Shown: positions 1 through 64,000 of the stretch, one piece after another
Numbering within the stretch: position 1 is the stretch's first letter
Layout: the number at the start of each line of letters is the position of its first letter
Origin: Mesorhizobium sp. Pch-S
Lineage (GTDB): Bacteria; Pseudomonadota; Alphaproteobacteria; Rhizobiales; Rhizobiaceae
Length of the DNA: 64,000 bases
Assembly: GCF_004136315.1 (NCBI RefSeq)
Contig: NZ_CP029562.1
Span: 1,984,001 to 2,048,000, forward strand
Direction: 5' to 3'
The notes under the pieces: generated by a model
Databases searched by the model: none
Seen by the model: the letters and a program-made list of their open reading frames with translations, nothing else
What the model was told of the DNA's origin: nothing
Program-made: the position numbers and the translations under genes

Positions 1-223
1 GGCGACGATGCAGGAATGGCGCAAGCTCAAGGCGTTGAACCCTGGGGCAAAGCTGGTCTGCATCGACATCCAGCCCTACACCACGGTGCAGGCCAAGCCG
101 GAAGCCGACATCCTGAATGTCGGCGGGTTCTCCGACCGGGTCTTCGAGGTGGTCGGGACAATGCTCTCCTCGAAGGGCGATCCGGACCATTGGGTCCGCC
201 ATATCGAGGCGACCGAACTTTAA
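1..223 (+). CDS. rsr: Ro60/Rsr-type (TROVE/VWA) RNA-binding protein, C-terminal end
   Basis: Only the last 73 or so residues are in the window; the frame is open to the left edge and ends at TAA 221-223. The segment (NPGAKLVCIDIQPYTT, later ADILNVGGFSDRVFEVV) looks like the last strand and helix of the VWA-like domain that closes Ro60 proteins, where a similar '...AKL... D... LDMCGFDTGALDVI' tail is found. Ro60 proteins are rings that bind Y RNAs and the 3' ends of misfolded RNAs; bacterial Rsr can tether a Y RNA to a 3' exonuclease. The call is strongly supported by what follows: a Y-RNA-like array and then rtcB, the same neighbours as in enterobacterial rsr-yrlBA-rtcBA. The N-terminal HEAT-repeat ring lies outside the window and cannot be checked. 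Confidence 0.8.
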   Translation, partial: ATMQEWRKLKALNPGAKLVCIDIQPYTTVQAKPEADILNVGGFSDRVFEVVGTMLSSKGDPDHWVRHIEATEL

Positions 224-241
224 AGGAAACGCTCCAACGAC

Positions 242-268
242 GATCCCGGCGGATGACCCGCCGGGATC
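242..268. repeat. perfect 11-bp hairpin after rsr
   Basis: GATCCCGGCGG (242-252), loop ATGAC, then CCGCCGGGATC (258-268) form a perfect 11-bp stem 18 bases after the rsr stop codon. No T-run follows, so it is unlikely to be a simple intrinsic terminator; it may be an RNA-processing or mRNA-end-stabilising hairpin between the rsr message and the Y-RNA-like array. Confidence 0.6.
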
Positions 269-290
269 AATGAACGGAGATATCGAGAAA

Positions 291-447
291 GGCATGACGA
301 ATGCCGATGGAACTACAGGCTGTTACCCTCCAGGTCGCGGGTTCGAATCCCGCCGGATCCACCAGACACGGGTCCGTAGCTCAGTGGTTAGAGCAGGTGC
401 CGATCCGAACGGACCGGCGACGTTTCATCATTCTTGTCGTCATGACC
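291..447 (+). ncRNA. Y-RNA-like (YrlA-type) unit 1, permuted tRNA-like module
   Basis: The ends pair as a Ro-type stem: GG CATGACGA (291-300) with TCGTCATG (437-444), a single bulged A (445) and CC (446-447). The 5' strand carries CGAATGC (298-304) and the 3' strand CTTGTCG (433-439), resembling the CCGAGUGC/CUUGAC Ro site of animal Y RNAs. The core GGAACTACAGG is at 309-319. A tRNA-like module follows in permuted order: T-arm GCGGG-TTCGAAT-CCCGC (337-353), acceptor 3' strand CGGATCC (354-360), then ACCA, then acceptor 5' strand GGGTCCG (370-376; 7 bp with one U-G pair), then D-arm GCTC-AGTGGTTA-GAGC (379-394). The order fits YrlA RNAs, whose Ro stem replaces the anticodon stem. Read from the sequence; transcription is inferred. 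Confidence 0.85.
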
Positions 448-469
448 CTCGAGTTTTGAAAGGCCTGGA

Positions 470-598
470 AAGACGCGGCGAATGCCGGACGGAACTACAG
501 CACTCATCGGGCAATCCGCGAGGTTCGACTCCTCGCCTTGCAGGCGCTCTCTGGCACGAGCGGGATCCCGGAGTTTCGTCCATCCTTGTCGCCGCGGC
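470..598 (+). ncRNA. Y-RNA-like (YrlA-type) unit 2
   Basis: Closing stem GCGGCGA (475-481) with TCGCCGC (589-595), with conserved CGAATGC (479-485) on the 5' side and CTTGTCG (585-591) on the 3' side. The core GGAACTACAG is at 491-500. T-arm CGAGG-TTCGACT-CCTCG (519-535) has a canonical 7-base T-loop. The acceptor stem has shrunk to a short GCCT-TGC-AGGC hairpin (535-545). D-arm GCTC-TCTGGCAC-GAGC (546-561) keeps the GG pair in the loop. The order is again T-arm, acceptor, D-arm, that is, a tRNA permuted at the anticodon. Confidence 0.8.
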
Positions 599-607
599 AA
601 CAAATAT

Positions 608-734
608 CCGGCGAATGCTGGCAGGACTACAGGTAGCGCGCCCGTCGCAAGACGGGAGGTCGGATGTTCAAATCATCCCTTCGCCTTCGGGCGGAGTGGC
701 GCAGCAGAAACGGTCTTGCCGATCTCGTCGCCGG
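608..734 (+). ncRNA. Y-RNA-like (YrlA-type) unit 3, UUCG-capped acceptor
   Basis: Closing stem CCGGCGA (608-614) with TCGCCGG (728-734); CGAATGC at 612-618 and a CTCGTCG variant at 724-730. Core GGACTACAG at 624-632. It has an extra arm not seen in unit 1: CCCGTC-GCAA-GACGGG (641-656), a GNRA-capped hairpin. T-arm GGATG-TTCAAAT-CATCC (662-678) is followed directly by a perfect 7-pair acceptor-like stem CTTCGCC-TTCG-GGCGGAG (679-696) closed by a UUCG tetraloop, so the tRNA 5' and 3' ends are joined. A degenerate D-like segment (GTGGCGCAGC) follows. Confidence 0.82.
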
Positions 735-735
735 T

Positions 736-867
736 GCGGCGAATGCCTGCGGGACTACAGGGATAGAGCGCCTGCCTTGAGAAAGGCGGGAGGTCGGGTG
801 TTCAATCCACCCCTTTCCGGATCCTCCGAAAAGTAGCTCAGTACCGTCTCGCAAATCTTGTCGCCGT
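736..867 (+). ncRNA. Y-RNA-like (YrlA-type) unit 4
   Basis: Closing stem GCGGCGA (736-742) with TCGCCGT (861-867); CGAATGC at 740-746 and CTTGTCG at 858-864. Core GGGACTACAG at 751-760. Extra arm CCTGCCTT-GAGA-AAGGCGGG (771-790), GNRA-capped like that of unit 3. T-arm GGGTG-TTCAATC-CACCC (796-812). Acceptor-like stem CTTTCCGGA with TCCGAAAAG (813-833), nine positions with one mismatch and a 3-base loop. GTAGCTCAGTA (833-843) is a D-arm remnant. It begins one base after unit 3 ends, so the units are tightly packed. Confidence 0.8.
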
Positions 868-874
868 ATTCGCG

Positions 875-971
875 GGGAAGACGAATGAATGCAGGACTAC
901 ATTGGGATTGGCGGTTCGAATCCGCCCGGCGGCTTCCGCCGAATTGTCCTGCAGTGACTTGTCGCCTTCCC
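875..971 (+). ncRNA. Y-RNA-like (YrlA-type) unit 5, minimal
   Basis: The shortest unit, 97 bases. Closing stem GGGAAG (875-880) with CTTCCC (966-971), then an A-C mismatch, then CGA (882-884) with TCG (962-964); CTTGTCG is at 958-964. Core GGACTACA at 894-901. T-arm GGCGG-TTCGAAT-CCGCC (910-926) runs straight into an acceptor-like hairpin CGGCGG-CTT-CCGCCG (927-941). The D-arm is nearly lost. It shows that the T-arm, acceptor, Ro stem and GGACTACA core are the parts that are kept. Confidence 0.75.
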
Positions 972-1217
972 GGCCGAATGGCGGATGCAGGCCAGACTCG
1001 CGCATGACCCCGAAAATCGGAACCGATTTTCGGAAAGGATCATGCGCCAAATCAAAGTGTTAGAGCGTCCTTTGCGCATCCAAGTGGACGCGCGGCGCTC
1101 TAAGGTAGACGCGACCTGCGCAGGCAGGTGTCGAAAGACGTGAAGGTTCGTGTCCTTCCTTCGCACCAGTTGCGAAGTGGCGGAACAAGTCTTGCCGATC
1201 CTGGCCGCTATTCGGCC
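970..1217 (+). ncRNA. Y-RNA-like unit 6, interrupted by a palindromic repeat
   Basis: The left part (970-999) has CCGGCCGAATGG and a core-like GGCCAGACT. The right part (1103-1217) starts AGGTAG and continues with extra arm ACCTGC-GCAG-GCAGGT (about 1114-1129), T-arm GAAGG-TTCGTGT-CCTTC (1142-1158), a perfect 7-bp acceptor stem CTTCGCA-CCAGT-TGCGAAG (1159-1177) and a tail GTGGCGGAACAAGTCTTGCCG that resembles the end of unit 3. GGCCGAAT (972-979) can pair with ATTCGGCC (1210-1217) as the closing stem. A repeat of about 103 bases (1000-1102) sits where GGACTACAG should be. Without it the unit matches units 3 and 4 in order. It is probably a disabled or split copy. Confidence 0.65.
1000..1102. 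repeat. composite rhizobial palindromic repeat inside Y unit 6
   Basis: The left half is GCGCATGACC, then CCGAAAATCGG-AA-CCGATTTTCGG, then GGATCATGCGC, a nested palindrome. A second segment (about 1050-1102) contains AGAGCG...CGCTCTA. The same CGAAAATCGGAACCGATTTTCG core recurs at 14342-14383. These are non-coding palindromic elements that rhizobial genomes carry in many copies. Confidence 0.75.
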
Positions 1218-1245
1218 ATTGTGATCGATTGAAGGGAATGAGGTT

Positions 1246-2634
1246 ATGGTAGACGTATTGAGTGGACAGGATCTGATCGACGCCGGGCTGGCCCAGGGCA
1301 AGTGGTTTGGCAAAGCGCTGACTGCTGCCAATGCCGTGCTCGAACGCGGCGGCTCGATGGACGAGGCGATGCAGGTGGCGCAGGGCTTCGCGCCGCCGCC
1401 GGTGGCGGCCCTGCATCCTGCCGGTTCGGTGCCTTTCCATGTGAACATCGAAGCGGAAACGCCCGAGGAAGCCGCCAATGTCGAGGCGGTGAGCAGGAGC
1501 ATGACGGAGCTGATGCGCACGCCTGTCATCAAGGCCGGCGCGATCATGCCCGATGCGTGCCCTGCCGGCCCATCCGGCACGATCCCGGTCGGTGGCGTGG
1601 CGATCTCCGAGGCCATCCACCCCGGCATGCATTCGGCCGACATCTGCTGCTCGATGGCGATCTCGACCTTTCCGGGGGTAGCGCCAGCCGCGCTGCTCGA
1701 TGCCGTCCACGCCGTGACGCATTTTGGTCCGGGCGGGCGGCCGCGTGGCCAGCAGGTACGGCCGCCGAAGGATGTTGCCGAGCGCATCGACGCCAACCCG
1801 TTGCTGCGAGACATCATGAGCGCCGCGATCGAGCATTTCGGCACACAGGGAGACGGCAACCATTTCGCCTTCGTCGGCACGATCAGGTCGACGGGAGAAA
1901 CGGCGCTCGTGACCCATCATGGATCGCGAGCGCCGGGCGCCAGGCTCTACAGCAAGGGCATGAAGATCGCCGAGGGCTATCGCAAGCAGCTCTCGCCCGA
2001 GACGCTGCCCCAGAACGCCTGGATCCCGGCTGACACAAGCGAGGGCGAGGATTATTGGGAAGCCCTGCAGACGATCCGCGCCTGGACGAAGGCCAACCAC
2101 GAGCTGATCCATGACATGGCGGCCGAACGTCTGTCGGCCAAGGTCGCGGACCGGTTCTGGAACGAGCACAACTTCGTCTTCAGGCGTTCCGACGGGCTGT
2201 TCTACCACGGCAAGGGTGCGACGCCGGCCTTCGACAACTGGGCCGATGACGCGACGGAGCTGACGCTGATTCCGCTCAACATGGCGGAGCCGGTGCTGAT
2301 CGCCCGCGGAAAGAACGCGCCGAACGGGCTGGGCTTCTCGCCACACGGTGCCGGGCGCAACTTCTCGCGCACCCAGCACCGCAGGCAGAAGGCGGGACGG
2401 ACGAACGAAGAGATCTTCGCTGAAGAGACCAAGGGCATCGATGCCCGCTTCTTCTGCGGCGTGACCGACATCTCCGAACTGCCCAGCGCCTACAAGAACG
2501 CTGCGGCGGTCCGCCGGCAGATCGAACAGTACGATCTCGCCGAGATCGTCGACGAGGTGCTACCCTATGGCTGCATCATGGCCGGTGACTGGGAAGCCGA
2601 CGCGCCCTGGCGCAGGAAGAAGCAGCGTTCGTAG
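1246..2634 (+). CDS. rtcB: RNA-splicing ligase RtcB family protein
   Basis: 462 aa. RtcB joins RNA 2',3'-cyclic phosphate or 3'-phosphate ends to 5'-OH ends using GTP and Mn2+. Metal and guanylate motifs are visible in order: ADICCSMA (131-138, Asp and Cys ligands), GTQGDGNHFAFVG (199-211), HHGSRA (224-229), YHGKGATP (320-327) and SPHGAGRNFSR (365-375, the His expected to take GMP). Length is typical of the shorter RtcB forms (E. coli 408, archaeal about 480). It starts 28 bases after the Y-RNA-like array and lies on the same strand as rsr, so rsr, the RNAs and rtcB probably form one transcription unit. No rtcA follows, unlike the enterobacterial locus. The ATG at 1246 has a weak purine-rich site (GAATGAGG) upstream. 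Confidence 0.93.
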   Translation: MVDVLSGQDLIDAGLAQGKWFGKALTAANAVLERGGSMDEAMQVAQGFAPPPVAALHPAGSVPFHVNIEAETPEEAANVEAVSRSMTELMRTPVIKAGAIMPDACPAGPSGTIPVGGVAISEAIHPGMHSADICCSMAISTFPGVAPAALLDAVHAVTHFGPGGRPRGQQVRPPKDVAERIDANPLLRDIMSAAIEHFGTQGDGNHFAFVGTIRSTGETALVTHHGSRAPGARLYSKGMKIAEGYRKQLSPETLPQNAWIPADTSEGEDYWEALQTIRAWTKANHELIHDMAAERLSAKVADRFWNEHNFVFRRSDGLFYHGKGATPAFDNWADDATELTLIPLNMAEPVLIARGKNAPNGLGFSPHGAGRNFSRTQHRRQKAGRTNEEIFAEETKGIDARFFCGVTDISELPSAYKNAAAVRRQIEQYDLAEIVDEVLPYGCIMAGDWEADAPWRRKKQRS

Positions 2635-2651
2635 AACGGTTGCCGGGATGC

Positions 2652-2790
2652 ACGGTGTCCGGTGAATGCCCGCGGAACTAAAGGGATGGAGCGCCTGCCG
2701 TGCTCGGACTCGGCGGCTCCATGGATGAGGCGAGCAGGTGGCGCGGGGCTTCGCGCCACCGCCGGCGGTTGCCCTGCATCCTGTCGGCGC
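2652..2790 (+). pseudogene. chimeric remnant: Y-RNA 5' half fused to an rtcB fragment
   Basis: Bases 2656-2696 (GGTGAATGCC, GCGGAACTAAAGGGAT, GGAGCGCCT) closely match the first part of Y unit 4 (737-772). At about 2697 the match switches to the inside of rtcB: GCCGTGCTCG...GGCGGCTC..ATGGA.GAGGCG...CAGGTGGCGC (2697-2745) and on to CTGCATCCTG (2775-2784) follow rtcB 1333-1420 with roughly a dozen substitutions and a 2-base loss that breaks the frame. No start or useful frame remains. It is a decayed duplication of the array/rtcB junction, lying between rtcB and the convergent peptidase gene. Confidence 0.75.
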
Positions 2791-2811
2791 GCTGGATGGC
2801 TCAAGCGATAT

Positions 2812-4074
2812 CTACACCCAGTTGCCCTGACGCATGATCGCTTGGCGAGTGCCGTCCTTGTGGACACCGTGCACGTCGATCGAAGCGGAGCCAATCATGA
2901 GATCGAGATGAATCAGGCTGTTGTTCAGGCGCTGGTCTGGCTGCCCTTGACGCGAGTCAGGACGCACGCAGTTGCTGTACGCTCTTCCCAGCGCAACATG
3001 ACTTGCTGCGTTTTCATCCAGCAACGTGTTGAAAAACACTCGGCGGCTTCGCGCAACGGGAGCAATTTCGGGCACCAGCGCAACCTCCCCCAGCCTTCTG
3101 GCGCCCTCGTCTGTACCGAGAATTGCCGAAAGCGCCGACGAACCAACGCGCGCCGCGCTATCAACCACGCGCCCAGCCTCAAAGCGCAGTTTGATACCTT
3201 CGATCAACGAGCCTTGATAAGCCAACGGCTTGGAACATTCGAAAAAGCCGTCTACGCGATCTTTGTCGGGCGCCGTGTAGACCTCGTCGGTCGGGATATT
3301 GGGGGTGCAAGTAACCCCATTGGCACATTTCATCGAGCCGCCCTGCCAGACATGTTGGTCCGCCAGCCCGATGGTGAGATCCGTACCATCACCGACAAAG
3401 TGCAGGGCGTCGTAGTTCCGTGCATTCAACCAGTCGGTTTTCTCTTGCAGGGCAACGTTGTGTGCATGCCAGGTAGCCCTCGGATTGGGCTGATCTAGCC
3501 GGGCTGCCGTGAAAATCTCTTCCGCCAGGAGCGCGACCGCCCGATCGACCTGTTCACCAGGAAACACAAAACTGGCCCATGCCGGGGTGGGATAGGCCGC
3601 CAGACACCAATTGACGGCAAACGTGCTGATGATTTTCTGCGCCGCGGAATAGGCCTGCAGCCTCGACTGGTTTGCACGGCCGACTTTCGCTGCATCCTGC
3701 TCGACGAGAAGACCGGGATCTTGTCCCCAGATCAGGAGTCGGGCTGCTCCGCTTGCGTTTGCCTTGGCAACGCCGTCCCACAGCCAAGCGTTGGATACAT
3801 CGAGACTGTCGTCGGACGCGGCCGCAAGCCGCAGCAGCGACAATTTTTCATCTTCAAACAGTGGCGTCACCAGGCTGACACCCGCGCGATAGGCGTGCCT
3901 TGCCACCTGTCGAACGAACGGCGCAGCCTCGACTGGCGCGGTGATGATCAGCTGTTGGCCGGGGTGAAGGTTAAGGCCAACAAGGACAATGAGTTCGGCG
4001 TATCGATCCATCTGGAAATGCAGATTGATCGTCTCCAGCCCCACTCGATCATCGTCACGCGCGCGCTGGAACAT
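2812..4074 (-). CDS. M29-family aminopeptidase
   Basis: 420 aa, the usual length of AmpS/aminopeptidase T. These are cytosolic dimetal exopeptidases that release N-terminal residues. Typical blocks are visible: DRYAELIVLVGLNLHPGQ near the N-terminus, HFVGDGTDLTIGL, FFECSKPLAYQGSLIEGIKLRFEAGRV split over the middle, LGTDEGARRLGEVALVP, and near the C-terminus DENAASHVALGRAY and LIHLDLMIGS with the Glu, His and Asp residues expected as metal ligands. The start at 4074 has a good ribosome site (GAGAGG); the family-like start would be Met22 at 4011, so the first 21 residues are uncertain. It lies downstream of a LysR gene on the same strand and may share its transcript across a 160-base gap. Confidence 0.9.
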   Translation of the reverse strand: MFQRARDDDRVGLETINLHFQMDRYAELIVLVGLNLHPGQQLIITAPVEAAPFVRQVARHAYRAGVSLVTPLFEDEKLSLLRLAAASDDSLDVSNAWLWDGVAKANASGAARLLIWGQDPGLLVEQDAAKVGRANQSRLQAYSAAQKIISTFAVNWCLAAYPTPAWASFVFPGEQVDRAVALLAEEIFTAARLDQPNPRATWHAHNVALQEKTDWLNARNYDALHFVGDGTDLTIGLADQHVWQGGSMKCANGVTCTPNIPTDEVYTAPDKDRVDGFFECSKPLAYQGSLIEGIKLRFEAGRVVDSAARVGSSALSAILGTDEGARRLGEVALVPEIAPVARSRRVFFNTLLDENAASHVALGRAYSNCVRPDSRQGQPDQRLNNSLIHLDLMIGSASIDVHGVHKDGTRQAIMRQGNWV

Positions 4075-4200
4075 GGCTGCCTCTCACGGATCTTCGATGT
4101 TCAGATGATCGCCATGTTCTCCTGATCGCGGTTGCTAACAAGATGAATTTTTACGTCTATGCGTTGCCGTTTCGGCAAGATACCGACGAAAACAAACCTG

Positions 4201-4238
4201 GAGCGTTTCCGCGTTTCCGTGAAAAACGGCAACGCTCT
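4201..4238. repeat. palindromic repeat (GAGCGTTTCC type)
   Basis: GAGCGTTTCC...CGGCAACGCTC forms an imperfect inverted repeat between the LysR and M29 peptidase genes. Related sequences occur at 13259-13298, 52886-52925, 57330-57364 and 58475-58501, so it is a dispersed family. Confidence 0.6.
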
Positions 4239-5139
4239 AGGATCGCTGATAACGTGCGGCTTGCTGCTTGAGAATCGCAGCCAGTTCCAAGCCGGCATTT
4301 GAGAGCTCGCGGTCCTTGCTCCTGCAGATCTTGACAGCAGGGGCACGGATCAGAAACTCGCTGATCGGGATCGTGGTCAGCATACCCCGCTCGATATCCT
4401 CTTCAACCGATGCCTGTGTCAGTATCGTGGTGCCGCTGCCTGCACGCGCAAAACCTCTCAGGGCCTCGATCGAATTGCTCACCACAGAAGGGCGGAACTC
4501 GACATCGGAAGCTCTCGCGGCTGTGTCTACGACATGCCTGATGCCAAAACTGCTGTCCGGAAGCGCAATCGGCCAACGGGTGAGGTCCGGCAAAGTCAAA
4601 AGTTGATGTGTGGCAGCGACGTGGCCCGGAGACATCACGGCGAAAAGTGGCGCGGGAAATTGTGCGGCGACCGTAATCCGGCTGTTTCGCGGCGGATCGA
4701 ACGTGATTCCGATATCGGCTTCGTCCTCCAGGAGCGCAGCAAGGACCTCATCAGAACTCGCCACGACGACATCTGCCGTAACGGCAGGATACTTTTGATG
4801 AAAAAGAGCCAGCGTCGGGCTTATGAAATCTTTGATCATCCCTTCGATCGACCAGACCTTGACGTGTCCACGTCGCAGGCCGAGCAAATCGTCTATTCCA
4901 GACCGTGCCTGGTCACGATGACTGAGTATGGCGCGGGCGTGCTCGAAGAGTATCTCTCCGGCGGCGGTCAATTTCATCCCGCGCGTCTGACGCTCGAACA
5001 GGCTGACACTGAATTCTTCCTCAAGCTGGGCAATCTGGCGGCTGATGGCCGAGGTGGCAACGTGGAGCCGCTCGGAAGCTTCCCGGATCGAGCCGTATCG
5101 AGCGACTTTCTCGAAATAGCGAAAGCGAGTGAGTGACAT
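4237..5139 (-). CDS. LysR-family transcriptional regulator
   Basis: 300 aa from the ATG at 5139, chosen because GGAGAG lies 7 bases upstream; an in-frame start at 5190 would add 17 residues. The winged HTH is at residues about 3-62 (LTRFRYFEKVARYGSIREAS, TSAISRQIAQLEEEF, LFERQTRGMKLT), followed by a periplasmic-binding-like effector domain. The inducer is not predictable from sequence. It is transcribed away from a RidA gene and toward the M29 peptidase, so those two are likely targets. Confidence 0.9.
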   Translation of the reverse strand: MSLTRFRYFEKVARYGSIREASERLHVATSAISRQIAQLEEEFSVSLFERQTRGMKLTAAGEILFEHARAILSHRDQARSGIDDLLGLRRGHVKVWSIEGMIKDFISPTLALFHQKYPAVTADVVVASSDEVLAALLEDEADIGITFDPPRNSRITVAAQFPAPLFAVMSPGHVAATHQLLTLPDLTRWPIALPDSSFGIRHVVDTAARASDVEFRPSVVSNSIEALRGFARAGSGTTILTQASVEEDIERGMLTTIPISEFLIRAPAVKICRSKDRELSNAGLELAAILKQQAARYQRS

Positions 5140-5361
5140 TGTCGGCTCTCCAATGCCATTTCGGCAACGATCCTGTGCAAATATTGACATAGTTAGATCG
5201 GCGCGCCTATGGGAGTAAAGAGGCCGGCGCCGAAGGGCGCATCATCGTCGACGCTGCGGCGACTGTGCTCTTTTGGATCTGTGCAACAATGTCACCAAGA
5301 ACACGCACCGGGTCGTCTCCAGGGCAAGACGGTGCTGGTGAATGCGAAATTGGAGGGTAAC

Positions 5362-5778
5362 GTGACTCATCCGCAAGAACAGATACTGCTGGCTCCCGCT
5401 ACCTTGCCGGCGCCGGCTGGATACAGCCACATCGCCATCGTGCCAGCGAAGGCAAATCTAGCCTTCATATCTGGGCAAGTACCATTGAACAGCGACGGAG
5501 AGCTCATCGGCGGCCAGAATTTTGAAGAGCAGGCGATCCAGGTCTTTCGTAATATTGGGGCCGCCCTCGAAGCCATCGGGAGTGATTTCCGGCACGTGGT
5601 GAAATTCGGCATGTTTGTCACCGATATGGCTAACCTGCCGACCTTGCGATCCGTACGTGATCGATTCATCGTCGGTGAAGCACCCCCGACAAGCACCCTG
5701 GTTGAGGTCAGCAGGTTCTTTCGCCCGGATATCCTGGTCGAGATTGAAGCGATAGCTCTATGTCCCGGCGCGCGGTAA
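5362..5778 (+). CDS. RidA/YjgF-family enamine/imine deaminase-like protein
   Basis: 138 aa from a GTG at 5362 preceded by GGAGGG (5352-5357); a longer in-frame extension to 5209 gives low-complexity sequence unlike the family and is rejected. RidA proteins are trimers that hydrolyse reactive enamines and imines made by PLP enzymes. The core is visible: LAFISGQVPLNSDGEL, EEQAIQVFRNIGAALEAIGS, HVVKFGMFVTDMANLPTLRSVRD, and the closing PTSTLVEVSRFFRPDILVEIEAIA, where the family's Arg and Glu of the active site fall. It is divergent from the LysR gene, which probably controls it. Confidence 0.88.
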   Translation: MTHPQEQILLAPATLPAPAGYSHIAIVPAKANLAFISGQVPLNSDGELIGGQNFEEQAIQVFRNIGAALEAIGSDFRHVVKFGMFVTDMANLPTLRSVRDRFIVGEAPPTSTLVEVSRFFRPDILVEIEAIALCPGAR

Positions 5779-5843
5779 ACGCCTGCGACTGAGATGATAT
5801 CTGGACCGAAGACGTACAGAACCCCGCCAGATGCTTCGTCTTT

Positions 5844-6311
5844 CTATTGAACGGCCGCGTTCTGTTTGGCCCGGCCGGTCGGCCGGGCGGCGCGCGCACG
5901 CTCCGATGCGGCCTTCCGCCCGAGATGCACATCGTGGATGTCGGCCACCAGCGAACGGATCGAGTCCTGCAGGCTCGATGGCAGCGCCGAGAACTGCTGC
6001 CACATCTTCCAGTCGGATGGGTCGAGAAGCCGGGCTGAGGCTTGGTTCCGGCCGACCGCACCTTTGCGCACACGTGTGGTTATGTTCGACAGCCTCGCAT
6101 GCTCGGAGAAGAAATAGTCGATCGGCACGCCGAGATATGCAGCACAGCGCTGCAGCATGGCCGGAGAGATGCGGTTACGGCCGCGTTCGTATTTCTGCAG
6201 CTGTTGGTAGGAAACGCCGATATGGGTCGCCAGCTCCATCTGGGTGACGTTGCGGAGCTGGCGCAGGCCGAGCAGTCGCGCCGCGATGTCGGCGGTTTCC
6301 GTATGATGCAT
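5844..6311 (-). CDS. XRE-family HTH regulator
   Basis: 155 aa from Met at 6311, chosen for the strong site AAGGGG just upstream. An alternative ATG at 6359 overlaps the stop codon of the VWA gene as ATGA, which would couple translation, so 171 aa is possible. The HTH covers residues about 10-65 (RQLRNVTQMELATHIGVSYQ, QLQKYERGRNRIS). The C-terminal half is polar and ends in a basic tail (RKAASERARAARPTGRAK). It is the last gene of the amide operon and could regulate it or respond to its product; the ligand is unknown. Confidence 0.85.
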   Translation of the reverse strand: MHHTETADIAARLLGLRQLRNVTQMELATHIGVSYQQLQKYERGRNRISPAMLQRCAAYLGVPIDYFFSEHARLSNITTRVRKGAVGRNQASARLLDPSDWKMWQQFSALPSSLQDSIRSLVADIHDVHLGRKAASERARAARPTGRAKQNAAVQ

Positions 6312-6355
6312 CTGCTTCCCCTTCGGTGGATATTCCGGCGCCTCGACGATGCACG

Positions 6356-8587
6356 TCATCGGCTCAGTGTCAGATAGAGTTTCGGTAGAAGGTCGGTCAG
6401 CCGCTCGACCGCCGCGATGGTTATGGCGTTGCGCTGGCCGAAGATGCGGCCGAGATAGGAGTCGGCGTTCGAATCCAGGCCGACGCAGAACGTGTCGATG
6501 CCGAAACGATTGAGATGGTGTACCGCCTTGCGGGCATCCTCGACCAGATACTGGCGGTCCTCGACGTCGATGTCCGACGGCTCGCCGTCGGTGACGACGA
6601 GCAGCAGGCGGCGGTAGCTGCGCTCGCGGGCAAGGTCGGCGCCGGCATGGCGCATGGCGGCGCCGATGCGGGTGGAGAGCCCGCTCTCCAGGCCATCCAG
6701 CCGGGCATCGACAAGATCGTCGTAGCCACGGTCGAAATCCTTGATGCGAACGTAACGCACGTCGTCGCGCTTGTCAGAGCAGAAGGCGGCGATGGCGAAG
6801 GGATCGCCCAGTCCGGCCATAGCCCTGGCCAGCAGGGCCGCCGACTGGCGCTCGACATCGAGCACCGTACGCGTCGAGCCACGCATCTTCTCGGCGGTCG
6901 ACTGCGAGATGTCGAGCAGCAGCAGCACCGACAGGTCGCGGCTGCGCCGCTCATAGCGGCCATGGATGCGGTGATCGGCGGCCTCGCCGATGCGGCGGGC
7001 GACCGTCGCCTCGATGCAGGCGTCGATGTCGAGGAACTCGCCTTCCGGCTGGCGACGCAGGCGTTCGGCGCGGCTGACACGGGCGGAGCGGATCAGCGCC
7101 GCCACCCGCGCGACGAGATCGGCATGCTCTTCGACAAGCCGCGCCGCCGGACCATTGGCGACGGCTTTCGGCGCGTATTCCTTGACCGAGGTCCATTCGG
7201 GCTGCTCGCGGGCGGCGACATAGTCGTATTCGGGATAGCGAGCGACGAGCACGCCGTCCTGCGCCTGCTCGATCACCTCGACGCGCCCGCCGGTATCGCC
7301 CATCTCGGTTTCGGTGCGATCGGGCGGACGGCTGTCGTCCTGCTCTTGCCGGATACGCGCCGAAGACAGCACCTGTTCGGCCTCCGACGATTGCTGCTGG
7401 TCGTCGTCGCCGAAATCCCAGAGGCCGAGATTGTCGTCGCGGTAGGGCGGCTGCACGACATAGTTCTTCGGGTCGAACTGCACGCGCATCTGGCCCAGAT
7501 CGTTGCCGAGCAAATCGCCGATGCGGCGGCTGATCTGCTGGCTGCCCCAGTCCGCTTCGGCCTCGAAGAAGGCACGACGGCCCTTCTGAACCCAGGGGTC
7601 GGGATCGTCATAGGCCGGATCGGCGAGCGCCCGCGCCAGCCGCGCGAACAGGCCGGGCGCAGTGGCGGTGCCGGATGCTTCCGCCACATGGAAGGGTGTG
7701 AACAGGCGACGCAGCCCCGGAAGCTCGCGCATCGCCAGTTGCTCGACCCTGGCGTCTTCGATCAGCGACACCAGCGCGATCTGGGCCGGTTTCAGCCCGC
7801 CGACCGGAAAGCGTTCACGCGAGAACTTCAAGTGGGCGCCGATATGGGCGACGGCGGCACGGTAGAGCTTCTCGCTGTCGCTGCCCGAAAAGCCCGGATA
7901 GGCGGCGGGCAGCCTGACGACGCTGCCGTCGAAGCCCGGCCGTCGCCTGGCCTGCTCCGGCGCATTGGCCGGCGTCTCGCGCATCGGTGGCGTCTCGCCC
8001 CAGAGGGCGGCCAGATAAGGTTTCAGCCGCGCTTCGAGGTCGAGGAAACCGACCTCGCCGCTTTCGCGCAGCAGCCAGCGCCGTGCATTGGGGTCTTCCA
8101 GCGTGAAGAAACGCAGGCGCCGCTCCGGCTCGCCATTGTTCGAGCGCAGGCCGATCCTGATCCAGGAGGCCAGCGCGCGCACGTCGAGGCGCGCGGTCAG
8201 GCTGGCGGTCTGATCGAGCAGGGCGCCGGCCGATTCCGGCGCCTGATCGCCGACCTGTTCGATGAGCCGCAACCATTCCTGCAGCGAGGCCGCATCGGTA
8301 TAGCGTTTTGCCGCAACGATCGCCGCGGCCGGTGCCAGCGACGCCGCCCGACGGCCGGCCCGGATCGCCAGGCCCGACACAATCGCGGCCAGCGCGATCG
8401 CCGCCTGCGGCGAGGCGAGGCGTGCGAGTTCGGGCGAGTGCCGCAGATAGCTGTCGGTGACGACATCGCCGTAACCGGCGCCGACGAGACGGCGGCAGAC
8501 ATCACCCCAGGATTGGTAGAGATCGCCCGGGAAGGCGGATCGGATGGCCTCGTCCGACTGCATGATCGTCTTCTGCTCAGCGATCAT
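6356..8587 (-). CDS. CbbO/NorD-type VWA-domain activase partner
   Basis: 743 aa. NorD/CbbO proteins pair with a MoxR-type AAA ATPase (NorQ/CbbQ) to remodel or activate an enzyme: nitric oxide reductase in denitrifiers, Rubisco in chemoautotrophs. The C-terminal VWA domain has a MIDAS motif LLLLDISQST at about residue 560 (DxSxS), then VTDGEPSDID and a closing Arg-rich segment. The long N-terminal part is helical, with a P-G-rich linker. It starts 5 bases after the AAA gene and is in an operon with amiE, so the amidase or the importer is its likely client here rather than NOR or Rubisco, for which no genes are seen. This is inference. Confidence 0.85.
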   Translation of the reverse strand: MIAEQKTIMQSDEAIRSAFPGDLYQSWGDVCRRLVGAGYGDVVTDSYLRHSPELARLASPQAAIALAAIVSGLAIRAGRRAASLAPAAAIVAAKRYTDAASLQEWLRLIEQVGDQAPESAGALLDQTASLTARLDVRALASWIRIGLRSNNGEPERRLRFFTLEDPNARRWLLRESGEVGFLDLEARLKPYLAALWGETPPMRETPANAPEQARRRPGFDGSVVRLPAAYPGFSGSDSEKLYRAAVAHIGAHLKFSRERFPVGGLKPAQIALVSLIEDARVEQLAMRELPGLRRLFTPFHVAEASGTATAPGLFARLARALADPAYDDPDPWVQKGRRAFFEAEADWGSQQISRRIGDLLGNDLGQMRVQFDPKNYVVQPPYRDDNLGLWDFGDDDQQQSSEAEQVLSSARIRQEQDDSRPPDRTETEMGDTGGRVEVIEQAQDGVLVARYPEYDYVAAREQPEWTSVKEYAPKAVANGPAARLVEEHADLVARVAALIRSARVSRAERLRRQPEGEFLDIDACIEATVARRIGEAADHRIHGRYERRSRDLSVLLLLDISQSTAEKMRGSTRTVLDVERQSAALLARAMAGLGDPFAIAAFCSDKRDDVRYVRIKDFDRGYDDLVDARLDGLESGLSTRIGAAMRHAGADLARERSYRRLLLVVTDGEPSDIDVEDRQYLVEDARKAVHHLNRFGIDTFCVGLDSNADSYLGRIFGQRNAITIAAVERLTDLLPKLYLTLSR

Positions 8588-8592
8588 CGCCG

Positions 8593-9426
8593 TCAGAGGC
8601 AGGCCGCGATTGCAGCGGTGAGGGCGTCGCGCATGTCGGCATCGTCGGTGATCGGTAGCACCAGCGCCACCTCGCAGGCCTGGTCGAGCGCGATGCCGCC
8701 GGCGACGAGCTGGCCGGCATTGATCAGCATGCGCGTCGAAGCACCCTCCTCCAGCCCGTGGCCTTTCAGATTGCGCGAGCGCTGCGCGATGCGCACCAGC
8801 GTTTCGGCGACAGGCCGGTTCACGCCGGCTTCCGAGGCCACGATCTCCGCCTCGATCGCAGCGTCAGGATAGGTGAAGGCAATCGCCGCGAAACGCTGCT
8901 TGGTCGATTCCTTCAGGTCCTTGAGCACGCTCTGGTAGCCGGGGTTGTAGGAGATGACGAGCTGGAAATCGGGATGCGCCTTCAAGACCTCGTTCTTCTT
9001 TTCCAGCGGCAGGATGCGGCGGTCGTCGGTCAGCGAGTGGATGACGACGGTGGTGTCCTGTCTGGCCTCGACGATCTCGTCGAGGTAGCAGATGGCGCCG
9101 GAGCGCACGGCTAAAGTCAGCGGGCCGTCATGCCAGACGGTGCCGTCGGCATCGAGCAGATAGCGCCCGACGAGGTCGGACGCGGTCATGTCCTCATGAC
9201 AGGAAACGGTGACCAGCGGGCGCTTGAGCCGCCAGGCCATGTGTTCGACGAAACGCGTCTTGCCGCAGCCGGTCGGCCCCTTGAGCATGACAGGCATGCG
9301 CGCGCCATAGGCGGCCTGGAACAGCGCGACCTCGTGCCCGACGGAGCGGTAATAGGGTTCCCGGTCGATCCTGAAATCGTCGAGTGCAGGATCGTGAGCC
9401 GATTTGGCGCCGCTGGTGCTGTGCAT
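8593..9426 (-). CDS. CbbQ/NirQ/NorQ-type MoxR AAA+ ATPase
   Basis: 277 aa from the ATG at 9426 (GAGG upstream). Walker A GPTGCGKT is at residues 50-57, Walker B AICYLDEI at about 110-117, and a sensor-1 region [12 protein letters not shown] at about 155-166. It resembles CbbQ/NorQ ATPases, which form hexamers and work with the VWA protein encoded next. The gene sits directly after amiE. Pseudomonas amidase operons also contain an AAA+ gene (amiB) beside amiE, so an amidase-assembly role has precedent, though AmiB is not known to belong to this exact subfamily. Confidence 0.9.
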
Positions 9427-9581
9427 TTCCAACCTCGATGCGAATGCTGTTCAATTTCTCACCCACGTTCTTCCCTCGAAGAGACGCCGGATGAGCCGCC
9501 ATGGAGAGTGCTCTGAGAAGATTCGACGCCAAAACGTGCCGCGGCCCCTCGCCTGCCGCGACACGCCAGTGGCCGCGCCGT

Positions 9582-10619
9582 TCAGCGGTGCGCCGCCACC
9601 TTGTTCGGGATGCCTTCGATCGGGCTTTCCGGCGTGCCGACCGTCTGACGGGTCATCGCCTCGACCTTTTCGCGCGTGCCTTCAGGATCGGTGATCCACT
9701 GATGGTAGAAGTTGTACGGGCACACGGCATGGCCGCGGGTGTCGTCACCGGAGTTGATCAGGCCGGTGTAACCGCGGTGCAGCAGCTTGAAGAGGTGGTT
9801 CTGCGACTGCATGTTGCGGCGCGCGTCGCGCAGCAGCGAGGTCGAGAGCTGCGCATACTGGATGCCGTTCTCCTCTGTACCGCATTCGCCGAGCGTGCGG
9901 CCGTCGAAGCCGATGATCGCCGAATGACCGAAGTAGGAATAGACGCCGTCGAAGCCGGAGGCGTTGGCGACCGCAACATAGACGTTGTTGGCCCAGGCCA
10001 TCGATTTCGAGATCAACACCTGCTGTTCCTTAGCCGGATACATATAACCCTGGCAGCGGATGATCAGCTCGGCCCCGCGCATGGCGCAGTCGCGCCAGAT
10101 TTCGGGATAGTTGCCGTCGTCGCAGATGATGAGCGAGATCTTCAGGCCCTTGGGACCATCCGAGACATAGGTGCAGTCGCCGGGGTACCAGCCCTCGATC
10201 GGCACCCAGGGCATGATCTTGCGATACTTCTGCACGATCTCGCCCTTGTCGTTCATCAGGATCAGCGTGTTGTAGGGCGCCTTGTTGGGGTGCTCCTCAT
10301 GGCGCTCGCCGGTCAGCGAGAACACGCCCCAGACCCGCGCCTTCTTGCAGGCTTCGGCGAAGATCCTGGTTTCCTCGCCCGGAATGGCCGAGGCGGTCTC
10401 GTACATTTCCTTCTGGTCGTACATGATGCCGTGCGTGGAATATTCCGGGAAGATCACAAGATCCATGCCAGGCAGGCCACGCTTCATGCCTTCCACCATG
10501 TCGGCGATCTTGCGGGCATTGGCGAGCACTTCTTCGCGTGTATGCAGCCGCGGCATCTTGTAGTTGACGACGGCAACACCGACGGTGTCGTTGCTGCTCG
10601 AAATATCGCCATGGTACAT
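9582..10619 (-). CDS. amiE: aliphatic amidase
   Basis: 345 aa, matching AmiE (346 aa). It hydrolyses short aliphatic amides such as acetamide to the acid and ammonia in the cytoplasm. The nitrilase-superfamily catalytic triad falls at the exact AmiE positions: Glu59 (FPEYS), Lys134 (KYRKIMPW) and Cys166 ([15 protein letters not shown]). The start at 10619 has a strong AGGAGGAG site 7-8 bases upstream. It lies after the five transporter genes and before the AAA/VWA pair, all on the same strand, so uptake and hydrolysis of amides are in one operon. A formamidase activity cannot be excluded from sequence alone. Confidence 0.95.
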
Positions 10620-10688
10620 TTTTCAGTCTCCTCCTGTGGTTGCTGAACGCTTTGCCGGACACGATCTTCGGGATCATGTCCCGGGCAT

Positions 10689-11384
10689 CTAGACGACGAG
10701 ATGCTTGTGAATGAGGTCGTCGCTTAGCTCGGTGATGGCGCCGCCGACGGCGACGCTGCCGCGATTGAGGATCGCGAAATGTTTCGAGGCACGGCGGGCA
10801 AAGGCGATGTTCTGCTCGACCAGCACGATGGTCAGGCCCTGCTTGCGGTTGAGGTCGATCAGCACGTCCTCGATCTCCTCGACGATGTTGGGCTGGATGC
10901 CTTCGGTCGGCTCGTCGAGCAGCATCACCTTGGGTTCCGACAGCAGCGCCCGTGCGATCGCCAGTTGCTGCTGCTGACCGCCGGAGAGGTTGCCGCCGCG
11001 GCGGTTGAGGAATTCCTTGAGGATCGGGAACAGGTCGAGCACCCATTCGGCGATCCGGCCACCGCCACCCTTGGCGGCAAAGGTGCCGACCATCAGGTTC
11101 TCGCGCACGGTGAAGCCCGGCAGGATGCCGCGTCCCTGCGGCACGTAGCCGAGGCCGGCCAGCGCGCGTTCATGCGTCGGCCTCGCCACCAGTTCCTCAC
11201 CATCGAGGCGGATGGAACCGGAGGTGCGGCTCATCAGGCCGAGCATGGTGCGCAGCAGCGTTGTCTTGCCGACGCCGTTGCGACCGAGCACGGAGAAGAA
11301 ATCACCGCTCTCCACCGTCATCGAAACCGACTGCAGGGCGCGGCTGCGGCCATAGAAGCCGTCGACATTGGCGAGCTCAAGCAT
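10689..11384 (-). CDS. urtE: amide/urea-type ABC transporter ATPase (UrtE-like)
   Basis: 231 aa from the ATG at 11384 (GGAGGGAT upstream); it overlaps the end of the UrtD-like gene by 8 bases, a sign of coupling. Walker A GRNGVGKTT at residues 34-42, Q-loop VPQGRGILPG, signature LSGGQQQQL at about 135-143, Walker B VMLLDEPTEGIQP. The branched-chain amino-acid/urea (HAAT) type is clear from the short length and the LGYVPQGRGI motif. The co-transcribed amiE argues for amides as the physiological substrate. Confidence 0.92.
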   Translation of the reverse strand: MLELANVDGFYGRSRALQSVSMTVESGDFFSVLGRNGVGKTTLLRTMLGLMSRTSGSIRLDGEELVARPTHERALAGLGYVPQGRGILPGFTVRENLMVGTFAAKGGGGRIAEWVLDLFPILKEFLNRRGGNLSGGQQQQLAIARALLSEPKVMLLDEPTEGIQPNIVEEIEDVLIDLNRKQGLTIVLVEQNIAFARRASKHFAILNRGSVAVGGAITELSDDLIHKHLVV

Positions 11385-12135
11385 GGCCGATCCCTCCGGA
11401 ACCGAGATAGGCGTCACGCACCGCCTGGTTGCCTTCGATGTCGGCAATGCTGCCTTCGGCAAGCAGCTTGCCCTGGTGCATGACAGAAATGGTCTGGGCG
11501 ATGTCGCGCACGAAACCCATGTCGTGCTCGACGACGATCAGCGTGTGGCGGCCGCCGAGCCGGTTGAAGAGCTGCGCCGTCTTCTTGGTCTCCTGCGCGG
11601 TCATGCCGGCGGTGGGCTCGTCCATCAGGATCAGTGACGGGTCCTGCGCCAGGATCAGCGCGATCTCCAGCCATTGCGTCTGCCCGTGCGACAGATGCGC
11701 GGCCGGCGTGTCGAGCTCGTCCTCGAGCCCGACCAGTTCGGCGAGCCGCTCGATGTCTTCGGTGTCGCCGCCCTGGCCGAAGGTCGTCAGATTGGCGAAC
11801 ACGCCTGGCTGCTTCGAGTGGCCGATGTGCAGATTGTCACGCACGCTGAGCGCCCGGAACACGCTGGGCACCTGGAACTTGCGGCCGATGCCGGCACGCG
11901 CGATGGCGTGTTCGCTGAGCCTGTGGATGGGCTTGCCCTTGAACACGATCTCGCCGCCCGACAATCGGGTCTTGCCGCAGATCAGGTCGAGCGCGGTGGT
12001 CTTGCCGGCGCCGTTCGGACCGATCAGGCAGCGCAGTTCGCCGGCACGGACCTTGAGGCAGAGGTCCGACACGGCACGGAAGCCGCTGAAGGACACACTG
12101 GCATTGTCGACGATAAGCTGGTTTTCGCTGGTCAT
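11377..12135 (-). CDS. urtD: amide/urea-type ABC transporter ATPase (UrtD-like)
   Basis: 252 aa. The ATG at 12135 overlaps the TGA of the permease gene as ATGA. Walker A GPNGAGKTT is at residues 39-47, signature LSHGQTQWLEIALIL in the middle, Walker B LILMDEPTAGMT, then the H-loop VVEHDMGFVR. SHGQxQWLEI is characteristic of UrtD. It forms the second nucleotide-binding subunit of the importer with the UrtE-like protein. Confidence 0.93.
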   Translation of the reverse strand: MTSENQLIVDNASVSFSGFRAVSDLCLKVRAGELRCLIGPNGAGKTTALDLICGKTRLSGGEIVFKGKPIHRLSEHAIARAGIGRKFQVPSVFRALSVRDNLHIGHSKQPGVFANLTTFGQGGDTEDIERLAELVGLEDELDTPAAHLSHGQTQWLEIALILAQDPSLILMDEPTAGMTAQETKKTAQLFNRLGGRHTLIVVEHDMGFVRDIAQTISVMHQGKLLAEGSIADIEGNQAVRDAYLGSGGIGHA

Positions 12136-13388
12136 CGCGTGCTCTCGATCTCGCGGCCGTTTGGCATGGCTTCGGTGTGCTGCACCGGCTTCGGCGCCGG
12201 TGCGGGACGCTGCCGTTCGAAACGCCGGGCGAGGCTGGCGAAGGCGCCGGCAATGCCTTGCGGCAGGAACAGCACGACGAGCACGAACAGCAGACCCATG
12301 ATCAGGGTCCAGGTGTCGAGGAAGGTTTCCGATTCCGACAAGGCACCCTGCACACCGGTGACGATGAGGGCGCCGAGCATGGCGCCGAGCAGGCTCTGCC
12401 GACCGCCGACCGCGACCCATATGACGACCGAAAGCGAGAGCGGCACGCCGAGGAAGGTCGGCGAGGCGAACTCCATGACGATGGTGTAGAGCATGCCGGC
12501 AAGGCCTGCGATCGCCGCCGAAACCGAGAAGATGAAGATCTTGTAGAGCGCGACGTCGTAGCCGAAGAAGCGGACACGGTCCTCCTCGTCGCGGATCGCC
12601 TGCACGATCAGCCCCGCCTTGCTCCTGGTGATGGCAAGTGCCAGGAACAGCGTGACGGTCAGGCAGATCGCAACAAGGTAATAGCTCGACGAACCATAGG
12701 CGTCGAAGGTGATGCCGGCGATGTCGAACTGGCCGAGATCGGTGATGCCGTTGAAGCCGCCGGTGTAGGCCTGCTGGTCAATGATGACGAGTTGCACCAC
12801 CACCATGGCGGCGAGTGTTATGATGGCGGCATAGACGCCCGTCACCCTGCCCTTGAAGACGAACCAGCCGAGCAGGGCGGCGACGCCGGCGGGAAGCAGG
12901 ATGCCGGCGAGCACGCCGAACAGGGGCGAATAGAACGGTGTCCAGAACCAGGGCAGTTCGGTGACGTTGTTCCAGACCATGAAGTCGGGAAGACCGTCGG
13001 CGCCGGTGTGCACCGGAACGGTCTTGAGCTTCAGCATCATCGCCATGCAGTAGGAGCCGATGCCGAAGGTCATCGCCTGGCCGAGGTTCAGGATGCCCCC
13101 ATAACCCCAGGACAGGCTGAGCGAGACGGCCAGCATGCCGAAGACGAGATAGCGGGCATATTTGTTGAGCAGGAAGGCATCCTGCAAAAACACCGGCACC
13201 AGCAGGATGGCCAAACACACCGCCGCGTAGAGCGCGATTTCGGTCTTCGTTCTGGCCAGAGCGTTTCCGTTTTTCACGGAACCGCGGAAACGCTCCAGTT
13301 CTTTGTTTTCACGCAATTCCGGACGGAAAACCGCTACGCCCTTTTCCTGGATTTGCTCTGGCACTCTGTTGTTTCCCTGGCTGGACAT
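12132..13388 (-). CDS. urtC: amide/urea-type ABC transporter permease (UrtC-like)
   Basis: 418 aa inner-membrane protein with about nine hydrophobic segments beginning near residue 50 (TEIALYAAVCLAILLVPVFL) and the family motif SWGYGGILNLGQAMTFGIG. UrtC proteins are about 360-380 aa. The extra N-terminal 45 or so residues are hydrophilic and are encoded by a dispersed palindromic repeat (13259-13366), so the present start region appears rebuilt by a repeat insertion. A GTG inside the repeat (Val38, GTGAAAAACGG) is an alternative start. It is preceded by the UrtB-like gene and coupled to the UrtD-like gene. Confidence 0.9.
   Translation of the reverse strand: MSSQGNNRVPEQIQEKGVAVFRPELRENKELERFRGSVKNGNALARTKTEIALYAAVCLAILLVPVFLQDAFLLNKYARYLVFGMLAVSLSLSWGYGGILNLGQAMTFGIGSYCMAMMLKLKTVPVHTGADGLPDFMVWNNVTELPWFWTPFYSPLFGVLAGILLPAGVAALLGWFVFKGRVTGVYAAIITLAAMVVVQLVIIDQQAYTGGFNGITDLGQFDIAGITFDAYGSSSYYLVAICLTVTLFLALAITRSKAGLIVQAIRDEEDRVRFFGYDVALYKIFIFSVSAAIAGLAGMLYTIVMEFASPTFLGVPLSLSVVIWVAVGGRQSLLGAMLGALIVTGVQGALSESETFLDTWTLIMGLLFVLVVLFLPQGIAGAFASLARRFERQRPAPAPKPVQHTEAMPNGREIESTR
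13259..13366. repeat. dispersed palindromic repeat inside the urtC 5' coding region
   Basis: GAGCGTTTCCG...CGGAAACGCTC (13259-13297) is joined to TTTGTTTTCACGCAATTCCG and GACGGAAAACCGCTACGCCC...TTTTCCTGGATTTGCTC. The same modules occur, in intergenic DNA, at 57272-57364 and partly at 58475-58540. Here they are read in frame as the N-terminus of the permease. Confidence 0.7.
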
Positions 13389-13398
13389 GATCGTCTTC

Positions 13399-14268
13399 TC
13401 AGGCGCGCAGGCGGGCGGTGAACAGGCCCTGCGGCCGGAAGCGGATGAGGACGACGATGGCGAGCAGCACCAGCGCCTTGGCGATCGTGTCGTTGGAATA
13501 GAAAGCGAGGTAACCCGACAGTTCGCCGAGGATGCCCGAGCTGGCCAGCGTGCCCATCAGGCTCTGCGTGCCGCCGAGCACCACCACCATGAAGGCGTCG
13601 ACGACATAGGTGGTGCCCATCTCCGGCGACACGCTCTTCAAGGGCGACACCAGCGCACCGGCAAGGCCGGCCATGCCGGCGCCGTAAGCGAAGGTCGAGC
13701 GATAGATGCGGCCGGCATTGATGCCGAAGGAGGAAGCGACCGCACGGTTCTGGGTGATGGCGCGCAGCTTCAGGCCGAAACTGGTGTAGCGGTAGATGCC
13801 CCAGGTCAGCGCGAACAGGCCGAGCGACAGGAACAGGATGAACAGGCGATAGGCGGAGTCGGTCGCGCCGAGAATGTTGACGCTCTGCGACAGCGATTCC
13901 GGCATCTGCACGTAGCGCAATTCACCGCCAGCGGTCAGGCGGATCGCCTGCTGCGCCATGACGCCGATGCCCCAGGTCGCCAGGATGGTGTCGAGCGGCC
14001 GGTCATAGAGATGGCGGATGACCAGCGCCTCAATGAGCCAGCCAAACAAGGCGAGCAGCAGGAAAATCGGTACCAGGCTCGCCAGCAGGCCGAGCCCGAA
14101 CTGCGTCTGCAGGAACCAGGCCGCGTAGGCTCCGAGCATGACGAACTCGCCATGGGCAAGGTTGATGACGCCGGTAACGCCATAGATGATGGCGAGGCCG
14201 AGCGCGACCAACAGCAGGATGGAGCCGATGCTCAGGCCCGTCATGATCTGGGAGACGAAGATTTCCAT
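13399..14268 (-). CDS. urtB: amide/urea-type ABC transporter permease (UrtB-like)
   Basis: 289 aa from Met at 14268 (MEIFVSQIMTGLSIGSILLL); a longer frame to 14340 reads into a palindromic repeat and is not used. About eight transmembrane segments. The LivH/UrtB signature GVTGVINLAHGEFVMLGAY lies near residues 31-49. It forms the membrane channel with the UrtC-like protein. The gap to the substrate-binding gene holds only a repeat. Confidence 0.93.
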   Translation of the reverse strand: MEIFVSQIMTGLSIGSILLLVALGLAIIYGVTGVINLAHGEFVMLGAYAAWFLQTQFGLGLLASLVPIFLLLALFGWLIEALVIRHLYDRPLDTILATWGIGVMAQQAIRLTAGGELRYVQMPESLSQSVNILGATDSAYRLFILFLSLGLFALTWGIYRYTSFGLKLRAITQNRAVASSFGINAGRIYRSTFAYGAGMAGLAGALVSPLKSVSPEMGTTYVVDAFMVVVLGGTQSLMGTLASSGILGELSGYLAFYSNDTIAKALVLLAIVVLIRFRPQGLFTARLRA

Positions 14269-14341
14269 GTCGCCGCTTCTTCCGGGAAAGAGGGGACGGG
14301 GCGGTGCGAAGCCCGCCACCGATTGCTTCAAGTTGCGCATC

Positions 14342-14383
14342 GCGCTTTCCGAAAATCGGAACCGATTTTCGGGGCCGGTGCGC
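14342..14383. repeat. palindromic repeat (CGAAAATCGG type)
   Basis: GCGC...CCGAAAATCGG-AA-CCGATTTTCGG...GCGC lies between the substrate-binding gene and the UrtB-like gene. It shares its core with the element at 1000-1047. In mRNA it would form a stable hairpin between the highly expressed binding-protein message and the permease message. Confidence 0.7.
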
Positions 14384-14389
14384 AGGCAA

Positions 14390-15637
14390 TCAGCTCTGCT
14401 TGAGGCCTTCGGCCGTGCAGTGCTGGTTGGGGTAGGCCTTGTAGGGCGACGGCTCGAGCCAGTTGGCCGACTGCTTCAGAATCTTGAACTGGCCGTCGGC
14501 CTGGCACTGGCCGATCTTCGGCCACAGCCAGCTGTGCAGGTTCTCCGGCTCGACGCGGACCTTGCCCTGCGGCGCCACCAGTTCCTGGCCTTTCACCGCC
14601 TCACGGATGGCGTTGGGCGAGATGTCGGAGCCGGCCAGTTTCTCGACCGCCTGCTTGAACAGGTAGATCTGGAAATAGGACGGTTCGGACACGAAGTGGG
14701 TGACCTTGTCGCCGCCCCAGCGCTTCTTGTAGGCATCGACGAATTTGTGGTTCTCGGGCGAGTCCCACACCATGAAGTAGGGCGCCGAGGTGAAGTGGCC
14801 GGCGGCCGCCTCGCCGCCCATCGCCGCCACTTCGTTCTCGGAGGTGGTGAGGCTTGCCATCGGCATCTTCTCGGGATCGAGGCCGGCGGCATGGTACTGG
14901 CGGTGCAGTGCGACCACGGAATCGCCGACCACGGTGGAGAAGATGACGTTCGGCTTCTCGGCCTTCAGCTTGTTGATGACGGACGAGAACTCGGAATGGC
15001 CGAGCGGTACATACTCCTCGGCGACCACCTCTGCGCCGAGCTCGGCCAGCAGCTTCTTGCAGTAGTTGTTCTCTTCCTTCGGGTAGATGTAGTTCGAGCC
15101 GATCAGGTACCAGCGCTTGCCGAACTTCTCGACCAGCCACGGCACGAAGTCGTCCTGCTGCTGGTTGGGCACGGCGCCGGTGTAGATGACGTTCTTCGAG
15201 CATTCGCGGCCCTCATAGAGGGTCGGGTACCAGTAGAGATTGTTCTGCTTCTCGAACACCGGCAGCACCGCCTTGCGGCTGGCCGAGGTGTAGGAGCCGA
15301 ACACCGAGACGCATTTGTCGGACAGCACCAGCTTGCGGGCCTTTTCGGCGAAGGTCGCCGGATCGGAGGCCGGGTCCTCGACCACCGGCACGAGCTTCCT
15401 GCCGTTGATGCCACCGGCGGCATTGATCTCCTCGATCGCCATGATCGTCGCCTTGTTGAGCGACTCCTCGATGATGGCGGTGGTACCGGTGAGCGAGAAC
15501 AGCACGCCCACCTTGATCTCGCCGTCGGCGGCATAGGCCAGCGACGAATTCTTGCTCCAGATATGCGGGAAACCGACGAGGGACACGGTGCCGAAAGCGG
15601 CAGTGGCCTTCAGAAAACTGCGACGATTGCTTTTCAC
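14390..15637 (-). CDS. urtA: Tat-exported amide/urea-binding protein (FmdD/UrtA-like)
   Basis: 415 aa from a GTG at 15637 with AGGGGAG upstream; the longer frame to 15793 runs back through two terminators and is rejected. The N-terminus has a Tat signal (NRRSFLKATAAFGTVSLVG). The mature part is a type-1 periplasmic-binding fold: IKVGVLFSLTGTTAIIEESL, EEINAAGGINGRKL, YWYPTLYEG, PNVIFSTVVGDS and, near the C-terminus, EAVKGQELVAPQGKVRVEPEN. It resembles the AmiC sensor encoded upstream, which suggests both bind the same amides. Two intrinsic terminators lie between amiR and this gene. Confidence 0.93.
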   Translation of the reverse strand: MKSNRRSFLKATAAFGTVSLVGFPHIWSKNSSLAYAADGEIKVGVLFSLTGTTAIIEESLNKATIMAIEEINAAGGINGRKLVPVVEDPASDPATFAEKARKLVLSDKCVSVFGSYTSASRKAVLPVFEKQNNLYWYPTLYEGRECSKNVIYTGAVPNQQQDDFVPWLVEKFGKRWYLIGSNYIYPKEENNYCKKLLAELGAEVVAEEYVPLGHSEFSSVINKLKAEKPNVIFSTVVGDSVVALHRQYHAAGLDPEKMPMASLTTSENEVAAMGGEAAAGHFTSAPYFMVWDSPENHKFVDAYKKRWGGDKVTHFVSEPSYFQIYLFKQAVEKLAGSDISPNAIREAVKGQELVAPQGKVRVEPENLHSWLWPKIGQCQADGQFKILKQSANWLEPSPYKAYPNQHCTAEGLKQS

Positions 15638-15652
15638 CTTCTTCTCCCCTGA

Positions 15653-15702
15653 AAACAAAAAAGGCCCCGAAGCGAGCTGCCGAAGCAGACCGTTTCGAGG
15701 CC
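15653..15702 (-). terminator. leader terminator T2 before the amide importer
   Basis: On the minus strand GGCCTCGAA (15702-15694) pairs with TTCGGGGCC (15671-15663) around an inner CTGC-TTCG-GCAG hairpin and is followed by TTTTTTGTTTT. It ends about 25 bases before the GTG of the binding-protein gene, so it must be read through for expression. Just upstream, GGC-AATACG-GCC could form a small hexaloop hairpin whose 3' strand overlaps the terminator stem, and GCAGC-GGCGTC-GCTGC lies before that; these look like a degenerate second ANTAR-type site but lack the A1/G4 loop pattern. Confidence 0.75.
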
Positions 15703-15781
15703 GTATTGCCCTGTTGTTTTTCGCGGCAGCGACGCCGCTGCGAACCCGCCAAGGGCTCGCTAGAGTAAGGTCGTACGCAAC

Positions 15782-15819
15782 AAAAAACCCCACGTCCCGC
15801 TTCCGCGAAAGTCGTGAGG
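15782..15819 (-). terminator. leader terminator T1 after amiR
   Basis: On the minus strand CCTCACG (15819-15813) pairs with CGTGGGG and is followed by TTTTTTG. The first bases of the 5' strand (CCT) are shared with the second ANTAR hexaloop hairpin (15817-15830), so the two structures exclude each other, as required for antitermination. Confidence 0.8.
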
Positions 15820-15858
15820 TTCCGTTACCTTTATTTCGCCGGCAGCGTCGTTGCTGCC
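15817..15858 (-). promoter_or_regulatory. two-hexaloop ANTAR antitermination element
   Basis: Minus-strand RNA: hairpin P1 GGCAGC-AACGAC-GCTGCC (15858-15841), a 10-base linker, then hairpin P2 AGGT-AACGGA-ACCT (15830-15817). Both loops are six bases with A at position 1 and G at position 4, the pattern recognised by ANTAR-domain proteins. P2 overlaps the 5' strand of terminator T1. The gene just upstream encodes an ANTAR protein (AmiR). The fit to the known mechanism is complete on paper. Confidence 0.85.
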
Positions 15859-15870
15859 GATACCCGAACG

Positions 15871-16539
15871 CTAGCCAAGAAGTTCGTAGGAGTCAATGAT
15901 GGCACTGGCCACCGCGCCGATCGTCACGCGCCGTTCCATCGCCTGGCGCCGGAGGTAGTTGTAGGCCTCTTCCTCGCTGACGTTCTTTAGCCGCATAAGC
16001 AACGACTTCGCCCGCTCGACGCTGCGCATGGTGCGCAGGCTCTCGTCCAGCTTTTCGATGCGTCCACGCAGCCGGCGCTCGTAGAGGAAATGCCCGCGCG
16101 CCAGCGCCAGGGTCGACTGCACCGAACGCGACGTCACCGGGTAGTGCAGCACGCCGTGCGCCGCACAATTGTGCAGCAGGTTGAGATCGAGCATGCCGGC
16201 GCCAGGATCGATGACCACCAGTGCTGAGGCAGGCTCTCCCGGGATCCAGGGCAGGCGTTGCGGCAGGTCTGGTGAAAGCACGCAGAAGACGACGTCGTAC
16301 TGCGCCGGTATCTGCGAGGGCATCGGCCATTCGTGATGTACGTCGCAGCGCAGGCGCTGCAGTTCGCGGATCAGCCGTTCGCCGTCGTCGTTGCGGTCGA
16401 CGATGACCGCAACCTTGAGATTCCAGAACGAACGCGACGATGACGGACCGGAGGGCGCGTCGCGGCCACCCGCGTCCTTCTTGGTGCCTGCGCCCTGCCG
16501 TTCGCGGGCAAATCTTGCGATGTCGATGGTTTCCTGCAC
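15871..16539 (-). CDS. amiR: AmiR-type ANTAR transcription antiterminator
   Basis: 222 aa from a GTG at 16539 with GGAGGA upstream. The N-terminal two thirds is a receiver-like domain without a convincing phospho-acceptor pattern, as in AmiR. The C-terminal ANTAR domain is clear (SVERAKSLLMRLKNVSEEEA then YNYLRRQAMERRVTIG, residues about 172-207). AmiR is held inactive by AmiC and released when AmiC binds an amide, then binds leader RNA and prevents termination. It directly follows amiC, and its RNA site lies 12 bases after its stop codon. Confidence 0.93.
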   Translation of the reverse strand: MQETIDIARFARERQGAGTKKDAGGRDAPSGPSSSRSFWNLKVAVIVDRNDDGERLIRELQRLRCDVHHEWPMPSQIPAQYDVVFCVLSPDLPQRLPWIPGEPASALVVIDPGAGMLDLNLLHNCAAHGVLHYPVTSRSVQSTLALARGHFLYERRLRGRIEKLDESLRTMRSVERAKSLLMRLKNVSEEEAYNYLRRQAMERRVTIGAVASAIIDSYELLG

Positions 16540-16562
16540 TGTCTGTTCCTCCCCGCCGCCGC

Positions 16563-17798
16563 CTATGCGAGCTCGAGATTCTTCTGGCCAAGACTGCGTC
16601 CGTACCCCAGCAGATAGGGGTCGGAGAGGACGCAGGATGGCGATTCATAAACAAGATCGAACTGGCCTTGCCGGTTGGCCCGGCCGATACGCGTCCACAG
16701 GTCGGCGTGACCCCAGATCGGATTGATGGCGACATCGCCCTGCGGCGCTTCGAACTCCGATCCCATCACTGAAGCACGCAGGATCTCGGTGTCCATCGAG
16801 TTGGTCTGTTCCAGCGTCTTGGCGAAGGCGTTGACCTGGAAATAGGAAGCTTCCAGGCACATGTTGGTCGGCTCGTCATCGCCGTAGCGTTTCTTGTAAT
16901 CGCGCACGAAAGACGAGTTGCGCTCGTTGCCGACGCCCTGGAAATAGGGTGCCGCGGTGATGTGGCCCTCGCCGACGTCAAAGCCCATAGCGCGGATCTC
17001 TGCTTCCGTGGTGGTCAGCGACGCGATCGGCATGACCTTGGGGTCGAGCCCGAGATCGGCATAGGCCTGGTAGAGATAGACTGTTCCATCGCCGACGACG
17101 GTGGAGAAGATGACATCGGGCTGGGCGCGCTTGACGTCGCGCATCACCGGCAGGAACTCCTCCCGCGAGGCGCCCATGCGCACATAGGATTCGCCGACGA
17201 CCGTGCCGCCGCTGTTGCGGATCAATTCGCGCATGATGCGGTTGGATTCGCGCGGATAGATGTAGTCGGCGCCGATGAAATAAAAGCGGGTGCCGTAGCG
17301 CTCCATCAGGATGCGGCAGAGCTCGACGCTGTTCTGGTTCGGCGTCGCACCGGTGTAGATGACATTGGGCGAGAACTCGAACCCCTCATAAAGCGTCGGA
17401 TACCACAGCAGCCCGTTCAGCCTTTCGACCACCGGCAGCACCGCCTTGCGGCTGGATGAGGTGTAGCAGCCGAAGATGGTCGAAACGCCGTCTTCGACCA
17501 TCAGCTTCTTGGCATAGCGGCCGAAGGCGCTCGCCTCGGAGCCGGGGTCGTAGACGACCGGCTCGAGCGGACGACCGTTGACGCCGCCGGCGGCGTTGAT
17601 TTCTTCGATCGCCGTCAGCGTGCCACGCAGCTGCGTCTCCTCGATCACGGCCATGAAGCCGGTTCGCGAGAAGAGGACGCCGACGCGCCACGGTTCGGAG
17701 GTATTGCTTGATCTCGTCAATATACGCTCCCACGATTCCCCAGTGCCGCTTGGTTTGTTTTTTGCCTGATGCACTCGCGATTTTCGCTTGTTGCGCAT
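16563..17798 (-). CDS. amiC: AmiC-type amide sensor / negative regulator
   Basis: 411 aa with a type-1 periplasmic-binding fold (WRVGVLFSRTGFMAVIEETQ, EEINAAGGVNGRPL, YWYPTLYEG-like WYPTLYEGFEFS, PDVIFSTVVGDG) but no signal peptide; the N-terminus is basic and polar. This is the hallmark of AmiC, a cytoplasmic ligand sensor that sequesters AmiR. The start at 17798 lacks a strong ribosome site; the first 35 residues are uncertain. It precedes amiR by 23 bases. Confidence 0.88.
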   Translation of the reverse strand: MRNKRKSRVHQAKNKPSGTGESWERILTRSSNTSEPWRVGVLFSRTGFMAVIEETQLRGTLTAIEEINAAGGVNGRPLEPVVYDPGSEASAFGRYAKKLMVEDGVSTIFGCYTSSSRKAVLPVVERLNGLLWYPTLYEGFEFSPNVIYTGATPNQNSVELCRILMERYGTRFYFIGADYIYPRESNRIMRELIRNSGGTVVGESYVRMGASREEFLPVMRDVKRAQPDVIFSTVVGDGTVYLYQAYADLGLDPKVMPIASLTTTEAEIRAMGFDVGEGHITAAPYFQGVGNERNSSFVRDYKKRYGDDEPTNMCLEASYFQVNAFAKTLEQTNSMDTEILRASVMGSEFEAPQGDVAINPIWGHADLWTRIGRANRQGQFDLVYESPSCVLSDPYLLGYGRSLGQKNLELA

Positions 17799-17865
17799 CA
17801 GGCTCTTGTTTCATTGGCATTCAGCTGCGGCCGGCCGCGCAGCTTGCGGCCGGCCGCTTCACGGG

Positions 17866-18882
17866 TCAACTGGCCATAAGTTCCTTCAGCTTGCCGTCGA
17901 GGAACTTGACGTCGTTCGGGCTGGTTCCCGGCCCGCCGGCAAAGTGCCCCCAGACCGACTCGAACGGCAGGAATTTGGCGTTCGGCATGTTGGCCACTTC
18001 GAATTCGCTGTCTTCCGGCGGGAAGTAGAGATCGGTACGGCCGGGCATGACGAAGGCCTTGGCCTTGATGGCCTTGAGCGCCTTCCTGAAATCGCCCTTG
18101 TAAAGCTCGTTGTCGCTGATGTCGCCGTTCTGCCAGGTCCACAGCATGGTCAAAAGGTTGTTGGCGTCCTTGGGCAGGAAAAAGCCCTCCCAGAAGGAGA
18201 CCAGGAAATCCTCCAGCGAGGAATGGCCGAGCGCCTTGAGGTCGAGTTCCTGACGATAGAACGCCTGCGAGAAGCCCCAGCCGGCATAGACGCGGGCCAT
18301 GGCGCGCAGACCCTTCTCCGGCTTGTTGTCGTACCAGCCATTGTTCCAGGCGGAGTCGGCGGTGAGTGCTGCCTTGACGCCTTCCAGGAACACGAAATTA
18401 TGGCGCGAGCATTTGGCGGAGCCGCAGAACGGCGCGATGCGCTCGACCATGTCGGGATACATCGCCCCCCAGTGGAAGGTCTGCAAGGCGCCCATCGACC
18501 AGCCGACCACCAGCTTCAGTTTCTTGACGCCGAACTTCTCGGTGACCAGCTGGTGCTGGGCACGAACGTTGTCATAGGCCGTCACCTGAGGAAAGCGCGA
18601 CTTGTTATAGGGTTCCGGCGTGTTGCTGGGCGACGACGACAGCCCGTTGCCGAACATGTTCGGGATGATGATGAAATACTTGGCCGGGTCGAGCGTCATG
18701 CCCTTGCCGATCAGCCATTCATTGTCGACGTGCTGGCCGGAGTACCAGGTCGGGAAGACGACGACGTTGTCCTTCTTGGCGTTCAGCTTGCCGAAGGTCT
18801 TGTAGGCAAGCTTGGCGTCGCGCAGCGTCGCCCCGCGTTGCAGGACAAAATCGCCCAGCGAGTAGATCTCATAGTCAGGCAT
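17866..18882 (-). CDS. alpha/beta hydrolase, MetX (homoserine acetyltransferase)-like
   Basis: 338 aa from the ATG at 18882. Nucleophile elbow GWSMG at residues 127-131 (Ser129), preceded by PNMFGNGLSSSPSN, with a late Asp (GRTDLYFPPEDSEF) and His (FESVWGHFAGGPGT) to complete a triad. The overall plan matches the MetX/homoserine O-acetyltransferase superfamily, but the position inside an amide operon argues for a hydrolase or acyltransferase acting on an amide, nitrile or ester rather than methionine synthesis. The substrate is unknown. Confidence 0.85.
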   Translation of the reverse strand: MPDYEIYSLGDFVLQRGATLRDAKLAYKTFGKLNAKKDNVVVFPTWYSGQHVDNEWLIGKGMTLDPAKYFIIIPNMFGNGLSSSPSNTPEPYNKSRFPQVTAYDNVRAQHQLVTEKFGVKKLKLVVGWSMGALQTFHWGAMYPDMVERIAPFCGSAKCSRHNFVFLEGVKAALTADSAWNNGWYDNKPEKGLRAMARVYAGWGFSQAFYRQELDLKALGHSSLEDFLVSFWEGFFLPKDANNLLTMLWTWQNGDISDNELYKGDFRKALKAIKAKAFVMPGRTDLYFPPEDSEFEVANMPNAKFLPFESVWGHFAGGPGTSPNDVKFLDGKLKELMAS

Positions 18883-18947
18883 CAGGCAGTTTCCTTTACT
18901 TGCGAACAGAAGGCGGGCGAGGCCTGTTCGTCGGCCCCGCCCGAAAA

Positions 18948-20261
18948 TCATGCGGTTGCCCGCTCCGGCGACGCGCGCAGCGAGAGCGCCGCATAGGCGA
19001 TGCCGCCGGCGAGCGCCGCGCTGATGGCGGTCGAGAAATGCGGCAGGTAGAATTCGACGATGACGGCCACCGCCGAGCCGATGATCCAGGCAATGAAGGC
19101 GGTCGGGCGCCAATCACGATCGATCTCGGCATTCTTGCGGGCCAGATACTGGTCGACCAGGATGATCGCGCCGATCGGCGGAACCAGGATGCCGAGCAGC
19201 GACAGCCACTGGATGAAGAAGGCCCAGACATTGCCGGCCGCGACCACAATGCCGATGGCGCCGAGGATGACGGCCATCACGCGCATGCGGGTGTGGAAGA
19301 TGCGCGACCAGCCGGTGGCGGCATTGTAGAGGCAGTGTGCGCAGACCGAGCCAAGGTTGAGGTAGAGGAAGACGAAGGCGAGCGCGCTGAGGAAGGCCAC
19401 CTGCTTGCCGTTGATGTAGCCGAACATGTTGTCGGCGCCGAACGGATTGGCATTCGGAACGGCAAGGGCCGCCGTCATGATGCCGCCGACCAGCATGGCG
19501 ATCAGGTTGGCGAACGGGAAGGCGCTGAAGGTCGCGATCAGCGAGGCCCTGCCGTCCTTGGCCCAGCGGTTGAAGTCGGCGCTCACCGTGCCGGCATCGA
19601 TGAACAGCGCGATGACGACGGTGAGCCCGACGCCCATCGACATGGTGGCCGCGCCATTGTTGCCGGGATAGGCGAGGATCGCCTGCCAGCTGGTGGCGGA
19701 AGCGGCATCGAAGACCACCCAGCCGCCGAGGATGACGAAGAGCGGCACCGAAACCAGGCCGACCAGATGCAGCCCGTGCACACCGACGAAGGTGATGCCG
19801 ATGTAGAGCAGGCCGGCGATGATGGTCATGGCCACATAGTTGAGGTCATAGGCCGAACTGATCAGCGCGCCGGTGATGCCGGTCTGCACGGCATACCAGC
19901 CGAGCAGCAGCGTCGACAGCAGGCCGGAGGCGAAGACATAACCCTTGCGGCCGAACACGATCGAGGCCAGCAGCGCGAAGTTCATGCCGCGGTTGGTGCC
20001 AAGAAGCCCGAGCGCGCCGACATAGGCGAACATGATGAGGTTGCCGATCACCATCGCCCACAATGCGCTGGTGAAGCCCATGCCGAGCACGAGTATCGAG
20101 CCGGTCATGGCGCCGGTGATGATCATCGGAAAGCCGATCCAGACCGTCGTCACCGAAAAGGTCGAGCGCCGCGCCGCCATCGGCACGGGCTGATGTTCGT
20201 ATTCTTCACCCAATATGTGATCGACGCTGTCGAGCGTCTCGATCTCCGTCTTGTTGTTCAT
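18948..20261 (-). CDS. NCS1-family (cytosine/purine permease-like) transporter
   Basis: 437 aa from the ATG at 20261 (GGGAGGGT upstream), about 12 transmembrane segments. Family blocks: VTTVWIGFPMIITGAMTGSI near residue 40, NRGMNFALLASIVFGRKGY, FIDAGTVSADFNRWAKDG. NCS1 proteins import nucleobases, hydantoins, allantoin or similar amide-ring compounds with H+ or Na+. It is the first gene of the amide operon and is preceded by a good promoter and a terminator-containing leader. Confidence 0.88.
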   Translation of the reverse strand: MNNKTEIETLDSVDHILGEEYEHQPVPMAARRSTFSVTTVWIGFPMIITGAMTGSILVLGMGFTSALWAMVIGNLIMFAYVGALGLLGTNRGMNFALLASIVFGRKGYVFASGLLSTLLLGWYAVQTGITGALISSAYDLNYVAMTIIAGLLYIGITFVGVHGLHLVGLVSVPLFVILGGWVVFDAASATSWQAILAYPGNNGAATMSMGVGLTVVIALFIDAGTVSADFNRWAKDGRASLIATFSAFPFANLIAMLVGGIMTAALAVPNANPFGADNMFGYINGKQVAFLSALAFVFLYLNLGSVCAHCLYNAATGWSRIFHTRMRVMAVILGAIGIVVAAGNVWAFFIQWLSLLGILVPPIGAIILVDQYLARKNAEIDRDWRPTAFIAWIIGSAVAVIVEFYLPHFSTAISAALAGGIAYAALSLRASPERATA

Positions 20262-20464
20262 GCCACCCTCCCAGGGGTCAATCGCGTTGCGTGTGCGGCA
20301 GTCGTCGCGATTGGACATCCTTGTCCTCACCCGCTTTCCCCGGTGGAAGCGCATTCAGGCCATGGTCAGAAAGGCGCGCGGCGTGAACCACTGACGGTTC
20401 GCCGGCGCAAGCCCCTTGTCATAGCCGTCCGGCGCCGGTTCCCCATCGGCATCTCGGTCGGTAT

Positions 20465-20519
20465 CGCCAAAACGACAAAGGCCTCCCGATGGCTTCGTTT
20501 CCGAAGTCAAAGGGAGGCC
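20465..20519 (-). terminator. leader terminator before the NCS1 permease
   Basis: On the minus strand GGCCTCCC (20519-20512) pairs with GGGAGGCC (20487-20480) around an inner CTTCG-GAAA-CGAAG hairpin and is followed by TTTGTCGTTTT. It lies about 200 bases before the permease start and after the promoter, so it is an attenuator-type leader element. Confidence 0.65.
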
Positions 20520-20557
20520 TTCTTGCCTTGATCTGATTGGGTGGCCCCGTTGCCACC
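20516..20557 (-). promoter_or_regulatory. candidate ANTAR-type hexaloop leader before the permease
   Basis: Minus-strand RNA forms GGTGGC-AACGGG-GCCACC (20557-20540), a 6-bp stem with a hexaloop that has A1 and G4 as in ANTAR sites. The second hairpin is weak: GGC-AAGAAG-GCC (20527-20516), whose 3' strand overlaps the terminator stem but whose loop has A, not G, at position 4. The arrangement mirrors the leader after amiR, so AmiR may also control its own operon. Confidence 0.5.
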
Positions 20558-20580
20558 TGCCTGCTTAACAGGCGAACGAA

Positions 20581-20609
20581 ACGTTAGACGGGCATCGAAA
20601 CCCTGTCAA
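20581..20609 (-). promoter_or_regulatory. sigma-70-type promoter of the amide operon
   Basis: On the minus strand TTGACA (20609-20604), a 17-base spacer and TAACGT (20586-20581). The transcript would start near 20574 and run through the hexaloop/terminator leader into the permease gene. Confidence 0.65.
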
Positions 20610-20676
20610 TACGGCGTTTCGGAGTTCAAAATGAAGGCCGCCGGCAAGCACCGAAGCGCTTCGTGCCTTGACGGGC

Positions 20677-21468
20677 CTACAGCTGCAGCCGCTTGCGCGC
20701 CTGCGCCACCGCCTTGTCGAGAGGCCCGAGACTCGGCTTCAGGAGATCGGAAACCTGCGCGGTGATCTCCGTGCCGGCGCGGACCGGCGTGCCCGCGTCG
20801 AAGGGAGGCTCCGGCGCATATTCCAGGATCAGCTGGATTGATTTCGCCCATTCCTCATCGCGGACGAGCGAGGCGACGACGAGGCCGAAATCGAGCCCGG
20901 CGGTGACGCCGCCGGCTGTGATACGGTTGCGGTCACGCACCACGCGCCCGTCTTCGAGAATGGCGCCGAGATGCGGCAGCACATGCCGGGACTGCCAGTG
21001 GCCGGTGGCGCGGTAGCCCTCGAGAAGCCCGGCCGCGCCGAGCAGCAGCGAGCCGGTGCAGGCGCTGGTGACGAAGTGTGCCGAAGCACCGGTCTTTTCG
21101 ACGAAGGCGATCACCTCCGGGTCCTGCATGCAGGCGACGGTGCCCCTGATGCCGCCCGGAATGTAGAGAACGTCGGGCGCGGGATGGGCCTCGGCAAGGG
21201 TCGCGGTCGGGCGGACGTCGACGCCGACATCGGTCGACACAGGGTTGCGATCCTTCCACACCAGCTGCACGTCGCCCATGGTGAGCTTGAAGGCGGTCAG
21301 CGCCGGCACGAGATCGAGCAGCACCATGTCGGGATGCACCAGCATGACGAATGTCGGCTTCGGCGCTTTCGGGTCGAATTTGATCGCGGCCGCGGCTTCC
21401 TGCACCCGCAGGGCCGGTGCCGTGAGCGCAGCCAGCGCCAGCATCTGCAACACGTCACGTCTCTGCAT
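20677..21468 (-). CDS. Tat-exported DJ-1/PfpI-family protein
   Basis: 263 aa from the ATG at 21468 (AGAAGGACG upstream). The N-terminus MQRRDVLQMLALAALTAPAL looks like a twin-arginine signal. The rest is a DJ-1/PfpI fold with nucleophile Cys137 in SACTGSLLLGAAG and an earlier Asp (VLLDLVPALTAFK), resembling isonitrile hydratase and GlxA-like amidotransferase domains. A periplasmic member is unusual. It is divergent from a GlxA-type regulator with the same domain, which suggests a sensor/enzyme pair. Substrate unknown. Confidence 0.83.
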   Translation of the reverse strand: MQRRDVLQMLALAALTAPALRVQEAAAAIKFDPKAPKPTFVMLVHPDMVLLDLVPALTAFKLTMGDVQLVWKDRNPVSTDVGVDVRPTATLAEAHPAPDVLYIPGGIRGTVACMQDPEVIAFVEKTGASAHFVTSACTGSLLLGAAGLLEGYRATGHWQSRHVLPHLGAILEDGRVVRDRNRITAGGVTAGLDFGLVVASLVRDEEWAKSIQLILEYAPEPPFDAGTPVRAGTEITAQVSDLLKPSLGPLDKAVAQARKRLQL

Positions 21469-21640
21469 GCCCGTCGTCCTTCTTTGGTCCTCGCGAGGCG
21501 CTTCGCGTCTGCGTCGCGCCATTGTGCTCATCACCTCTCCCTCGCCGGGCGAGGAAGAGGTGATTGCCCAGCAAGCCGGAATTGGGGGCCCGGTTGCCGG
21601 CGGTATTTGTTGGAGACGTGTCTAGACGATCATGCTATTT

Positions 21641-21672
21641 GGCAGGATGACAATGAAGCTTCATTTCCTGCC
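21641..21672. promoter_or_regulatory. operator-like palindrome between DJ-1 and glxA-type genes
   Basis: GGCAGGA and AATGAAG on the left are mirrored by CTTCATT and TCCTGCC on the right, around the centre ATGAAGCTTCAT, with a 4-base insert (TGAC) in the left arm. It ends four bases before the regulator's ATG and could be its autoregulatory site. Confidence 0.45.
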
Positions 21673-21675
21673 ATA

Positions 21676-22635
21676 ATGCCAAAAACCATCCTGTTCCTCG
21701 CTTTCGACGGCGTGACCGATCTCGATCTCATCGGTCCGATCCAGGTGTTTTCGACCGCATCGAGCGCGACCGAACAAAGCGGCGGCCAGCCGATCTACAC
21801 GATCGTGGTGGCATCGATCGCCGGCGGCATGGTGCGTACGCGCTCGGGCCTGACGATCGGCACGCAAACGCTTGCCGAGGTCGACATGCACACGGTCGAC
21901 ACCATCGTCGTGCCGGGCGGCCGTTCCAGCCTGGAGGACGATGCGGAGCCGCCGCTTGTCGACTGGCTGGCGCAGAATGCCGGCCGGGCGCGGCGCATCT
22001 GTTCGGTCTGCGTCGGCGCCTTCCTGCTGGGTGCCGCCGGACTGCTGGACGAGCGCAAGGCAACCACGCACTGGCGCGCCACGGACATGCTGAAGGCGCG
22101 TTACCCTTCCACCACCGTCGTGCCGGATCTGATCTACCAGCAGGACGGGCCGGTTTGGACCTCGGCCGGGGTCAGCGCCGGCATCGACCTCGCCTTGCAT
22201 CTGGTCGAGCAGGATCATGGCCGCGGCCTCGCCATGATGGTGGCAAAGGCACTGGTGGTGTTCCTGCGCCGGCCGGGCGGCCAGAAGCAGTTCAGTTCCA
22301 CGCTAGCCTTGCAGGGCAGCGAGGCCTTCTCGCAGCTGATCGCCTGGGCTGCGGACAATCTCGCCGAAGACCTGTCGGTCGACGCGCTGGCGGAGCGCGC
22401 CGCGATGAGCCCGCGCAGCTTCGCCCGCAAGTTCCATGCCGCAGTCGGCCAGACGCCGGCCGCCGCCATGGAGGCGCTGCGGCTCGAAGCCGCCAAACGC
22501 ATGCTGGAAGACGGTGGCCAGCCGATGAAAAGCATCGCCGCAAGCAGCGGCTTCGGCGACCTGCAGGGACTGCGCCGCGCTTTCATACGCACGCTCGGCA
22601 TCACGCCGAGCGAATACCGGGAGCGCTTTGGCTAG
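21676..22635 (+). CDS. GlxA-family transcriptional regulator (DJ-1 domain plus AraC HTH)
   Basis: 319 aa from the ATG at 21676. Residues 1-190 are a DJ-1/PfpI-like sensor domain (FDGVTDLDLIGPIQVF, SVCVGAFLLGAAGLLD with the conserved Cys), and residues about 220-319 are an AraC-type double HTH (LSVDALAERAAMSPRSFARK then MKSIAASSGFGDLQGLRRAF). GlxA-type regulators respond to amines or quaternary ammonium compounds in several rhizobia. The longer frame that extends to 20971 is antisense to the DJ-1 gene and is not used. No obvious ribosome site is present. Confidence 0.9.
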   Translation: MPKTILFLAFDGVTDLDLIGPIQVFSTASSATEQSGGQPIYTIVVASIAGGMVRTRSGLTIGTQTLAEVDMHTVDTIVVPGGRSSLEDDAEPPLVDWLAQNAGRARRICSVCVGAFLLGAAGLLDERKATTHWRATDMLKARYPSTTVVPDLIYQQDGPVWTSAGVSAGIDLALHLVEQDHGRGLAMMVAKALVVFLRRPGGQKQFSSTLALQGSEAFSQLIAWAADNLAEDLSVDALAERAAMSPRSFARKFHAAVGQTPAAAMEALRLEAAKRMLEDGGQPMKSIAASSGFGDLQGLRRAFIRTLGITPSEYRERFG

Positions 22636-22679
22636 GACACCGTTTCCTTCTCCCACAAGGGGAGAAGGGGATAACCCTC

Positions 22680-23873
22680 TTAAGAAACCACCAGCTTGAG
22701 GTGGCTTTGCCCCGGCGGCCTGCGGTTCTTCATGCCGGAAATGGCATAGCCGTTGCGACCGGCTTCCTTGGCGCGATAGAGCGCCTCGTCCGCCCTGGCG
22801 GTGAGGTCGACAGCGGCGACATAGATGTCCGGCGTCCACTCCGCGATGCCGACGCTGATGGTGAAGCGTTCCTCGTCTTCCGCCTTGCCGCTGCCTTCGC
22901 GCACGGTGGCGACGAGAACGGAAGCGACCTTTTCCGCCTGGCGCGCGGTCGTTTCCGGCAACAAGATCGCGAACTCGTCGCCGCCAAGCCGGAAAACGGT
23001 ATCGCTGCCGCGTATCATCGCCCTGGCGATCTCGGCGAACTGGCGCAGGATGCGGTCGCCGAAGGCATGGCCCTGGGTGTCGTTGAAGCGCTTGAAATGG
23101 TCGATGTCGATCAGCATCAGCGAGAAGTGGCGGCCGGTGCGGCGCGTGCGTTTGTCCTCGGCTTCCAGCAAGGCCAGGAAATGGCGGCGATTGGGAACGC
23201 CGGTGAGATCATCGGTCTGGGCAAGTTCGGCAAGCTCCTCGCGCAGCCGCCCGATCGACATGACGGTGAAGCCGAAATTCCACACCACGCCCGAGAAGAT
23301 CACGCACAGCAGCGCGTAGGATTCCACCGTGGTGTAGAAGTCCTGGTCGACATGACCCAGCATCAGCCCGACGTTCAGGGCACTTTCGATGAGATGACCC
23401 AGGATGCCGACGATCATGGCGGTGGCAGCGATCATCGCGCCGAGATCCTTGCGATGCCAGCGCAGCAGGTACCAGGCGGCAAGCACCAGAGGCACCGACT
23501 GGCCGCCGGCATAGACGAGATTGCGGCCCTGCAGACTGCCGAACAGCAGCAGCAACAGGAGCAGGCTGGCGGCAGTGATGGCCACGCTTGCCTTCAGCCC
23601 GCCGGACTGGCCGTAGAAGACGCGCACGCCGACCCAGAACATGCAGAAGCCGAAGATGACGAAGCCGTTGCCGACCACGGCCGGCACATAGCTGCCCTCA
23701 TTGCCCTGCAGCGCCAGCACGCAGCCGCCGATGGTGGACAGCACACAGCCGGCCAGCCACACGCGCGCCGCCGCGAAATTGCGGTAGCGATAGGCGATCG
23801 CGCCCCAGATGACGGCCACCGTCAGCGAGTTGAGCAGGATGACGATGTAAAGCGTCAGGAAGTCGAGTTTCAT
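22680..23873 (-). CDS. membrane GGDEF-domain diguanylate cyclase
   Basis: 397 aa from the ATG at 23873. The first 190 residues contain about six hydrophobic segments (an unclassified membrane sensor). The C-terminal GGDEF domain is intact: DDLTGVPNRRHF, DIDHFKRFNDTQGHAFGD, active site RLGGDEFAILL. It should make cyclic di-GMP from two GTP at the inner membrane. No EAL domain. It is convergent with the glxA-type gene. Confidence 0.92.
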   Translation of the reverse strand: MKLDFLTLYIVILLNSLTVAVIWGAIAYRYRNFAAARVWLAGCVLSTIGGCVLALQGNEGSYVPAVVGNGFVIFGFCMFWVGVRVFYGQSGGLKASVAITAASLLLLLLLFGSLQGRNLVYAGGQSVPLVLAAWYLLRWHRKDLGAMIAATAMIVGILGHLIESALNVGLMLGHVDQDFYTTVESYALLCVIFSGVVWNFGFTVMSIGRLREELAELAQTDDLTGVPNRRHFLALLEAEDKRTRRTGRHFSLMLIDIDHFKRFNDTQGHAFGDRILRQFAEIARAMIRGSDTVFRLGGDEFAILLPETTARQAEKVASVLVATVREGSGKAEDEERFTISVGIAEWTPDIYVAAVDLTARADEALYRAKEAGRNGYAISGMKNRRPPGQSHLKLVVS

Positions 23874-24005
23874 CACAATGTCCCGGGCGAAGCCCCCTCC
23901 TACGGGTTCGCCACTTGCCCAGACGTTAAAATAAAAGGCGCGTTTTGCGTCAACTGTTAGAAAAGCCGGCGGCGATGCCAGGATGACGATCCGCAGCGAA
24001 AATAT

Positions 24006-25169
24006 TCAGAGGTCCGGCTGCGTGATCCACGTCTGCGCGCTGCGGTGCACGGCGACAAAGGCCGCGGTCACAGCTGCAGCCGCCAGCAACCCACCCAGCC
24101 AGGGCAGGCTCTGCAAAGGCAGCCAGGCCAGCGCGGAGCCACCCAGTGCCGTGCCAAGGCCGACACCGACATGCATGGCCGACAGGTTGAGGCCGACGCC
24201 GGCTTCCGCCGTCTGTGGTCCCGTCGCGATCAGGAAACTCTGCACGACAGGCGAGATCATCCAGCTGATCATTGCCCAGATCATCATCGCGATGATGAAG
24301 AGCCCGGGTATCTCCGCCGCGAACGGTATGGCGAGAAGCGCGACCAGATAGGCGAGCGGCGTCGCCACGATGGCGAAACGCGGCCCGACGCCATCGGCCA
24401 GCCAGCCGCCGCAGTAACCGCCGCAGACGCCGGCGATCCCGAAGGCGAGAAAGAACAGCACGACATTGCCCGGTGCGACGCCCACCACCTCGGTGAGGTA
24501 GGGCGCCAGATAGGCGAACAGCATGAAATGGCCACCGATCATCAGGATCGAAACAGACTGGGCGGCAACCAGTGGCAAGGAGCGCAGATGCTGCCGATAG
24601 CCCGATGCCGTCGGCCGGCCGTGCCCCACCGTCGGCAGCGTGCGCTGGCAGATGAGGAACACGGCCACGGCAAGCAGGGCAAGCGCGACAAAAACCGCGC
24701 GCCAGCCGAAATGGCCGCCGATCAGCATTCCCGCCGGCACGCCGAGCACCATGGAACCGCTGATCCCCATGAAGATGATGCCGATCGCCCTGCCGCGCAT
24801 GGCTGGCCCGGCCAGTTCGGTCGCCAGCATCGTCGCGACGAGGCAGGCGGCTGCGCTGGCAGCGGCCATGCCGATGCGGGCGACGAACAGGACGGCATAG
24901 CTGGCGCTGGCCGCGGCCAGCAGATTGCTGGCCAGGAACACGAGCAGTGCCAGACCCAGCATGGTCCTGCGTTCCAGCCGCGTCGCCATGAAGAGCGCCA
25001 GCGGAGCGGCGAGTGCAAAGGTGATCGAGAAGGCAGCCGTCAGTTGGCCGGCAAGGCCGATCGAGATATCAAGGCCTGAAGCGACATCCGGCAGGATACC
25101 GATGACGATGTTTTCCGCAGTGCCGGTGGCGAAGGTCGCCAAAGCCAGCAAGAATATCCGAAGGTCCAT
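24006..25169 (-). CDS. MFS transporter (DHA1-type)
   Basis: 387 aa with 12 hydrophobic segments. The N-terminus LATFATGTAENIVIGILPDVASGL and the loop motif MATRLERRTMLGLALLVF fit the drug:H+ antiporter-1/sugar-efflux group. A second half begins after GHGRPTASGYRQHL. No regulator is adjacent, so the substrate cannot be inferred. Confidence 0.9.
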   Translation of the reverse strand: MDLRIFLLALATFATGTAENIVIGILPDVASGLDISIGLAGQLTAAFSITFALAAPLALFMATRLERRTMLGLALLVFLASNLLAAASASYAVLFVARIGMAAASAAACLVATMLATELAGPAMRGRAIGIIFMGISGSMVLGVPAGMLIGGHFGWRAVFVALALLAVAVFLICQRTLPTVGHGRPTASGYRQHLRSLPLVAAQSVSILMIGGHFMLFAYLAPYLTEVVGVAPGNVVLFFLAFGIAGVCGGYCGGWLADGVGPRFAIVATPLAYLVALLAIPFAAEIPGLFIIAMMIWAMISWMISPVVQSFLIATGPQTAEAGVGLNLSAMHVGVGLGTALGGSALAWLPLQSLPWLGGLLAAAAVTAAFVAVHRSAQTWITQPDL

Positions 25170-25282
25170 GAGCCCATTCCGTTGCGCGTTTCGCCGCTCC
25201 GGAAGACCCTCCGATACGGCGTGGTGTTGCGTATCGGGTTTCGAGGCTATGCTTCGGTTATCCCACGAGACCGAGGCTTAAC

Positions 25283-25552
25283 ATGCGCGGACCCGACGGG
25301 AAAGGCAGCCGGCTGGTCGTGACGATGGCATCGCCGCTGCAAGCCATCCTCGAGGCCGAGCTTGCTCGCGGCAACACGATCGTCGAGATCGGCGAATGGC
25401 CTCCGCAGTGCCGTCTGCTGGTGATGCTGGCGCAACAGTTCCACTCCAGCTACCCACTTGCGGATGGTGTCGAATTCCGTGAGATCGGCGACCCGCACTA
25501 CTGGAAAGCCGAGTATGTCCTTGCTGACGAATGCCTGGCCTGTCGCTTTTAA
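25283..25552 (+). CDS. small conserved-looking hypothetical protein
   Basis: 89 aa; no family recognised. It has balanced composition (TIVEIGEWPPQCRLLVMLAQ, FREIGDPHYWKAEYVLADE) with two Cys near the C-terminus (ECLAC), and no signal peptide or membrane segment. It is divergent from the MFS gene and 51 bases upstream of the EamA gene on the same strand. The amino-acid make-up is that of a real soluble protein rather than a shadow frame. Confidence 0.6.
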   Translation: MRGPDGKGSRLVVTMASPLQAILEAELARGNTIVEIGEWPPQCRLLVMLAQQFHSSYPLADGVEFREIGDPHYWKAEYVLADECLACRF

Positions 25553-25603
25553 GGCGTCGCGGCCCGCTGACGCTGCTTTTCCGCCCCAACCGACCGAGGA
25601 CCG

Positions 25604-26497
25604 ATGCCCATCCATGAACTCGCAGCCCTCGGCGCCGCAACCTGCTGGGCGCTGACCGGCATCATCTCGGCGGGACCGGCCGGCCATCTCGGCGCGCCGG
25701 CTTTCAACCGCCTGCGCCAGATCTTCGTCACCGTCATGCTGGCGCTCTATGTGCTGGCGACCGGCTCCTGGCGCGAGCTCGAGGCAGCCAATGTGCTGCC
25801 GCTCCTTGCCTCCGGCTTCATCGGCATCTTCATCGGCGACACGCTGCTGTTTGCCACGCTGAACCGTGTCGGTCCGCGCCGCTCCGGCATCCTGTTTGCG
25901 CTCAATGCGCCGATTGCTGCGATCCTCGGCTGGCTGCTGCTCGGCGAAACCCTGACCATGAAAGCGATCGCCGGCATGGCGCTGGTCGTCGCCGGCGTGC
26001 TGCTGGCCATCCTGTTCGGAAAACGCCGCGCGCAGCTGCATCAATGGGAAACGGTGAAAGGTCCGCTCTGGATCGGCGTGGCGCTCGGACTGGGCGCCGC
26101 GACAGGCCAGGCCATCGGTTCGATCATCGCACGGCCGGTGATGGAAACCGGCATCGACCCCTTTGTCGCTTCGATGCTCAGGGTCGGTATCGCTGCCGCC
26201 TTCCTCACCGTCATGATCCAGCTGCCCATTCCCGCACTGAAACCCAAGAATCCGCTGACCTGGAAGGTGGCGATCATGACCGCGCTGACCGGTATCCTGG
26301 CGCTGGCGATCGGCATGACGTTGCTGCTCTTCGCCCTTTCCGGCGGCAAGGTCGGTATCGTCTCCACATTGTCGGCAACCTCGCCCGTCATCATACTGCC
26401 GCTGCTGTGGCTGCGCACCGGAGAACGGCCGGCGGCTGGCGCCTGGGCAGGTGCCGCACTGGTGGTAGCCGGCATGGGCCTGATCTTCATGGCGTGA
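25604..26497 (+). CDS. EamA/DMT-family transporter
   Basis: 297 aa, ten hydrophobic segments in two EamA repeats (residues about 5-137 and 152-297), each ending in a GAALVVAGM-type segment. Members export metabolites or take up amino acids; the substrate is not predictable. Start at 25604 with GAGGA upstream. Confidence 0.9.
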   Translation: MPIHELAALGAATCWALTGIISAGPAGHLGAPAFNRLRQIFVTVMLALYVLATGSWRELEAANVLPLLASGFIGIFIGDTLLFATLNRVGPRRSGILFALNAPIAAILGWLLLGETLTMKAIAGMALVVAGVLLAILFGKRRAQLHQWETVKGPLWIGVALGLGAATGQAIGSIIARPVMETGIDPFVASMLRVGIAAAFLTVMIQLPIPALKPKNPLTWKVAIMTALTGILALAIGMTLLLFALSGGKVGIVSTLSATSPVIILPLLWLRTGERPAAGAWAGAALVVAGMGLIFMA

Positions 26498-26525
26498 CGG
26501 CGGGCGACGGTCTAGCTTTGCCCGC

Positions 26526-27203
26526 ATGAGCGCCCTGACACCCCAGCCGAACGAGCCCACCGTCGCGACGGACAACATCGTTGCCTTCATTGCCGCCAAC
26601 CTGCCGGTCGCACCAGTTCCGGGCATTCCGGAAATCCGGCTGCATGGCGCGCATCCGGGCAGCGGGCTGCGCCGCCTGACCGAACAGCGCAGCAGGCTCT
26701 CGCCCTACTGGGCCTATCGATGGGCCGGCGGCGCGGTGCTGGCCCGCCACCTGCTCGACCATCCCGACACCGTGCAGGGCCGCACCGTGCTCGACCTCGG
26801 CACCGGCTCCGGCCTCGTCGCCATCGCCGCGGCCAAGGCCGGCGCCGGCAGGGTGATGGCGGCGGACATCGATGCGCATGCGATCGCCGCGACGCGCCTC
26901 AACGCCTTCCTGAACGATGTGACGGTCGAGCCTCTGCTTGCAGACCTGACATGTGGAGAGCCTCCACATGTCGACCTTCTGATGGTCGGCGACCTGTTCT
27001 ATGAAAGCCGGCTGGCCCGCCGCGTCACCGCATTCCTCGATCGCTGCCTCACAGCAGGCATCATGGTGCTGGTCGGCGATCCCGGCCGAGCCCACCTGCC
27101 GCACAGGCGGCTCAGGATGATCGCCGAATACCATGTGACCGACTTCGGCACTGCAGACGCAGCCACCCCGGCAACTGTCTTTTCGTTTATTCAGGAGAGC
27201 TAA
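26526..27203 (+). CDS. class I SAM-dependent methyltransferase (ETFB-KMT-like)
   Basis: 225 aa. SAM-binding motif I is VLDLGTGSGLVAIAAAKAGA, followed by the acidic motif II MAADIDAHAIAATRLNA and a DLLMVGDLFYE motif. The block LSPYWAYRWAGGAVLARHLLD before motif I is typical of the electron-transfer-flavoprotein beta-subunit lysine methyltransferase group (nicotinamide N-methyltransferase-like). It starts 28 bases after the EamA gene. A strong terminator lies downstream at 27469-27498. Confidence 0.85.
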   Translation: MSALTPQPNEPTVATDNIVAFIAANLPVAPVPGIPEIRLHGAHPGSGLRRLTEQRSRLSPYWAYRWAGGAVLARHLLDHPDTVQGRTVLDLGTGSGLVAIAAAKAGAGRVMAADIDAHAIAATRLNAFLNDVTVEPLLADLTCGEPPHVDLLMVGDLFYESRLARRVTAFLDRCLTAGIMVLVGDPGRAHLPHRRLRMIAEYHVTDFGTADAATPATVFSFIQES

Positions 27204-27212
27204 TTCAACCTC

Positions 27213-27265
27213 GGAGCATGATGCGAAAGCTGCAGCTTTCGCATTGAAAATCATGCGACAAAACA
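27213..27265. repeat. palindromic repeat (GCATGAT type)
   Basis: A perfect inverted core GCGAAAGC-TGCA-GCTTTCGC flanked by GCATGAT and ATCATGC arms, then GACAAAAC. A related GCATGAT...AATCATGC element occurs at 35826-35871 and 54915-54963. Confidence 0.65.
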
Positions 27266-27389
27266 AAGAGGCGGAAAGACTCAGTTTCCACGCCACCTGC
27301 GATTGCTCGGAAGAATAACGCCAATTTTTGCGTGGATTGTCTCAAGAACAGAATCTCATGCTTCGCGCACGCAAGAATCTTGCTGCAAG

Positions 27390-27498
27390 CTGAAATAATC
27401 ATCCGGTGATTCCTCCCGTACCACCGGTTGTGTTCTTCCCTCCCGAGAGGCTTTTCAGCCTCTGCTTCGGCCGGGACGCCAGGCGTCCCGGCCTTTTT
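27390..27498 (+). ncRNA. candidate trans-acting sRNA with CCTCCC loops (AbcR-like)
   Basis: Three hairpins in about 110 bases: CCGGTG...CACCGG (27403-27427) with a 13-base loop holding CCTCCC; AGAGGCT-TTTC-AGCCTCT (27446-27463); and the terminator GGCCGGGACGC-CAG-GCGTCCCGGCC-TTTTT (27469-27498). A second TTCCCTCCCG lies in the single strand between the first two hairpins. Two exposed anti-Shine-Dalgarno motifs before a strong terminator is the plan of the alphaproteobacterial AbcR (alpha-r15) sRNAs, which repress ABC transporter mRNAs. No clear promoter was found, so the 5' end is approximate. The rest of 27204-27525 holds only the repeat. Confidence 0.5.
27469..27498 (+). terminator. strong intrinsic terminator
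   Basis: An 11-bp perfect stem GGCCGGGACGC/GCGTCCCGGCC with a 3-base loop, followed by TTTTT on the plus strand. It ends the candidate sRNA and would also stop any read-through from the methyltransferase gene. Confidence 0.85.
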
Positions 27499-27525
27499 CT
27501 GTGATACAACCCTGTTTGCCAGGCT

Positions 27526-28911
27526 CTATTTTGCCGGGTCGACCCAGCCATTCGGCGGTCCGAACCTGGCCATGGCTTCGGCCGGCCCCCAGGTGCCCGG
27601 CTCGTAGATCGCCGGCTGGCTCTTGTCGTCAAGTATCGGACCGACGATGCGCCAGGCAGCTTCGGAAGCATCCTGCCGGGTGAACAGGCGCACGTCGCCG
27701 TTCATGGCATCGCCGATCAGGCGCTCATACGGCTCCATGTCACCGGCGGAATCGTCGACAGCCGAAAGCTCGACCTGCTCGCCGACCATCTCGTCACCGG
27801 CCTGCTTGCGGCGGGCGCCGATGCTGATGGAGATTTCCGGGTTGATGCGGAACCGCACATAGTTGGCCTCGTCCGACGCGATCTTGTCGAAGACATCGAG
27901 CGGCGGCCGTTTCAGTCGGACGACGACTTCGGTGGCGCGCACCGGCAGGTTCTTGCCGGCGCGGATGAAGAAAGGCACGTCCTGCCAGCGCCAGGTGTCG
28001 ACGAAGAAGCGCACGGCAGCGAAGGTCTCGACGGTCGAGCCCGGCGCCACGCCCGGCTCCTGCAGATAGCCGGCAAACTGTCCGCGTACCACATCGTCCC
28101 TGGTCAGCGTGCGCACCGCCTTCAGCACCTGCACCTTCTCGTCGATCAGGTCCTCCGCCGAACGGCCCGACGGCGGCTCCATCGCCAACAGAAGCATGAT
28201 GTTGAGCAGATGGTTCTCGATGACGTCGCGGATGCAACCGACCTCGTCATAGAACTTGCCGCGCCCCTGCACGCCGAAATTCTCGGCCATGGTGATCTGC
28301 ACGCTCTCGACGTAATTGCGGTTCCAGATCGGCTCCAGGAAGGAATTGGCGAAGCGGAAATAAAGCAGGTTCTGGATCGCTTCCTTGCCGAGATAGTGGT
28401 CGATGCGGAAGATCGAGTTCTCGTCGAAGACGATGTGCAGGACACGATTCAGCCAGCGCGCCGACTGCAGGTCGCGCCCGAACGGCTTTTCCACCATCAG
28501 CCTGGCGCCGACGGCACCACCCGACTGTTCGAGCCCCTGCACCACCGGCTCGAACATCGAAGGTGGCACGGCGAGATAATAGAGCGGGTGGCGGAAGCCG
28601 TTGAGTTCTTCCTTCAGCTTGTCGAAGGTTTCCTGGTTGCGGTAATCGCCGCTGACATAGCGCAACAGCCCGACCAGCCTGGCGAACACTTTCTCGTCCA
28701 CCTTGCCGAGGGCCGCCTTGATGCCGTCATGCGCGCGTTCGGCCAGCTTCTCCACCGTCCAGTCGTCATAGGCGATGCCGATGATCGGTTCCTTCAGGTG
28801 GTTGCGTTCCACCATCGAATAGAGCGCCGGGAAGATCTTCTTGTGCGCCAGGTCGCCGGTGGCGCCGAACAGCACAAGCACATCCGATCGGGTTTCAGCC
28901 GCTGCTGCCAT
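27526..28911 (-). CDS. zwf: glucose-6-phosphate 1-dehydrogenase
   Basis: 461 aa from the ATG at 28911 (GAGGAG upstream). It oxidises glucose-6-phosphate to 6-phosphogluconolactone with NAD(P)+. Coenzyme motif [10 protein letters not shown] at residues 16-25, active-site signature RIDHYLGKE near residue 180, and the closing block EAWRIVGP-like [13 protein letters not shown]. It follows gnd by 13 bases on the same strand. In Rhizobiales this enzyme feeds the Entner-Doudoroff route. Confidence 0.97.
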
Positions 28912-28924
28912 GATCGCTAACTCC

Positions 28925-29932
28925 TCAAGCCTTCGGCTTTTCGAGATGGCCGCCGAAGGCATAACGCATGGCGGACAGAAGCTTGTCGGCGAAGGCCGAC
29001 TCGCCCTGCGAGGAGAAGCGGTCGAACAGCGCGGCCGAAAGCACAGGCGCCGGCACGCCGGTGTCGATGGCGGCCTTCAGCGTCCAGCGGCCTTCGCCGG
29101 AATCCGAGACGCGGCCGCCGTAACCTGCCAGCGCCGGATCCGCCTTGAGCGCGCCGGCGGTGAGATCGAGCAGCCAGGAGCCGATGACCGAACCATGCCG
29201 CCACACTTCGGTGACTGCCGGCAGGTCGATGTCGAATTGGTAATATTGCGGCTCGGACAAAGGCGTCGTCTCGGCATCGGCGCTGCGTTTGGCCTTGCCG
29301 GAATTCGCGGCCTTGAGGATGTTCACGCCCTCGGCATAAGCGGCCATGACGCCGTACTCGATGCCGTTGTGCACCATCTTGACGAAGTGACCGGCACCGC
29401 TCGGGCCGCAATGCAGGTAGCCGAAGGGTGCGGTGCCGGCGGCCTTGTCGGGCGTTGCGCCATTGTCCGCACCGGGCGCCAGCGAGGCGAAGATCGGATC
29501 GAGATGTTTCACCGCCGCGTCGGGGCCGCCGATCATCAGGCAGTAGCCGCGTTCCAGGCCCCAGACGCCGCCGCTGGTGCCGACATCGACGAAGGCCAGG
29601 CCCTTTTCGGCATAGCGGGCGGCGAGATCGACGGCATCGCGATAGTTGGAATTGCCGCCGTCGATGATGATGTCACCCTTGTCGAGAAGGGCAGCGACCT
29701 GGTCGGCGACCTTGCCGGTGATCGCAGCAGGCAGCATCAGCCAGACGGCACGCGGCTTGGCCAGCTTGCCGATGAAGTCTTCCAGCGAACCCGCGCCGGT
29801 CGCCCCTTCCTTGACCAGGGCTTCGACGCTGGCCGGATTGATATCGTAGACGACGCATTCATGGCCGTCGCGCTGCAGGCGCCTGACCATGTTGGCGCCC
29901 ATCCTGCCCAGTCCCATCATTCCGATCTGCAT
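28925..29932 (-). CDS. gnd: 6-phosphogluconate dehydrogenase, decarboxylating (short form)
   Basis: 335 aa from Met at 29932; a longer frame to 30061 lacks family resemblance. This is the short GndA/YqeC-like class (about 300-335 aa) rather than the 470-aa enterobacterial form. Nucleotide motif GLGRMG (7-12), GGNSNYRDA, substrate block [21 protein letters not shown], catalytic [15 protein letters not shown]. It converts 6-phosphogluconate to ribulose-5-phosphate and CO2, probably with NAD+. Coupled to zwf. Confidence 0.95.
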
Positions 29933-30092
29933 AGTTCCATCCTGCTTGCTGACATTGGCCTGCCCGATCGCCCTGCTCGCCGGCACCTGCCGACGCAACC
30001 GAGACGCCGACAATCTCCGATCCGCGGCCATCAAGCCAGAGGAATGTGACGGATGTTTCAAAGGAAGTGGCGCGCAAAAGGCGATAGCCTGG

Positions 30093-30560
30093 CTATTCCC
30101 GGTGCCAGCCGTCGATCCGGCAGTTGCTCAGTCGTTCCGCTTCGTCACGGGGGACATGCCGCACGGTTTCGGCGAAGGTCCAGACATGACCTTCCGGATC
30201 ACGCGCCCGGTAGGTGCGCTCGCCATAGAACTGATCGGCAGGCTCCTGCATGATCTCGGCCCCAGCGAGACGTGCCTGTTCACAATGCTCGTCCAACCCA
30301 CCGGACAGCTTGAGATAGACAAGCTGTGTGTTCCTGCCGCCAACCGAAACAGGACTGGCAACATCGTCAGACCATTCATGGTCGACGACGATATAGGCGT
30401 CGGCGAAGCGCATTTCGGAATGCACCAGCCGGCCAGATGGATCGGTGACCAGCATGCTGCGCCGGAAACCGAAGGCTCGCTCGAGCCATTCGAGCGCAGC
30501 CCATGGATCACGGTAGAAGACGCCGACGCCCAGGGTGGCGTGCTGGAAAGGGTCGTGCAT
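30093..30560 (-). CDS. VOC/glyoxalase-like domain protein
   Basis: 155 aa from Met at 30560. A single vicinal-oxygen-chelate fold: FYRDPWAALEWLERAFGF, MLVTDPSGRLVHSEMRF, ERTYRARDPEGHVWTFAETV. The His and Glu positions (HSEMRF; DPEGHVWTFAE) fit possible metal ligands, but many such proteins are PhnB-like with unknown function. It lies upstream of gnd on the same strand with a 160-base gap and probably its own promoter. Confidence 0.82.
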   Translation of the reverse strand: MHDPFQHATLGVGVFYRDPWAALEWLERAFGFRRSMLVTDPSGRLVHSEMRFADAYIVVDHEWSDDVASPVSVGGRNTQLVYLKLSGGLDEHCEQARLAGAEIMQEPADQFYGERTYRARDPEGHVWTFAETVRHVPRDEAERLSNCRIDGWHRE

Positions 30561-30660
30561 CGTTGAACTGCCTTTGGCAAATATCCGACGAATAATGCGC
30601 GTCCAATTGGGCGGCGAATAGCTGAGAAAAGGCTGCGGTGAATACCGACCGTCAGCGCCG

Positions 30661-30823
30661 CCCCTCACCCGCCTACCGGCACCCTCTCCCCGTTGAACGG
30701 GGAGAGGATCGCTCCCGCCCGGGATTTCGCCAATCGCCAGCGTTGCCGAACGAGCACCGTCGGCGCGATCAGCGTCCTTCTCCCCGTTTACGGGGAGAAG
30801 TGCCCGGCAGGGCGATGAGGGGC
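30661..30823. repeat. pair of CTCTCCCCG REP-type palindromes
   Basis: CCTCTCCCC-GTTGAAC-GGGGAGAGG (30683-30707) and CTTCTCCCC-GTTTA-CGGGGAGAAG (30777-30800), with mirrored flanks CCCCTCACCCG and GATGAGGGGC. This is a paired-REP arrangement common in rhizobial intergenic DNA. The 333-base gap 30561-30893 holds nothing else that I can recognise. Confidence 0.75.
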
Positions 30824-30893
30824 AGCGTCAAACTCGGGAGAAAAGTTATGGTTCTCGCCAGACCACAAGGAGAGAAAAGACTTCCCTGATCGC

Positions 30894-31613
30894 TCACCCT
30901 CTCCCAGCGAGAAACGCCGGCAGATCTGCAACGGAAGCCAGCACCACATCGGCCAGTGGCGCGAGCGACTCGCGTGTGCCGGTGCCCGACAGCACGCCGA
31001 CGGCCAGGCCGCAGCCGCTGGCGCGGGCCATGTCGAGGTCGTGCCGGTTGTCCCCGACCATGGCGATCTCGGAGGGCTTCAGGCCGGTGAGGTCACAGAA
31101 GGCGATGACCGCGTCGGGCGCGGGCTTCGGGTTGGCGACAGCGTCGTAGCCATAGGCGGCGTCGAACAGCTGCGCCATGCCGATGGCCGACAGCGTGCGC
31201 TCGCAGCCGGCGGTGGAATCGTTGGTGGCGACGCCCAGGCGGTAGGATTTCGCGTGCAGCGCGGCAAGCGACTCGGCAATGCCGGGCAGCGGCACTGCCA
31301 GCGCCGACCCCTGTTCGGTGCTGATGGCGTTGAAATGATCCAGCGCGTCACGCTGCTCGGCGGCCGACAATTCGGGGAACCACAGCGCGATGATGTCGGC
31401 ATTGGTGCCGGCGGCGAAGACGGAGTCCGGCTTGAAGCCTTTTGTTTCCGGGTCATAGCCGGCCTTGGCCAGCAAATCGTCGGCCTTGGCGCGGTCGCCA
31501 TTCGCCGCTTCCAGCGCCATGCGATCGGCCACGCCCGCCCAGGTGGCGTGGAAGTCGATCAGTGTTCCGTCCTTGTCGAAAAGGATGCCCTTGATGCCCG
31601 CCAAACCCTTCAC
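30894..31613 (-). CDS. HAD-family phosphatase (phosphoglycolate phosphatase-like)
   Basis: 239 aa from a GTG at 31613. HAD motif I FDKDGTLIDF at residues 12-21, motif II VATNDST, motif III NPKPAPDAV with the Lys, motif IV MVGDNRHDLDMARASG. The cap domain insertion is between motifs I and II. Substrate uncertain; the FDKDGTL start and sequence length fit Gph-like enzymes of alphaproteobacteria. Confidence 0.88.
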   Translation of the reverse strand: MKGLAGIKGILFDKDGTLIDFHATWAGVADRMALEAANGDRAKADDLLAKAGYDPETKGFKPDSVFAAGTNADIIALWFPELSAAEQRDALDHFNAISTEQGSALAVPLPGIAESLAALHAKSYRLGVATNDSTAGCERTLSAIGMAQLFDAAYGYDAVANPKPAPDAVIAFCDLTGLKPSEIAMVGDNRHDLDMARASGCGLAVGVLSGTGTRESLAPLADVVLASVADLPAFLAGRG

Positions 31614-31747
31614 TCCTGTCTGCCTGGTGTCGCGACTTCGATATTTGTCGCGCTTTGAACTGCAAGCGGGCCAAATTCGAGATCGGACGACGCCGGGACC
31701 TCAACCTGCCGGGGTCCCAGCGATTCTGCTATTCGTTCACCGCCTAA

Positions 31748-31775
31748 ATAAACAAAGGCCGCCAGAATGGCGACC
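31748..31775 (-). terminator. intrinsic terminator of pgi
   Basis: On the minus strand GGTCGCC-ATTCT-GGCGGCC (31775-31757) is followed by TTTGTTTATTT. It lies 28 bases after the pgi stop codon. Confidence 0.8.
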
Positions 31776-31802
31776 TTTATCAAGCGGTGACAAATCTCGG
31801 AA

Positions 31803-33440
31803 TCAGGACGCTAGCCGGTGGATATGCTCCACCAGCCCCGCCGTCGAGGCATCTCTGCTGGCGGCATTCTCCTTGCCTTCAACGACAGGCAGCAGGCTGG
31901 TGGCGAGTTCCTTGCCGAGTTCGACGCCCCATTGGTCGAAGGAATTGATGTCGTAGAGCGTGCCCTCGACGAAGACGCGGTGTTCGTAGAGCGCGATCAG
32001 CCGGCCGAAGGTGCGCGGGTCGAGCTTGCGGTAGAGGATGGTGAGCGAGGGCCGGTTGCCGGAAAAGACGCGGTGCGGCGCGATCTTGTCGACCTGCTCC
32101 GGCTTCATGCCCTTGGCGAGCATCTGCGCACGCGCTTCTTCCAGCGTACGGCCCTTCATCAGCGCTTCCGACTGCGCCACGACATTGGCCAGCAGCAGAT
32201 CGTGATGATGCTTGAGGTCCGGCTCATGGCCGACTGCGGCGGCGATGAACTCGACCGGGATGATGTCGGTGCCCTGGTGCAGCAGCTGGAAGAAAGCGTG
32301 CTGGCCGTTGGTGCCGGGCTCGCCCCAGACCAGCGGTCCGGTCAGCGTCACCGCCTTCTCTCCATCCAGCATGACGCTCTTGCCGTTCGATTCCATGTCG
32401 AGCTGCTGCAGGTAGGCCGGCAGGCGCGACAGGCGCTGATCATAAGGAATGACGGCGCGAGCCGGATAACCACAGACGACGCGGTGCCAGAAACCGACCA
32501 GGCCGAGCAGCACCGGCAGGTTCTCCTTCAACGGCGCCGACTGGAAGTGTTCGTCCATGTCATGCGCGCCGGCCAGGAAGGCGCGGAAGTTCGCAGGACC
32601 GATGGCGATCATCACCGGCAGGCCGATGGCACCCCAGACCGAATAACGCCCGCCGACCCAATCCCAGAAACCGAAAACGCTGTCCTTCTCGATGCCGAAT
32701 TTGGCAACCAGATCGAGCGCAGTGGAGACGGCGGCAAAGTGCTTGCCGACGGCCTCCTTGCCGAGCTTGGCCTCGACCCATTTGCGCGCCGTCTCGGCAT
32801 TGGTCATGGTCTCGACGGTGGTGAAGGTCTTGGAGGCAACGATGAACAGCGTCGTTTCCGGCGACAGGCCCTTCAGCGTGTCGTGCATATGGGCGCCGTC
32901 GATGTTGGAGACATAATGCGTGCGCGGCCCGTCATGATACGGAGCAAGCGCCAGCGTCGCCATGACCGGGCCGAGATCCGAACCGCCGATGCCGATGTTG
33001 ACGACATCGGTGATCTTCTTGCCGCTGTAACCGGTCGCCTTGCCGGAGCGGATGGCATCGGCAAAGACGCTCATGGCGTCGAGCACCAAACGGACATCCT
33101 TCTGCACGTCCTGGCCGTCGACATGCAGGCCCTTGCCGTCGAGGTTGCGCAGCGCGGTGTGCAGCACAGCGCGGTCTTCGGTGATGTTGATGTGCTTGCC
33201 CGCGAACATCGCGGCGCGCCGCGGCTCGAAGTCGGCAGCCCTGGCCAGACCTTCGAGCAGTTTCATCGTCTCTTCGTCGACCGCACATTTGGACCAATCG
33301 AGCAGCATGTCGCCGTCCAGCGCCGAAAAGCGCTTGAAGCGGTCCGGATCGGCGGCGAAGGCCTCGCGCATGTTCATTGGGGTTGCAGCGCGATGGGCGC
33401 GCAGGGCGGCGAGCTGTTTGTCGAAAGCGGTGCGGTCCAC
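31803..33440 (-). CDS. pgi: glucose-6-phosphate isomerase
   Basis: 545 aa from a GTG at 33440 (GGAGATC upstream). It interconverts glucose-6-phosphate and fructose-6-phosphate. Family blocks: [36 protein letters not shown], the PGI signature near [19 protein letters not shown], and the C-terminal [14 protein letters not shown]. Length and domain plan match bacterial Pgi. Expressed from its own promoter in the gap shared with the MocR gene. Confidence 0.97.
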
Positions 33441-33716
33441 GGCGATCTCCGGAAAATGGCGAGGAGTGGCGGTTCAGCGGCAGTCTAACAGAGCGATTGC
33501 GGCAAGCGAGAGATTTGCACTGGCTTTATCTAGGGGAATTTCAATCGGTTCAAGTTGGCGTTTGCGCACATTTTGCGTCCGCGTGAAACGCGTCGGGGCA
33601 AACATGCCATGGCGCCAACCAGGACGGGAAATTTCTACTTTTTGGTGTTCACCGGCGGGAATGAAGGATCACTGGCATAAATCCCAAGGATCAGAAAAAT
33701 TGATTGGCGCAAACCC

Positions 33717-33745
33717 TTGGACCAATCATACAGTCCAATGGTCCA
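33717..33745. promoter_or_regulatory. operator-like inverted repeat upstream of the MocR gene
   Basis: TTGGAC (33717-33722), a 10-base spacer, then GTCCAA (33733-33738), followed at once by TGGTCCA. MocR proteins usually bind paired repeats of this size near their own promoter. The site is 40 bases before the gene start in the 343-base gap 33441-33783; nothing else stands out there. Confidence 0.5.
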
Positions 33746-33783
33746 CAAAACAAAAAAGACTGACCAACGAGGAGCGCCCGAAT

Positions 33784-35274
33784 ATGCCACAGCGTAACGA
33801 CACAGCGATATGGTCGGGCCTGTTCAGGATTTCGGCTGAGTCCGGCCAGACCCTGCAGGCGCAGATCCGTCAGGCAATCGTGGCTGCCATTCTCGACCGT
33901 CAGATCGCCGCATCCATGCCGCTTCCGTCCTGCCGCATCCTTGCCGAAAAGCTCGGCGTCGCGCGCGGCACGGTGGTGCTTGCCTTCCAGCAACTCGTCG
34001 ACCAGGGCTTCCTGGTGGCCCGCGAACGGCGCGGCCACTTCGTGAACCCGGAGGTCCTGGCAACGCCGGCACGGCCGCAGAAGGCACCGGAACAGGCCAA
34101 CGAGATCGACTGGAAGAAGCTGCGCCAGATCGCTGCCAGCGACATGCCGCCACCGAACAAGCACGACAACTGGATCAAGTCGTCATATCCATTCGTATAT
34201 GGCCAGTTCGACCCGGCACTGTTCCCAACCGCTGAGTGGCGCGAGTGCAACCGCATGGCGCTGGCCGTGCTGGAGATCCGCAACTGGGCTTCCGACATGG
34301 TCGATCGCGACGACCCGCTGCTGATCGAACAGATCCAGGCACGGCTTCTGCCACGGCGCGGCATCTTCGCCAATCCGGACGAGATCATCGTGACGCTGGG
34401 CGCGCAGAACGCGCTCTACATGCTGGCCACGCTCCTGATGACCAAGGGCTCCAAGGTGGCGATGGAAGACCCCGGCTATCCGGATGCCCGCTCGATCTTC
34501 CGGCTGGCCGGAGCCGACATCCAGCCGATCCCGGTCGACCAGTCCGGCATCGTCACGTCTGCGATCCCTGCCGATTCCGGCTTCGTGTTCGTGACGCCGA
34601 GCCACCAGTGCCCGACGATGGTGCCGTTGTCGCAGGAGCGCCGCCAGGACCTGCTGGCTCGCGCCAACCGCAACAACCAGATCATCATCGAGGACGGCTA
34701 TGACAGCCAGTTGCTGGACGAAGCGCCGCAGCAGGCGCTGAAGAGCATCGATCGCTCCGGCCGCGTCGTCTATGTCGGCTCGATGTCGAAGACGCTGGCA
34801 CCTGGCCTGCGCCTCGGCTACATCGTGGCCTCCGCCGGGCTGATCGCGGAACTGCGCGCGCTGCGCCGTTTCATGCTGCGCCATCCGCCGGCCAACAACC
34901 AGCGTGCTGTCGCACTGTTCCTCTCGCTCGGCCATCACGAGGCGCTGGTGCGGCGCCTGTCGACAGCCTTCGACGAGCGGCGCAAGCGGCTGGTGCATGC
35001 CATCTCGGCGTTCCTGCCGGAATGGCGCGCCACCGACTCGGCCGGCGGCACCTCGCTATGGCTGGAAGGACCGCGCGGTACAGACTCGCGTGATCTCGCC
35101 ACGGCCGCAGCCAGCCGCAGCGTGATCATCGAACCGGGCGACCGCTTCTTCGACCGCGCGGACAAACCGTCCCGTTTCATGCGACTGGGCATATCGTCCA
35201 TTTCGCTGCAACATATCGAACCCGGCATTCGCGAGCTCGCTACAGCAGCGGGCCGGCGACCGGCAGCCGCTTAG
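33784..35274 (+). CDS. MocR-family regulator (GntR HTH plus aminotransferase-like domain)
   Basis: 496 aa from the ATG at 33784 (GAGGAG upstream); the long upstream frame is antisense to pgi. Winged HTH at residues about 15-85 (LQAQIRQAIVAAILDRQIAA, LAEKLGVARGTVVLAFQQLV), then a fold-type I PLP domain with VTLGAQNALYMLA, EDGYDSQLL and the PLP Lys in VGSMSKTLAPGLRLGYI (about Lys338). MocR proteins use PLP as a co-effector and regulate amino-acid, GABA, taurine or vitamin B6 genes. No obvious target is next to it. Confidence 0.92.
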   Translation: MPQRNDTAIWSGLFRISAESGQTLQAQIRQAIVAAILDRQIAASMPLPSCRILAEKLGVARGTVVLAFQQLVDQGFLVARERRGHFVNPEVLATPARPQKAPEQANEIDWKKLRQIAASDMPPPNKHDNWIKSSYPFVYGQFDPALFPTAEWRECNRMALAVLEIRNWASDMVDRDDPLLIEQIQARLLPRRGIFANPDEIIVTLGAQNALYMLATLLMTKGSKVAMEDPGYPDARSIFRLAGADIQPIPVDQSGIVTSAIPADSGFVFVTPSHQCPTMVPLSQERRQDLLARANRNNQIIIEDGYDSQLLDEAPQQALKSIDRSGRVVYVGSMSKTLAPGLRLGYIVASAGLIAELRALRRFMLRHPPANNQRAVALFLSLGHHEALVRRLSTAFDERRKRLVHAISAFLPEWRATDSAGGTSLWLEGPRGTDSRDLATAAASRSVIIEPGDRFFDRADKPSRFMRLGISSISLQHIEPGIRELATAAGRRPAAA

Positions 35275-35454
35275 CCGCATCCTCCCGACGGCTCACTTCC
35301 GCCCGGTCCAGCACCGGGCGGTTTTCTTTTCTGGACGAAGAGCGGTCGCAGCCGGCAACAAATTAGCCGGCGCAAGATTTGTGTCGACAAGCTAAGGGCA
35401 GCAGAGCTCGCAGACGGTTCAGCCAATACCGGCGATGGAGACTGTCGCCAAGCC

Positions 35455-35706
35455 TCAATGCAGACGAAAGGCAAAGGATACTGGCAGCCAGGACGGCAAC
35501 AGCCACCAGACGCTTGCCGTCAGCAGCGTGACGGCAGCCAGAACGCCGGCCCACGCCAGAAGCCTGGCAAGATGGCCTGCCGTGGTGCGGCCATCCCGGC
35601 TCTGCTCCGATTGGGCCAGAGAAAGGCCGAATCCGGCGACGACCGGCAAGACCGCCGCCCAGCGGCGTGATCGCCCGCGAACGCGTATAGTCCAGCCAAG
35701 GACCAT
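35455..35706 (-). CDS. possible small membrane protein
   Basis: 83 aa with two hydrophobic stretches (WAAVLPVVAGFGLSLA and LLAWAGVLAAVTLLTASVWW) separated by a polar loop. No family recognised. The opposite strand also has open frames here of poorer composition. It is uncertain whether this is translated. Confidence 0.35.
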   Translation of the reverse strand: MVLGWTIRVRGRSRRWAAVLPVVAGFGLSLAQSEQSRDGRTTAGHLARLLAWAGVLAAVTLLTASVWWLLPSWLPVSFAFRLH

Positions 35707-35771
35707 TGGACCGGTTCCCTCGATACATTGATTGTCGCGATGGCGACCGGGCGAAACGCCTTATTCGCCTA

Positions 35772-35871
35772 GAGCGGAATGCGATTTTTATAAATCGTCA
35801 TTCCGCTCTATCTATTTGTTTTGTCGCATGATTTTTTCCGAAAAGTCTGCAACTTTTCGGAATCATGCTCT
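35772..35871. repeat. two adjacent rhizobial palindromic repeats
   Basis: GAGCGGAATGCGATTT...AAATCGTCATTCCGCTC (35772-35808), then GCATGATT...CCGAAAAGT...ACTTTTCGG-AATCATGC (35826-35869). The second abuts the stop codon of the MerR gene. Confidence 0.7.
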
Positions 35872-36964
35872 AACGCCTTGGACGCAGGAGCATGCCGCCG
35901 AACTTGCCGGCAGGCGTCAGGGTGAAACTCCACTCCACCTGACCATGCTCGAACTGCACGTCATAGACGTCCCAGCCCTCCTGGCTGACCCCGCGGAACG
36001 TCACGCCGAGCAAGGCGCCAAGACGCGCCAGGTCTTTCGCGATGACGTCTTTCTGCGCGCGCGCCGCGGCCGCCAAAGCCGGACTCATCCGTTCGTAGTC
36101 GGGCTCCCCGCGCATATGATCGCTGATGGTTGCGCGCAGCAGTGTTTCACTGTCCGGCACTGGAATCCTGTCGCGGATCCGCCTGTCCAGTGCCGCCCGG
36201 ATATCAAGGCTGACGGTCTCGTCGATGCGGTGCGCGGGAAGATCCAGGCCGCCTTGGTGCAGCACCAGCCGATCGACCGCGCCTGTCGCAGAGCGCATGA
36301 ACGTGATCTGGGCCGGGACCAGCTTGAGGAAGAAGGCGTCGCTGCCCTCGGGAAAGGCTTCCACCTCCGGTTGGCCGGTCACCTGGATGAAGAGATGCCC
36401 GTCGCGATGGACAATGGCTAGGTCAGGCCCTTCCTGCAGCTGATAGTGGCCGGCGTAGTCGGCATAGAGAGCGGGATCGACTTCGACCGGGGTGCGCGGC
36501 CTTGCCTGTTCGTAGCTGCGCCAGGCGATGGCGTCGGATGAGGTATCGGTCATCTGGGTATCCTTTGCCAATCTGACGAGATCGTCGATGGAAACACGCT
36601 CGCCTCCGGCAAGCTTGGTTCGCAATGCCTCGACGATGACCAGGCCCTGCTCAGCCCGCTCGCGTGTCTCGCGCAGCACCGCCTGCTGCATGAGGAACAG
36701 GCGCTCCAGGTTGGTTGCCTTGCCTGCCAGCAGGCTGGCGATGGCCGACAGGCTGAGCCCCAGCCGCTTCAACGCCAGGACTTCGGTGAGGCGGGCAACA
36801 TCGGCGGCCCCATAAAGCCGCCAGTCCTTGGCGGTGCGGCGCGGTGCAATGAGGCCATAACGTTCGTACAGCCGGAGCGCCCGAACCGTCAGCCCGATGC
36901 GGCCAGCGCATTCGGCGGCGGTCAGCCATTCGGTTTCGGCGATGTCTCTTGCCAGCTTGTCCAT
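35870..36964 (-). CDS. MerR-family regulator fused to a DUF3471-like domain
   Basis: 364 aa from the ATG at 36964 (AGGAGC upstream). Residues about 10-80 are a MerR HTH (WLTAAECAGRIGLTVRALRL, YERYGLIAPRRTAKDWRLYG), followed by a dimerisation helix. Residues about 160-240 (ALYADYAGHYQLQEGPDLAI, GHLFIQVTGQPEVEAFPEGS, DAFFLKLVPAQITFMRSATG) look like DUF3471, a domain usually found after beta-lactamase-like enzymes. The rest (ISDHMRGEPDYERMSPALAA to the end) is unassigned. The domain mix suggests a ligand-sensing regulator. Divergent from the MttB-type gene across about 250 bases. Confidence 0.82.
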   Translation of the reverse strand: MDKLARDIAETEWLTAAECAGRIGLTVRALRLYERYGLIAPRRTAKDWRLYGAADVARLTEVLALKRLGLSLSAIASLLAGKATNLERLFLMQQAVLRETRERAEQGLVIVEALRTKLAGGERVSIDDLVRLAKDTQMTDTSSDAIAWRSYEQARPRTPVEVDPALYADYAGHYQLQEGPDLAIVHRDGHLFIQVTGQPEVEAFPEGSDAFFLKLVPAQITFMRSATGAVDRLVLHQGGLDLPAHRIDETVSLDIRAALDRRIRDRIPVPDSETLLRATISDHMRGEPDYERMSPALAAAARAQKDVIAKDLARLGALLGVTFRGVSQEGWDVYDVQFEHGQVEWSFTLTPAGKFGGMLLRPRR

Positions 36965-37217
36965 GAAAGCTCCTGAAGACCGCTGTAAGGTATGACCATA
37001 GGTCCGGCTCAAGCCTTATTTTGGAGACGACGACAGAATATGACAGGGCAAAAACCCGGGTGACGGGCCTCCATGACTGGTCCACTGGCCGGGCAGGTTT
37101 GGCTCATATGCTGTGCCAATGCGATTGGCATAGTTCCCCGAAACAAGGGGAAGAAGCTCGCTGATGGTGGACCAACCACCGCATGCAAGGCTTCGGGACA
37201 AAAAGCGGAGGTTTTCC

Positions 37218-38807
37218 ATGTCTATGACGGCGGAAAAGCAGGATTTGCAAGGCAATGGCGGGTCTCGCCGATCCGGCGGACGCGAGGCGCGACGGGCCAT
37301 GCGCGCAGCGCCGCTGGCTGACGACATTAGGCCAGTGAGAGCCGGACTCGAAGGTGGGCGCTACGGTCCATTGGCCCAGAACGACCTGGAACGCATCCAT
37401 GAGGCTGTGCTGACGCTGCTGGAAACGGTCGGCTTCGCCAACGCCATTCCATCCTGCATCGAGGCGCTGACCAGGGTCGGCGCCAGCTACAGCGAGGATG
37501 GCCGCATCCGCTTTCCACGAGCCCTGGTGCTCGACACCATCCGCAATGCGGCGCGCAACTTCACGCTGCATGGCCAGGACCCGAAGCACGACATGTTGAT
37601 CCAGGGCAAGCGCGTGCATTACGGCACGGCGGGCGCCGCCGTGCACCTGGTCGATGTCGAGAAACGTGAATACCGCGAGAGCCTGCTGCAGGACATCTAC
37701 GACGCCGCGCGCATCGTCGACGGGCTGGACAACATCCACTTCTTCCAGCGGCCGATGGTGCCGCGCGACATCCCCGATCCGCTCGAGATGGATTTCAACA
37801 CGCTTTATGCCTGCGTGATGGGAACCTCCAAACATGTCGGCACCTCGTTCACGGTGCGCGAGAACGTGAAGCCGGCGCTGGAGATGCTCTACGCCATCGC
37901 TGGCGGCGAGGAGAACTTCCGCGCCCGGCCCTTCGTTTCCAACTCCAACTGTTTCGTCGTGCCGCCGATGAAGTTTGCCGAAGACGCCTGCGGCGTGCTG
38001 GAGGCTTGTGTCGAAGGCGGCATCCCGATCCTGCTGCTTTCCGCCGGCCAGGCCGGTGCGACCGCACCGGCGGCGATTGCCGGGGCGGTGGTGCAGGCGG
38101 TGGCCGAGGTGCTGGCCGGGCTGGTCTATGTCAATGCGCTCAAGCCCGGCCACCCGGCGATTTTCGGCACCTGGCCGTTCGTCTCGGACCTGCGCACCGG
38201 CGCGATGTCCGGCGGATCGGCCGAGCAGGCCCTTTTGACCGCAGCCTGCGCGCAGATGGCGCAGTTCTACGACCTGCCGGGCGGATCGGCCGCCGGCATG
38301 GCCGACTCCAAACTGCCCGACATCCAGTCCGGCTTCGAAAAGGGCATCACCGACGTGATGGCAGGCCTGTCGGGCCTTAATCTCGTCTATGAATCCGCCG
38401 GCATGCACGCTTCCCTGCTCGGCTTCTGCCTGGAGAGCCTGATCATCGACAATGACATGATCGGCCAGTGCCTGCGCTGCGTGCGCGGCATCGAGGTCAG
38501 CGACGAGGCGCTGTCGATCGACACCATCACCGAAGTCTGCCTCAACGGCCCCGGTCACTACCTCGGCAATGACCAGACGCTGAAGCTGATGCAGACGGAG
38601 TATTTCTATCCGGCCATCGGCGACCGCTTCTCGCCGAAGGAATGGAACGAGAAGGGCAAGCCCGACATCCTGCAACGCGCCATTGCCGAGAAGAAGCGCA
38701 TCCTGGCGGAGCGCTTCCCGCACCATGTGCCGCGCGCCATCGACGACCGCCTGCGCCAACGTTTTGACGGGCTCATCCATCTGCCGCGTTCCGGCATGGG
38801 CGGGTAA
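37218..38807 (+). CDS. MttB-family (non-pyrrolysine) methylamine:corrinoid methyltransferase-like protein
   Basis: 529 aa from the ATG at 37218 (GGAGG upstream). It matches the trimethylamine methyltransferase superfamily: LERIHEAVLTLLETVGFANA, HYGTAGAAVHLVDVEKREYR, HPAIFGTWPFVSDLRTGAMS, and SAGMHASLLGFCLESLIIDN. There is no in-frame amber codon, so it lacks pyrrolysine and belongs to the glycine-betaine-type (MtgB) branch that demethylates quaternary amines. No corrinoid protein gene is beside it, so its acceptor must be encoded elsewhere. Confidence 0.88.
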   Translation: MSMTAEKQDLQGNGGSRRSGGREARRAMRAAPLADDIRPVRAGLEGGRYGPLAQNDLERIHEAVLTLLETVGFANAIPSCIEALTRVGASYSEDGRIRFPRALVLDTIRNAARNFTLHGQDPKHDMLIQGKRVHYGTAGAAVHLVDVEKREYRESLLQDIYDAARIVDGLDNIHFFQRPMVPRDIPDPLEMDFNTLYACVMGTSKHVGTSFTVRENVKPALEMLYAIAGGEENFRARPFVSNSNCFVVPPMKFAEDACGVLEACVEGGIPILLLSAGQAGATAPAAIAGAVVQAVAEVLAGLVYVNALKPGHPAIFGTWPFVSDLRTGAMSGGSAEQALLTAACAQMAQFYDLPGGSAAGMADSKLPDIQSGFEKGITDVMAGLSGLNLVYESAGMHASLLGFCLESLIIDNDMIGQCLRCVRGIEVSDEALSIDTITEVCLNGPGHYLGNDQTLKLMQTEYFYPAIGDRFSPKEWNEKGKPDILQRAIAEKKRILAERFPHHVPRAIDDRLRQRFDGLIHLPRSGMGG

Positions 38808-38820
38808 GAAGCATCCTTCC

Positions 38821-39009
38821 CTTCTCCCCTTGTGGGAGAAGGTGGCCGGGCCGCAGGCGAGGTCGGATGGGGGGTGCTGGACGGAGTGCGTCCTCTCAGG
38901 ATAAACCTCTGTTATATTTATAGAATGTTGCTCGGTATCGTTTCTTCCAACACCCCTCATCCGTCTCGGCGCTTCGCGCCGATCCACCTTCTCCTTCAAG
39001 GGGAGAAGG
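38821..39009. repeat. pair of CTTCTCC REP-type palindromes
   Basis: CTTCTCCCC-TTGTG-GGAGAAG (38821-38841) and CCTTCTCC-TTCAA-GGGGAGAAGG (38987-39009), with GGTCGGATGGGGGGTG and CACCCCTCATCC flanks in mirror order. Same family as 30661-30823 and 44969-44991. Confidence 0.7.
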
Positions 39010-39028
39010 GGCGCGGTGCCGCCTGCCC

Positions 39029-39982
39029 CTACGCCCGCCTTTTCACACCCGGCAGGACGCAGAGCATCTCGAACAGCAGGTTGGCCGCGACGAGTGCCGT
39101 GTTGCCTGACGTGTCGTAGGGTGGACTTACCTCGACGAGGTCGCAACCGACGATGTTCAGCCCGGCACAGCCGCGTATGATTTCGAGCGCCTGCACCGTG
39201 GTCAACCCGCCGATCTCCGGCGTTCCGGTGCCAGGCGCATAGGCCGGGTCGAGGCTGTCTATGTCGAACGAGATGTAGACCGGGCCGTCGCCGATCTGCT
39301 GGCGTACCTCCTGCATCAGCGGCGACAGCGACTTGTGCCAGCATTCCTCGGCCTGGACGACACGGAAGCCCTGCTGGCGCGGCCAGTCGAAGTCGTCGGC
39401 CGCATAGCCGGTGCCGCGCAGGCCGATCTGGACGCAGCGGCGCGTGTCGAGCACGCCCGCCTCGACCGAGCGGCGGAACGGCGTCCCGTGCGCGATCGCC
39501 TCGCCGAACATATGGTCGTTGATGTCGGCATGGGCATCGACATGGATCAGCCCGACCGGACCGTGCTTCTCGGCAACCGCGCGCAGGATCGGATAGGTCA
39601 GCGTGTGATCGCCACCCAGCGTCAGCGGAATGCACGAGGCTTGCATGATGGCCGCATAGTGCCGGGTGATGATGTCCATGCATGCAGGCAGGTTGAAAGT
39701 GTCGACCGGCACGTCACCGATGTCGGCCACCATAAGGCTGTCGAAGGGCGCGGCCCGTGTCGCCATGTTGTAGGGCCTGACCATGCAGGATTCCGCACGG
39801 ATCTGCCGGGGTCCGAAGCGGGTGCCGGCGCGGTTCGAGGTGCCGATGTCGAGCGGCACGCCGACGAAACACGCATCGAGACCGGTCGCATCCTGCTGCG
39901 ACGGCAGACGCATCATGGTCGCCGGTCCGCCGAAACGCGGCATCTCGTTGCCGCCGAGCGGCTGGTTGAAGGGTCTGGTCAC
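39029..39982 (-). CDS. speB: agmatinase-family ureohydrolase
   Basis: 317 aa from a GTG at 39982 that gives the family-typical start TRPFNQPLGGNEMPRFGG; a longer frame to 40072 is not supported. Mn-binding motifs are complete: GGDHTLTYP, IHVDAHADINDH and SFDIDSLDPAYAPGTGTPE. It hydrolyses a guanidino compound to urea plus an amine; agmatine, guanidinobutyrate or guanidine are all possible within the family. It is the third gene of an operon with an NCS1 permease and an NTF2-like protein, which points to uptake and hydrolysis of an external compound. Confidence 0.92.
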   Translation of the reverse strand: MTRPFNQPLGGNEMPRFGGPATMMRLPSQQDATGLDACFVGVPLDIGTSNRAGTRFGPRQIRAESCMVRPYNMATRAAPFDSLMVADIGDVPVDTFNLPACMDIITRHYAAIMQASCIPLTLGGDHTLTYPILRAVAEKHGPVGLIHVDAHADINDHMFGEAIAHGTPFRRSVEAGVLDTRRCVQIGLRGTGYAADDFDWPRQQGFRVVQAEECWHKSLSPLMQEVRQQIGDGPVYISFDIDSLDPAYAPGTGTPEIGGLTTVQALEIIRGCAGLNIVGCDLVEVSPPYDTSGNTALVAANLLFEMLCVLPGVKRRA

Positions 39983-40026
39983 GATGCGGGCCTGCTCATG
40001 CGCTTGATGGTGAACGGGTGGAAATC

Positions 40027-40422
40027 TCAGGCTCCCGGCAGAGCCGAGAGATGCTCGTGAACGGCGAGCCATTGGCCGCCGTCCCTGCGGAAAACGATGG
40101 TTTCCCGTTCATGGCTGGTGACGGCTTCGCCACCGAACATTGCGCGGGTCTCAACGCGATGCGTGAAGATCGCCGTATCGCCGTAGACCTTGATGTCGCG
40201 TGCGGAGGACTTGCAGTCGAGCACCCTGAAACCGAGCGAGCTTTCCCAATCCTGCCACAGGGCACGATACGCGGCGCGATTGGCCAGCACTTCCGGATGA
40301 TTGTGGAAGATGAAGGTGGCGTCCGGAGCGAAGGCGGCGAAATAGGCGTCGGTGTCATGACGCCCGAACGCGGCCACCAGTCGATCGGCAGCTCCGGCGA
40401 CCGCAGTCTGGTCCTGATCCAT
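40027..40422 (-). CDS. NTF2/SnoaL-like (DUF4440-type) protein
   Basis: 131 aa from the ATG at 40422 (AAGGAG upstream). A cone-shaped NTF2-like fold is suggested by DRLVAAFGRHDTDAYFAAFA, ATFIFHNHPEVLANRAAYRA, WESSLGFRVLDCKSSARDIK and the closing WLAVHEHLSALPG. Many members are small-molecule binders or isomerases. It lies 26 bases after the permease gene and 44 bases before the ureohydrolase gene. Confidence 0.85.
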   Translation of the reverse strand: MDQDQTAVAGAADRLVAAFGRHDTDAYFAAFAPDATFIFHNHPEVLANRAAYRALWQDWESSLGFRVLDCKSSARDIKVYGDTAIFTHRVETRAMFGGEAVTSHERETIVFRRDGGQWLAVHEHLSALPGA

Positions 40423-40448
40423 CAATTGTACTCCTTCGCAGGCGCCGA

Positions 40449-41972
40449 TCAGGTGATCGGCGCGATTGCCTCGTCCGACACCGGAACGAGGCGCGGCCCC
40501 ATGGGGCCGTAGACGGCGCGCGGCTCGGGGAACACGAACAGCAGGGCCGGGTAGATGATCGCCGGCAGGACCAGCGCGACGATCAGCGAGACGTCGACGC
40601 CGCCGAACAGGTTGCCGAGCCAGCCGACGAACTGGCCAGGGATGTTGACCATCGCCAGCGCCAGCAGCGCGGTCGGAATCCAAGCCGCGATGCCGGCGAT
40701 GTTCCAGCCGTTGCGGAACCAGTAGGCGCCGCCGGTCTTGCCCTGGTTGAACACCTGCATGTGCTCGGGCAGGTAGTAGCCGCGCCGCAGGAAGGCGCCG
40801 ACGATCATCACCGACATCCATGGGGTGGTCATGACGATGATCAAGGTCACCAGCGTGGTGATCGAGGAGATCAGGCTGAAGCTGAAGCGGCCGACGAAGA
40901 TCAGCACGATCGAGATGATGCCGATCAGCAAGGTGGCCTGCACCCGGCTGAGCGCCGGGAACACGCTGGAGAAGTCGAGGCCGGTGCCGTAGAGGGAGGT
41001 GGTGCCGGTCGACATGCCGCTGACCAGGGCAAGGCCGAGCAGCGGCAGCAGGAACCATGCCGGTGCGACTGCGATCAGTCCGCCGGTGTAGTTGGCGTTG
41101 GTGATGTAGTCGGGCGCGGCGGCTGCAACCACCGTCGCGGTGATCAGGCCGAACAGGAAAGGCAGCAGGGTCAGCACCTGCGCCAGGAAAGCCGCGCCCA
41201 TCAGCTTGAACTTGCTGGTCTGGCGCGGGACGTAGCGGGTCCAGTCGCCGAGGAAGGCGCCGAATGAAATCGGGTTCGACAGGACGATCAGCGTCGAACC
41301 TATGAAAGCCGGCCAGAAACCTTCGCCGCCGACGGCAAGCCCGGCACCGGCGAAGCTGTTGTCGAACTGCGGCCAGAAGGCGATCAGCCCGATGATCATG
41401 AGGCCGGTCACCACCACGACCGCGATCCTGTTGACGACGAGCATCAGCTGGAAGCCGTAGATGCAGACCAGCAGGATCGCCCCGGCAAACAGGCCGTAGG
41501 CCAGCCCGTAGAGCCATTCGCTCTCCGCGGCACCGAACAACCGGTGCAGGGTTCCGACCAGGGCATCGCCGCTCGACCAGACGCTGATGGCGAAGAAGCA
41601 GATCGCGGTAAGCAGGGCCAGGAACGAGCCGACGATGCGGCCGACGACACCGAAATGCGCGCTGGAGGAAACGGCATTGTTGGTGCCGTTCATGGCGCCG
41701 AAGATCGCCATCGGCGCCAGGATCAATCCGCCGATGACCACACCGGTGACACAGGCGGCAACGCCTTGCCAGAAGGAAAGGCCAAAGATGATCGGGAACG
41801 ACCCGAGCACTGCTGTCGCCAGCGAGTTGGCACCACCCCATTCGATGCGCATGAAATCGAACACGGTGGCGTGCCGTTCATGGTCGGGAATGATGTCGAT
41901 GCCGCGGGTTTCGATCTTCATCGCGGCGGGCGCCGCAGCAAGCGGCGCTGCCGCCTCATAAGCGGTATTCAT
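40449..41972 (-). CDS. NCS1-family permease (cytosine/purine/hydantoin-like)
   Basis: 507 aa from the ATG at 41972 (GGGGGAG upstream), about 12 transmembrane segments. Blocks: IEWGGANSLATAVLGSFPII, GTNNAVSSSAHFGVVGRIVG, SFGAFLGDWTRYVPRQTSKF. Distinct from the permease at 18948-20261. Being first in an operon with a ureohydrolase, it probably imports a guanidino or ureido compound. Confidence 0.9.
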   Translation of the reverse strand: MNTAYEAAAPLAAAPAAMKIETRGIDIIPDHERHATVFDFMRIEWGGANSLATAVLGSFPIIFGLSFWQGVAACVTGVVIGGLILAPMAIFGAMNGTNNAVSSSAHFGVVGRIVGSFLALLTAICFFAISVWSSGDALVGTLHRLFGAAESEWLYGLAYGLFAGAILLVCIYGFQLMLVVNRIAVVVVTGLMIIGLIAFWPQFDNSFAGAGLAVGGEGFWPAFIGSTLIVLSNPISFGAFLGDWTRYVPRQTSKFKLMGAAFLAQVLTLLPFLFGLITATVVAAAAPDYITNANYTGGLIAVAPAWFLLPLLGLALVSGMSTGTTSLYGTGLDFSSVFPALSRVQATLLIGIISIVLIFVGRFSFSLISSITTLVTLIIVMTTPWMSVMIVGAFLRRGYYLPEHMQVFNQGKTGGAYWFRNGWNIAGIAAWIPTALLALAMVNIPGQFVGWLGNLFGGVDVSLIVALVLPAIIYPALLFVFPEPRAVYGPMGPRLVPVSDEAIAPIT

Positions 41973-42042
41973 GGTCTCCCCCTCTGTTCTCCTCGCCGGC
42001 ATTTGGGGGACAGCTTGCATTGGATTTCAATCCTGATTTGGA

Positions 42043-42054
42043 TATGAATTCATA
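42043..42054. promoter_or_regulatory. LysR-box-like palindrome
   Basis: TATGAATTCATA is a perfect 12-base palindrome in the 98-base gap between the divergent permease operon and the LysR gene, 17 bases before the LysR start. It is a candidate operator for the regulator. Confidence 0.4.
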
Positions 42055-42070
42055 GGCGAGGATCTATGTA

Positions 42071-42976
42071 ATGAGTGGCATCTCCACCGATCTGGACTTG
42101 AGGCTGACCCGCATCTTCTTCGCGGTGGTCAATGCCGGCGGGCTGTCGGCCGCACAGCATGCGCTGAACATGCGCCAGCCCACGATCAGCAGCCACATCG
42201 CCGACCTCGAGATGCGTCTCGGCTACCGGCTGTGCGAACGCGGCCGCAAGGGCTTCCGGCTGACACCGAAGGGGGAGCGCTTCCTGCATGTGGCACGGCG
42301 CTATCTCAACCTGCTCGGCGAGTTGAACATCGAGGCTCGGAATATCGACCGCGAACTGGTCGGCATCCTCAATCTCGGCCTGATCGGCAATGCGCCGGCG
42401 GCGCAGAACGCCCTGCTCAGCCGGGCGATCTCGCAATTCCGCCGGCGCGACGAGGCGGTGCAGATCAATGTGACGATCAATTCCCCCGACCTCATCGAGG
42501 ACCTGCTGGAAAACGGTCAGCTGCATGCGGCGATCGGCTATTTCTGGCGCCGCGTGCCGGTGCTCGAATACCGGCACCTGTTTTCCGAACGCCAGGTCGC
42601 CTATTGCGGGCGCGGTCATGCCCTGTTTGCCGACAGCGGCACCTGCACGATCGAGCAGCTGTCCGGTCAAAGCTGGGCGTCGCGGCGCTATCCGGTTCCC
42701 ACCGCGCCGCAACTGCCGCCGAACTCGCGCATCACCGCGTCGGCCGACAACATGGAGGCCAACCTCATCCTCGTCCTGTCCGGCGAACATCTCGGCTATC
42801 TGCCGGATCATTTCGCCGAACCGTATTGCAAGGCGGGAGACCTCGCACCGCTCAATCCGGATATGCTGTCCTACGGCGTTGATTTCCACCTCGCACTGCG
42901 TCGCGACTACAAGGCCGATCCGGTGGTGAGCGCCTTCATCGAGGATCTGTCGGCACAGGTGCAACGACAGGCGTGA
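42071..42976 (+). CDS. LysR-family transcriptional regulator
   Basis: 301 aa. HTH at residues about 9-68 (LRLTRIFFAVVNAGGLSAAQ, MRQPTISSHIADLEMRLGYR, GRKGFRLTPKG), followed by the effector domain. It is divergent from the permease/NTF2/ureohydrolase operon and is its likely activator. Confidence 0.92.
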   Translation: MSGISTDLDLRLTRIFFAVVNAGGLSAAQHALNMRQPTISSHIADLEMRLGYRLCERGRKGFRLTPKGERFLHVARRYLNLLGELNIEARNIDRELVGILNLGLIGNAPAAQNALLSRAISQFRRRDEAVQINVTINSPDLIEDLLENGQLHAAIGYFWRRVPVLEYRHLFSERQVAYCGRGHALFADSGTCTIEQLSGQSWASRRYPVPTAPQLPPNSRITASADNMEANLILVLSGEHLGYLPDHFAEPYCKAGDLAPLNPDMLSYGVDFHLALRRDYKADPVVSAFIEDLSAQVQRQA

Positions 42977-43075
42977 CGGGCCTTCGCGATGCCGGCGCCC
43001 TCCGAAGTCCGCTGGCAGCATTGCCTCTACCCATGCGGTCGTGGAACAGTGTGGCAGCAACGCCGGAGCAGCACC

Positions 43076-43669
43076 ATGGCAGCATCACACCAGGAGAACC
43101 TGGCCACCTTCCTCGACGATCTCGCGGCCGCGATCGCACCGAAAGCGACCAGCGACACGCCGCTGGCGCTTGGCTGGCAACGTGTGGAGGCAAGCATCCC
43201 GCGCGGCGAGCTTGCAACCGGCACGACGGAACCGGCACGACGACCGGCCTGCATTCACCTCGAAGCGAGCTATCGCAACCTGGAAAATGCCGGACTGCGC
43301 AAGCTGGCGGCCTCCTTCCAGGCAATCGAGCCTCTTCTGGCCTGGAGCAGCCGGGCCGAGCGGCGCATCTCCGACACGCTCGCCGAAAACTACGCCGAGG
43401 CGACGATCGTCGGTGACGGCGGCGCGATATCCAGCACAAGGGTCGAGATCGGCGCCTCCATCCTGAGCCCGAACACCGACTATCCAAACCACCGCCATCC
43501 GCCGGAGGAAGTCTATATCGCCTTGTCCAGGGGGCACTGGCGGCAGGATGACGATCCATGGGTGGAGCCCGGCATCGGCGGCCTCATCCACAATCCCGCC
43601 AACATCGTCCACGCCATGCGCTCGGGCAACCAGCCGCTGTTTGCGATCTGGTGCCTGCCTCTGCCTTAG
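43076..43669 (+). CDS. DMSP-lyase-family cupin (DddQ/DddL-like)
   Basis: 197 aa from the ATG at 43076 (CGGAG upstream). The C-terminal cupin has YPNHRHPPEEVYIALSRGHW, that is H-x-H-x3-E-x-Y, and a later GGLIHNPANIVHAMRSGNQP with the third His; this is the metal and catalytic Tyr pattern of DddQ-type dimethylsulfoniopropionate lyases, whose length it also matches. These enzymes cleave DMSP to dimethyl sulfide and acrylate. A different substrate is quite possible in a soil bacterium. Its stop codon overlaps that of the convergent chrA gene. Confidence 0.8.
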   Translation: MAASHQENLATFLDDLAAAIAPKATSDTPLALGWQRVEASIPRGELATGTTEPARRPACIHLEASYRNLENAGLRKLAASFQAIEPLLAWSSRAERRISDTLAENYAEATIVGDGGAISSTRVEIGASILSPNTDYPNHRHPPEEVYIALSRGHWRQDDDPWVEPGIGGLIHNPANIVHAMRSGNQPLFAIWCLPLP

Positions 43670-44901
43670 CCGGCAAATAGAATTTGCATCGCTGCTCCTG
43701 CCGCGGCCAGCAGGATCACCACCACCCAGGGCGGTGTCCTGGCGAAGACCAGCAGCAGGAAGCCGCCAAGGCCGAACACGACGTCGAGCGGTTCGACGAT
43801 GGCGCTGGTCAGCACAGGATCGTAGAAGGCGGCGGCAAGGATGCCGACAACGGCTGCGTTGGTGCCACGCATCGCCGCCTGCGCCCTGGGCAGGGCACGC
43901 AGCTGATCCCAGAACGGCAGCGCGCCGTAGACCAGCAGAAGGCCGGGCAGGAAGATCGCGATCAGCGCTAGTGATGCGCCAAGCAGGCCGTTGGGCACGA
44001 TGCCGGAAACGGCACCGAGATAGGCGGCGAAGGTGAACAGCGGGCCGGGCACGGCCTGCGCCGCGCCGTAGCCGGCGAGGAAACCCTGCAGCGGCACCCA
44101 GCCGGGTGCGGCGACTGCGTTCTCCAGCAGCGGCAACACGACGTGGCCGCCGCCGAACACCAGCGCACCCGAGCGGTAGAAGGCGTCGAAGAAGGCCAGC
44201 ACATGGTTGCCGGTCCAGCCGAAAAGCGCCGGCGGCGCGACGAGCAGGAGCGCAAACAGCCCAAGTGCCACGATGCCGGCCCGGCGACTGACCGGGAAAG
44301 CCGGATGCGTCGACGCCTGACTGCCCTCGCCCCGGCAGAGAAAAAGCCCGGCAATAGCGCCAGCGGCTATGGCGCCGACCTGACCCAGCCAGCCGCCGAC
44401 AAGGCTGACAAGGATGAGCGCGCCAAGCGCAATGGCAATGCGCTGTCGGTCAGGTGTCAAGGTACGCGCCATGCCCCATAGCGCCTGCGCGACGACCGCC
44501 ACCGCCACCAGCTTCAGCCCGTGCAGGATGCCCTGGCCGATCGAGTTGTCGAGCGCCGCTGCCCCGTAAGCAAAGGCGACCAGCAGCACTGCCGAAGGCA
44601 GAGTGAAGCCGGCCCAGGCCGCAAGCCCGCCGGCGAGCCCGCCGCCGCGCAACACGCCGAGCGAAAAGCCGACCTGGCTGGAGGCGGGACCGGGCAGGAA
44701 CTGGCACAAGGCGACGAGATCGGCATAACCGGCCTCGTCGATCCATTTCCGGCGCACCACGAAGGCGTCGCGGAAATAGCCGAGATGCGCGATCGGCCCG
44801 CCGAATGAGGTCAGGCCAAGGTGCAGGAAGGCGCGGAACACCTCGGCGATGCGCGATCCCGACGCCTCATCACTTTCCCCCGCCACCACGCACCCCGTCA
44901 T
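43666..44901 (-). CDS. chrA: chromate efflux transporter
   Basis: 411 aa with two homologous CHR domains, about ten transmembrane segments. Motifs FGGPIAHLGYFRDAFV and LCQFLPGPASSQVGFSLGVL in the first half and VFGGGHVVLPLLENAV and YGAAQAVPGPLFTFAAYLG in the second are characteristic. It exports chromate by proton coupling. No chrB regulator is nearby. Confidence 0.95.
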   Translation of the reverse strand: MTGCVVAGESDEASGSRIAEVFRAFLHLGLTSFGGPIAHLGYFRDAFVVRRKWIDEAGYADLVALCQFLPGPASSQVGFSLGVLRGGGLAGGLAAWAGFTLPSAVLLVAFAYGAAALDNSIGQGILHGLKLVAVAVVAQALWGMARTLTPDRQRIAIALGALILVSLVGGWLGQVGAIAAGAIAGLFLCRGEGSQASTHPAFPVSRRAGIVALGLFALLLVAPPALFGWTGNHVLAFFDAFYRSGALVFGGGHVVLPLLENAVAAPGWVPLQGFLAGYGAAQAVPGPLFTFAAYLGAVSGIVPNGLLGASLALIAIFLPGLLLVYGALPFWDQLRALPRAQAAMRGTNAAVVGILAAAFYDPVLTSAIVEPLDVVFGLGGFLLLVFARTPPWVVVILLAAAGAAMQILFAG

Positions 44902-44968
44902 TGCCGCCCGACTGCGGCGGCGATCCTAGCGGCTTGCCGTGGAGGAGCAAGGGCGAGACAGTGCCAAG

Positions 44969-44991
44969 CCTTCTCCCTCAAGGGGAGAAGG
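44969..44991. repeat. CCTTCTCC REP-type palindrome
   Basis: CCTTCTCC-CTCAA-GGGGAGAAGG in the 110-base gap between chrA and the RidA gene. Same family as 38987-39009. Confidence 0.65.
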
Positions 44992-45011
44992 AAACGCCGC
45001 CCTAGACGCCG

Positions 45012-45494
45012 CTACTCCAGAACCACCACCGCCTCGACCTCGAACAGCATCGGGTCGATGGCGAGCTTCGGAACCGGAACCAGGGTCTGTGCCGGCAATC
45101 TCTCGCCGAACACCTCCTTGACGTTCTGGGTGAGCACGCCGAGCTTGGACATGTCGTGATCGACAACGAAGACCGTGAGCTTGGCGACCTGGTCGGGCCG
45201 GGCGCCGATGCCGTCGAGGGCCGCCTTCAGATTGGCATAAGCCTGCCTGACCTGGACGGCGAAGTCCGGAGACAGGGCTCCTGTGCTGTCCTGGCCGCCC
45301 TGTCCGGAGATATAGGCCACGCGGGCTCCTGCAGGTGTGATGACCGCCGTGCTGTAGCCGTTCGGCGACGGGTCGTAGAGGGTTTTCGGATTGACGATGG
45401 TCAGTTTGGGATCATTCGCCGTCGCCGCAGTGGAAACTGCCGTGGTCATGATGAAAAGGCCTCCGATAAGCAAATGGTTGATAGCGCGTGACAT
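45012..45494 (-). CDS. exported RidA-family protein
   Basis: 160 aa from the ATG at 45494. It has a clear signal peptide (NHLLIGGLFIMTTAVSTAAT, cleavage near ATA-ND), unusual for RidA proteins, most of which are cytosolic. The core follows: VAYISGQGGQDSTGAL, VRQAYANLKAALDGIGARPD, VVDHDMSKLGVLTQNVKEVF, and the final QTLVPVPKLAIDPMLFEVEA with the family's Glu. It is divergent from a TetR gene with two operators between them. Confidence 0.87.
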   Translation of the reverse strand: MSRAINHLLIGGLFIMTTAVSTAATANDPKLTIVNPKTLYDPSPNGYSTAVITPAGARVAYISGQGGQDSTGALSPDFAVQVRQAYANLKAALDGIGARPDQVAKLTVFVVDHDMSKLGVLTQNVKEVFGERLPAQTLVPVPKLAIDPMLFEVEAVVVLE

Positions 45495-45564
45495 GATCTG
45501 GTTCCGCGGATTGTGAGCGACGGACGTTCGCGGGCAGCGTGATCGATGCTGGCCGACAATCGAC

Positions 45565-45603
45565 TCGTACAATATACGATTCATCCTATGGTACAATGTA
45601 CGA
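45565..45603. promoter_or_regulatory. two TetR-type operators
   Basis: TCGTACAATATACGA (45565-45579) is an inverted repeat, and TGGTACAATGTACGA (45589-45603) is a near copy 24 bases away. Both lie in the gap between the exported RidA gene and the TetR gene, where they could control both directions. Confidence 0.65.
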
Positions 45604-45679
45604 GTCAAGTGACCGGCATCGACAATGCTGACGCCGCCTGCCAAAATCACGGCCAGACCGGCGAGGAAAACAACAACAC

Positions 45680-46375
45680 ATGGCAGCCAGACGCAGCGGC
45701 GCCCAGAACAAGCGGCCGCAACGGAAAAAAACGGAATCGGCACCACGCGGCGAACCGTCGCTTTCGCTGGAGCGCATCGTCGCGACGGCGATCGAATTGC
45801 TGGACACCGGGGGCACCGCCGGATTGACGATGCGCGGACTGGCCGATCGCCTCGGCTCGGGCGTGATGAGCCTGTACTGGCACGTCGACAACAAGGAAAA
45901 GGTCTTCGACCTGGCACTCGACGCCGTGCTCGCATATCGCGACCCAGCGCAGCATGTCGAAGCCCATGACTGGCGCAGGGACATCGTGCATCTGCTCGAA
46001 GACTGGCGCGCCAGCATGCTGCGCCACCCCTGGGCTGCGCCGCTGCTGCCGAGCCGTGCGCTCGGCCCGAACATCCTTGGCCGCCTGGAACTGATAAGCC
46101 GGACATTGTCGAAAGCCGGCGTCGCCGATGCCGATCTCAACGTCGCGATATGGTCGCTATGGAACTACGTGATGGGTGCCACCATCACCCGGGCGAGCTT
46201 CGACCGCTCGGAAGACGACATGGCGGCCGCGCAGCGGCGCCTGACCGATCTTGGCGCGCCGACAATCGAACGCTCGCGCCTGCTGCTGGACAATGACTGG
46301 GACGGGGTGTTCAGGAACGGCCTCGACTTCCTGCTCGATGGCTTCGTCCCGAGAGGCGCCGTCGCGACGCGATAG
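45680..46375 (+). CDS. TetR-family transcriptional regulator
   Basis: 231 aa. HTH at residues about 30-75 (LERIVATAIELLDTGGTAGL, MRGLADRLGSGVMSLYWHVD), then a TetR C-terminal domain (WRRDIVHLLEDWRASMLRHP, WSLWNYVMGATITRASFD). Basic, Arg/Lys-rich N-terminal extension of about 25 residues. Likely autorepressor and repressor of the divergent RidA gene through 45565-45603. Confidence 0.92.
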   Translation: MAARRSGAQNKRPQRKKTESAPRGEPSLSLERIVATAIELLDTGGTAGLTMRGLADRLGSGVMSLYWHVDNKEKVFDLALDAVLAYRDPAQHVEAHDWRRDIVHLLEDWRASMLRHPWAAPLLPSRALGPNILGRLELISRTLSKAGVADADLNVAIWSLWNYVMGATITRASFDRSEDDMAAAQRRLTDLGAPTIERSRLLLDNDWDGVFRNGLDFLLDGFVPRGAVATR

Positions 46376-46384
46376 GCCAAGCCA

Positions 46385-46669
46385 TCACATCCTGTTTGCG
46401 GCGGCTCCCAGAACACCCAGCAGCGAGATCAGGCCGGCAACATAGTTCAGCCGCGACGTGGTGAATGTCGCGACCGCCGCACGGCCGCGCAACAGGCGGG
46501 TTCCATAGAAAAGGACAGCTTGAAGGACCAGGAAGAAGACGATCGGGCCGAAAAACATCGAGCCAACCGCACCGCCCCAATTGCCATCCGATGTCATCAT
46601 CGCCGCGGCCTTCAAGTTCAGAACCACGGCCAGGACGACAACAACGCACAAGGACAGGAACTGCGGCAT
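46385..46669 (-). CDS. small membrane protein of unknown function
   Basis: 94 aa from the ATG at 46669. Three hydrophobic segments: MPQFLSLCVVVVLAVVLNLK, GSMFFGPIVFFLVLQAVLFY and NYVAGLISLLGVLGAAA. No family recognised. It is convergent with the TetR gene and downstream of the MATE gene on the same strand. Confidence 0.6.
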   Translation of the reverse strand: MPQFLSLCVVVVLAVVLNLKAAAMMTSDGNWGGAVGSMFFGPIVFFLVLQAVLFYGTRLLRGRAAVATFTTSRLNYVAGLISLLGVLGAAANRM

Positions 46670-46763
46670 CGGATGCAACCTCTCTGCGGGCGGACGAACC
46701 TTGTCATATCCGTACCATGTCCCGCCACAGCGGCAACGCGATAAGCGCTGCGGAAGACACGCC

Positions 46764-48232
46764 TCAGTTCTCCCCTTGCGGCGCCAGGCCGGCACGTCCA
46801 CGCGGCACGCCGAGGCCGGTGTCCGGCGGCTCGCCGGCGGCCGGGCGCTCCTCCTCGATCATGTGCATGGTCCGCCATCTGCCGAAGCGGTAATAGGCAG
46901 CGGCAAGCGCCAGCGAAGCGATCGAACCCGCGGGGAAACTCCACCACAAGGCTTCCTGCCCGAGCGTGTCACGCAGCGTATAGGCAAAGCCCGTGCGGAT
47001 GAAAAGCACCGAGATGACGAGGATGATCAGCGGCGGCATCACCGCGCCGGTGGCGCGGCGGTGGCGAACAGCACGATGGTGACACCGAACAGGATGAACG
47101 ACCACGAGGCGACGTTGTTGATGTGCTGGGCAATGTCGACCGCGGCGCCGTCGGCAGCCAGGAACAGGCCGAGCAGGGAGCGGTCGAAGACGTAGAGCAG
47201 CAACACCAGCGTGCCGGTGAGCAGAAGGTTGAAGCCGACGCCCGCGGCGGCGATACGTCCGATGCGATCCCAGCGGCGGGCGCCGACATTCTGCGCCGCC
47301 ATCGACGACACGGCGGCGCCGATCGCCAGCGCCGGCATCTGGACATAGGTCCAGAGCTGCGCGGCAATGCCGTACGCGGCAGCGACCTGCGAGCCGTAGC
47401 CATTGACCATGCCCATCAGCACCAGCGCCGCCATCGAGATGACGATCATCTGCAGGCCCATCGGGATGCCCTTGGTGACGACGATGCGCAGCAGCCTCGG
47501 GTCAGGCTTCAGCAAGGCGAGATCGGCCCCGGCCAGCCGCAACGGATGCTTGCGCCGGTAGAGCAGGATCAGGATCGCGGCCACGCTCACCGTCTGGCCG
47601 ATCAGCGTCGCGAGCGCGGAGCCGGCAATGCCGAAACCTGGAATCGGGCCGAAACCGATGATGAACAGCGGATTGAGCACGATATCGAGCAGCACGGCGA
47701 ATGCCATGAAATAGAACGGCGTGCGGGAATCGCCGGCACCGCGCAGGATCGTCATGACGAAGGAAAGCAGGTTGGTCGCCGGTACGGCCGCAAAGATGAT
47801 GACCAGATAGGCGCGTGCCAGCGGCATCACATCGGCGGGCGTGCCGAGCAGCCCGAGGATCTGGTCCACCCACAGCCAGCCACCGAGCGCAAAGACCAGC
47901 GAGACCAGGAAGAAGAACGTTGCGCTGGTGCCGACGATGCGCCGCGCCTCCACCATGTCGCGGGCGCCGACCGACTGCGCCACCAGGATGGTGGCCGCCA
48001 TGCCGATGCCGAACATGGTGCCAAGCAGGAGGAACAGCACCAGATTGGCGTTGGAGGTCGCTGCCAGCGCTGTTTCGCCAAGGAAGCGGCCAACCCAGAC
48101 CGAGTTGATCGAGCCGTTGAGCGACTGCAGCACATTGGAGCCGAGCACCGGCAGCGCGAACATCAGCAGCGTCGAGGCGATCGGGCCACTGGTGAGGTCG
48201 CGCGGGCGGCGAGGTGCTGTCTTGTCGTCCAT
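46764..48232 (-). pseudogene. MATE-family efflux transporter, frameshifted near the C-terminus
   Basis: The first 390 or so residues from Met at 48232 are a normal MATE protein (SGPIASTLLMFALPVLGSNV, SINSVWVGRFLGETALAATS, MGMVNGYGSQVAAAYGIAAQ, SSMAAQNVGARRWDRIGRI). The frame then ends as FGVTIVLFATAAPPAR at 47039. The missing end continues in another frame: RATGAVMPPLIILVISVLFI, RTGFAYTLRDTLGQEALWWS and the rest to 46764. One base is missing at about 47055-47065, in a GC-only tract (GGCGCGGCGGTGGC), so either the gene is broken by a recent deletion or the sequence has an error. The family lacks programmed frameshifting. Confidence 0.8.
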
Positions 48233-48555
48233 GGTCGGTCGTTCCTGATTCCGCCGTAGCGGGGACTGTAGCGAAAATACCGTTGCTATAGAAACGGCAG
48301 GCCTATGCACCAGCTTCCGGGCATCGTCAATATCACCCGGGTAAAATTAATAACGCATGGCACCACCGATTCAGGTGAACGGATCCCCCATCCGGGCGAC
48401 TCATGTCGGGCCAGAGCCCGGGTCCTCGCTGCTCAAGAAGTCGGTCGGCCATTCATTGAATTTGATTAAAATCCAGCCTCGTCCGGCATCCCATTCTTAA
48501 AGACGGCGGGCTACATAGAAGATGAGCAGGGGGTGCATTCGGTCAAACACAGCTA

Positions 48556-50457
48556 ATGCAGCAAATACAAATACTTGGCTCCGGTCAGAAAACGGGAACC
48601 ATGGCACGGTTCCTGTTCTGGATCGCCTTGCTGGGCCTCGCCAGCTACCTGTCGAATTCGCTGTTCCGCATCGAGGGCATGGTTGCGCTGCAACTCACCT
48701 ATGCCCTGCTGCTGGCGATCCTGCTTCTGACGCCGCGCCGGCAGTGGCCAGCCTACCTGATCACGGCGTTTCCGATGCTGCTGGCCGTCCGGGCGCTGGC
48801 GATCGGCTCGGCCGCGGAACTGACCAGCCCGTTTGCGCTGGTCAGCACCACGACGTCGATCCTCGCCGCCACGGCGGGCGCGGCCATCCTGGCGCGCGAC
48901 CGCGACTGGGTAGAGGGCCGTTCCGACCAGCTCAAGGCATGGACAACGGCCGGTTTCGTCACGGTGGTGGCACTGCCGCTGTTCTGCGCCACCATATTTG
49001 CCGCCGTGCGCATTCCACCGGCGGGATACAGCTCGGCGGAATACTGGTTCAACGTCTATTCCAACGTCGCGCTGGCCTATCTGGTGCTGACGCCGCCAGT
49101 GCTGCGCGCACGCCCGAAGCAATGGCGCGATCTCTACCGCAGCGGCAAACTGCCGGAAGCAATTGCCCTGATCGCCGGGTTCGGCGTGTTCGCCGCACTG
49201 ATCTTCACGCAGGAATCGGTGCTGCCACTGTTCCTGATCCTGCCGCCGCTGATCATCATCCTGTTCCGTGTCGGTTTCATCGGGCTCTCCGTCGCCATGG
49301 CGCTGCTGGTGCCGATCGCGGTGTTGCTGACCGGGGCGGGACAAGGCCCGTTCTACGCCATCGACAACATGCATGTGGCGGCAGGCAGCCAGGGCGCAGC
49401 CGATGTCCATCATGCACTGCTGCTTTGCCGCGTGTTCCTGGTGCTCACCTTCATCGTCGTCGTCATGATCGCGGCGCTGCTGCACGAGCGCGAACAGCTG
49501 CAGCGCATGGCAAAGGCCGACCGCGACATCTATGAAATGGTCGCCCGCCAATCCGGCGACATGGCCTTCGTCTGTGATCTCGAGGGACGCATCGTCTTCA
49601 TCTCGCCGGTCGCTGCACGGGTGCTGGGTTTTGCCGAAGGCGCACTCGACGATTTCGACTGGCGCGACCACATACATCCGGAAGATCTCGGCACCATAGA
49701 CGCCGCGCTGCAACGGGTGCGCGACGGCGAAGAGGATGTCGACTATCTGTTCCGGGCTTTCGATGCCGGCGGAAATGAGCTGTGGTTCGAAAACCGCGCA
49801 CGCCTGTCGAGCGCCACCGCCAAGGACGGACCGCGCTACGTCGTCGGCTCGACGCGTGACGTGACGGCCCGCGTGCTGCGCGAGCAGCAACTGGAAAAGA
49901 TGGCAACCGTCGACGTTCTGACCGGATTGCCCAACCGCCGCCAGCTCAACGAGCAAAGCCGACTGAAGTGGCGTCTGGCCGCGCGGCACAGCGACTTTCT
50001 CACGCTCCATGTCATCGATATCGATTTCTTCAAGGCCTACAACGACGTCTATGGCCATGCGAAGGGCGACAAGTGCCTGCGCGAGGTCGGGGCCGCCATC
50101 CGCAAGGTGTTGAAGCGGCCGGACGACTTCTGCGCACGCTATGGCGGCGAGGAGTTTGTGGTGCTGTTGCCGGGAACCGATGCCGGCGGAGCGTTGAAGG
50201 TCGGCGAGGATATCTGCGCGTCGGTGCGCGACCTCAATATCCGCCATGACGCCAGCGAATATGGCATCGTGTCGGTGAGCGTGGGTTGCGCGACGGTCCG
50301 TCCCGCCTTTGCCGACGACGACGGCTCGCTGTTCGAGGCCGCCGACGCGGCCCTCTACCAGGCCAAGCGCCAGGGCCGGAACCGGGTGGTGGCCAGCAAT
50401 CTGCGCAGTCTCATCATCGAGGCGAACCTCGTCGAGCTGAACAAGCGGCGCGTCTGA
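48556..50457 (+). CDS. MASE1-type membrane sensor with PAS and GGDEF domains
   Basis: 633 aa; a second possible start is Met16 at 48601. Residues about 15-310 hold eight or so transmembrane segments in a MASE1-like array (NSLFRIEGMVALQLTYALLL, VPIAVLLTGAGQGPF). A PAS domain follows (residues about 325-440: DMAFVCDLEGRIVFISPVAA, DFDWRDHIHPEDLG). The GGDEF domain is active in appearance: VLTGLPNRRQLNEQ, DIDFFKAYNDVYGHAKGDK, YGGEEFVVLLPG. It should make cyclic di-GMP. The 323-base gap 48233-48555 upstream holds an ACCCGGGT palindrome and no gene. Confidence 0.92.
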   Translation: MQQIQILGSGQKTGTMARFLFWIALLGLASYLSNSLFRIEGMVALQLTYALLLAILLLTPRRQWPAYLITAFPMLLAVRALAIGSAAELTSPFALVSTTTSILAATAGAAILARDRDWVEGRSDQLKAWTTAGFVTVVALPLFCATIFAAVRIPPAGYSSAEYWFNVYSNVALAYLVLTPPVLRARPKQWRDLYRSGKLPEAIALIAGFGVFAALIFTQESVLPLFLILPPLIIILFRVGFIGLSVAMALLVPIAVLLTGAGQGPFYAIDNMHVAAGSQGAADVHHALLLCRVFLVLTFIVVVMIAALLHEREQLQRMAKADRDIYEMVARQSGDMAFVCDLEGRIVFISPVAARVLGFAEGALDDFDWRDHIHPEDLGTIDAALQRVRDGEEDVDYLFRAFDAGGNELWFENRARLSSATAKDGPRYVVGSTRDVTARVLREQQLEKMATVDVLTGLPNRRQLNEQSRLKWRLAARHSDFLTLHVIDIDFFKAYNDVYGHAKGDKCLREVGAAIRKVLKRPDDFCARYGGEEFVVLLPGTDAGGALKVGEDICASVRDLNIRHDASEYGIVSVSVGCATVRPAFADDDGSLFEAADAALYQAKRQGRNRVVASNLRSLIIEANLVELNKRRV

Positions 50458-50468
50458 GAGGCCGCAGC

Positions 50469-51272
50469 CTACCTGACCCTGTCGAGGAACCGCCGCACCT
50501 CCCGGTTGAACTGAACCGGACGCTGCAGCGGTGCGAAATGGCCGACGCCGGCGAGAACGACAAGTTCGGCGCCGGGAATGCTGAGCGCCAGGTAGTCGGC
50601 ATGGTCCTGCCGGATGAATTCGTCATGCTCGCCGATGACGACGGCAACCGGCACCCTGATGCCCCTGAGCTGGCTGGTGGTGTAGTTCGGCTCGGTCGCC
50701 ATCATGCGTCCGACATCGGCCACGAATGTCGCGAAATCGTCGGGCGTTGCCGACAGCGCAGCATAGTCCTTGCCATGGCGGCTGAAACAGCGATCGATCA
50801 GCGGCGTCGGCTTGAAGTCGAGCGTGCCGCCGGGATCCATGTTGCAGGCGAAGAAAAACACTCCTGCAACCCGCTTCGGATTTTTGTCGGCGAGGATCAA
50901 TGCCGTGCAGGCGCCGTCGCTCCAGCCGACAAGCGCCGCTTTCTCCAGGCCGAGGTGATCCATCACGGCCAGCACGTCGCCCGCCATCCGTTCGTAGCTG
51001 AATGGCCCGGCGTCGCGCGTGCTGCGACCATGGCCACGACTGTCGATGACCACCACCGTTCTGCCGGCCTGGACGAAGGCCGGAACCTGATGTCCCCAGT
51101 TGCCGGCATTGCCCAGCCCGCCATGCAGCAGGATGACGGCCGGACCGGAACCATAGACGGCATGCCAGATGCGCGCGCCGTCGTTTTCCACGAACCCTTC
51201 CGTTGTCGATGCTGGAAGCGGTGCCGCACCATGCGCATCGAAATTCAGCAATTCGTCGTCGGTGAAATGCAT
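50469..51272 (-). CDS. alpha/beta-fold hydrolase
   Basis: 267 aa from Met at 51272, chosen for AAGGAG upstream. Oxyanion region VILLHGGLGNAGNWGHQ, nucleophile elbow GWSDG (Ser), a late GEHDEFI (Asp) and VGHFAPLQRP (His). Typical esterase/epoxide-hydrolase-like single-domain protein. Substrate unknown. It is divergent from the ArsR-type gene. Confidence 0.9.
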   Translation of the reverse strand: MHFTDDELLNFDAHGAAPLPASTTEGFVENDGARIWHAVYGSGPAVILLHGGLGNAGNWGHQVPAFVQAGRTVVVIDSRGHGRSTRDAGPFSYERMAGDVLAVMDHLGLEKAALVGWSDGACTALILADKNPKRVAGVFFFACNMDPGGTLDFKPTPLIDRCFSRHGKDYAALSATPDDFATFVADVGRMMATEPNYTTSQLRGIRVPVAVVIGEHDEFIRQDHADYLALSIPGAELVVLAGVGHFAPLQRPVQFNREVRRFLDRVR

Positions 51273-51383
51273 CGGCCTCTCCTTCGTCATTCAACGTAAA
51301 GACGATCGGGCGCGGCGTTTCTCGACATGCCGGAACAAAAAATCGTCGCTGCGATCGTTCAGGACAAGCCGGCACGACAAAGA

Positions 51384-51434
51384 GCAGGTATTTGCCTGCA
51401 TGATATTGACATGCAGGTATTCGCCTGCATATAT
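51384..51434 (+). promoter_or_regulatory. ArsR-operon promoter with two embedded operators
   Basis: GCAGGTATTTGCCTGCATGA (from 51384) and GCAGGTATTCGCCTGCATAT (from 51413) are near-identical inverted repeats 29 bases apart. The second lies exactly in the spacer of a promoter TTGACA (51406-51411), 17 bases, ATATAT (51429-51434). A bound repressor would block RNA polymerase. The predicted transcript starts after the ATG at 51436, which supports the gene start at 51457. Confidence 0.75.
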
Positions 51435-51456
51435 CATGACACATCGAGTGAGACTG

Positions 51457-51771
51457 ATGGACGCTGACAAGGTTTTCAAGGCGCTGGGTGACCCGACACG
51501 CAGGAGACTGCTCGACCTTCTTTACGAGAAGAACGGGCAGACGCTCGGCCAGCTTTGCGAGAACCTCGACATGGCCCGACAGTCGGCCACGCAGCACCTC
51601 GGCATCCTCGAAGAGGCCAACCTGGTCAGCACGATCAAGCGTGGCCGGGAGAAGCTGCATTTCATCAACCCCGTGCCGCTGCATGAAGTCTACGAGCGGT
51701 GGGTGCGCAAATTCGAACGTCAGCGGCTCGAGCTGCTGCACGACCTGAAACAGGAACTCGAGGGAGAGTGA
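51457..51771 (+). CDS. ArsR-family regulator (SRPBCC-linked type)
   Basis: 104 aa. Winged HTH throughout: DADKVFKALGDPTRRRLLDL, QTLGQLCENLDMARQSATQH, LGILEEANLVSTIKRGREKL. There is no Cys metal site, as in the SdpR/SRPBCC-linked group. It is followed after 2 bases by an SRPBCC gene; the pair is a common arrangement. Autoregulation through the two upstream operators is likely. Confidence 0.92.
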   Translation: MDADKVFKALGDPTRRRLLDLLYEKNGQTLGQLCENLDMARQSATQHLGILEEANLVSTIKRGREKLHFINPVPLHEVYERWVRKFERQRLELLHDLKQELEGE

Positions 51772-51773
51772 CC

Positions 51774-52238
51774 ATGGCCAGAGAGACGACCAGTTTTGTC
51801 TATGTGACATACATTCTCTCGACACCGGAAAAGGTGTTCGAGGCCATCGCCAGACCCGAGATCACGCGGCGCTACTGGGGCCACGAGAATGTCTCCGACT
51901 GGAAGCCCGGATCGTCGTGGGAACATGTTCGCGCCGGCGGCGAGCGTACCGTCAAGGTCGTCGGCAAGGTCGTCGAGGCCACGCCACCGACCCGCCTCGT
52001 CATCACCTGGGCGGCTCCCGGCCAGGCTGCCGATCCGGCAAGCCATAGCCGGGTGACCTTCGCCATCGAGGACTGTGAGAACATGGTTCGGCTCACCGTC
52101 ACCCATGATGAACTCGAAGCCGGAAGCGATATGGCGAAGACCATGACGAAGGGCTGGCCAGCCGTTCTTTCCAGCCTGAAATCCTTCCTCGAAACCGGCC
52201 GCGGCCTCGACATCTTCGGCAAGCCGAAAGCGGCCTGA
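51774..52238 (+). CDS. SRPBCC/AHSA1-family protein
   Basis: 154 aa; GGGAGAG precedes the ATG. AHSA1-like blocks: FVYVTYILSTPEKVFEAIAR, RRYWGHENVSDWKPGSSWEH, VVEATPPTRLVITW, GWPAVLSSLKSFLETGRGL. The fold binds a hydrophobic ligand in a deep pocket. Function unknown; co-transcribed with the ArsR-type regulator. Confidence 0.9.
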   Translation: MARETTSFVYVTYILSTPEKVFEAIARPEITRRYWGHENVSDWKPGSSWEHVRAGGERTVKVVGKVVEATPPTRLVITWAAPGQAADPASHSRVTFAIEDCENMVRLTVTHDELEAGSDMAKTMTKGWPAVLSSLKSFLETGRGLDIFGKPKAA

Positions 52239-52263
52239 CCTTTCATCCAACGAGAGATTCCCG

Positions 52264-52680
52264 ATGACCAAGATCTATCGCGGCGGCTGCGCCTGCGGCG
52301 CGATCCGCTATGAGACCACAAGCGAACCCATCTTCGAAAATCACTGCCAGTGCCGCGACTGCCAGAAACAGAGCGGCACGGGGCACGCATCCTATCTGAC
52401 CTTTGCCAACCGGACCGACATGGCGATGACGGGAGAGACGCACAGCTGGCGCGTGGCGAGCGACAGCGGCAACGAAAAGATCTACGCCTTCTGCCCGACC
52501 TGCGGCGCACCGGTCTATCTGTCGACCGTCGCCATGCCGGACTTCATCGCCGTCTCGGCGGCCAGTCTGGACGACCCCGGCCAGTTCAAGCCGCAAGTGG
52601 TCACCTACGCCGCCCGGGGCCACGCCTGGGACACCCTCGATCCCTCGTTGCCGAAATTCGAGGGGATGCCGCACGGATAG
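52264..52680 (+). CDS. GFA (glutathione-dependent formaldehyde-activating)-domain protein
   Basis: 138 aa. Zinc-site cysteines of the family are in place: GGCACGAIRYE, HCQCRDCQKQSG and FCPTCGAPVYL. It follows the SRPBCC gene by 25 bases and probably belongs to the same ArsR-controlled operon. Most members of this fold have no proven activity on S-hydroxymethylglutathione. Confidence 0.9.
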   Translation: MTKIYRGGCACGAIRYETTSEPIFENHCQCRDCQKQSGTGHASYLTFANRTDMAMTGETHSWRVASDSGNEKIYAFCPTCGAPVYLSTVAMPDFIAVSAASLDDPGQFKPQVVTYAARGHAWDTLDPSLPKFEGMPHG

Positions 52681-52736
52681 GCAAACAATCGGAACCCCTG
52701 CCACCTGCGGCGGTTATGGCTGGACAGGAGGCAATC

Positions 52737-52886
52737 ATGATCCGCAAGCTGAAATCAGGCGAGTATCGCCTCTATTCGCGCAAGGTCGATCCCGGAACCC
52801 ACAAGCGCAGGAACCTCGGCACGTTCAAATCCAGGGAAGCGGCCGAGAAACACGAGCGCGAAGTGCAGTACTTCAAGCGCCACTAG
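52737..52886 (+). CDS. small basic protein
   Basis: 49 aa with a strong AGGAGG site before the ATG at 52737. Very basic (KLKSGEYRLYSRKVDPGTHK, KRRNLGTFKSREAAEKHERE). The pattern resembles short rhizobial proteins of unknown function. Its stop codon overlaps the start of a palindromic repeat. Confidence 0.7.
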   Translation: MIRKLKSGEYRLYSRKVDPGTHKRRNLGTFKSREAAEKHEREVQYFKRH

Positions 52887-52925
52887 AGCGTTTCCAAGTG
52901 ATTTCACTTGGCTACAAAATGCTCT
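52886..52925. repeat. palindromic repeat with CCAAGTGA core
   Basis: GAGCGTTT, CCAAGTGA-TT-TCACTTGG, then ...ATGCTC. It could act as a transcript-end hairpin for the small basic protein gene. Confidence 0.6.
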
Positions 52926-52992
52926 AGCCGCGCTGTGACCGAGACCCGGCGGGACCGTTCAGACAGTCCCGGCCGAATAGCGAGACCGCAAG

Positions 52993-54798
52993 CTAGTGGT
53001 TGTCGCGCGGCACGCCCTGGGTGTGGGCGACATCCTGGTATTTGACGGCCGGCTTCAGCACCATGCCTTCCGAGAACTGGTCGACCATGGAGCGCTGGAT
53101 TTCCTGCCATGGCGTCTGGTGCTTCGGGTAGTGATAGCCGCCATTGCCACCAAGCGCAGCACGGCGACGAGCGAGCTCGTCTTCCGGAACCAGCATGTTG
53201 GCGGTGCCTCGCTTGAGATCGATGCGCACGCGATCGCCCTTGCGCAACAGCGCAAGCCCACCGCCGACAGCGGCCTCGGGCGAGGCGTTCAGGATCGAAG
53301 GTGTGCCCGACGTGCCGGACTGGCGGCCATCGCCGATGCAAGGCAGCGAGTGGATGCCCTTCTTGATGAGGTAGGCCGGCGGCTGCATGTTCACCACTTC
53401 CGCGCCGCCCGGATAGCCGACCGGGCCGGCGCCGCGCATGAACAGGATGGTATGTTCGTCGATGCCTTCGGCAGGATCATCGATGCGGGCGTGATAATCC
53501 TCCGGTCCGTCGAACACAGCGACCTTGCCTTCGAAGGCCTCGGGGTCGTCCGGGTTCGACAGGTAGCGGTCGCGGAATTCCTTGGAGATCACGCTGGTCT
53601 TCATGATGGCGCTGTCGAACAGATTGCCCTTGAGGTTGATAAAGCCGGCTTCCTTCCTCAGCGGATCGACCACGGTCAGGATCACCTTCGGGTCGTGGTT
53701 TTCGGCCTTGCCGCAATTCTCGCCCATGGTCCTGCCGTTGGCCGTGATGGCGCCCGGATGCGGCAGCAGGCCTGCCTTCATCAGTTCGGCGATCACCGCA
53801 GGCACGCCGCCGGCATGATGATAATCCTCGCCCAGATATTCGCCGGCCGGCTGCAGGTTGACCAGAAGCGGTATCTTGTGGCCGATCGCCTGCCAGTCGT
53901 CATTGTCGAGCCTGACGCCGAGGTGGCGGGCAATGGCGTTCAGATGGATCGGAGCGTTGGTGGAACCGCCGATCGCCGAGTTGACGACGATGGCATTCTC
54001 GAAAGCTTCGCGCGTCATGATGTCGGAGGGCTTCAGGTCCTCATAGACCATGTCGACGATGCGCTTGCCGGTGTCGTAAGCGACCTGGCCGCGCTCGCGA
54101 TAGGGAGCCGGAATGGCAGCCGAGCCTGGCAGCTGCATGCCGAGTGCCTCGGCAAGGCTGTTCATGGTCGTGGCCGTGCCCATGGTGTTGCAATAACCGA
54201 CCGAGGGCGCGGACGAAGCCACGATCTCCATGAACTCGTCATAGTCGATTTCGCCTGCCGACAGGCGCTGGCGCGATTCCCAGACAATGGTGCCGGAACC
54301 TGTGCGCTTGCCCTTGTGCCAGCCGTTCAGCATCGGCCCGACCGACAGCGCGATCGCCGGGATGTTGACGGTGGCCGCCGCCATCAGCATGGCCGGCGTG
54401 GTCTTGTCACAGCCGATGGTGAGCACGACACCGTCGAGCGGATAGCCGTAGAGCACTTCCACCAGCGACAGATAGGCGAGATTGCGATCGAGCGAGGCGG
54501 TCGGGCGCTTGCCCGTTTCCTGGATCGGATGGCAGGGGAATTCGAAAGGAATGCCACCGGCGGCGACGATGCCTTCGCGCACGCGCTTGGCAAGCTCGAG
54601 GTGATGTCGGTTGCAGGGCGAAAGATCGGAGCCGGTCTGGGCGATGCCGATCAGCGGCTTGCCCGACTGCAGTTCGGCGCGGGTGAGGCCATAGTTCAGG
54701 TAGCGCTCCAGATAGAGCGCGGTCATGCCCGGATTGTCGGGATTGTCGAACCATTCCTGCGACCGGAACCGCTTCTTATCGCTAGGCACGCCTGCCAT
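52993..54798 (-). CDS. IlvD/Edd-family dehydratase, D-xylonate dehydratase-like
   Basis: 601 aa from Met at 54798 (GGAGACAG upstream). Fe-S enzyme that removes water from sugar acids. The N-terminus [20 protein letters not shown] and [10 protein letters not shown], then [20 protein letters not shown] and [17 protein letters not shown], match the Caulobacter XylD subgroup much better than the branched-chain IlvD. Cluster cysteines are at SPCNRH, IGCDKT and GYCNTMGTA. It would convert D-xylonate to 2-keto-3-deoxy-xylonate. No other pentose gene is adjacent. Confidence 0.9.
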
Positions 54799-54914
54799 GG
54801 CTGTCTCCGCATTTGTCCGACAATTGGATATGTCATCGCGCGCGTTCGGGCAAGGCCATGCCCCGGACTTTGGTGCGATGGACAGCATTGATGCACTGCG
54901 TTACGGCTTTGACT

Positions 54915-54963
54915 AGAGCATGATCCCAAAAAGTGGATGCCGGTTCTGGAAAAGACCATGCTC
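54915..54963. repeat. palindromic repeat (AGCATGATCC type)
   Basis: AGAGCATGATCC...CCGGTTCTGG...GACCATGCTC, an imperfect palindrome in the gap between the dehydratase gene and the CoxG-like gene; same family as 35826-35871. Confidence 0.6.
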
Positions 54964-55010
54964 CAACAGGAAACGAAGGCCGTCTCAGGCCGCGCCAGCG
55001 GGAGGATTGC

Positions 55011-55466
55011 ATGGCTCTGGTGATCGAAGGCGAAGAACGCATCGCAGCCCCGGTGGACAAGGTGTGGGCTGCGCTCAACGACCCGGCGGTGCTGAAGGGA
55101 AGCATTCCCGGCTGCCAGAGCCTGGAAATGAAGACGCCCACCGACATGGCCGCCACGGTGGTGCTGAAAATCGGGCCGATCAAGGCCACCTTCAATGGCG
55201 AGGTGACACTGAAGAACCTCAACCCGCCGCATTCCTACACCATCCAGGGTGAAGGCAAGGGCGGCATCGCCGGTTTCGCCAAGGGCGGTGCGGATGTGAC
55301 GCTGACCGCCGACGGCGATGGCGCGACCCTGTTGAAATACGCCGCCAAGGCCGATGTCGGCGGCAAGATCGCCCAGTTGGGCAGCCGCCTGATCACCTCG
55401 ACCTCGAAGAAGCTCGCTGGCGAGTTCTTCTCGACTTTCGGCAAGAAGGTGAGTGCGGCCGGCTGA
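55011..55466 (+). CDS. CoxG-family SRPBCC protein
   Basis: 151 aa; GGGAGGATT precedes the ATG. CoxG pattern: EGEERIAAPVDKVWAALNDP, LKGSIPGCQSLEM, LKIGPIKATFNGEVTLKNLN, GFAKGGADVTL, and the closing KLAGEFFSTFGKKV. CoxG proteins associate with carbon monoxide dehydrogenase-type molybdenum enzymes, but many stand alone, as here. Confidence 0.92.
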   Translation: MALVIEGEERIAAPVDKVWAALNDPAVLKGSIPGCQSLEMKTPTDMAATVVLKIGPIKATFNGEVTLKNLNPPHSYTIQGEGKGGIAGFAKGGADVTLTADGDGATLLKYAAKADVGGKIAQLGSRLITSTSKKLAGEFFSTFGKKVSAAG

Positions 55467-55545
55467 GGCCTCGCCGCAACGGCTTGACACCGGCGCTGCC
55501 GATAGCCAGTTCTCCGGCTCCCCGTGGAGAGTCGGAGGTCGACCC

Positions 55546-56034
55546 GTGGCCAGGATCGCAGTTGCTGCCCTTCTAGGATTGCTGGTATCCGGCCTGCCGG
55601 CTGGAGCCGCGGACGACGCGCTCGGCAAAAATCTCATCCGCCAGCTTTCCTGCTCCAACGACCCCGACCCGACCGTAGCCCTGCTTCATCTCGAAAAGAC
55701 CGGCCGGATCGGCGAAAATGACGGCGACCGTAACGACGGCGAAACCTGCTGGTTCATGAAACCGGCCCTCAAGATCGAAGGCATTGTCTTCACGCGCATC
55801 TGCGCAACCGCGGATGACGATGCGCTGATGGTGGAGATGTTCCCGAAATTCTACTATCGCGGCCCAGGCCAGCCGAACGGCAGGCTGGTGCGGCTGACGT
55901 CCAAGGCAAGCGTGCCGGCGCTGCGCAGCTGGGCGAAGAAGGTCTTGGGCAGCGGGCCTTACGAGGTCGACTCCGCCGGCCGCGAAGATGACGAGAAGGC
56001 CATCTCCTGCGCTGCCAGCTCGCGCCGACAATAG
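55546..56034 (+). CDS. exported hypothetical protein
   Basis: 162 aa from a GTG at 55546 with CGGAGG upstream. Signal peptide (ARIAVAALLGLLVSGLPAGA, cleavage near GAA-DD). The mature part has four or five Cys (LSCSNDPDP, ETCWFMKP, RICATADD, ISCAAS) that could form disulfides. No family recognised. Convergent with mrp. Confidence 0.75.
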   Translation: MARIAVAALLGLLVSGLPAGAADDALGKNLIRQLSCSNDPDPTVALLHLEKTGRIGENDGDRNDGETCWFMKPALKIEGIVFTRICATADDDALMVEMFPKFYYRGPGQPNGRLVRLTSKASVPALRSWAKKVLGSGPYEVDSAGREDDEKAISCAASSRRQ

Positions 56035-56045
56035 TCCCGGCCGGC

Positions 56046-57218
56046 CTATTCGAAGACGATGCTGGGTCCTGCTTCGGCAGCGCTCTTGCCGGCCTGCAGC
56101 TGCGCCCAGGTCCTGGCGGCGATATCCTTGTAGATCTTCGCTTCCGCGCCGTCCGGCTTGGCAGCCACAACCGGCGAGCCGGCATCCGAACTTTCGCGAA
56201 TGCCCATTTCCAGCGGCACCGCGCCGAGGAAAGGCACGCCCAGGCGCTCGGCTTCCTTCTGCGCGCCGCCATGGCCGAAGATGTCGTAGCGCTTGCCGGT
56301 ATCGGGGGCGATGAAATAGCTCATGTTCTCGACGATGCCGAGCAGCGGCACGTCGACCTTCCTGAACATGTTCAAACCCTTGCGCGCATCGATCAGGGCA
56401 AGATCCTGCGGGGTGGAGACGATCACCGCGCCGGCCAGCGGCACCTGCTGGGCCATGGTCAGCTGGGCATCGCCGGTGCCGGGCGGCATGTCGACCACCA
56501 GCACGTCGAGCGGACCCCATTCAACCTCGCGCAGCATCTGGGTGAGCGCCGACATCACCATCGGCCCACGCCAGATCATCGGCGTTTCCTCATCGACGAG
56601 GAAACCCATCGACATCACCTTGAGGCCGTAATTTTCCTTCGGCTTCAACACCTTACCATCGACCGTCTCGGGCTTGCCATGGATGCCGAGCAGCTTCGGC
56701 ATGGAAGGACCGTAGATGTCGGCATCGAGAACGCCGACCTTCAGGCCGTTGGCGGCGAGACCGAGCGCGATGTTGACGGCGGTGGTGGATTTGCCGACGC
56801 CACCCTTGCCGGAAGCGACAGCGATGATCGCCTCGATGCCGGGAACGCCGCGCTTGCCGGAACTCTGCGACGGCGGTGCCTGCCGCGGTGCAGGCGCTGC
56901 CGCAGGAGGCGGGGTAGCAGGACGGGGCGCGGCCGGCCGCTGCGGCACCGGCGCTTCCATGCCGCCGCTCTTTTTCTCGGCGGTAAGCGCCACGACGGCG
57001 CCGGCGATACCCGGAATGGCTTTCACCACGCGCTCGGCGGCGGCGCGCAACGGCTCCATCTCCTGGGCGCGGGCAGCCGGAACCGTGATGGAGAAGAATA
57101 CCTTGGCGTCGGCAATGAATATCTCCGACACCATGCCGAGATCGACGATGTTGCCGGAGAAATCCGGCCCGCTGATCGTCTTCAAACGATCGATGACGGC
57201 TTCCTTGGTTACGGACAT
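56046..57218 (-). CDS. apbC: Mrp/ApbC-type Fe-S cluster carrier ATPase
   Basis: 390 aa from Met at 57218. N-terminal DUF59/MIP18 domain (residues about 1-85: AVIDRLKTISGPDFSGNIVD), a Pro/Ala-rich linker (about 90-115), then the deviant Walker A ASGKGGVGKSTTAVNIA and DADIYGPSMPKLLG, and VVDMPPGTGDAQLTMAQ. The CxxC usual near the C-terminus of many Mrp proteins is not seen (ENMSYFIAPDTGKRYDIFGH has none), as in several alphaproteobacterial ApbC forms. It carries Fe-S clusters to apo-proteins. Confidence 0.93.
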   Translation of the reverse strand: MSVTKEAVIDRLKTISGPDFSGNIVDLGMVSEIFIADAKVFFSITVPAARAQEMEPLRAAAERVVKAIPGIAGAVVALTAEKKSGGMEAPVPQRPAAPRPATPPPAAAPAPRQAPPSQSSGKRGVPGIEAIIAVASGKGGVGKSTTAVNIALGLAANGLKVGVLDADIYGPSMPKLLGIHGKPETVDGKVLKPKENYGLKVMSMGFLVDEETPMIWRGPMVMSALTQMLREVEWGPLDVLVVDMPPGTGDAQLTMAQQVPLAGAVIVSTPQDLALIDARKGLNMFRKVDVPLLGIVENMSYFIAPDTGKRYDIFGHGGAQKEAERLGVPFLGAVPLEMGIRESSDAGSPVVAAKPDGAEAKIYKDIAARTWAQLQAGKSAAEAGPSIVFE

Positions 57219-57271
57219 GCTGCTGCTTCTTCTGTCTGTTGCCTGGGCCTGAAATAGTGCACTTCCCGCAC

Positions 57272-57364
57272 TCCGGCAATTCCAGCCAAACCGCGCAGCG
57301 GTTTTGCGTCCGGAATTGCGCAAAGTAGAGAACTGGAACGTTTCCACGAAAAGCGGAAGCGCTC
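57272..57364. repeat. composite palindromic repeat upstream of mrp
   Basis: CCGGCAATTCCAG...AACCGC-GCA-GCGGTT...GTCCGGAATTGC, then ACTGGAACGTTTCC...GGAAGCGCTC. It shares modules with the repeat inside the urtC coding region (13259-13366). Confidence 0.65.
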
Positions 57365-57502
57365 GAGGCCAACAGATAAATCCGTCTGTCCTGTCGGGAT
57401 AGGGCCAGTTCATCCGTCCTGGGAAAGCACACAATCTGTTCGCCACCGGCGTCTTACCTGGCGCAGCCTTCGGCGAACCAACCGCAGCAAGGGAGATTGC
57501 AG

Positions 57503-57880
57503 ATGCTTTCCAACACCAATGCAGCCGCCAACATCGCGGTCCGCGACGTCAAGGCAGCACGCGCCTTCTACCAGGACATACTGGGGCTGGAAGAAGTCTC
57601 GCACATGGACGACGACGTCGTCGTGCTGAAGAGCGGAGAGACGGTGCTCGTCATCTATCGCTCCGAATTCGCGGGCACCAACAAGGCGACCGCGGTGACA
57701 TGGGCTGTCGGCGCGGAAATCGACGGCATCGTCAGGGACCTGAGATCGAAAGGCGTCCCGTTCGAGCATTACGACATGCCGGGCACAACGCTGGACGGCG
57801 ATATCCATGTCGGCCACGGCATGAAGGTCGCCTGGTTCAAGGATCCGGACGGCAACATCCTGAACCTCATAGACCAGTAA
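57503..57880 (+). CDS. VOC/glyoxalase-family protein
   Basis: 125 aa from the ATG at 57503 (AGGGAG upstream). One VOC module: ANIAVRDVKAARAFYQDILG, EEVSHMDDDVVVLKSGETVL and VAWFKDPDGNILNLI. Resembles small glyoxalase/bleomycin-resistance-like proteins in soil bacteria. Substrate unknown. Confidence 0.88.
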   Translation: MLSNTNAAANIAVRDVKAARAFYQDILGLEEVSHMDDDVVVLKSGETVLVIYRSEFAGTNKATAVTWAVGAEIDGIVRDLRSKGVPFEHYDMPGTTLDGDIHVGHGMKVAWFKDPDGNILNLIDQ

Positions 57881-58074
57881 ATGATCCAGTCGCGCCAGCC
57901 GGCATGCAGCCGGCTGACGCCTGCAGTCCCGTTTGGTTCCAACCCGGCAGAAAACAGGCGGCGCGTTGGCGATATCTGTCAGCTGACATCCGGCTCACGC
58001 GTCGACATCAAGCGAGGCGAGATGCATTATCCAGGCTCGGAAGGCCGCAGATTTCAAATCTCCAGGAGCCGATC

Positions 58075-58428
58075 ATGACCATTGCCGAGCTTGCCAACGA
58101 CTTCGCGCATCTGCTGAAGCAAAACGATCACAAGGGAGCTGCCGAGAAATACAACGCCGACAACATTGTCAGTTACGAAGCAATGGAAGGCCCGATGGCC
58201 GTCTGCGAGGGCAAGGAGGCCGTTCAACAGAAAAGCGACTGGTGGACGGAAAACCATGAGGTCCACAGCGGTTCCGTCGAAGGCCCCTATGTCAACGGCG
58301 ACCAGTTCGCCCTCCGTTTCACGATGGACGTGACGCCAAAGTCAACGGGCGAGCGTGTCAGGATGGACGAGGTCGGCGTTTACTCCGTCAAGGACGGCAA
58401 GATCGTCGAGGAGCGCTTCTACTACTGA
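58075..58428 (+). CDS. SnoaL/NTF2-like protein
   Basis: 117 aa; CAGGAGCC precedes the ATG. NTF2-like pattern: LANDFAHLLKQNDHKGAAEK, NIVSYEAMEGPMAVCEGKEA, EVGVYSVKDGKIVEERFYY. The same-strand VOC gene lies 194 bases upstream. Function unknown. Confidence 0.88.
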   Translation: MTIAELANDFAHLLKQNDHKGAAEKYNADNIVSYEAMEGPMAVCEGKEAVQQKSDWWTENHEVHSGSVEGPYVNGDQFALRFTMDVTPKSTGERVRMDEVGVYSVKDGKIVEERFYY

Positions 58429-58474
58429 CGCCCAGGTCCGAAGAAACGGTCTTGCGGATAGGCCTGCGGCTTAA

Positions 58475-58540
58475 AGCGCTTCCGCTTTTCACGGGAACGC
58501 TTTTTCGAACGGAAAGCCGTGGCACACTTGGAATTGCTCT
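58475..58540. repeat. palindromic repeat (GCGCTTCCGC type)
   Basis: AGCGCTTCCGC-TTTTCAC-GGGAACGCT, followed by TTCGAACGGAAAGCCG and GGAATTGCTCT, related to the modules at 57272-57364. It abuts the end of the GAF-GGDEF gene. Confidence 0.55.
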
Positions 58541-59762
58541 AGACGAAGGCGACTTCCAGCCGTTTTTCCTGTTGCGACAGGATCCGGCACTGTGCCTCGA
58601 ACCTGTCGGATGCGATGGCAAGCTGGAAACGGTTGGGGATACCGACCGCGCTGAAGACATCCAATGTGGCGCCGTCCTCGCCGATGCCGCGCACGGTGCA
58701 GTCGATGGTTGAGGACCGGTTGTTGAAGATGATCGACCCGGCCTTCAGGACACGCCGGCGCGAGGCATGCGAATCCGCGGAATGCCACAGCGTGCAGCGG
58801 TTCCGCCCGGCCTGCTTGGACTGGTACATGGCAGCGTCTGCCCGCTCGATGAGCGCCTCGAGGTTCGGCGCGCTCGGGTCGAGCATGGCGATGCCGAAGC
58901 TTGCCGTGGCCTGAAGCGTGATGTCGCCGTGCTGGACACGCATCCGTTCGATGGTCGTGCGCAGGCGCTCGGCGGTTTCGAACGCGCCATTGCGGCCGGC
59001 ATGGGCCAGCAGTGCGAACTCCTCGCCGCCGATACGGCCGAAGATATCGGTTTCGCGCAGCGTGTTGGCGCAATGCTCGGCCACGCTCTGCAACATGGTG
59101 TCGCCGGCACCATGACCGAGCGTGTCGTTGATCGATTTGAAATGATCGATGTCAAAGGCAATCAAGGCGACATTGCCATACTGGCGCTGCGCAAGCGCGA
59201 CATCGCGCCTGGCGACCTCCATGAAGGCGCGGCGCGACAGGATGCCCGTCAGCATGTCGGTGGAAACACGCTGGCGCAACTCGATCTCGTTCATCGCCAT
59301 GGCAGCGAAATCGGCCAGGATGCCAAGCTCTTTTTCACTGAAGTCACGTGGCTCGAATCCGATGGCGCAGACGCTGCCGATGTTGTGGCCATCGCTGGTG
59401 CGCAGCGGTACGCCGGCGTAGCTGCAGACATGGGGATCGCCCACGACATAGGGATTTTCGGCGAAACGGGGATCGAGCCGGGCATCGGGCACGACCAAGG
59501 GCTCGTCCTGCAGGATCGTGTAGCGACAGAAGGTGTTGCGCCGGCCCGCCTCCGAGCCGCCGAGCCCTTCGCAGGCCTTGTACCATTGCCTGTGGGCGTC
59601 GATGACCGAGACGATGGCGACCGGAATATCCAGGATCGTCCGGATCAGGCGCACGATGCGATCAAATGAAGCTTCGCGCGGCGTGTCGAGGAAATCATAT
59701 CGGTCGAGCGCTGCAAGGCGTGCCGCCTCGCGCATGTCCAGATCGGCCTGCACTGCATCCAT
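58539..59762 (-). CDS. GAF-GGDEF-PilZ protein (diguanylate cyclase)
   Basis: 407 aa from Met at 59762 (GGGAG upstream). GAF domain at residues about 15-155 (ASFDRIVRLIRTILDIPVAI, NTFCRYTILQDEPLVVPDAR, YAGVPLRTSDGHNIGSVCAI). GGDEF domain about 165-325 with DIDHFKSINDTLGHGAGD and active site RIGGEEFALLAH. The C-terminal 80 residues, starting SHASRRRVLKAGSIIF, look like a PilZ domain (RRRVLKAG, DCTVRGIGEDGATLDVFSA). A cyclase that can also bind cyclic di-GMP through PilZ would allow feedback. No transmembrane segment. Confidence 0.9.
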   Translation of the reverse strand: MDAVQADLDMREAARLAALDRYDFLDTPREASFDRIVRLIRTILDIPVAIVSVIDAHRQWYKACEGLGGSEAGRRNTFCRYTILQDEPLVVPDARLDPRFAENPYVVGDPHVCSYAGVPLRTSDGHNIGSVCAIGFEPRDFSEKELGILADFAAMAMNEIELRQRVSTDMLTGILSRRAFMEVARRDVALAQRQYGNVALIAFDIDHFKSINDTLGHGAGDTMLQSVAEHCANTLRETDIFGRIGGEEFALLAHAGRNGAFETAERLRTTIERMRVQHGDITLQATASFGIAMLDPSAPNLEALIERADAAMYQSKQAGRNRCTLWHSADSHASRRRVLKAGSIIFNNRSSTIDCTVRGIGEDGATLDVFSAVGIPNRFQLAIASDRFEAQCRILSQQEKRLEVAFV

Positions 59763-59907
59763 TCTCGGGCTCCCGTTCATCCAAAGTCGCCCGCACGGCA
59801 CATGCCGGCAACCTTATCACTTGGCAGCCCCCGCTTGCCTTGAAAGATGGTGTCGTCCACGATCATTAAGCAAGAGTTTCAATGATGGTTCAGATTGAAC
59901 AGACCGC

Positions 59908-60837
59908 ATGATCGACAAGCTGGAATTTTTCATTGCCCTGGCGCGCGAGGAGCATTTCGGCCGCGCGGCCGAAATGTGCGGCGTGACGCAGCCAACCTTG
60001 TCGGCCGGCATCAAGCAGCTGGAAGATCAGCTTGGCGTCATGCTGGTGAAGCGCGGCTCGCGCTTCCAGGGCCTGACGCCTGAAGGCGGACAGGTGCTGA
60101 CCTGGGCGCGGCGCATCGTCAGCGACACGCGCTCGATGAAGGAAGAGATGCGCGCGGCCAAGCACGGCCTTTCCGGCCGCATCCGCATCGCCGCCATCCC
60201 CACCGCGCTTGCCATGGTGGCGCGGCTGACCACGCCGTTCCGCGAGAAACATCCCGGCGTCACCTTCTCGGTGCTGTCGCGCACCTCGATCGAGGTGCTG
60301 TCGCTGCTCGGCAACCTCGATATCGATGCCGGCATCACCTATCTCGACAACGAGCCGCTCGGCCGGGTGACGAGCGTGCCGCTCTATGACGAACGTTATC
60401 AGCTGATCACGGCAGCCGGCACCGAATATTCCGATCGCGAAAAGGTGACCTGGGAAGAGGTCTCGAGCCTGCCGCTCTGCCTGCTGACGCCCGACATGCA
60501 GAACCGCCGCATCATCGACCAGCATCTGGCGGATGCCGGTGTGCAGGTGCGCCCGACGCTGGAGAGCAACTCCATGATCGTGCTGTTCTCGCATATCCGC
60601 ACCGGCAAATGGTCGTCGATCATGCCACTCAACCTCGCGGAAACATTCGGTTTTTCCGAGCCGATCCGAGCGATTCCGATCGTCGACCCGGACGCCCGCC
60701 ATGCCGTCGGTCTGGTGACGGCGCCACGCGATCCCCAGACTCCCCTTGTGCAGGCGCTGCTGGACGAGGCGACGGCGCTGGCAGGCGATCTGCGCCGTGA
60801 GGCCGCCGCTAAGGTTCGACCGCACCCTGATCGATAG
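59908..60837 (+). CDS. LysR-family regulator of the formate dehydrogenase operon
   Basis: 309 aa. HTH at residues about 1-60 (KLEFFIALAREEHFGRAAEM, CGVTQPTLSAGIKQLEDQLG), then a CynR/OxyR-like effector domain (IRIAAIPTALAMVARLTTPF). It lies 105 bases upstream of fdsG on the same strand; LysR genes before fds operons in rhizobia are common, so formate or C1 status is a likely signal. The C-terminal tail is Ala/Arg-rich. Confidence 0.9.
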   Translation: MIDKLEFFIALAREEHFGRAAEMCGVTQPTLSAGIKQLEDQLGVMLVKRGSRFQGLTPEGGQVLTWARRIVSDTRSMKEEMRAAKHGLSGRIRIAAIPTALAMVARLTTPFREKHPGVTFSVLSRTSIEVLSLLGNLDIDAGITYLDNEPLGRVTSVPLYDERYQLITAAGTEYSDREKVTWEEVSSLPLCLLTPDMQNRRIIDQHLADAGVQVRPTLESNSMIVLFSHIRTGKWSSIMPLNLAETFGFSEPIRAIPIVDPDARHAVGLVTAPRDPQTPLVQALLDEATALAGDLRREAAAKVRPHPDR

Positions 60838-60942
60838 AAAATTTTTATCATGCGACGAAACAGCTTTATTGATTCCAAGGGTTTGCATCGCGTTTAATAG
60901 GGCAAAGGCGCCCAAAGGGCGTAGTGTCAGGGAGGGCGCTGC

Positions 60943-61422
60943 ATGACGATGCAGCCTGCAAGTACCGAGATAGCGGCACGGACCGCTGCGCTGATCAGCG
61001 AAATGAAGGGCCTCGAAGGGCCGCTCCTGCCGATCCTGCATGGCGTCCAGGAGGAGTTCGGCTACGTGCCGCAGGAAGCGCTGCCGGTGATCGCCGAGGC
61101 GCTCAACCTCTCCCGCGCCGAAGTTCATGGCGTCGCCACCTTCTACCACGACTACCGCAAGCATCCGGCAGGGCGCCATGTGTTGAAGCTCTGCCAGGCC
61201 GAAGCCTGCCAGTCCATGGGTTCGGACGCCATCGCCGCCAAGGTCAAACAGGCGCTCGGCATCGGCTTCCACGAGACGACCAAGGACAATTCTGTTACAC
61301 TGGAACCGGTCTATTGCCTCGGGCTGTGCGCCTGCGCGCCGTCGGCGATGCTGGATGGCGAAGTGATCGGCAGGCTCGACGACGAGGCGATTGACGAGAT
61401 CGTCGCGGAGGTACGGCGATGA
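60943..61422 (+). CDS. fdsG: NAD-dependent formate dehydrogenase gamma subunit (NuoE-like)
   Basis: 159 aa; AGGGAGGGCG lies upstream. Thioredoxin-like [2Fe-2S] subunit: EEFGYVPQEALPVIAEALNL, HGVATFYHDYR, cluster ligands CQAEACQS (C-x4-C) and YCLGLCACAPS (C-x3-C). It passes electrons within the soluble FdsABG complex that oxidises formate to CO2. Its stop overlaps the fdsB start as ATGA. Confidence 0.94.
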   Translation: MTMQPASTEIAARTAALISEMKGLEGPLLPILHGVQEEFGYVPQEALPVIAEALNLSRAEVHGVATFYHDYRKHPAGRHVLKLCQAEACQSMGSDAIAAKVKQALGIGFHETTKDNSVTLEPVYCLGLCACAPSAMLDGEVIGRLDDEAIDEIVAEVRR

Positions 61423-62975
61423 GCACGACCATCTACATTCCGGGCGACTCGGGCGCGCTGGCGCTCGGCGCTGAAAAAGTTGCCAAGGCGATGGCCAGGG
61501 AACTGGCGGATCGCGGCATCACCGCCAGGATCGTCCGCAACGGTTCGCGCGGCGCCTATTTTCTTGAGCCGATGGTCGAAGTCGAGACTGCGGAAGGCCG
61601 CCGCGCCTATGGGCCAGTGAAGGCCGCCGACGTGAAGGGCCTGTTCGACGCGGATTTCCTCACCGGAGGCCAGCACGGGCTGTCGCTCGGCGACCCCGAA
61701 GACATCCCGTTCTTCGCCGGGCAGACGCGGTTGACCTTTGCCCGCTGCGGCATCACCGATCCGATATCGCTGGAAGACTACGAGGCGCATGGCGGCCTCG
61801 ACGGGCTGCGCAAGGCTGTGGCCATGGTGCCCGCCGATATCGTCAGCCGAGTCACCGAATCCGGCCTGCGCGGACGCGGCGGCGCCGGCTTCCCGACCGG
61901 CATCAAATGGAAGACGGTGCTCGATACGGCGGCCGACCGCAAATACATCGTCTGCAATGCCGACGAAGGCGACAGCGCCACCTTCGCCGACCGCATGATC
62001 ATGGAAGGCGACCCGTTCGTGCTGATCGAAGGCATGACGATCGCCGGCATCGCGACGGGCGCCACCAAGGGTTTCGTCTACATCCGTTCGGAATATCCGC
62101 ATGCGGTGGCGACGATGAACAAGGCCGTCGAGGTCGCCCGCAAGGCCGGCGTGCTGGGCGCCACCGTGCTCGGCTCGCCGAATGCCTTCGACATCGAGAT
62201 CCGCGTGGGCGCCGGCGCCTATGTCTGCGGCGAGGAAACCTCGCTGCTGAACTCGCTGGAAGGCAAGCGCGGCGTGGTGCGCGCCAAGCCGCCGCTGCCG
62301 GCGATCCAGGGCCTGTTCGGCAAGCCGACGGTGATCAACAACGTGATCTCGCTCGCCTCCGTGCCGATCATCATGGACAAGGGTGCGGCCTTCTACAAGG
62401 ACTTCGGCATGGGCCGCTCGCGCGGCACGATTCCGATCCAGATCGCCGGCAACGTCAAATATGGCGGCCTGTTCGAAACCGCCTTCGGCCTGACTTTGGG
62501 CGAGATCGTCGACGGGATCGGCGGCGGCACCCATTCGGGACGGCCGGTGAAGGCCGTGCAGGTGGGCGGACCGCTGGGCGCGTATTTCCCGCGCGAGCTG
62601 TTCGACACGCCGTTCGACTATGAGGAATTCGCCAAGCGCGACGGCCTGATCGGCCATGCCGGCATCACCGTCTTCGACGACACCGCCGACATGCTGAAAC
62701 AGGCGCGTTTCGCCATGGAATTCTGCGCCATAGAAAGCTGCGGCAAGTGCACGCCCTGCCGCATCGGCTCGACGCGCGGCGTCGAGACCATCGACAGAAT
62801 AGCGGCCGGTATCGAGCCAGAGAAGAACCTCGAGCTGGTCACCGACCTCTGCAACACGATGAAGTTCGGATCGCTGTGCGCGCTGGGCGGCTTCACGCCC
62901 TACCCGGTGATGAGCGCGATCAAGCATTTTGGTGAAGACTTCAAGCCGGCGCCCGTCGCCGAAGCTGCTGAATAG
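61419..62975 (+). CDS. fdsB: NAD-dependent formate dehydrogenase beta subunit (NuoF-like)
   Basis: 518 aa, starting in the last codons of fdsG. FMN/NADH-binding subunit: GLRGRGGAGFPTGIKWKTV, CNADEGDSATFADRMIMEGD, GAGAYVCGEETSLLNSLEGK, and the [4Fe-4S] site ESCGKCTPCRIGSTRG with a later LCALGGFTPYPV. An extra N-terminal thioredoxin-like part (residues about 1-110) is normal for FdsB. It reduces NAD+ with electrons from formate. Confidence 0.96.
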   Translation: MSTTIYIPGDSGALALGAEKVAKAMARELADRGITARIVRNGSRGAYFLEPMVEVETAEGRRAYGPVKAADVKGLFDADFLTGGQHGLSLGDPEDIPFFAGQTRLTFARCGITDPISLEDYEAHGGLDGLRKAVAMVPADIVSRVTESGLRGRGGAGFPTGIKWKTVLDTAADRKYIVCNADEGDSATFADRMIMEGDPFVLIEGMTIAGIATGATKGFVYIRSEYPHAVATMNKAVEVARKAGVLGATVLGSPNAFDIEIRVGAGAYVCGEETSLLNSLEGKRGVVRAKPPLPAIQGLFGKPTVINNVISLASVPIIMDKGAAFYKDFGMGRSRGTIPIQIAGNVKYGGLFETAFGLTLGEIVDGIGGGTHSGRPVKAVQVGGPLGAYFPRELFDTPFDYEEFAKRDGLIGHAGITVFDDTADMLKQARFAMEFCAIESCGKCTPCRIGSTRGVETIDRIAAGIEPEKNLELVTDLCNTMKFGSLCALGGFTPYPVMSAIKHFGEDFKPAPVAEAAE

Positions 62976-62985
62976 GAGCCTGGCC

Positions 62986-64000
62986 ATGGGTCTCATCCAC
63001 GAAATCGACTACGGCACACCGGCTTCGAAATCGGAGAAGCAGGTCACGCTGACCGTTGACGGCTTCACCGTCACCGTGCCGGAAGGCACCTCCATCATGC
63101 GGGCTTCGATGGATGCCGGCATTGCCATCCCGAAGCTCTGCGCCACCGACATGGTCGACGCATTCGGCTCCTGCCGCCTCTGCCTGGTCGAAATCGAAGG
63201 CCGCAACGGCACGCCTTCCTCCTGCACCACGCCGGTAGCGCCGGGCATGGTGGTGCACACCCAGACCGGACGGCTGAAGGACATCCGCCGCGGCGTGATG
63301 GAACTCTACATCTCCGACCATCCGCTGGACTGCCTGACCTGTGCCGCCAACGGCAATTGCGAGCTGCAGACCCAGGCCGGCGTGGTCGGCCTGCGCGACG
63401 TGCGCTACGGTTATGAAGGCGACAACCACGTCTTCAAGAAGAACGACGGCGAAGCGAACTTCCGCTGGATGGCGAAGGACGAGTCCAACCCGTATTTCAC
63501 CTATGATCCATCGAAGTGCATCGTCTGCTCGCGCTGCGTGCGCGCCTGTGAGGAGGTGCAGGGCACGTTCGCGCTGACCATCGAGGGCCGCGGCTTCGAC
63601 AGCCGCGTTTCGCCCGGCATGCACGAGCACTTCATCGATTCCGAATGCGTGTCCTGCGGCGCCTGCGTGCAGGCCTGCCCGACCGCGACGCTGTCGGAAA
63701 AGTCGGTGATCAAGATCGGCCAGCCCGAGCATTCGGTTGTGACGACCTGTGCCTATTGCGGCGTCGGCTGTCAGTTCAAGGCCGAGATGCGCGGCGACGA
63801 GCTGGTACGCATGATGCCGTTCAAGGACGGCAAGGCCAATCGCGGCCACTCCTGCGTCAAGGGCCGCTTCGCTTACGGCTATTCCACCCACAAGGACCGC
63901 ATCCTCAACCCGATGATCCGCGAGAAGATCACCGATCCATGGCGCGAAGTGTCGTGGGAAGAGGCACTGACCCACACCGCCAACGAATTCCGCCGCATCC
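62986..64000 (+). CDS. fdsA: NAD-dependent formate dehydrogenase alpha subunit (partial)
   Basis: The first 338 codons are in the window; the frame is open at the right edge. AGGAGCC precedes the ATG. N-terminal [2Fe-2S] ferredoxin domain (CATDMVDAFGSCRLCLVEIE), a His-Cys site (HPLDCLTCAANGNCELQ), two [4Fe-4S] ferredoxin-type sites (CIVCSRCVRACEE; CVSCGACVQACP), then the start of the molybdopterin domain with its own cluster (TTCAYCGVGCQFKAEM and HSCVKGRF). This is the NuoG-like front end of FdsA. The catalytic Cys or selenocysteine lies beyond the window. Confidence 0.95.
   Translation, partial: MGLIHEIDYGTPASKSEKQVTLTVDGFTVTVPEGTSIMRASMDAGIAIPKLCATDMVDAFGSCRLCLVEIEGRNGTPSSCTTPVAPGMVVHTQTGRLKDIRRGVMELYISDHPLDCLTCAANGNCELQTQAGVVGLRDVRYGYEGDNHVFKKNDGEANFRWMAKDESNPYFTYDPSKCIVCSRCVRACEEVQGTFALTIEGRGFDSRVSPGMHEHFIDSECVSCGACVQACPTATLSEKSVIKIGQPEHSVVTTCAYCGVGCQFKAEMRGDELVRMMPFKDGKANRGHSCVKGRFAYGYSTHKDRILNPMIREKITDPWREVSWEEALTHTANEFRRI

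Follow-up and report, generated by a model that had tools for sequence, protein, structure and literature searches.

A candidate Y RNA array with at least two circular permutations of a tRNA-like head between rsr and rtcB in Mesorhizobium sp. Pch-S

Known Y RNAs and the rsr-rtcB locus

In the bacteria in which Y RNAs have been studied, binding to Rsr is through the Y stem; PNPase binds to the tRNA-like head, which DusA and TruB also use as a substrate (PMC8394870, PMC6181284). YrlA (RF02553; Salmonella YrlA, structure 6CU1) is found beside rsr and combines a Y stem with a head already known to be a circularly permuted tRNA (PMC11472068). The Salmonella operon rsr-yrlBA-rtcBA, with a divergent rtcR (PMC9879122, PMC7790460), is a known case with two Y RNAs (PMC9879122), and RtcR switches this RNA-repair operon on in response to tRNA fragments (PMC7790460). 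In the Deinococcus RYPER (Rsr-Y RNA-PNPase), the Y RNA tethers the Ro ring to another protein (PMC6181284, PMC4726728). Permutation of tRNA is also known from Cyanidioschyzon merolae, in which permuted genes of types I and II are opened in the D-loop and the anticodon loop and processed to tRNAs, the D-loop-opened ones being rare algal tRNA genes (PMC3978253). The wider question concerns the reason for which tRNA-mimicking Y RNAs are retained in bacteria next to a ligase for RNA repair. Chen reportedly found in 2014 that Y RNAs lie near Ro60 in many bacteria, some of which have more than one.

The window analysed is a stretch of 64,000 nucleotides of Mesorhizobium sp. Pch-S (contig NZ_CP029562.1, positions 1,984,001 to 2,048,000, forward strand). 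Six Y-RNA-like units lie at 294-1208 of it, between rsr and rtcB (Table 1); five are intact, and an interspersed repeat separates the sixth into two parts. The original prediction had placed six such units between a Ro60 homologue and rtcB. This arrangement was confirmed and the motifs are at the predicted positions, but the start of the array had to be moved from 224 to about 294, and the sixth unit is disrupted in this genome. CGAATG occurs at 298, 479, 612, 740 and 882, followed by GGAACTACA at 309 and 491 and by GGACTACA at 624, 752 and 894; the 3' motif is CTTGTCG at 433, 585, 857 and 958, and CTCGTCG at 724. The 5' motif of unit 6 is CGGATGC at 982 and not the CGAATG at 975.

The gene 5' of the array had been proposed to encode a TROVE-domain protein, and it does: the full-length Rsr (524 aa, L004:6649-8223) matches the TROVE model PF05731 with 28 bits (cut-off 23) and the Ro60 vWA model PF25045 with 70.3 bits (cut-off 27.7). 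It scored 81.2 bits over residues 15-500 against the NCBIfam equivalog NF041674, whose cut-off is 900, and we therefore call it a Ro60 homologue by Pfam and not an NCBI equivalog. Divergently 5' of rsr lies rtcR (NF038308, 822 bits, cut-off 650, read in L004; PF06956 also matches at 258.9). RtcB was identified with Pfam, its matches to the NCBIfam RtcB models being below their cut-offs. No rtcA was found in the Pch-S genome with PF01137, for which the E. coli control was positive. The order of divergent rtcR, rsr, Y RNAs and rtcB is thus that of the Salmonella operon, from which the locus differs in having six units instead of two and no detectable RtcA. The pattern that we searched for 5' of rsr is one which we take to be of the sigma-54 type. 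It was present within 260 bases in 19 of the 66 loci, in 15 of these at -49 to -52, and in none of 264 control stretches drawn from rsr itself; Pch-S has TGGCACGCAACTTGGA at -49 before rsr, one base off the strict pattern. Taken jointly with the adaptor mechanism discussed below, it is rather probable that the units form the Y RNA array of an RNA-repair operon of the RtcR type. The part of this explanation that can be read from the sequences comprises the stems, folds, covariation, conservation and gene order.

Table 1 Features of the rsr-rtcB locus (positions in the window)
Feature	Position	Strand	Description
rsr, 3' end	1..223	+	TROVE/Ro60 homologue; PF05731 and PF25045 over cut-off
Unit 1 (type t1)	294..446	+	Y stem, anticodon-opened permuted tRNA head (YrlA layout), ACCA in acceptor loop
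Unit 2 (type t3)	475..598	+	Y stem, T arm, D-arm-like hairpin
Unit 3 (type t4)	608..733	+	Y stem, predicted D-loop-opened permuted tRNA head; anticodon arm with GCAA cap
Unit 4 (type t6)	736..866	+	Y stem, predicted D-loop-opened permuted tRNA head
Unit 5 (type t5)	878..971	+	Short; Y stem, T arm, acceptor-like hairpin, without D arm
Unit 6 (type t7), split	980..1208 (about)	+	Predicted D-loop-opened, Leu-tRNA-like head, variable arm
Interspersed repeat inside unit 6	999..1102	+	Query 996-1102: 47 matches in the Pch-S genome
rtcB	1246..2634	+	RNA ligase; PF01139 119.5 bits, cut-off 27
Remnant of second copy	2657..2787	+	5' half of unit 4 fused to rtcB fragment (blastn)

Unit 6 is interrupted after base 998 by the repeat, and a weak match to Rfam BASRCI27 at 991-1146 was below the cut-off. 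The unit is uninterrupted in the nearest relative with rsr (L006, Rsr 97 % identical; two sequences compared). A broken seventh piece lies 3' of rtcB: 2657-2702 is 85 % identical to 734-779 (blastn, 46 positions) and 2696-2787 is 88 % identical to 1332-1424 of rtcB (blastn, 93 positions).

Occurrence of the array in relatives

Within the genus, rsr was found in 21 of the 146 genomes searched, Pch-S included. Comparison of the interval among these relatives, a check proposed originally, showed that the array is kept in all 21, with orthologous units recognisable in each and rtcB 3' of rsr in every locus (rsr-rtcB gap 761-1225 bp). Profile searches of the 21 gaps gave 135 units of seven types, t1 to t7, with five to seven units per genome. 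L010 and L015, for example, contain all seven types in the order t1 to t7, and the order in Pch-S is t1, t3, t4, t6, t5 and the broken t7. Types t3 to t6 each occur in 20 of the 21 loci, as does t1 after one unit was relabelled, and t7 occurs in 16. Unit 6 is broken and type t2 missing in Pch-S, so that some units can be dispensed with, a point counted against our best explanation.

Matches to rsr were obtained in 27 of 394 genomes of the family, two of them weak, and in 31 of 397 genomes of the order, where some were weak or only partial. Of the loci examined, 20 of 23 in the family and 13 of 22 in the order had RtcB within 1.5 kb downstream. For the census of units a model, R1, was built from a joint alignment of t4 and t6 (24 of 40 rows). 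The acceptor stem is misaligned in the joint alignment, so that R1 leaves it unpaired, and R1 misses the broken unit 6 of Pch-S. The model found 127 units in the 21 genus loci (5-7 per locus), 99 in 23 family loci (2-7 per locus) and 72 in the order (1-6 per locus), the last from 22 of 24 loci having any; the loci with weak rsr matches L049, L050 and L075 lie outside this census. Clusters of units beside rsr and a distant RtcB homologue (about 27 % identical) were also seen in L152, which belongs to another order of the class, and in L153 and L154, which lie beyond the class. The array had been predicted to be an expanded system; it does contain more units than the Salmonella locus, but rsr loci with several units are not unique to Pch-S.

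R1 was also tried as a phylum-wide detector and rejected. It matched 156 of 398 genomes, but weak matches can be ordinary tRNAs, as exemplified by the match at 4163070-4163184 of the Pch-S genome, which overlaps a tRNA match at 4163109-4163182, and the tally was therefore not used as a census. Three clusters among the phylum-wide matches were inspected (G936, G1087 and G1074).

The common stem and the different heads

Two parts make up each unit: a variable tRNA-like head and a near-constant stem of the Ro-binding type, with CGAATGC ... CTTGTCG and, further in, a second stem of about 8 bp. Of the 298 units, 249 had CGAATGC on the 5' side of the stem, 187 had TTGTCG on its 3' side and 259 had ACTACA ahead of the head. 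Both the outer and the inner stem were seen in the folds or alignments of six of the seven types; the consensus fold of t1 has the outer stem only, and the single fold of unit 1 has both. By analogy with the studied Y RNAs, the stem is predicted to bind Rsr.

The covariance search with the Rfam YrlA model that had been suggested matched four units, all of them below the curated gathering threshold of 69 bits. Unit 1 scored 50.4 bits (294-446, E 1.9e-9), unit 5 48.6 bits (878-971), unit 4 31.7 bits (736-870) and unit 2 20.5 bits, which is at chance level (475-598, E 0.84); units 3 and 6 had no match up to E 1, and in the whole Pch-S genome no RF02553 match exceeded the cut-off (0/1). As the threshold was missed, which is counted against our best explanation as well, the units are not filed as members of RF02553. 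Matches below the cut-off also occurred in seven of 14 control genomes, and for this reason the case for the array is not based on them. A search of the linear window with ARAGORN gave no tRNA genes.

When the unit heads were trimmed and circularised, ARAGORN called unit 1 tRNA-like in 509 of 676 trims, unit 3 in 132 of 523, unit 4 in 128 of 621 and unit 6, from the part after the repeat (1100-1192), in 47 of 523. None of 200 dinucleotide shuffles of each of these units was called, and the signal is therefore above chance. There was no call for unit 2 in 445 trims, and unit 5 is too short for the circularised search. Binned by the offset of the junction (12-23 as D-loop, 26-50 as anticodon), the 298 units comprised 91 opened in the anticodon region, 71 opened in the D-loop, 17 falling in neither bin (other) and 119 without a call, the last being counted against our best explanation; 298 shuffles, one per unit, gave no calls. 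At least one D-loop-opened unit was present in all 21 genus loci and in 12 of the 23 family and five of the 22 order loci having units.

Unit 1, and type t1 generally, has inside the Y stem the order T arm, acceptor hairpin and D arm, as does YrlA. It is of the YrlA layout, i.e. a circularly permuted tRNA in which the Y stem replaces the anticodon arm. In the consensus fold of t1 (16 of 20 rows, the longer L009, L011, L019 and L022 being left out) only two of 30 pairs had changes on both sides, which is also counted against the best explanation. The consensus of t2 has a T arm and an acceptor hairpin, with nine of 25 pairs compensated; it is without a D arm because this place is shared by two different sequence forms, but a D arm is visible in single folds and with ARAGORN (18 t2 units anticodon-opened). 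Type t3 folds into a T arm and a D-arm-like hairpin (changes on both sides in four of 27 pairs; 18 of 20 genus units and four others), and t5 into a T arm and a partial acceptor hairpin (seven of 21 pairs; 19 of 20 genus units and three others).

RNAalifold, applied to t4 (20 relatives), t6 and t7 (14 relatives) each alone, predicted the same D-loop-opened cloverleaf for all three. The order is Y stem, one D-stem strand, anticodon arm, T arm, acceptor hairpin, second D-stem strand and the closing strands of the Y stem, to which t7 adds a variable arm between the anticodon arm and the T arm. In these models, units 3, 4 and 6 are tRNAs opened in the D-loop, where the Y stem enters, and retain the D stem, the anticodon arm, the T arm and a closed acceptor stem. 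They differ from YrlA in that the anticodon arm is still present and the two D-stem strands lie on either side of the head. The units had been described earlier as being of diverging form. The heads do differ, but by more than divergence: they represent at least two circular permutations of a tRNA, including one that departs from YrlA in its layout.

Compensatory stem changes, which had been anticipated among relatives, were found both with RNAalifold and by counting pairs. Changes on both sides that keep the pair occurred in five of the 37 predicted pairs of t4, 16 of the 38 of t6 and six of the 34 of t7, the alignment of t7 containing 14 of 16 rows (the disrupted L005 and L025, with a long insert, were left out). 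For the pair counts of t7, the RNAalifold pairs were combined with an outer stem set by hand. The observed number of compensated cells was reached by none of 500 shuffles in each of the three types, and further pair types were reached by 378, one and 354 of 500 shuffles in t4, t6 and t7, respectively, the values for t4 and t7 being counted against the explanation; for related sequences such numbers are not probabilities. When the pairing partner was slid by one to three columns, the paired cells fell from 98-100 % to 36-63 % in these types. The D stem hardly varies and had no covariation support within t4, t6 or t7, and one of its pairs is compensated between t4 and t6 (C-G in 10 sequences, A-U in 14).

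The two kinds of head also differ at their ends. CCA stands at the start of the acceptor loop, preceded by no more than two bases, in 53 of the 82 anticodon-opened units with a recognised acceptor hairpin (23 of 33 in the genus, 15 of 24 in the family and 15 of 25 in the order), and CCA was in the acceptor loop of only two of the 55 D-loop-opened units with such a hairpin. A GNRA tetraloop caps the anticodon arm in 13 of 20 t4 and 12 of 20 t6 units but in none of 14 t7 units, in which the length of the anticodon loop varies from 4 to 22 bases. In 50 of the 71 D-loop-opened units the anticodon loop is not of 7 nt but of 6 or 8 nt. These counts are from related sequences and do not represent independent events. 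They indicate that the anticodon-opened kind often retains the 3' end of the tRNA, its anticodon arm having been given over to the Y stem, and that the D-loop-opened kind retains both arms, mostly capped.

Put in tRNA order, unit 6 is 78 % identical over 81 positions to the tRNA-Leu(TAG) of Pch-S, and when it was compared with 42 tRNA sequences the five Leu isoacceptors ranked at the top. For each of the nine t7 units called by ARAGORN, Leu was the nearest isotype, by a margin of 26 or more. Mimicry of an isotype by every unit was considered and rejected except for t7, as the other types had mixed nearest isotypes; a score margin of at least 20 was reached by only 14 of 162 units, 10 of these being Leu. 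A Leu-like D-loop-opened unit seems to be present outside the class as well (L153:2861-2999), as judged by eye, most of its ARAGORN trims falling among the other junctions.

Possible roles of the units

We infer that the units are expressed and bound by Rsr, and that they would function as exchangeable adaptors or decoys. In the adaptor mechanism, cleavage of tRNA would switch the operon on, as it does in Salmonella, after which the common stem would allow a single Rsr ring to hold any one of several interchangeable Y RNAs. Depending on the head, a different face of a non-decoding tRNA would be turned to a different partner. On the anticodon-opened face Rsr would take the place of the anticodon arm and CCA would often be kept, and on the D-loop-opened face Rsr would sit at the elbow, with both arm ends capped. 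Such faces could recruit or block tRNA-binding enzymes, e.g. PNPase, tRNA-modifying enzymes and nucleases. That several adaptors may serve one Ro protein, as suggested in the original prediction, is drawn by analogy with other species, which is counted against the explanation. The units may be tethers like the Y RNA of RYPER, from which the array differs in offering several different heads.

Other explanations have to be weighed against these data. The heads could instead be decoys or competitive inhibitors that occupy tRNA-cleaving or tRNA-binding enzymes during damage, several heads covering several enzymes, with Rsr merely stabilising them. The operon is of a type induced by tRNA fragments, one head is Leu-like, and uncut YrlA has been proposed in the Salmonella work to be a possible competitive inhibitor of an anticodon nuclease (PMC7790460). 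However, with abnormal anticodon loops in 50 of 71 cases, the D-loop-opened units would not mimic the site of such a nuclease, the isotype is steady in t7 only, and the best conserved part of the units is the Ro-type stem; we regard a pure decoy role as possible but rather unlikely. It is very unlikely that the locus consists of one working YrlA-type RNA, unit 1, and decaying tandem duplicates. The disrupted unit 6, the extra fragment at 2657-2787, the absence of t2 from Pch-S and the varying number of units among relatives would fit such decay, but not the retention of t3 to t6 (each in 20/21 genus loci) and t7 (16/21), nor the compensatory changes in t4, t6 and t7, and unit types with distinct conserved folds are unlike the result of random decay.

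A further explanation is that the units are circularly permuted tRNA genes, the products of which would be processed to working tRNAs. The junctions in the D-loop and the anticodon loop are those of the algal types I and II (PMC3978253), CCA stands first in 53 of 82 acceptor loops of the anticodon-opened kind, and unit 6 resembles tRNA-Leu(TAG) at 78 % identity. Unlike the C. merolae genes, the units have a Ro-type stem at the junction and many non-canonical anticodon loops; among D-loop-opened units the loop measures 6 or 8 nt, often with a GNRA cap, in 50 of 71, and CCA is in the acceptor loop of only two of 55. The units are set in a long Y stem beside rsr and the genome already has 43 ordinary tRNA matches. 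This explanation therefore seems extremely unlikely.

Returning to the adaptor mechanism, a more specific version would regard the array as a set of topologically different mimics of nicked tRNAs, which Rsr swaps and thereby routes damaged tRNAs or their enzymes to ligation by RtcB or decay by PNPase. The anticodon-opened units would then mimic breakage of a tRNA in the anticodon region, many of them still having the CCA end. Breakage in the D-loop would be mimicked by the D-loop-opened units, which have both arm ends capped and include a Leu-like one. This version is speculative and quite unlikely to hold as stated. If it were true, Y RNAs opened in the D-loop would constitute a structural class of their own, the second after YrlA.

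No D-loop-opened Y RNA was found in a search of part of the literature, outside the principal research papers and reviews on Y RNAs of bacteria; the novelty of the layout is for this reason probable and not established. The Rfam YrlA model apparently misses the whole layout, which suggests that Y RNAs may at present be undercounted in bacteria. The array provides a natural series of heads on one stem, in two permutations and conserved among relatives, with which the question of which head has which partner becomes directly testable.

Unit order and duplication in the array

The types of the third to fifth units follow each other as t4-t6-t5, an order which is the same in the close relative L006, whereas the remaining genus loci with all three types have t4-t5-t6, and the array units have thus been reshuffled. 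At the place of type t2, two distinct head sequence forms occur in different relatives, and by eye one of them has a serine-tRNA-like D-arm sequence. Past rtcB lies the leftover of a second stretch from unit 4 to rtcB, its parts fused across a deletion, showing that the array has undergone duplication and partial loss.

Units outside the class

In two anticodon-opened units from outside the class, a CTTTTAA-like stretch is kept in the 5' part and resembles, by eye, a lysine anticodon loop. It is as if each of these units took the anticodon loop of a cleaved tRNA as its starting point.

Neighbouring genes and an interspersed repeat

An ordinary tRNA-Arg(CCG) gene is located directly past the 3' end of rtcR, and downstream of the array a vWA protein and a CbbQ/NorQ-type AAA protein are encoded side by side. 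The interspersed repeat had 47 matches in the own genome. It is overlapped by a weak, sub-cut-off match to Rfam BASRCI27, a Brucella sRNA family, which may therefore consist in part of repeats of this kind.

Coordinates of the features discussed
Feature	Position	Remark
Units t4-t6-t5	window 608-971	
t2 head, one form	L007:1136-1258, L013:3304-3426	relatives
t2 head, other form	L010:3351-3476	genus locus
Unit 4-rtcB remnant	window 2657-2787	
Anticodon-opened units	L153:3018-3143, L154:2641-2765	outside class
tRNA-Arg(CCG)	L004:4626-4702 (own locus) = G000:C1:1980626-1980702 (own genome)	outside window
vWA/AAA pair	window 6356-9432 (-)	
Interspersed repeat	window 999-1102	
BASRCI27 match	window 991-1146	sub-cut-off
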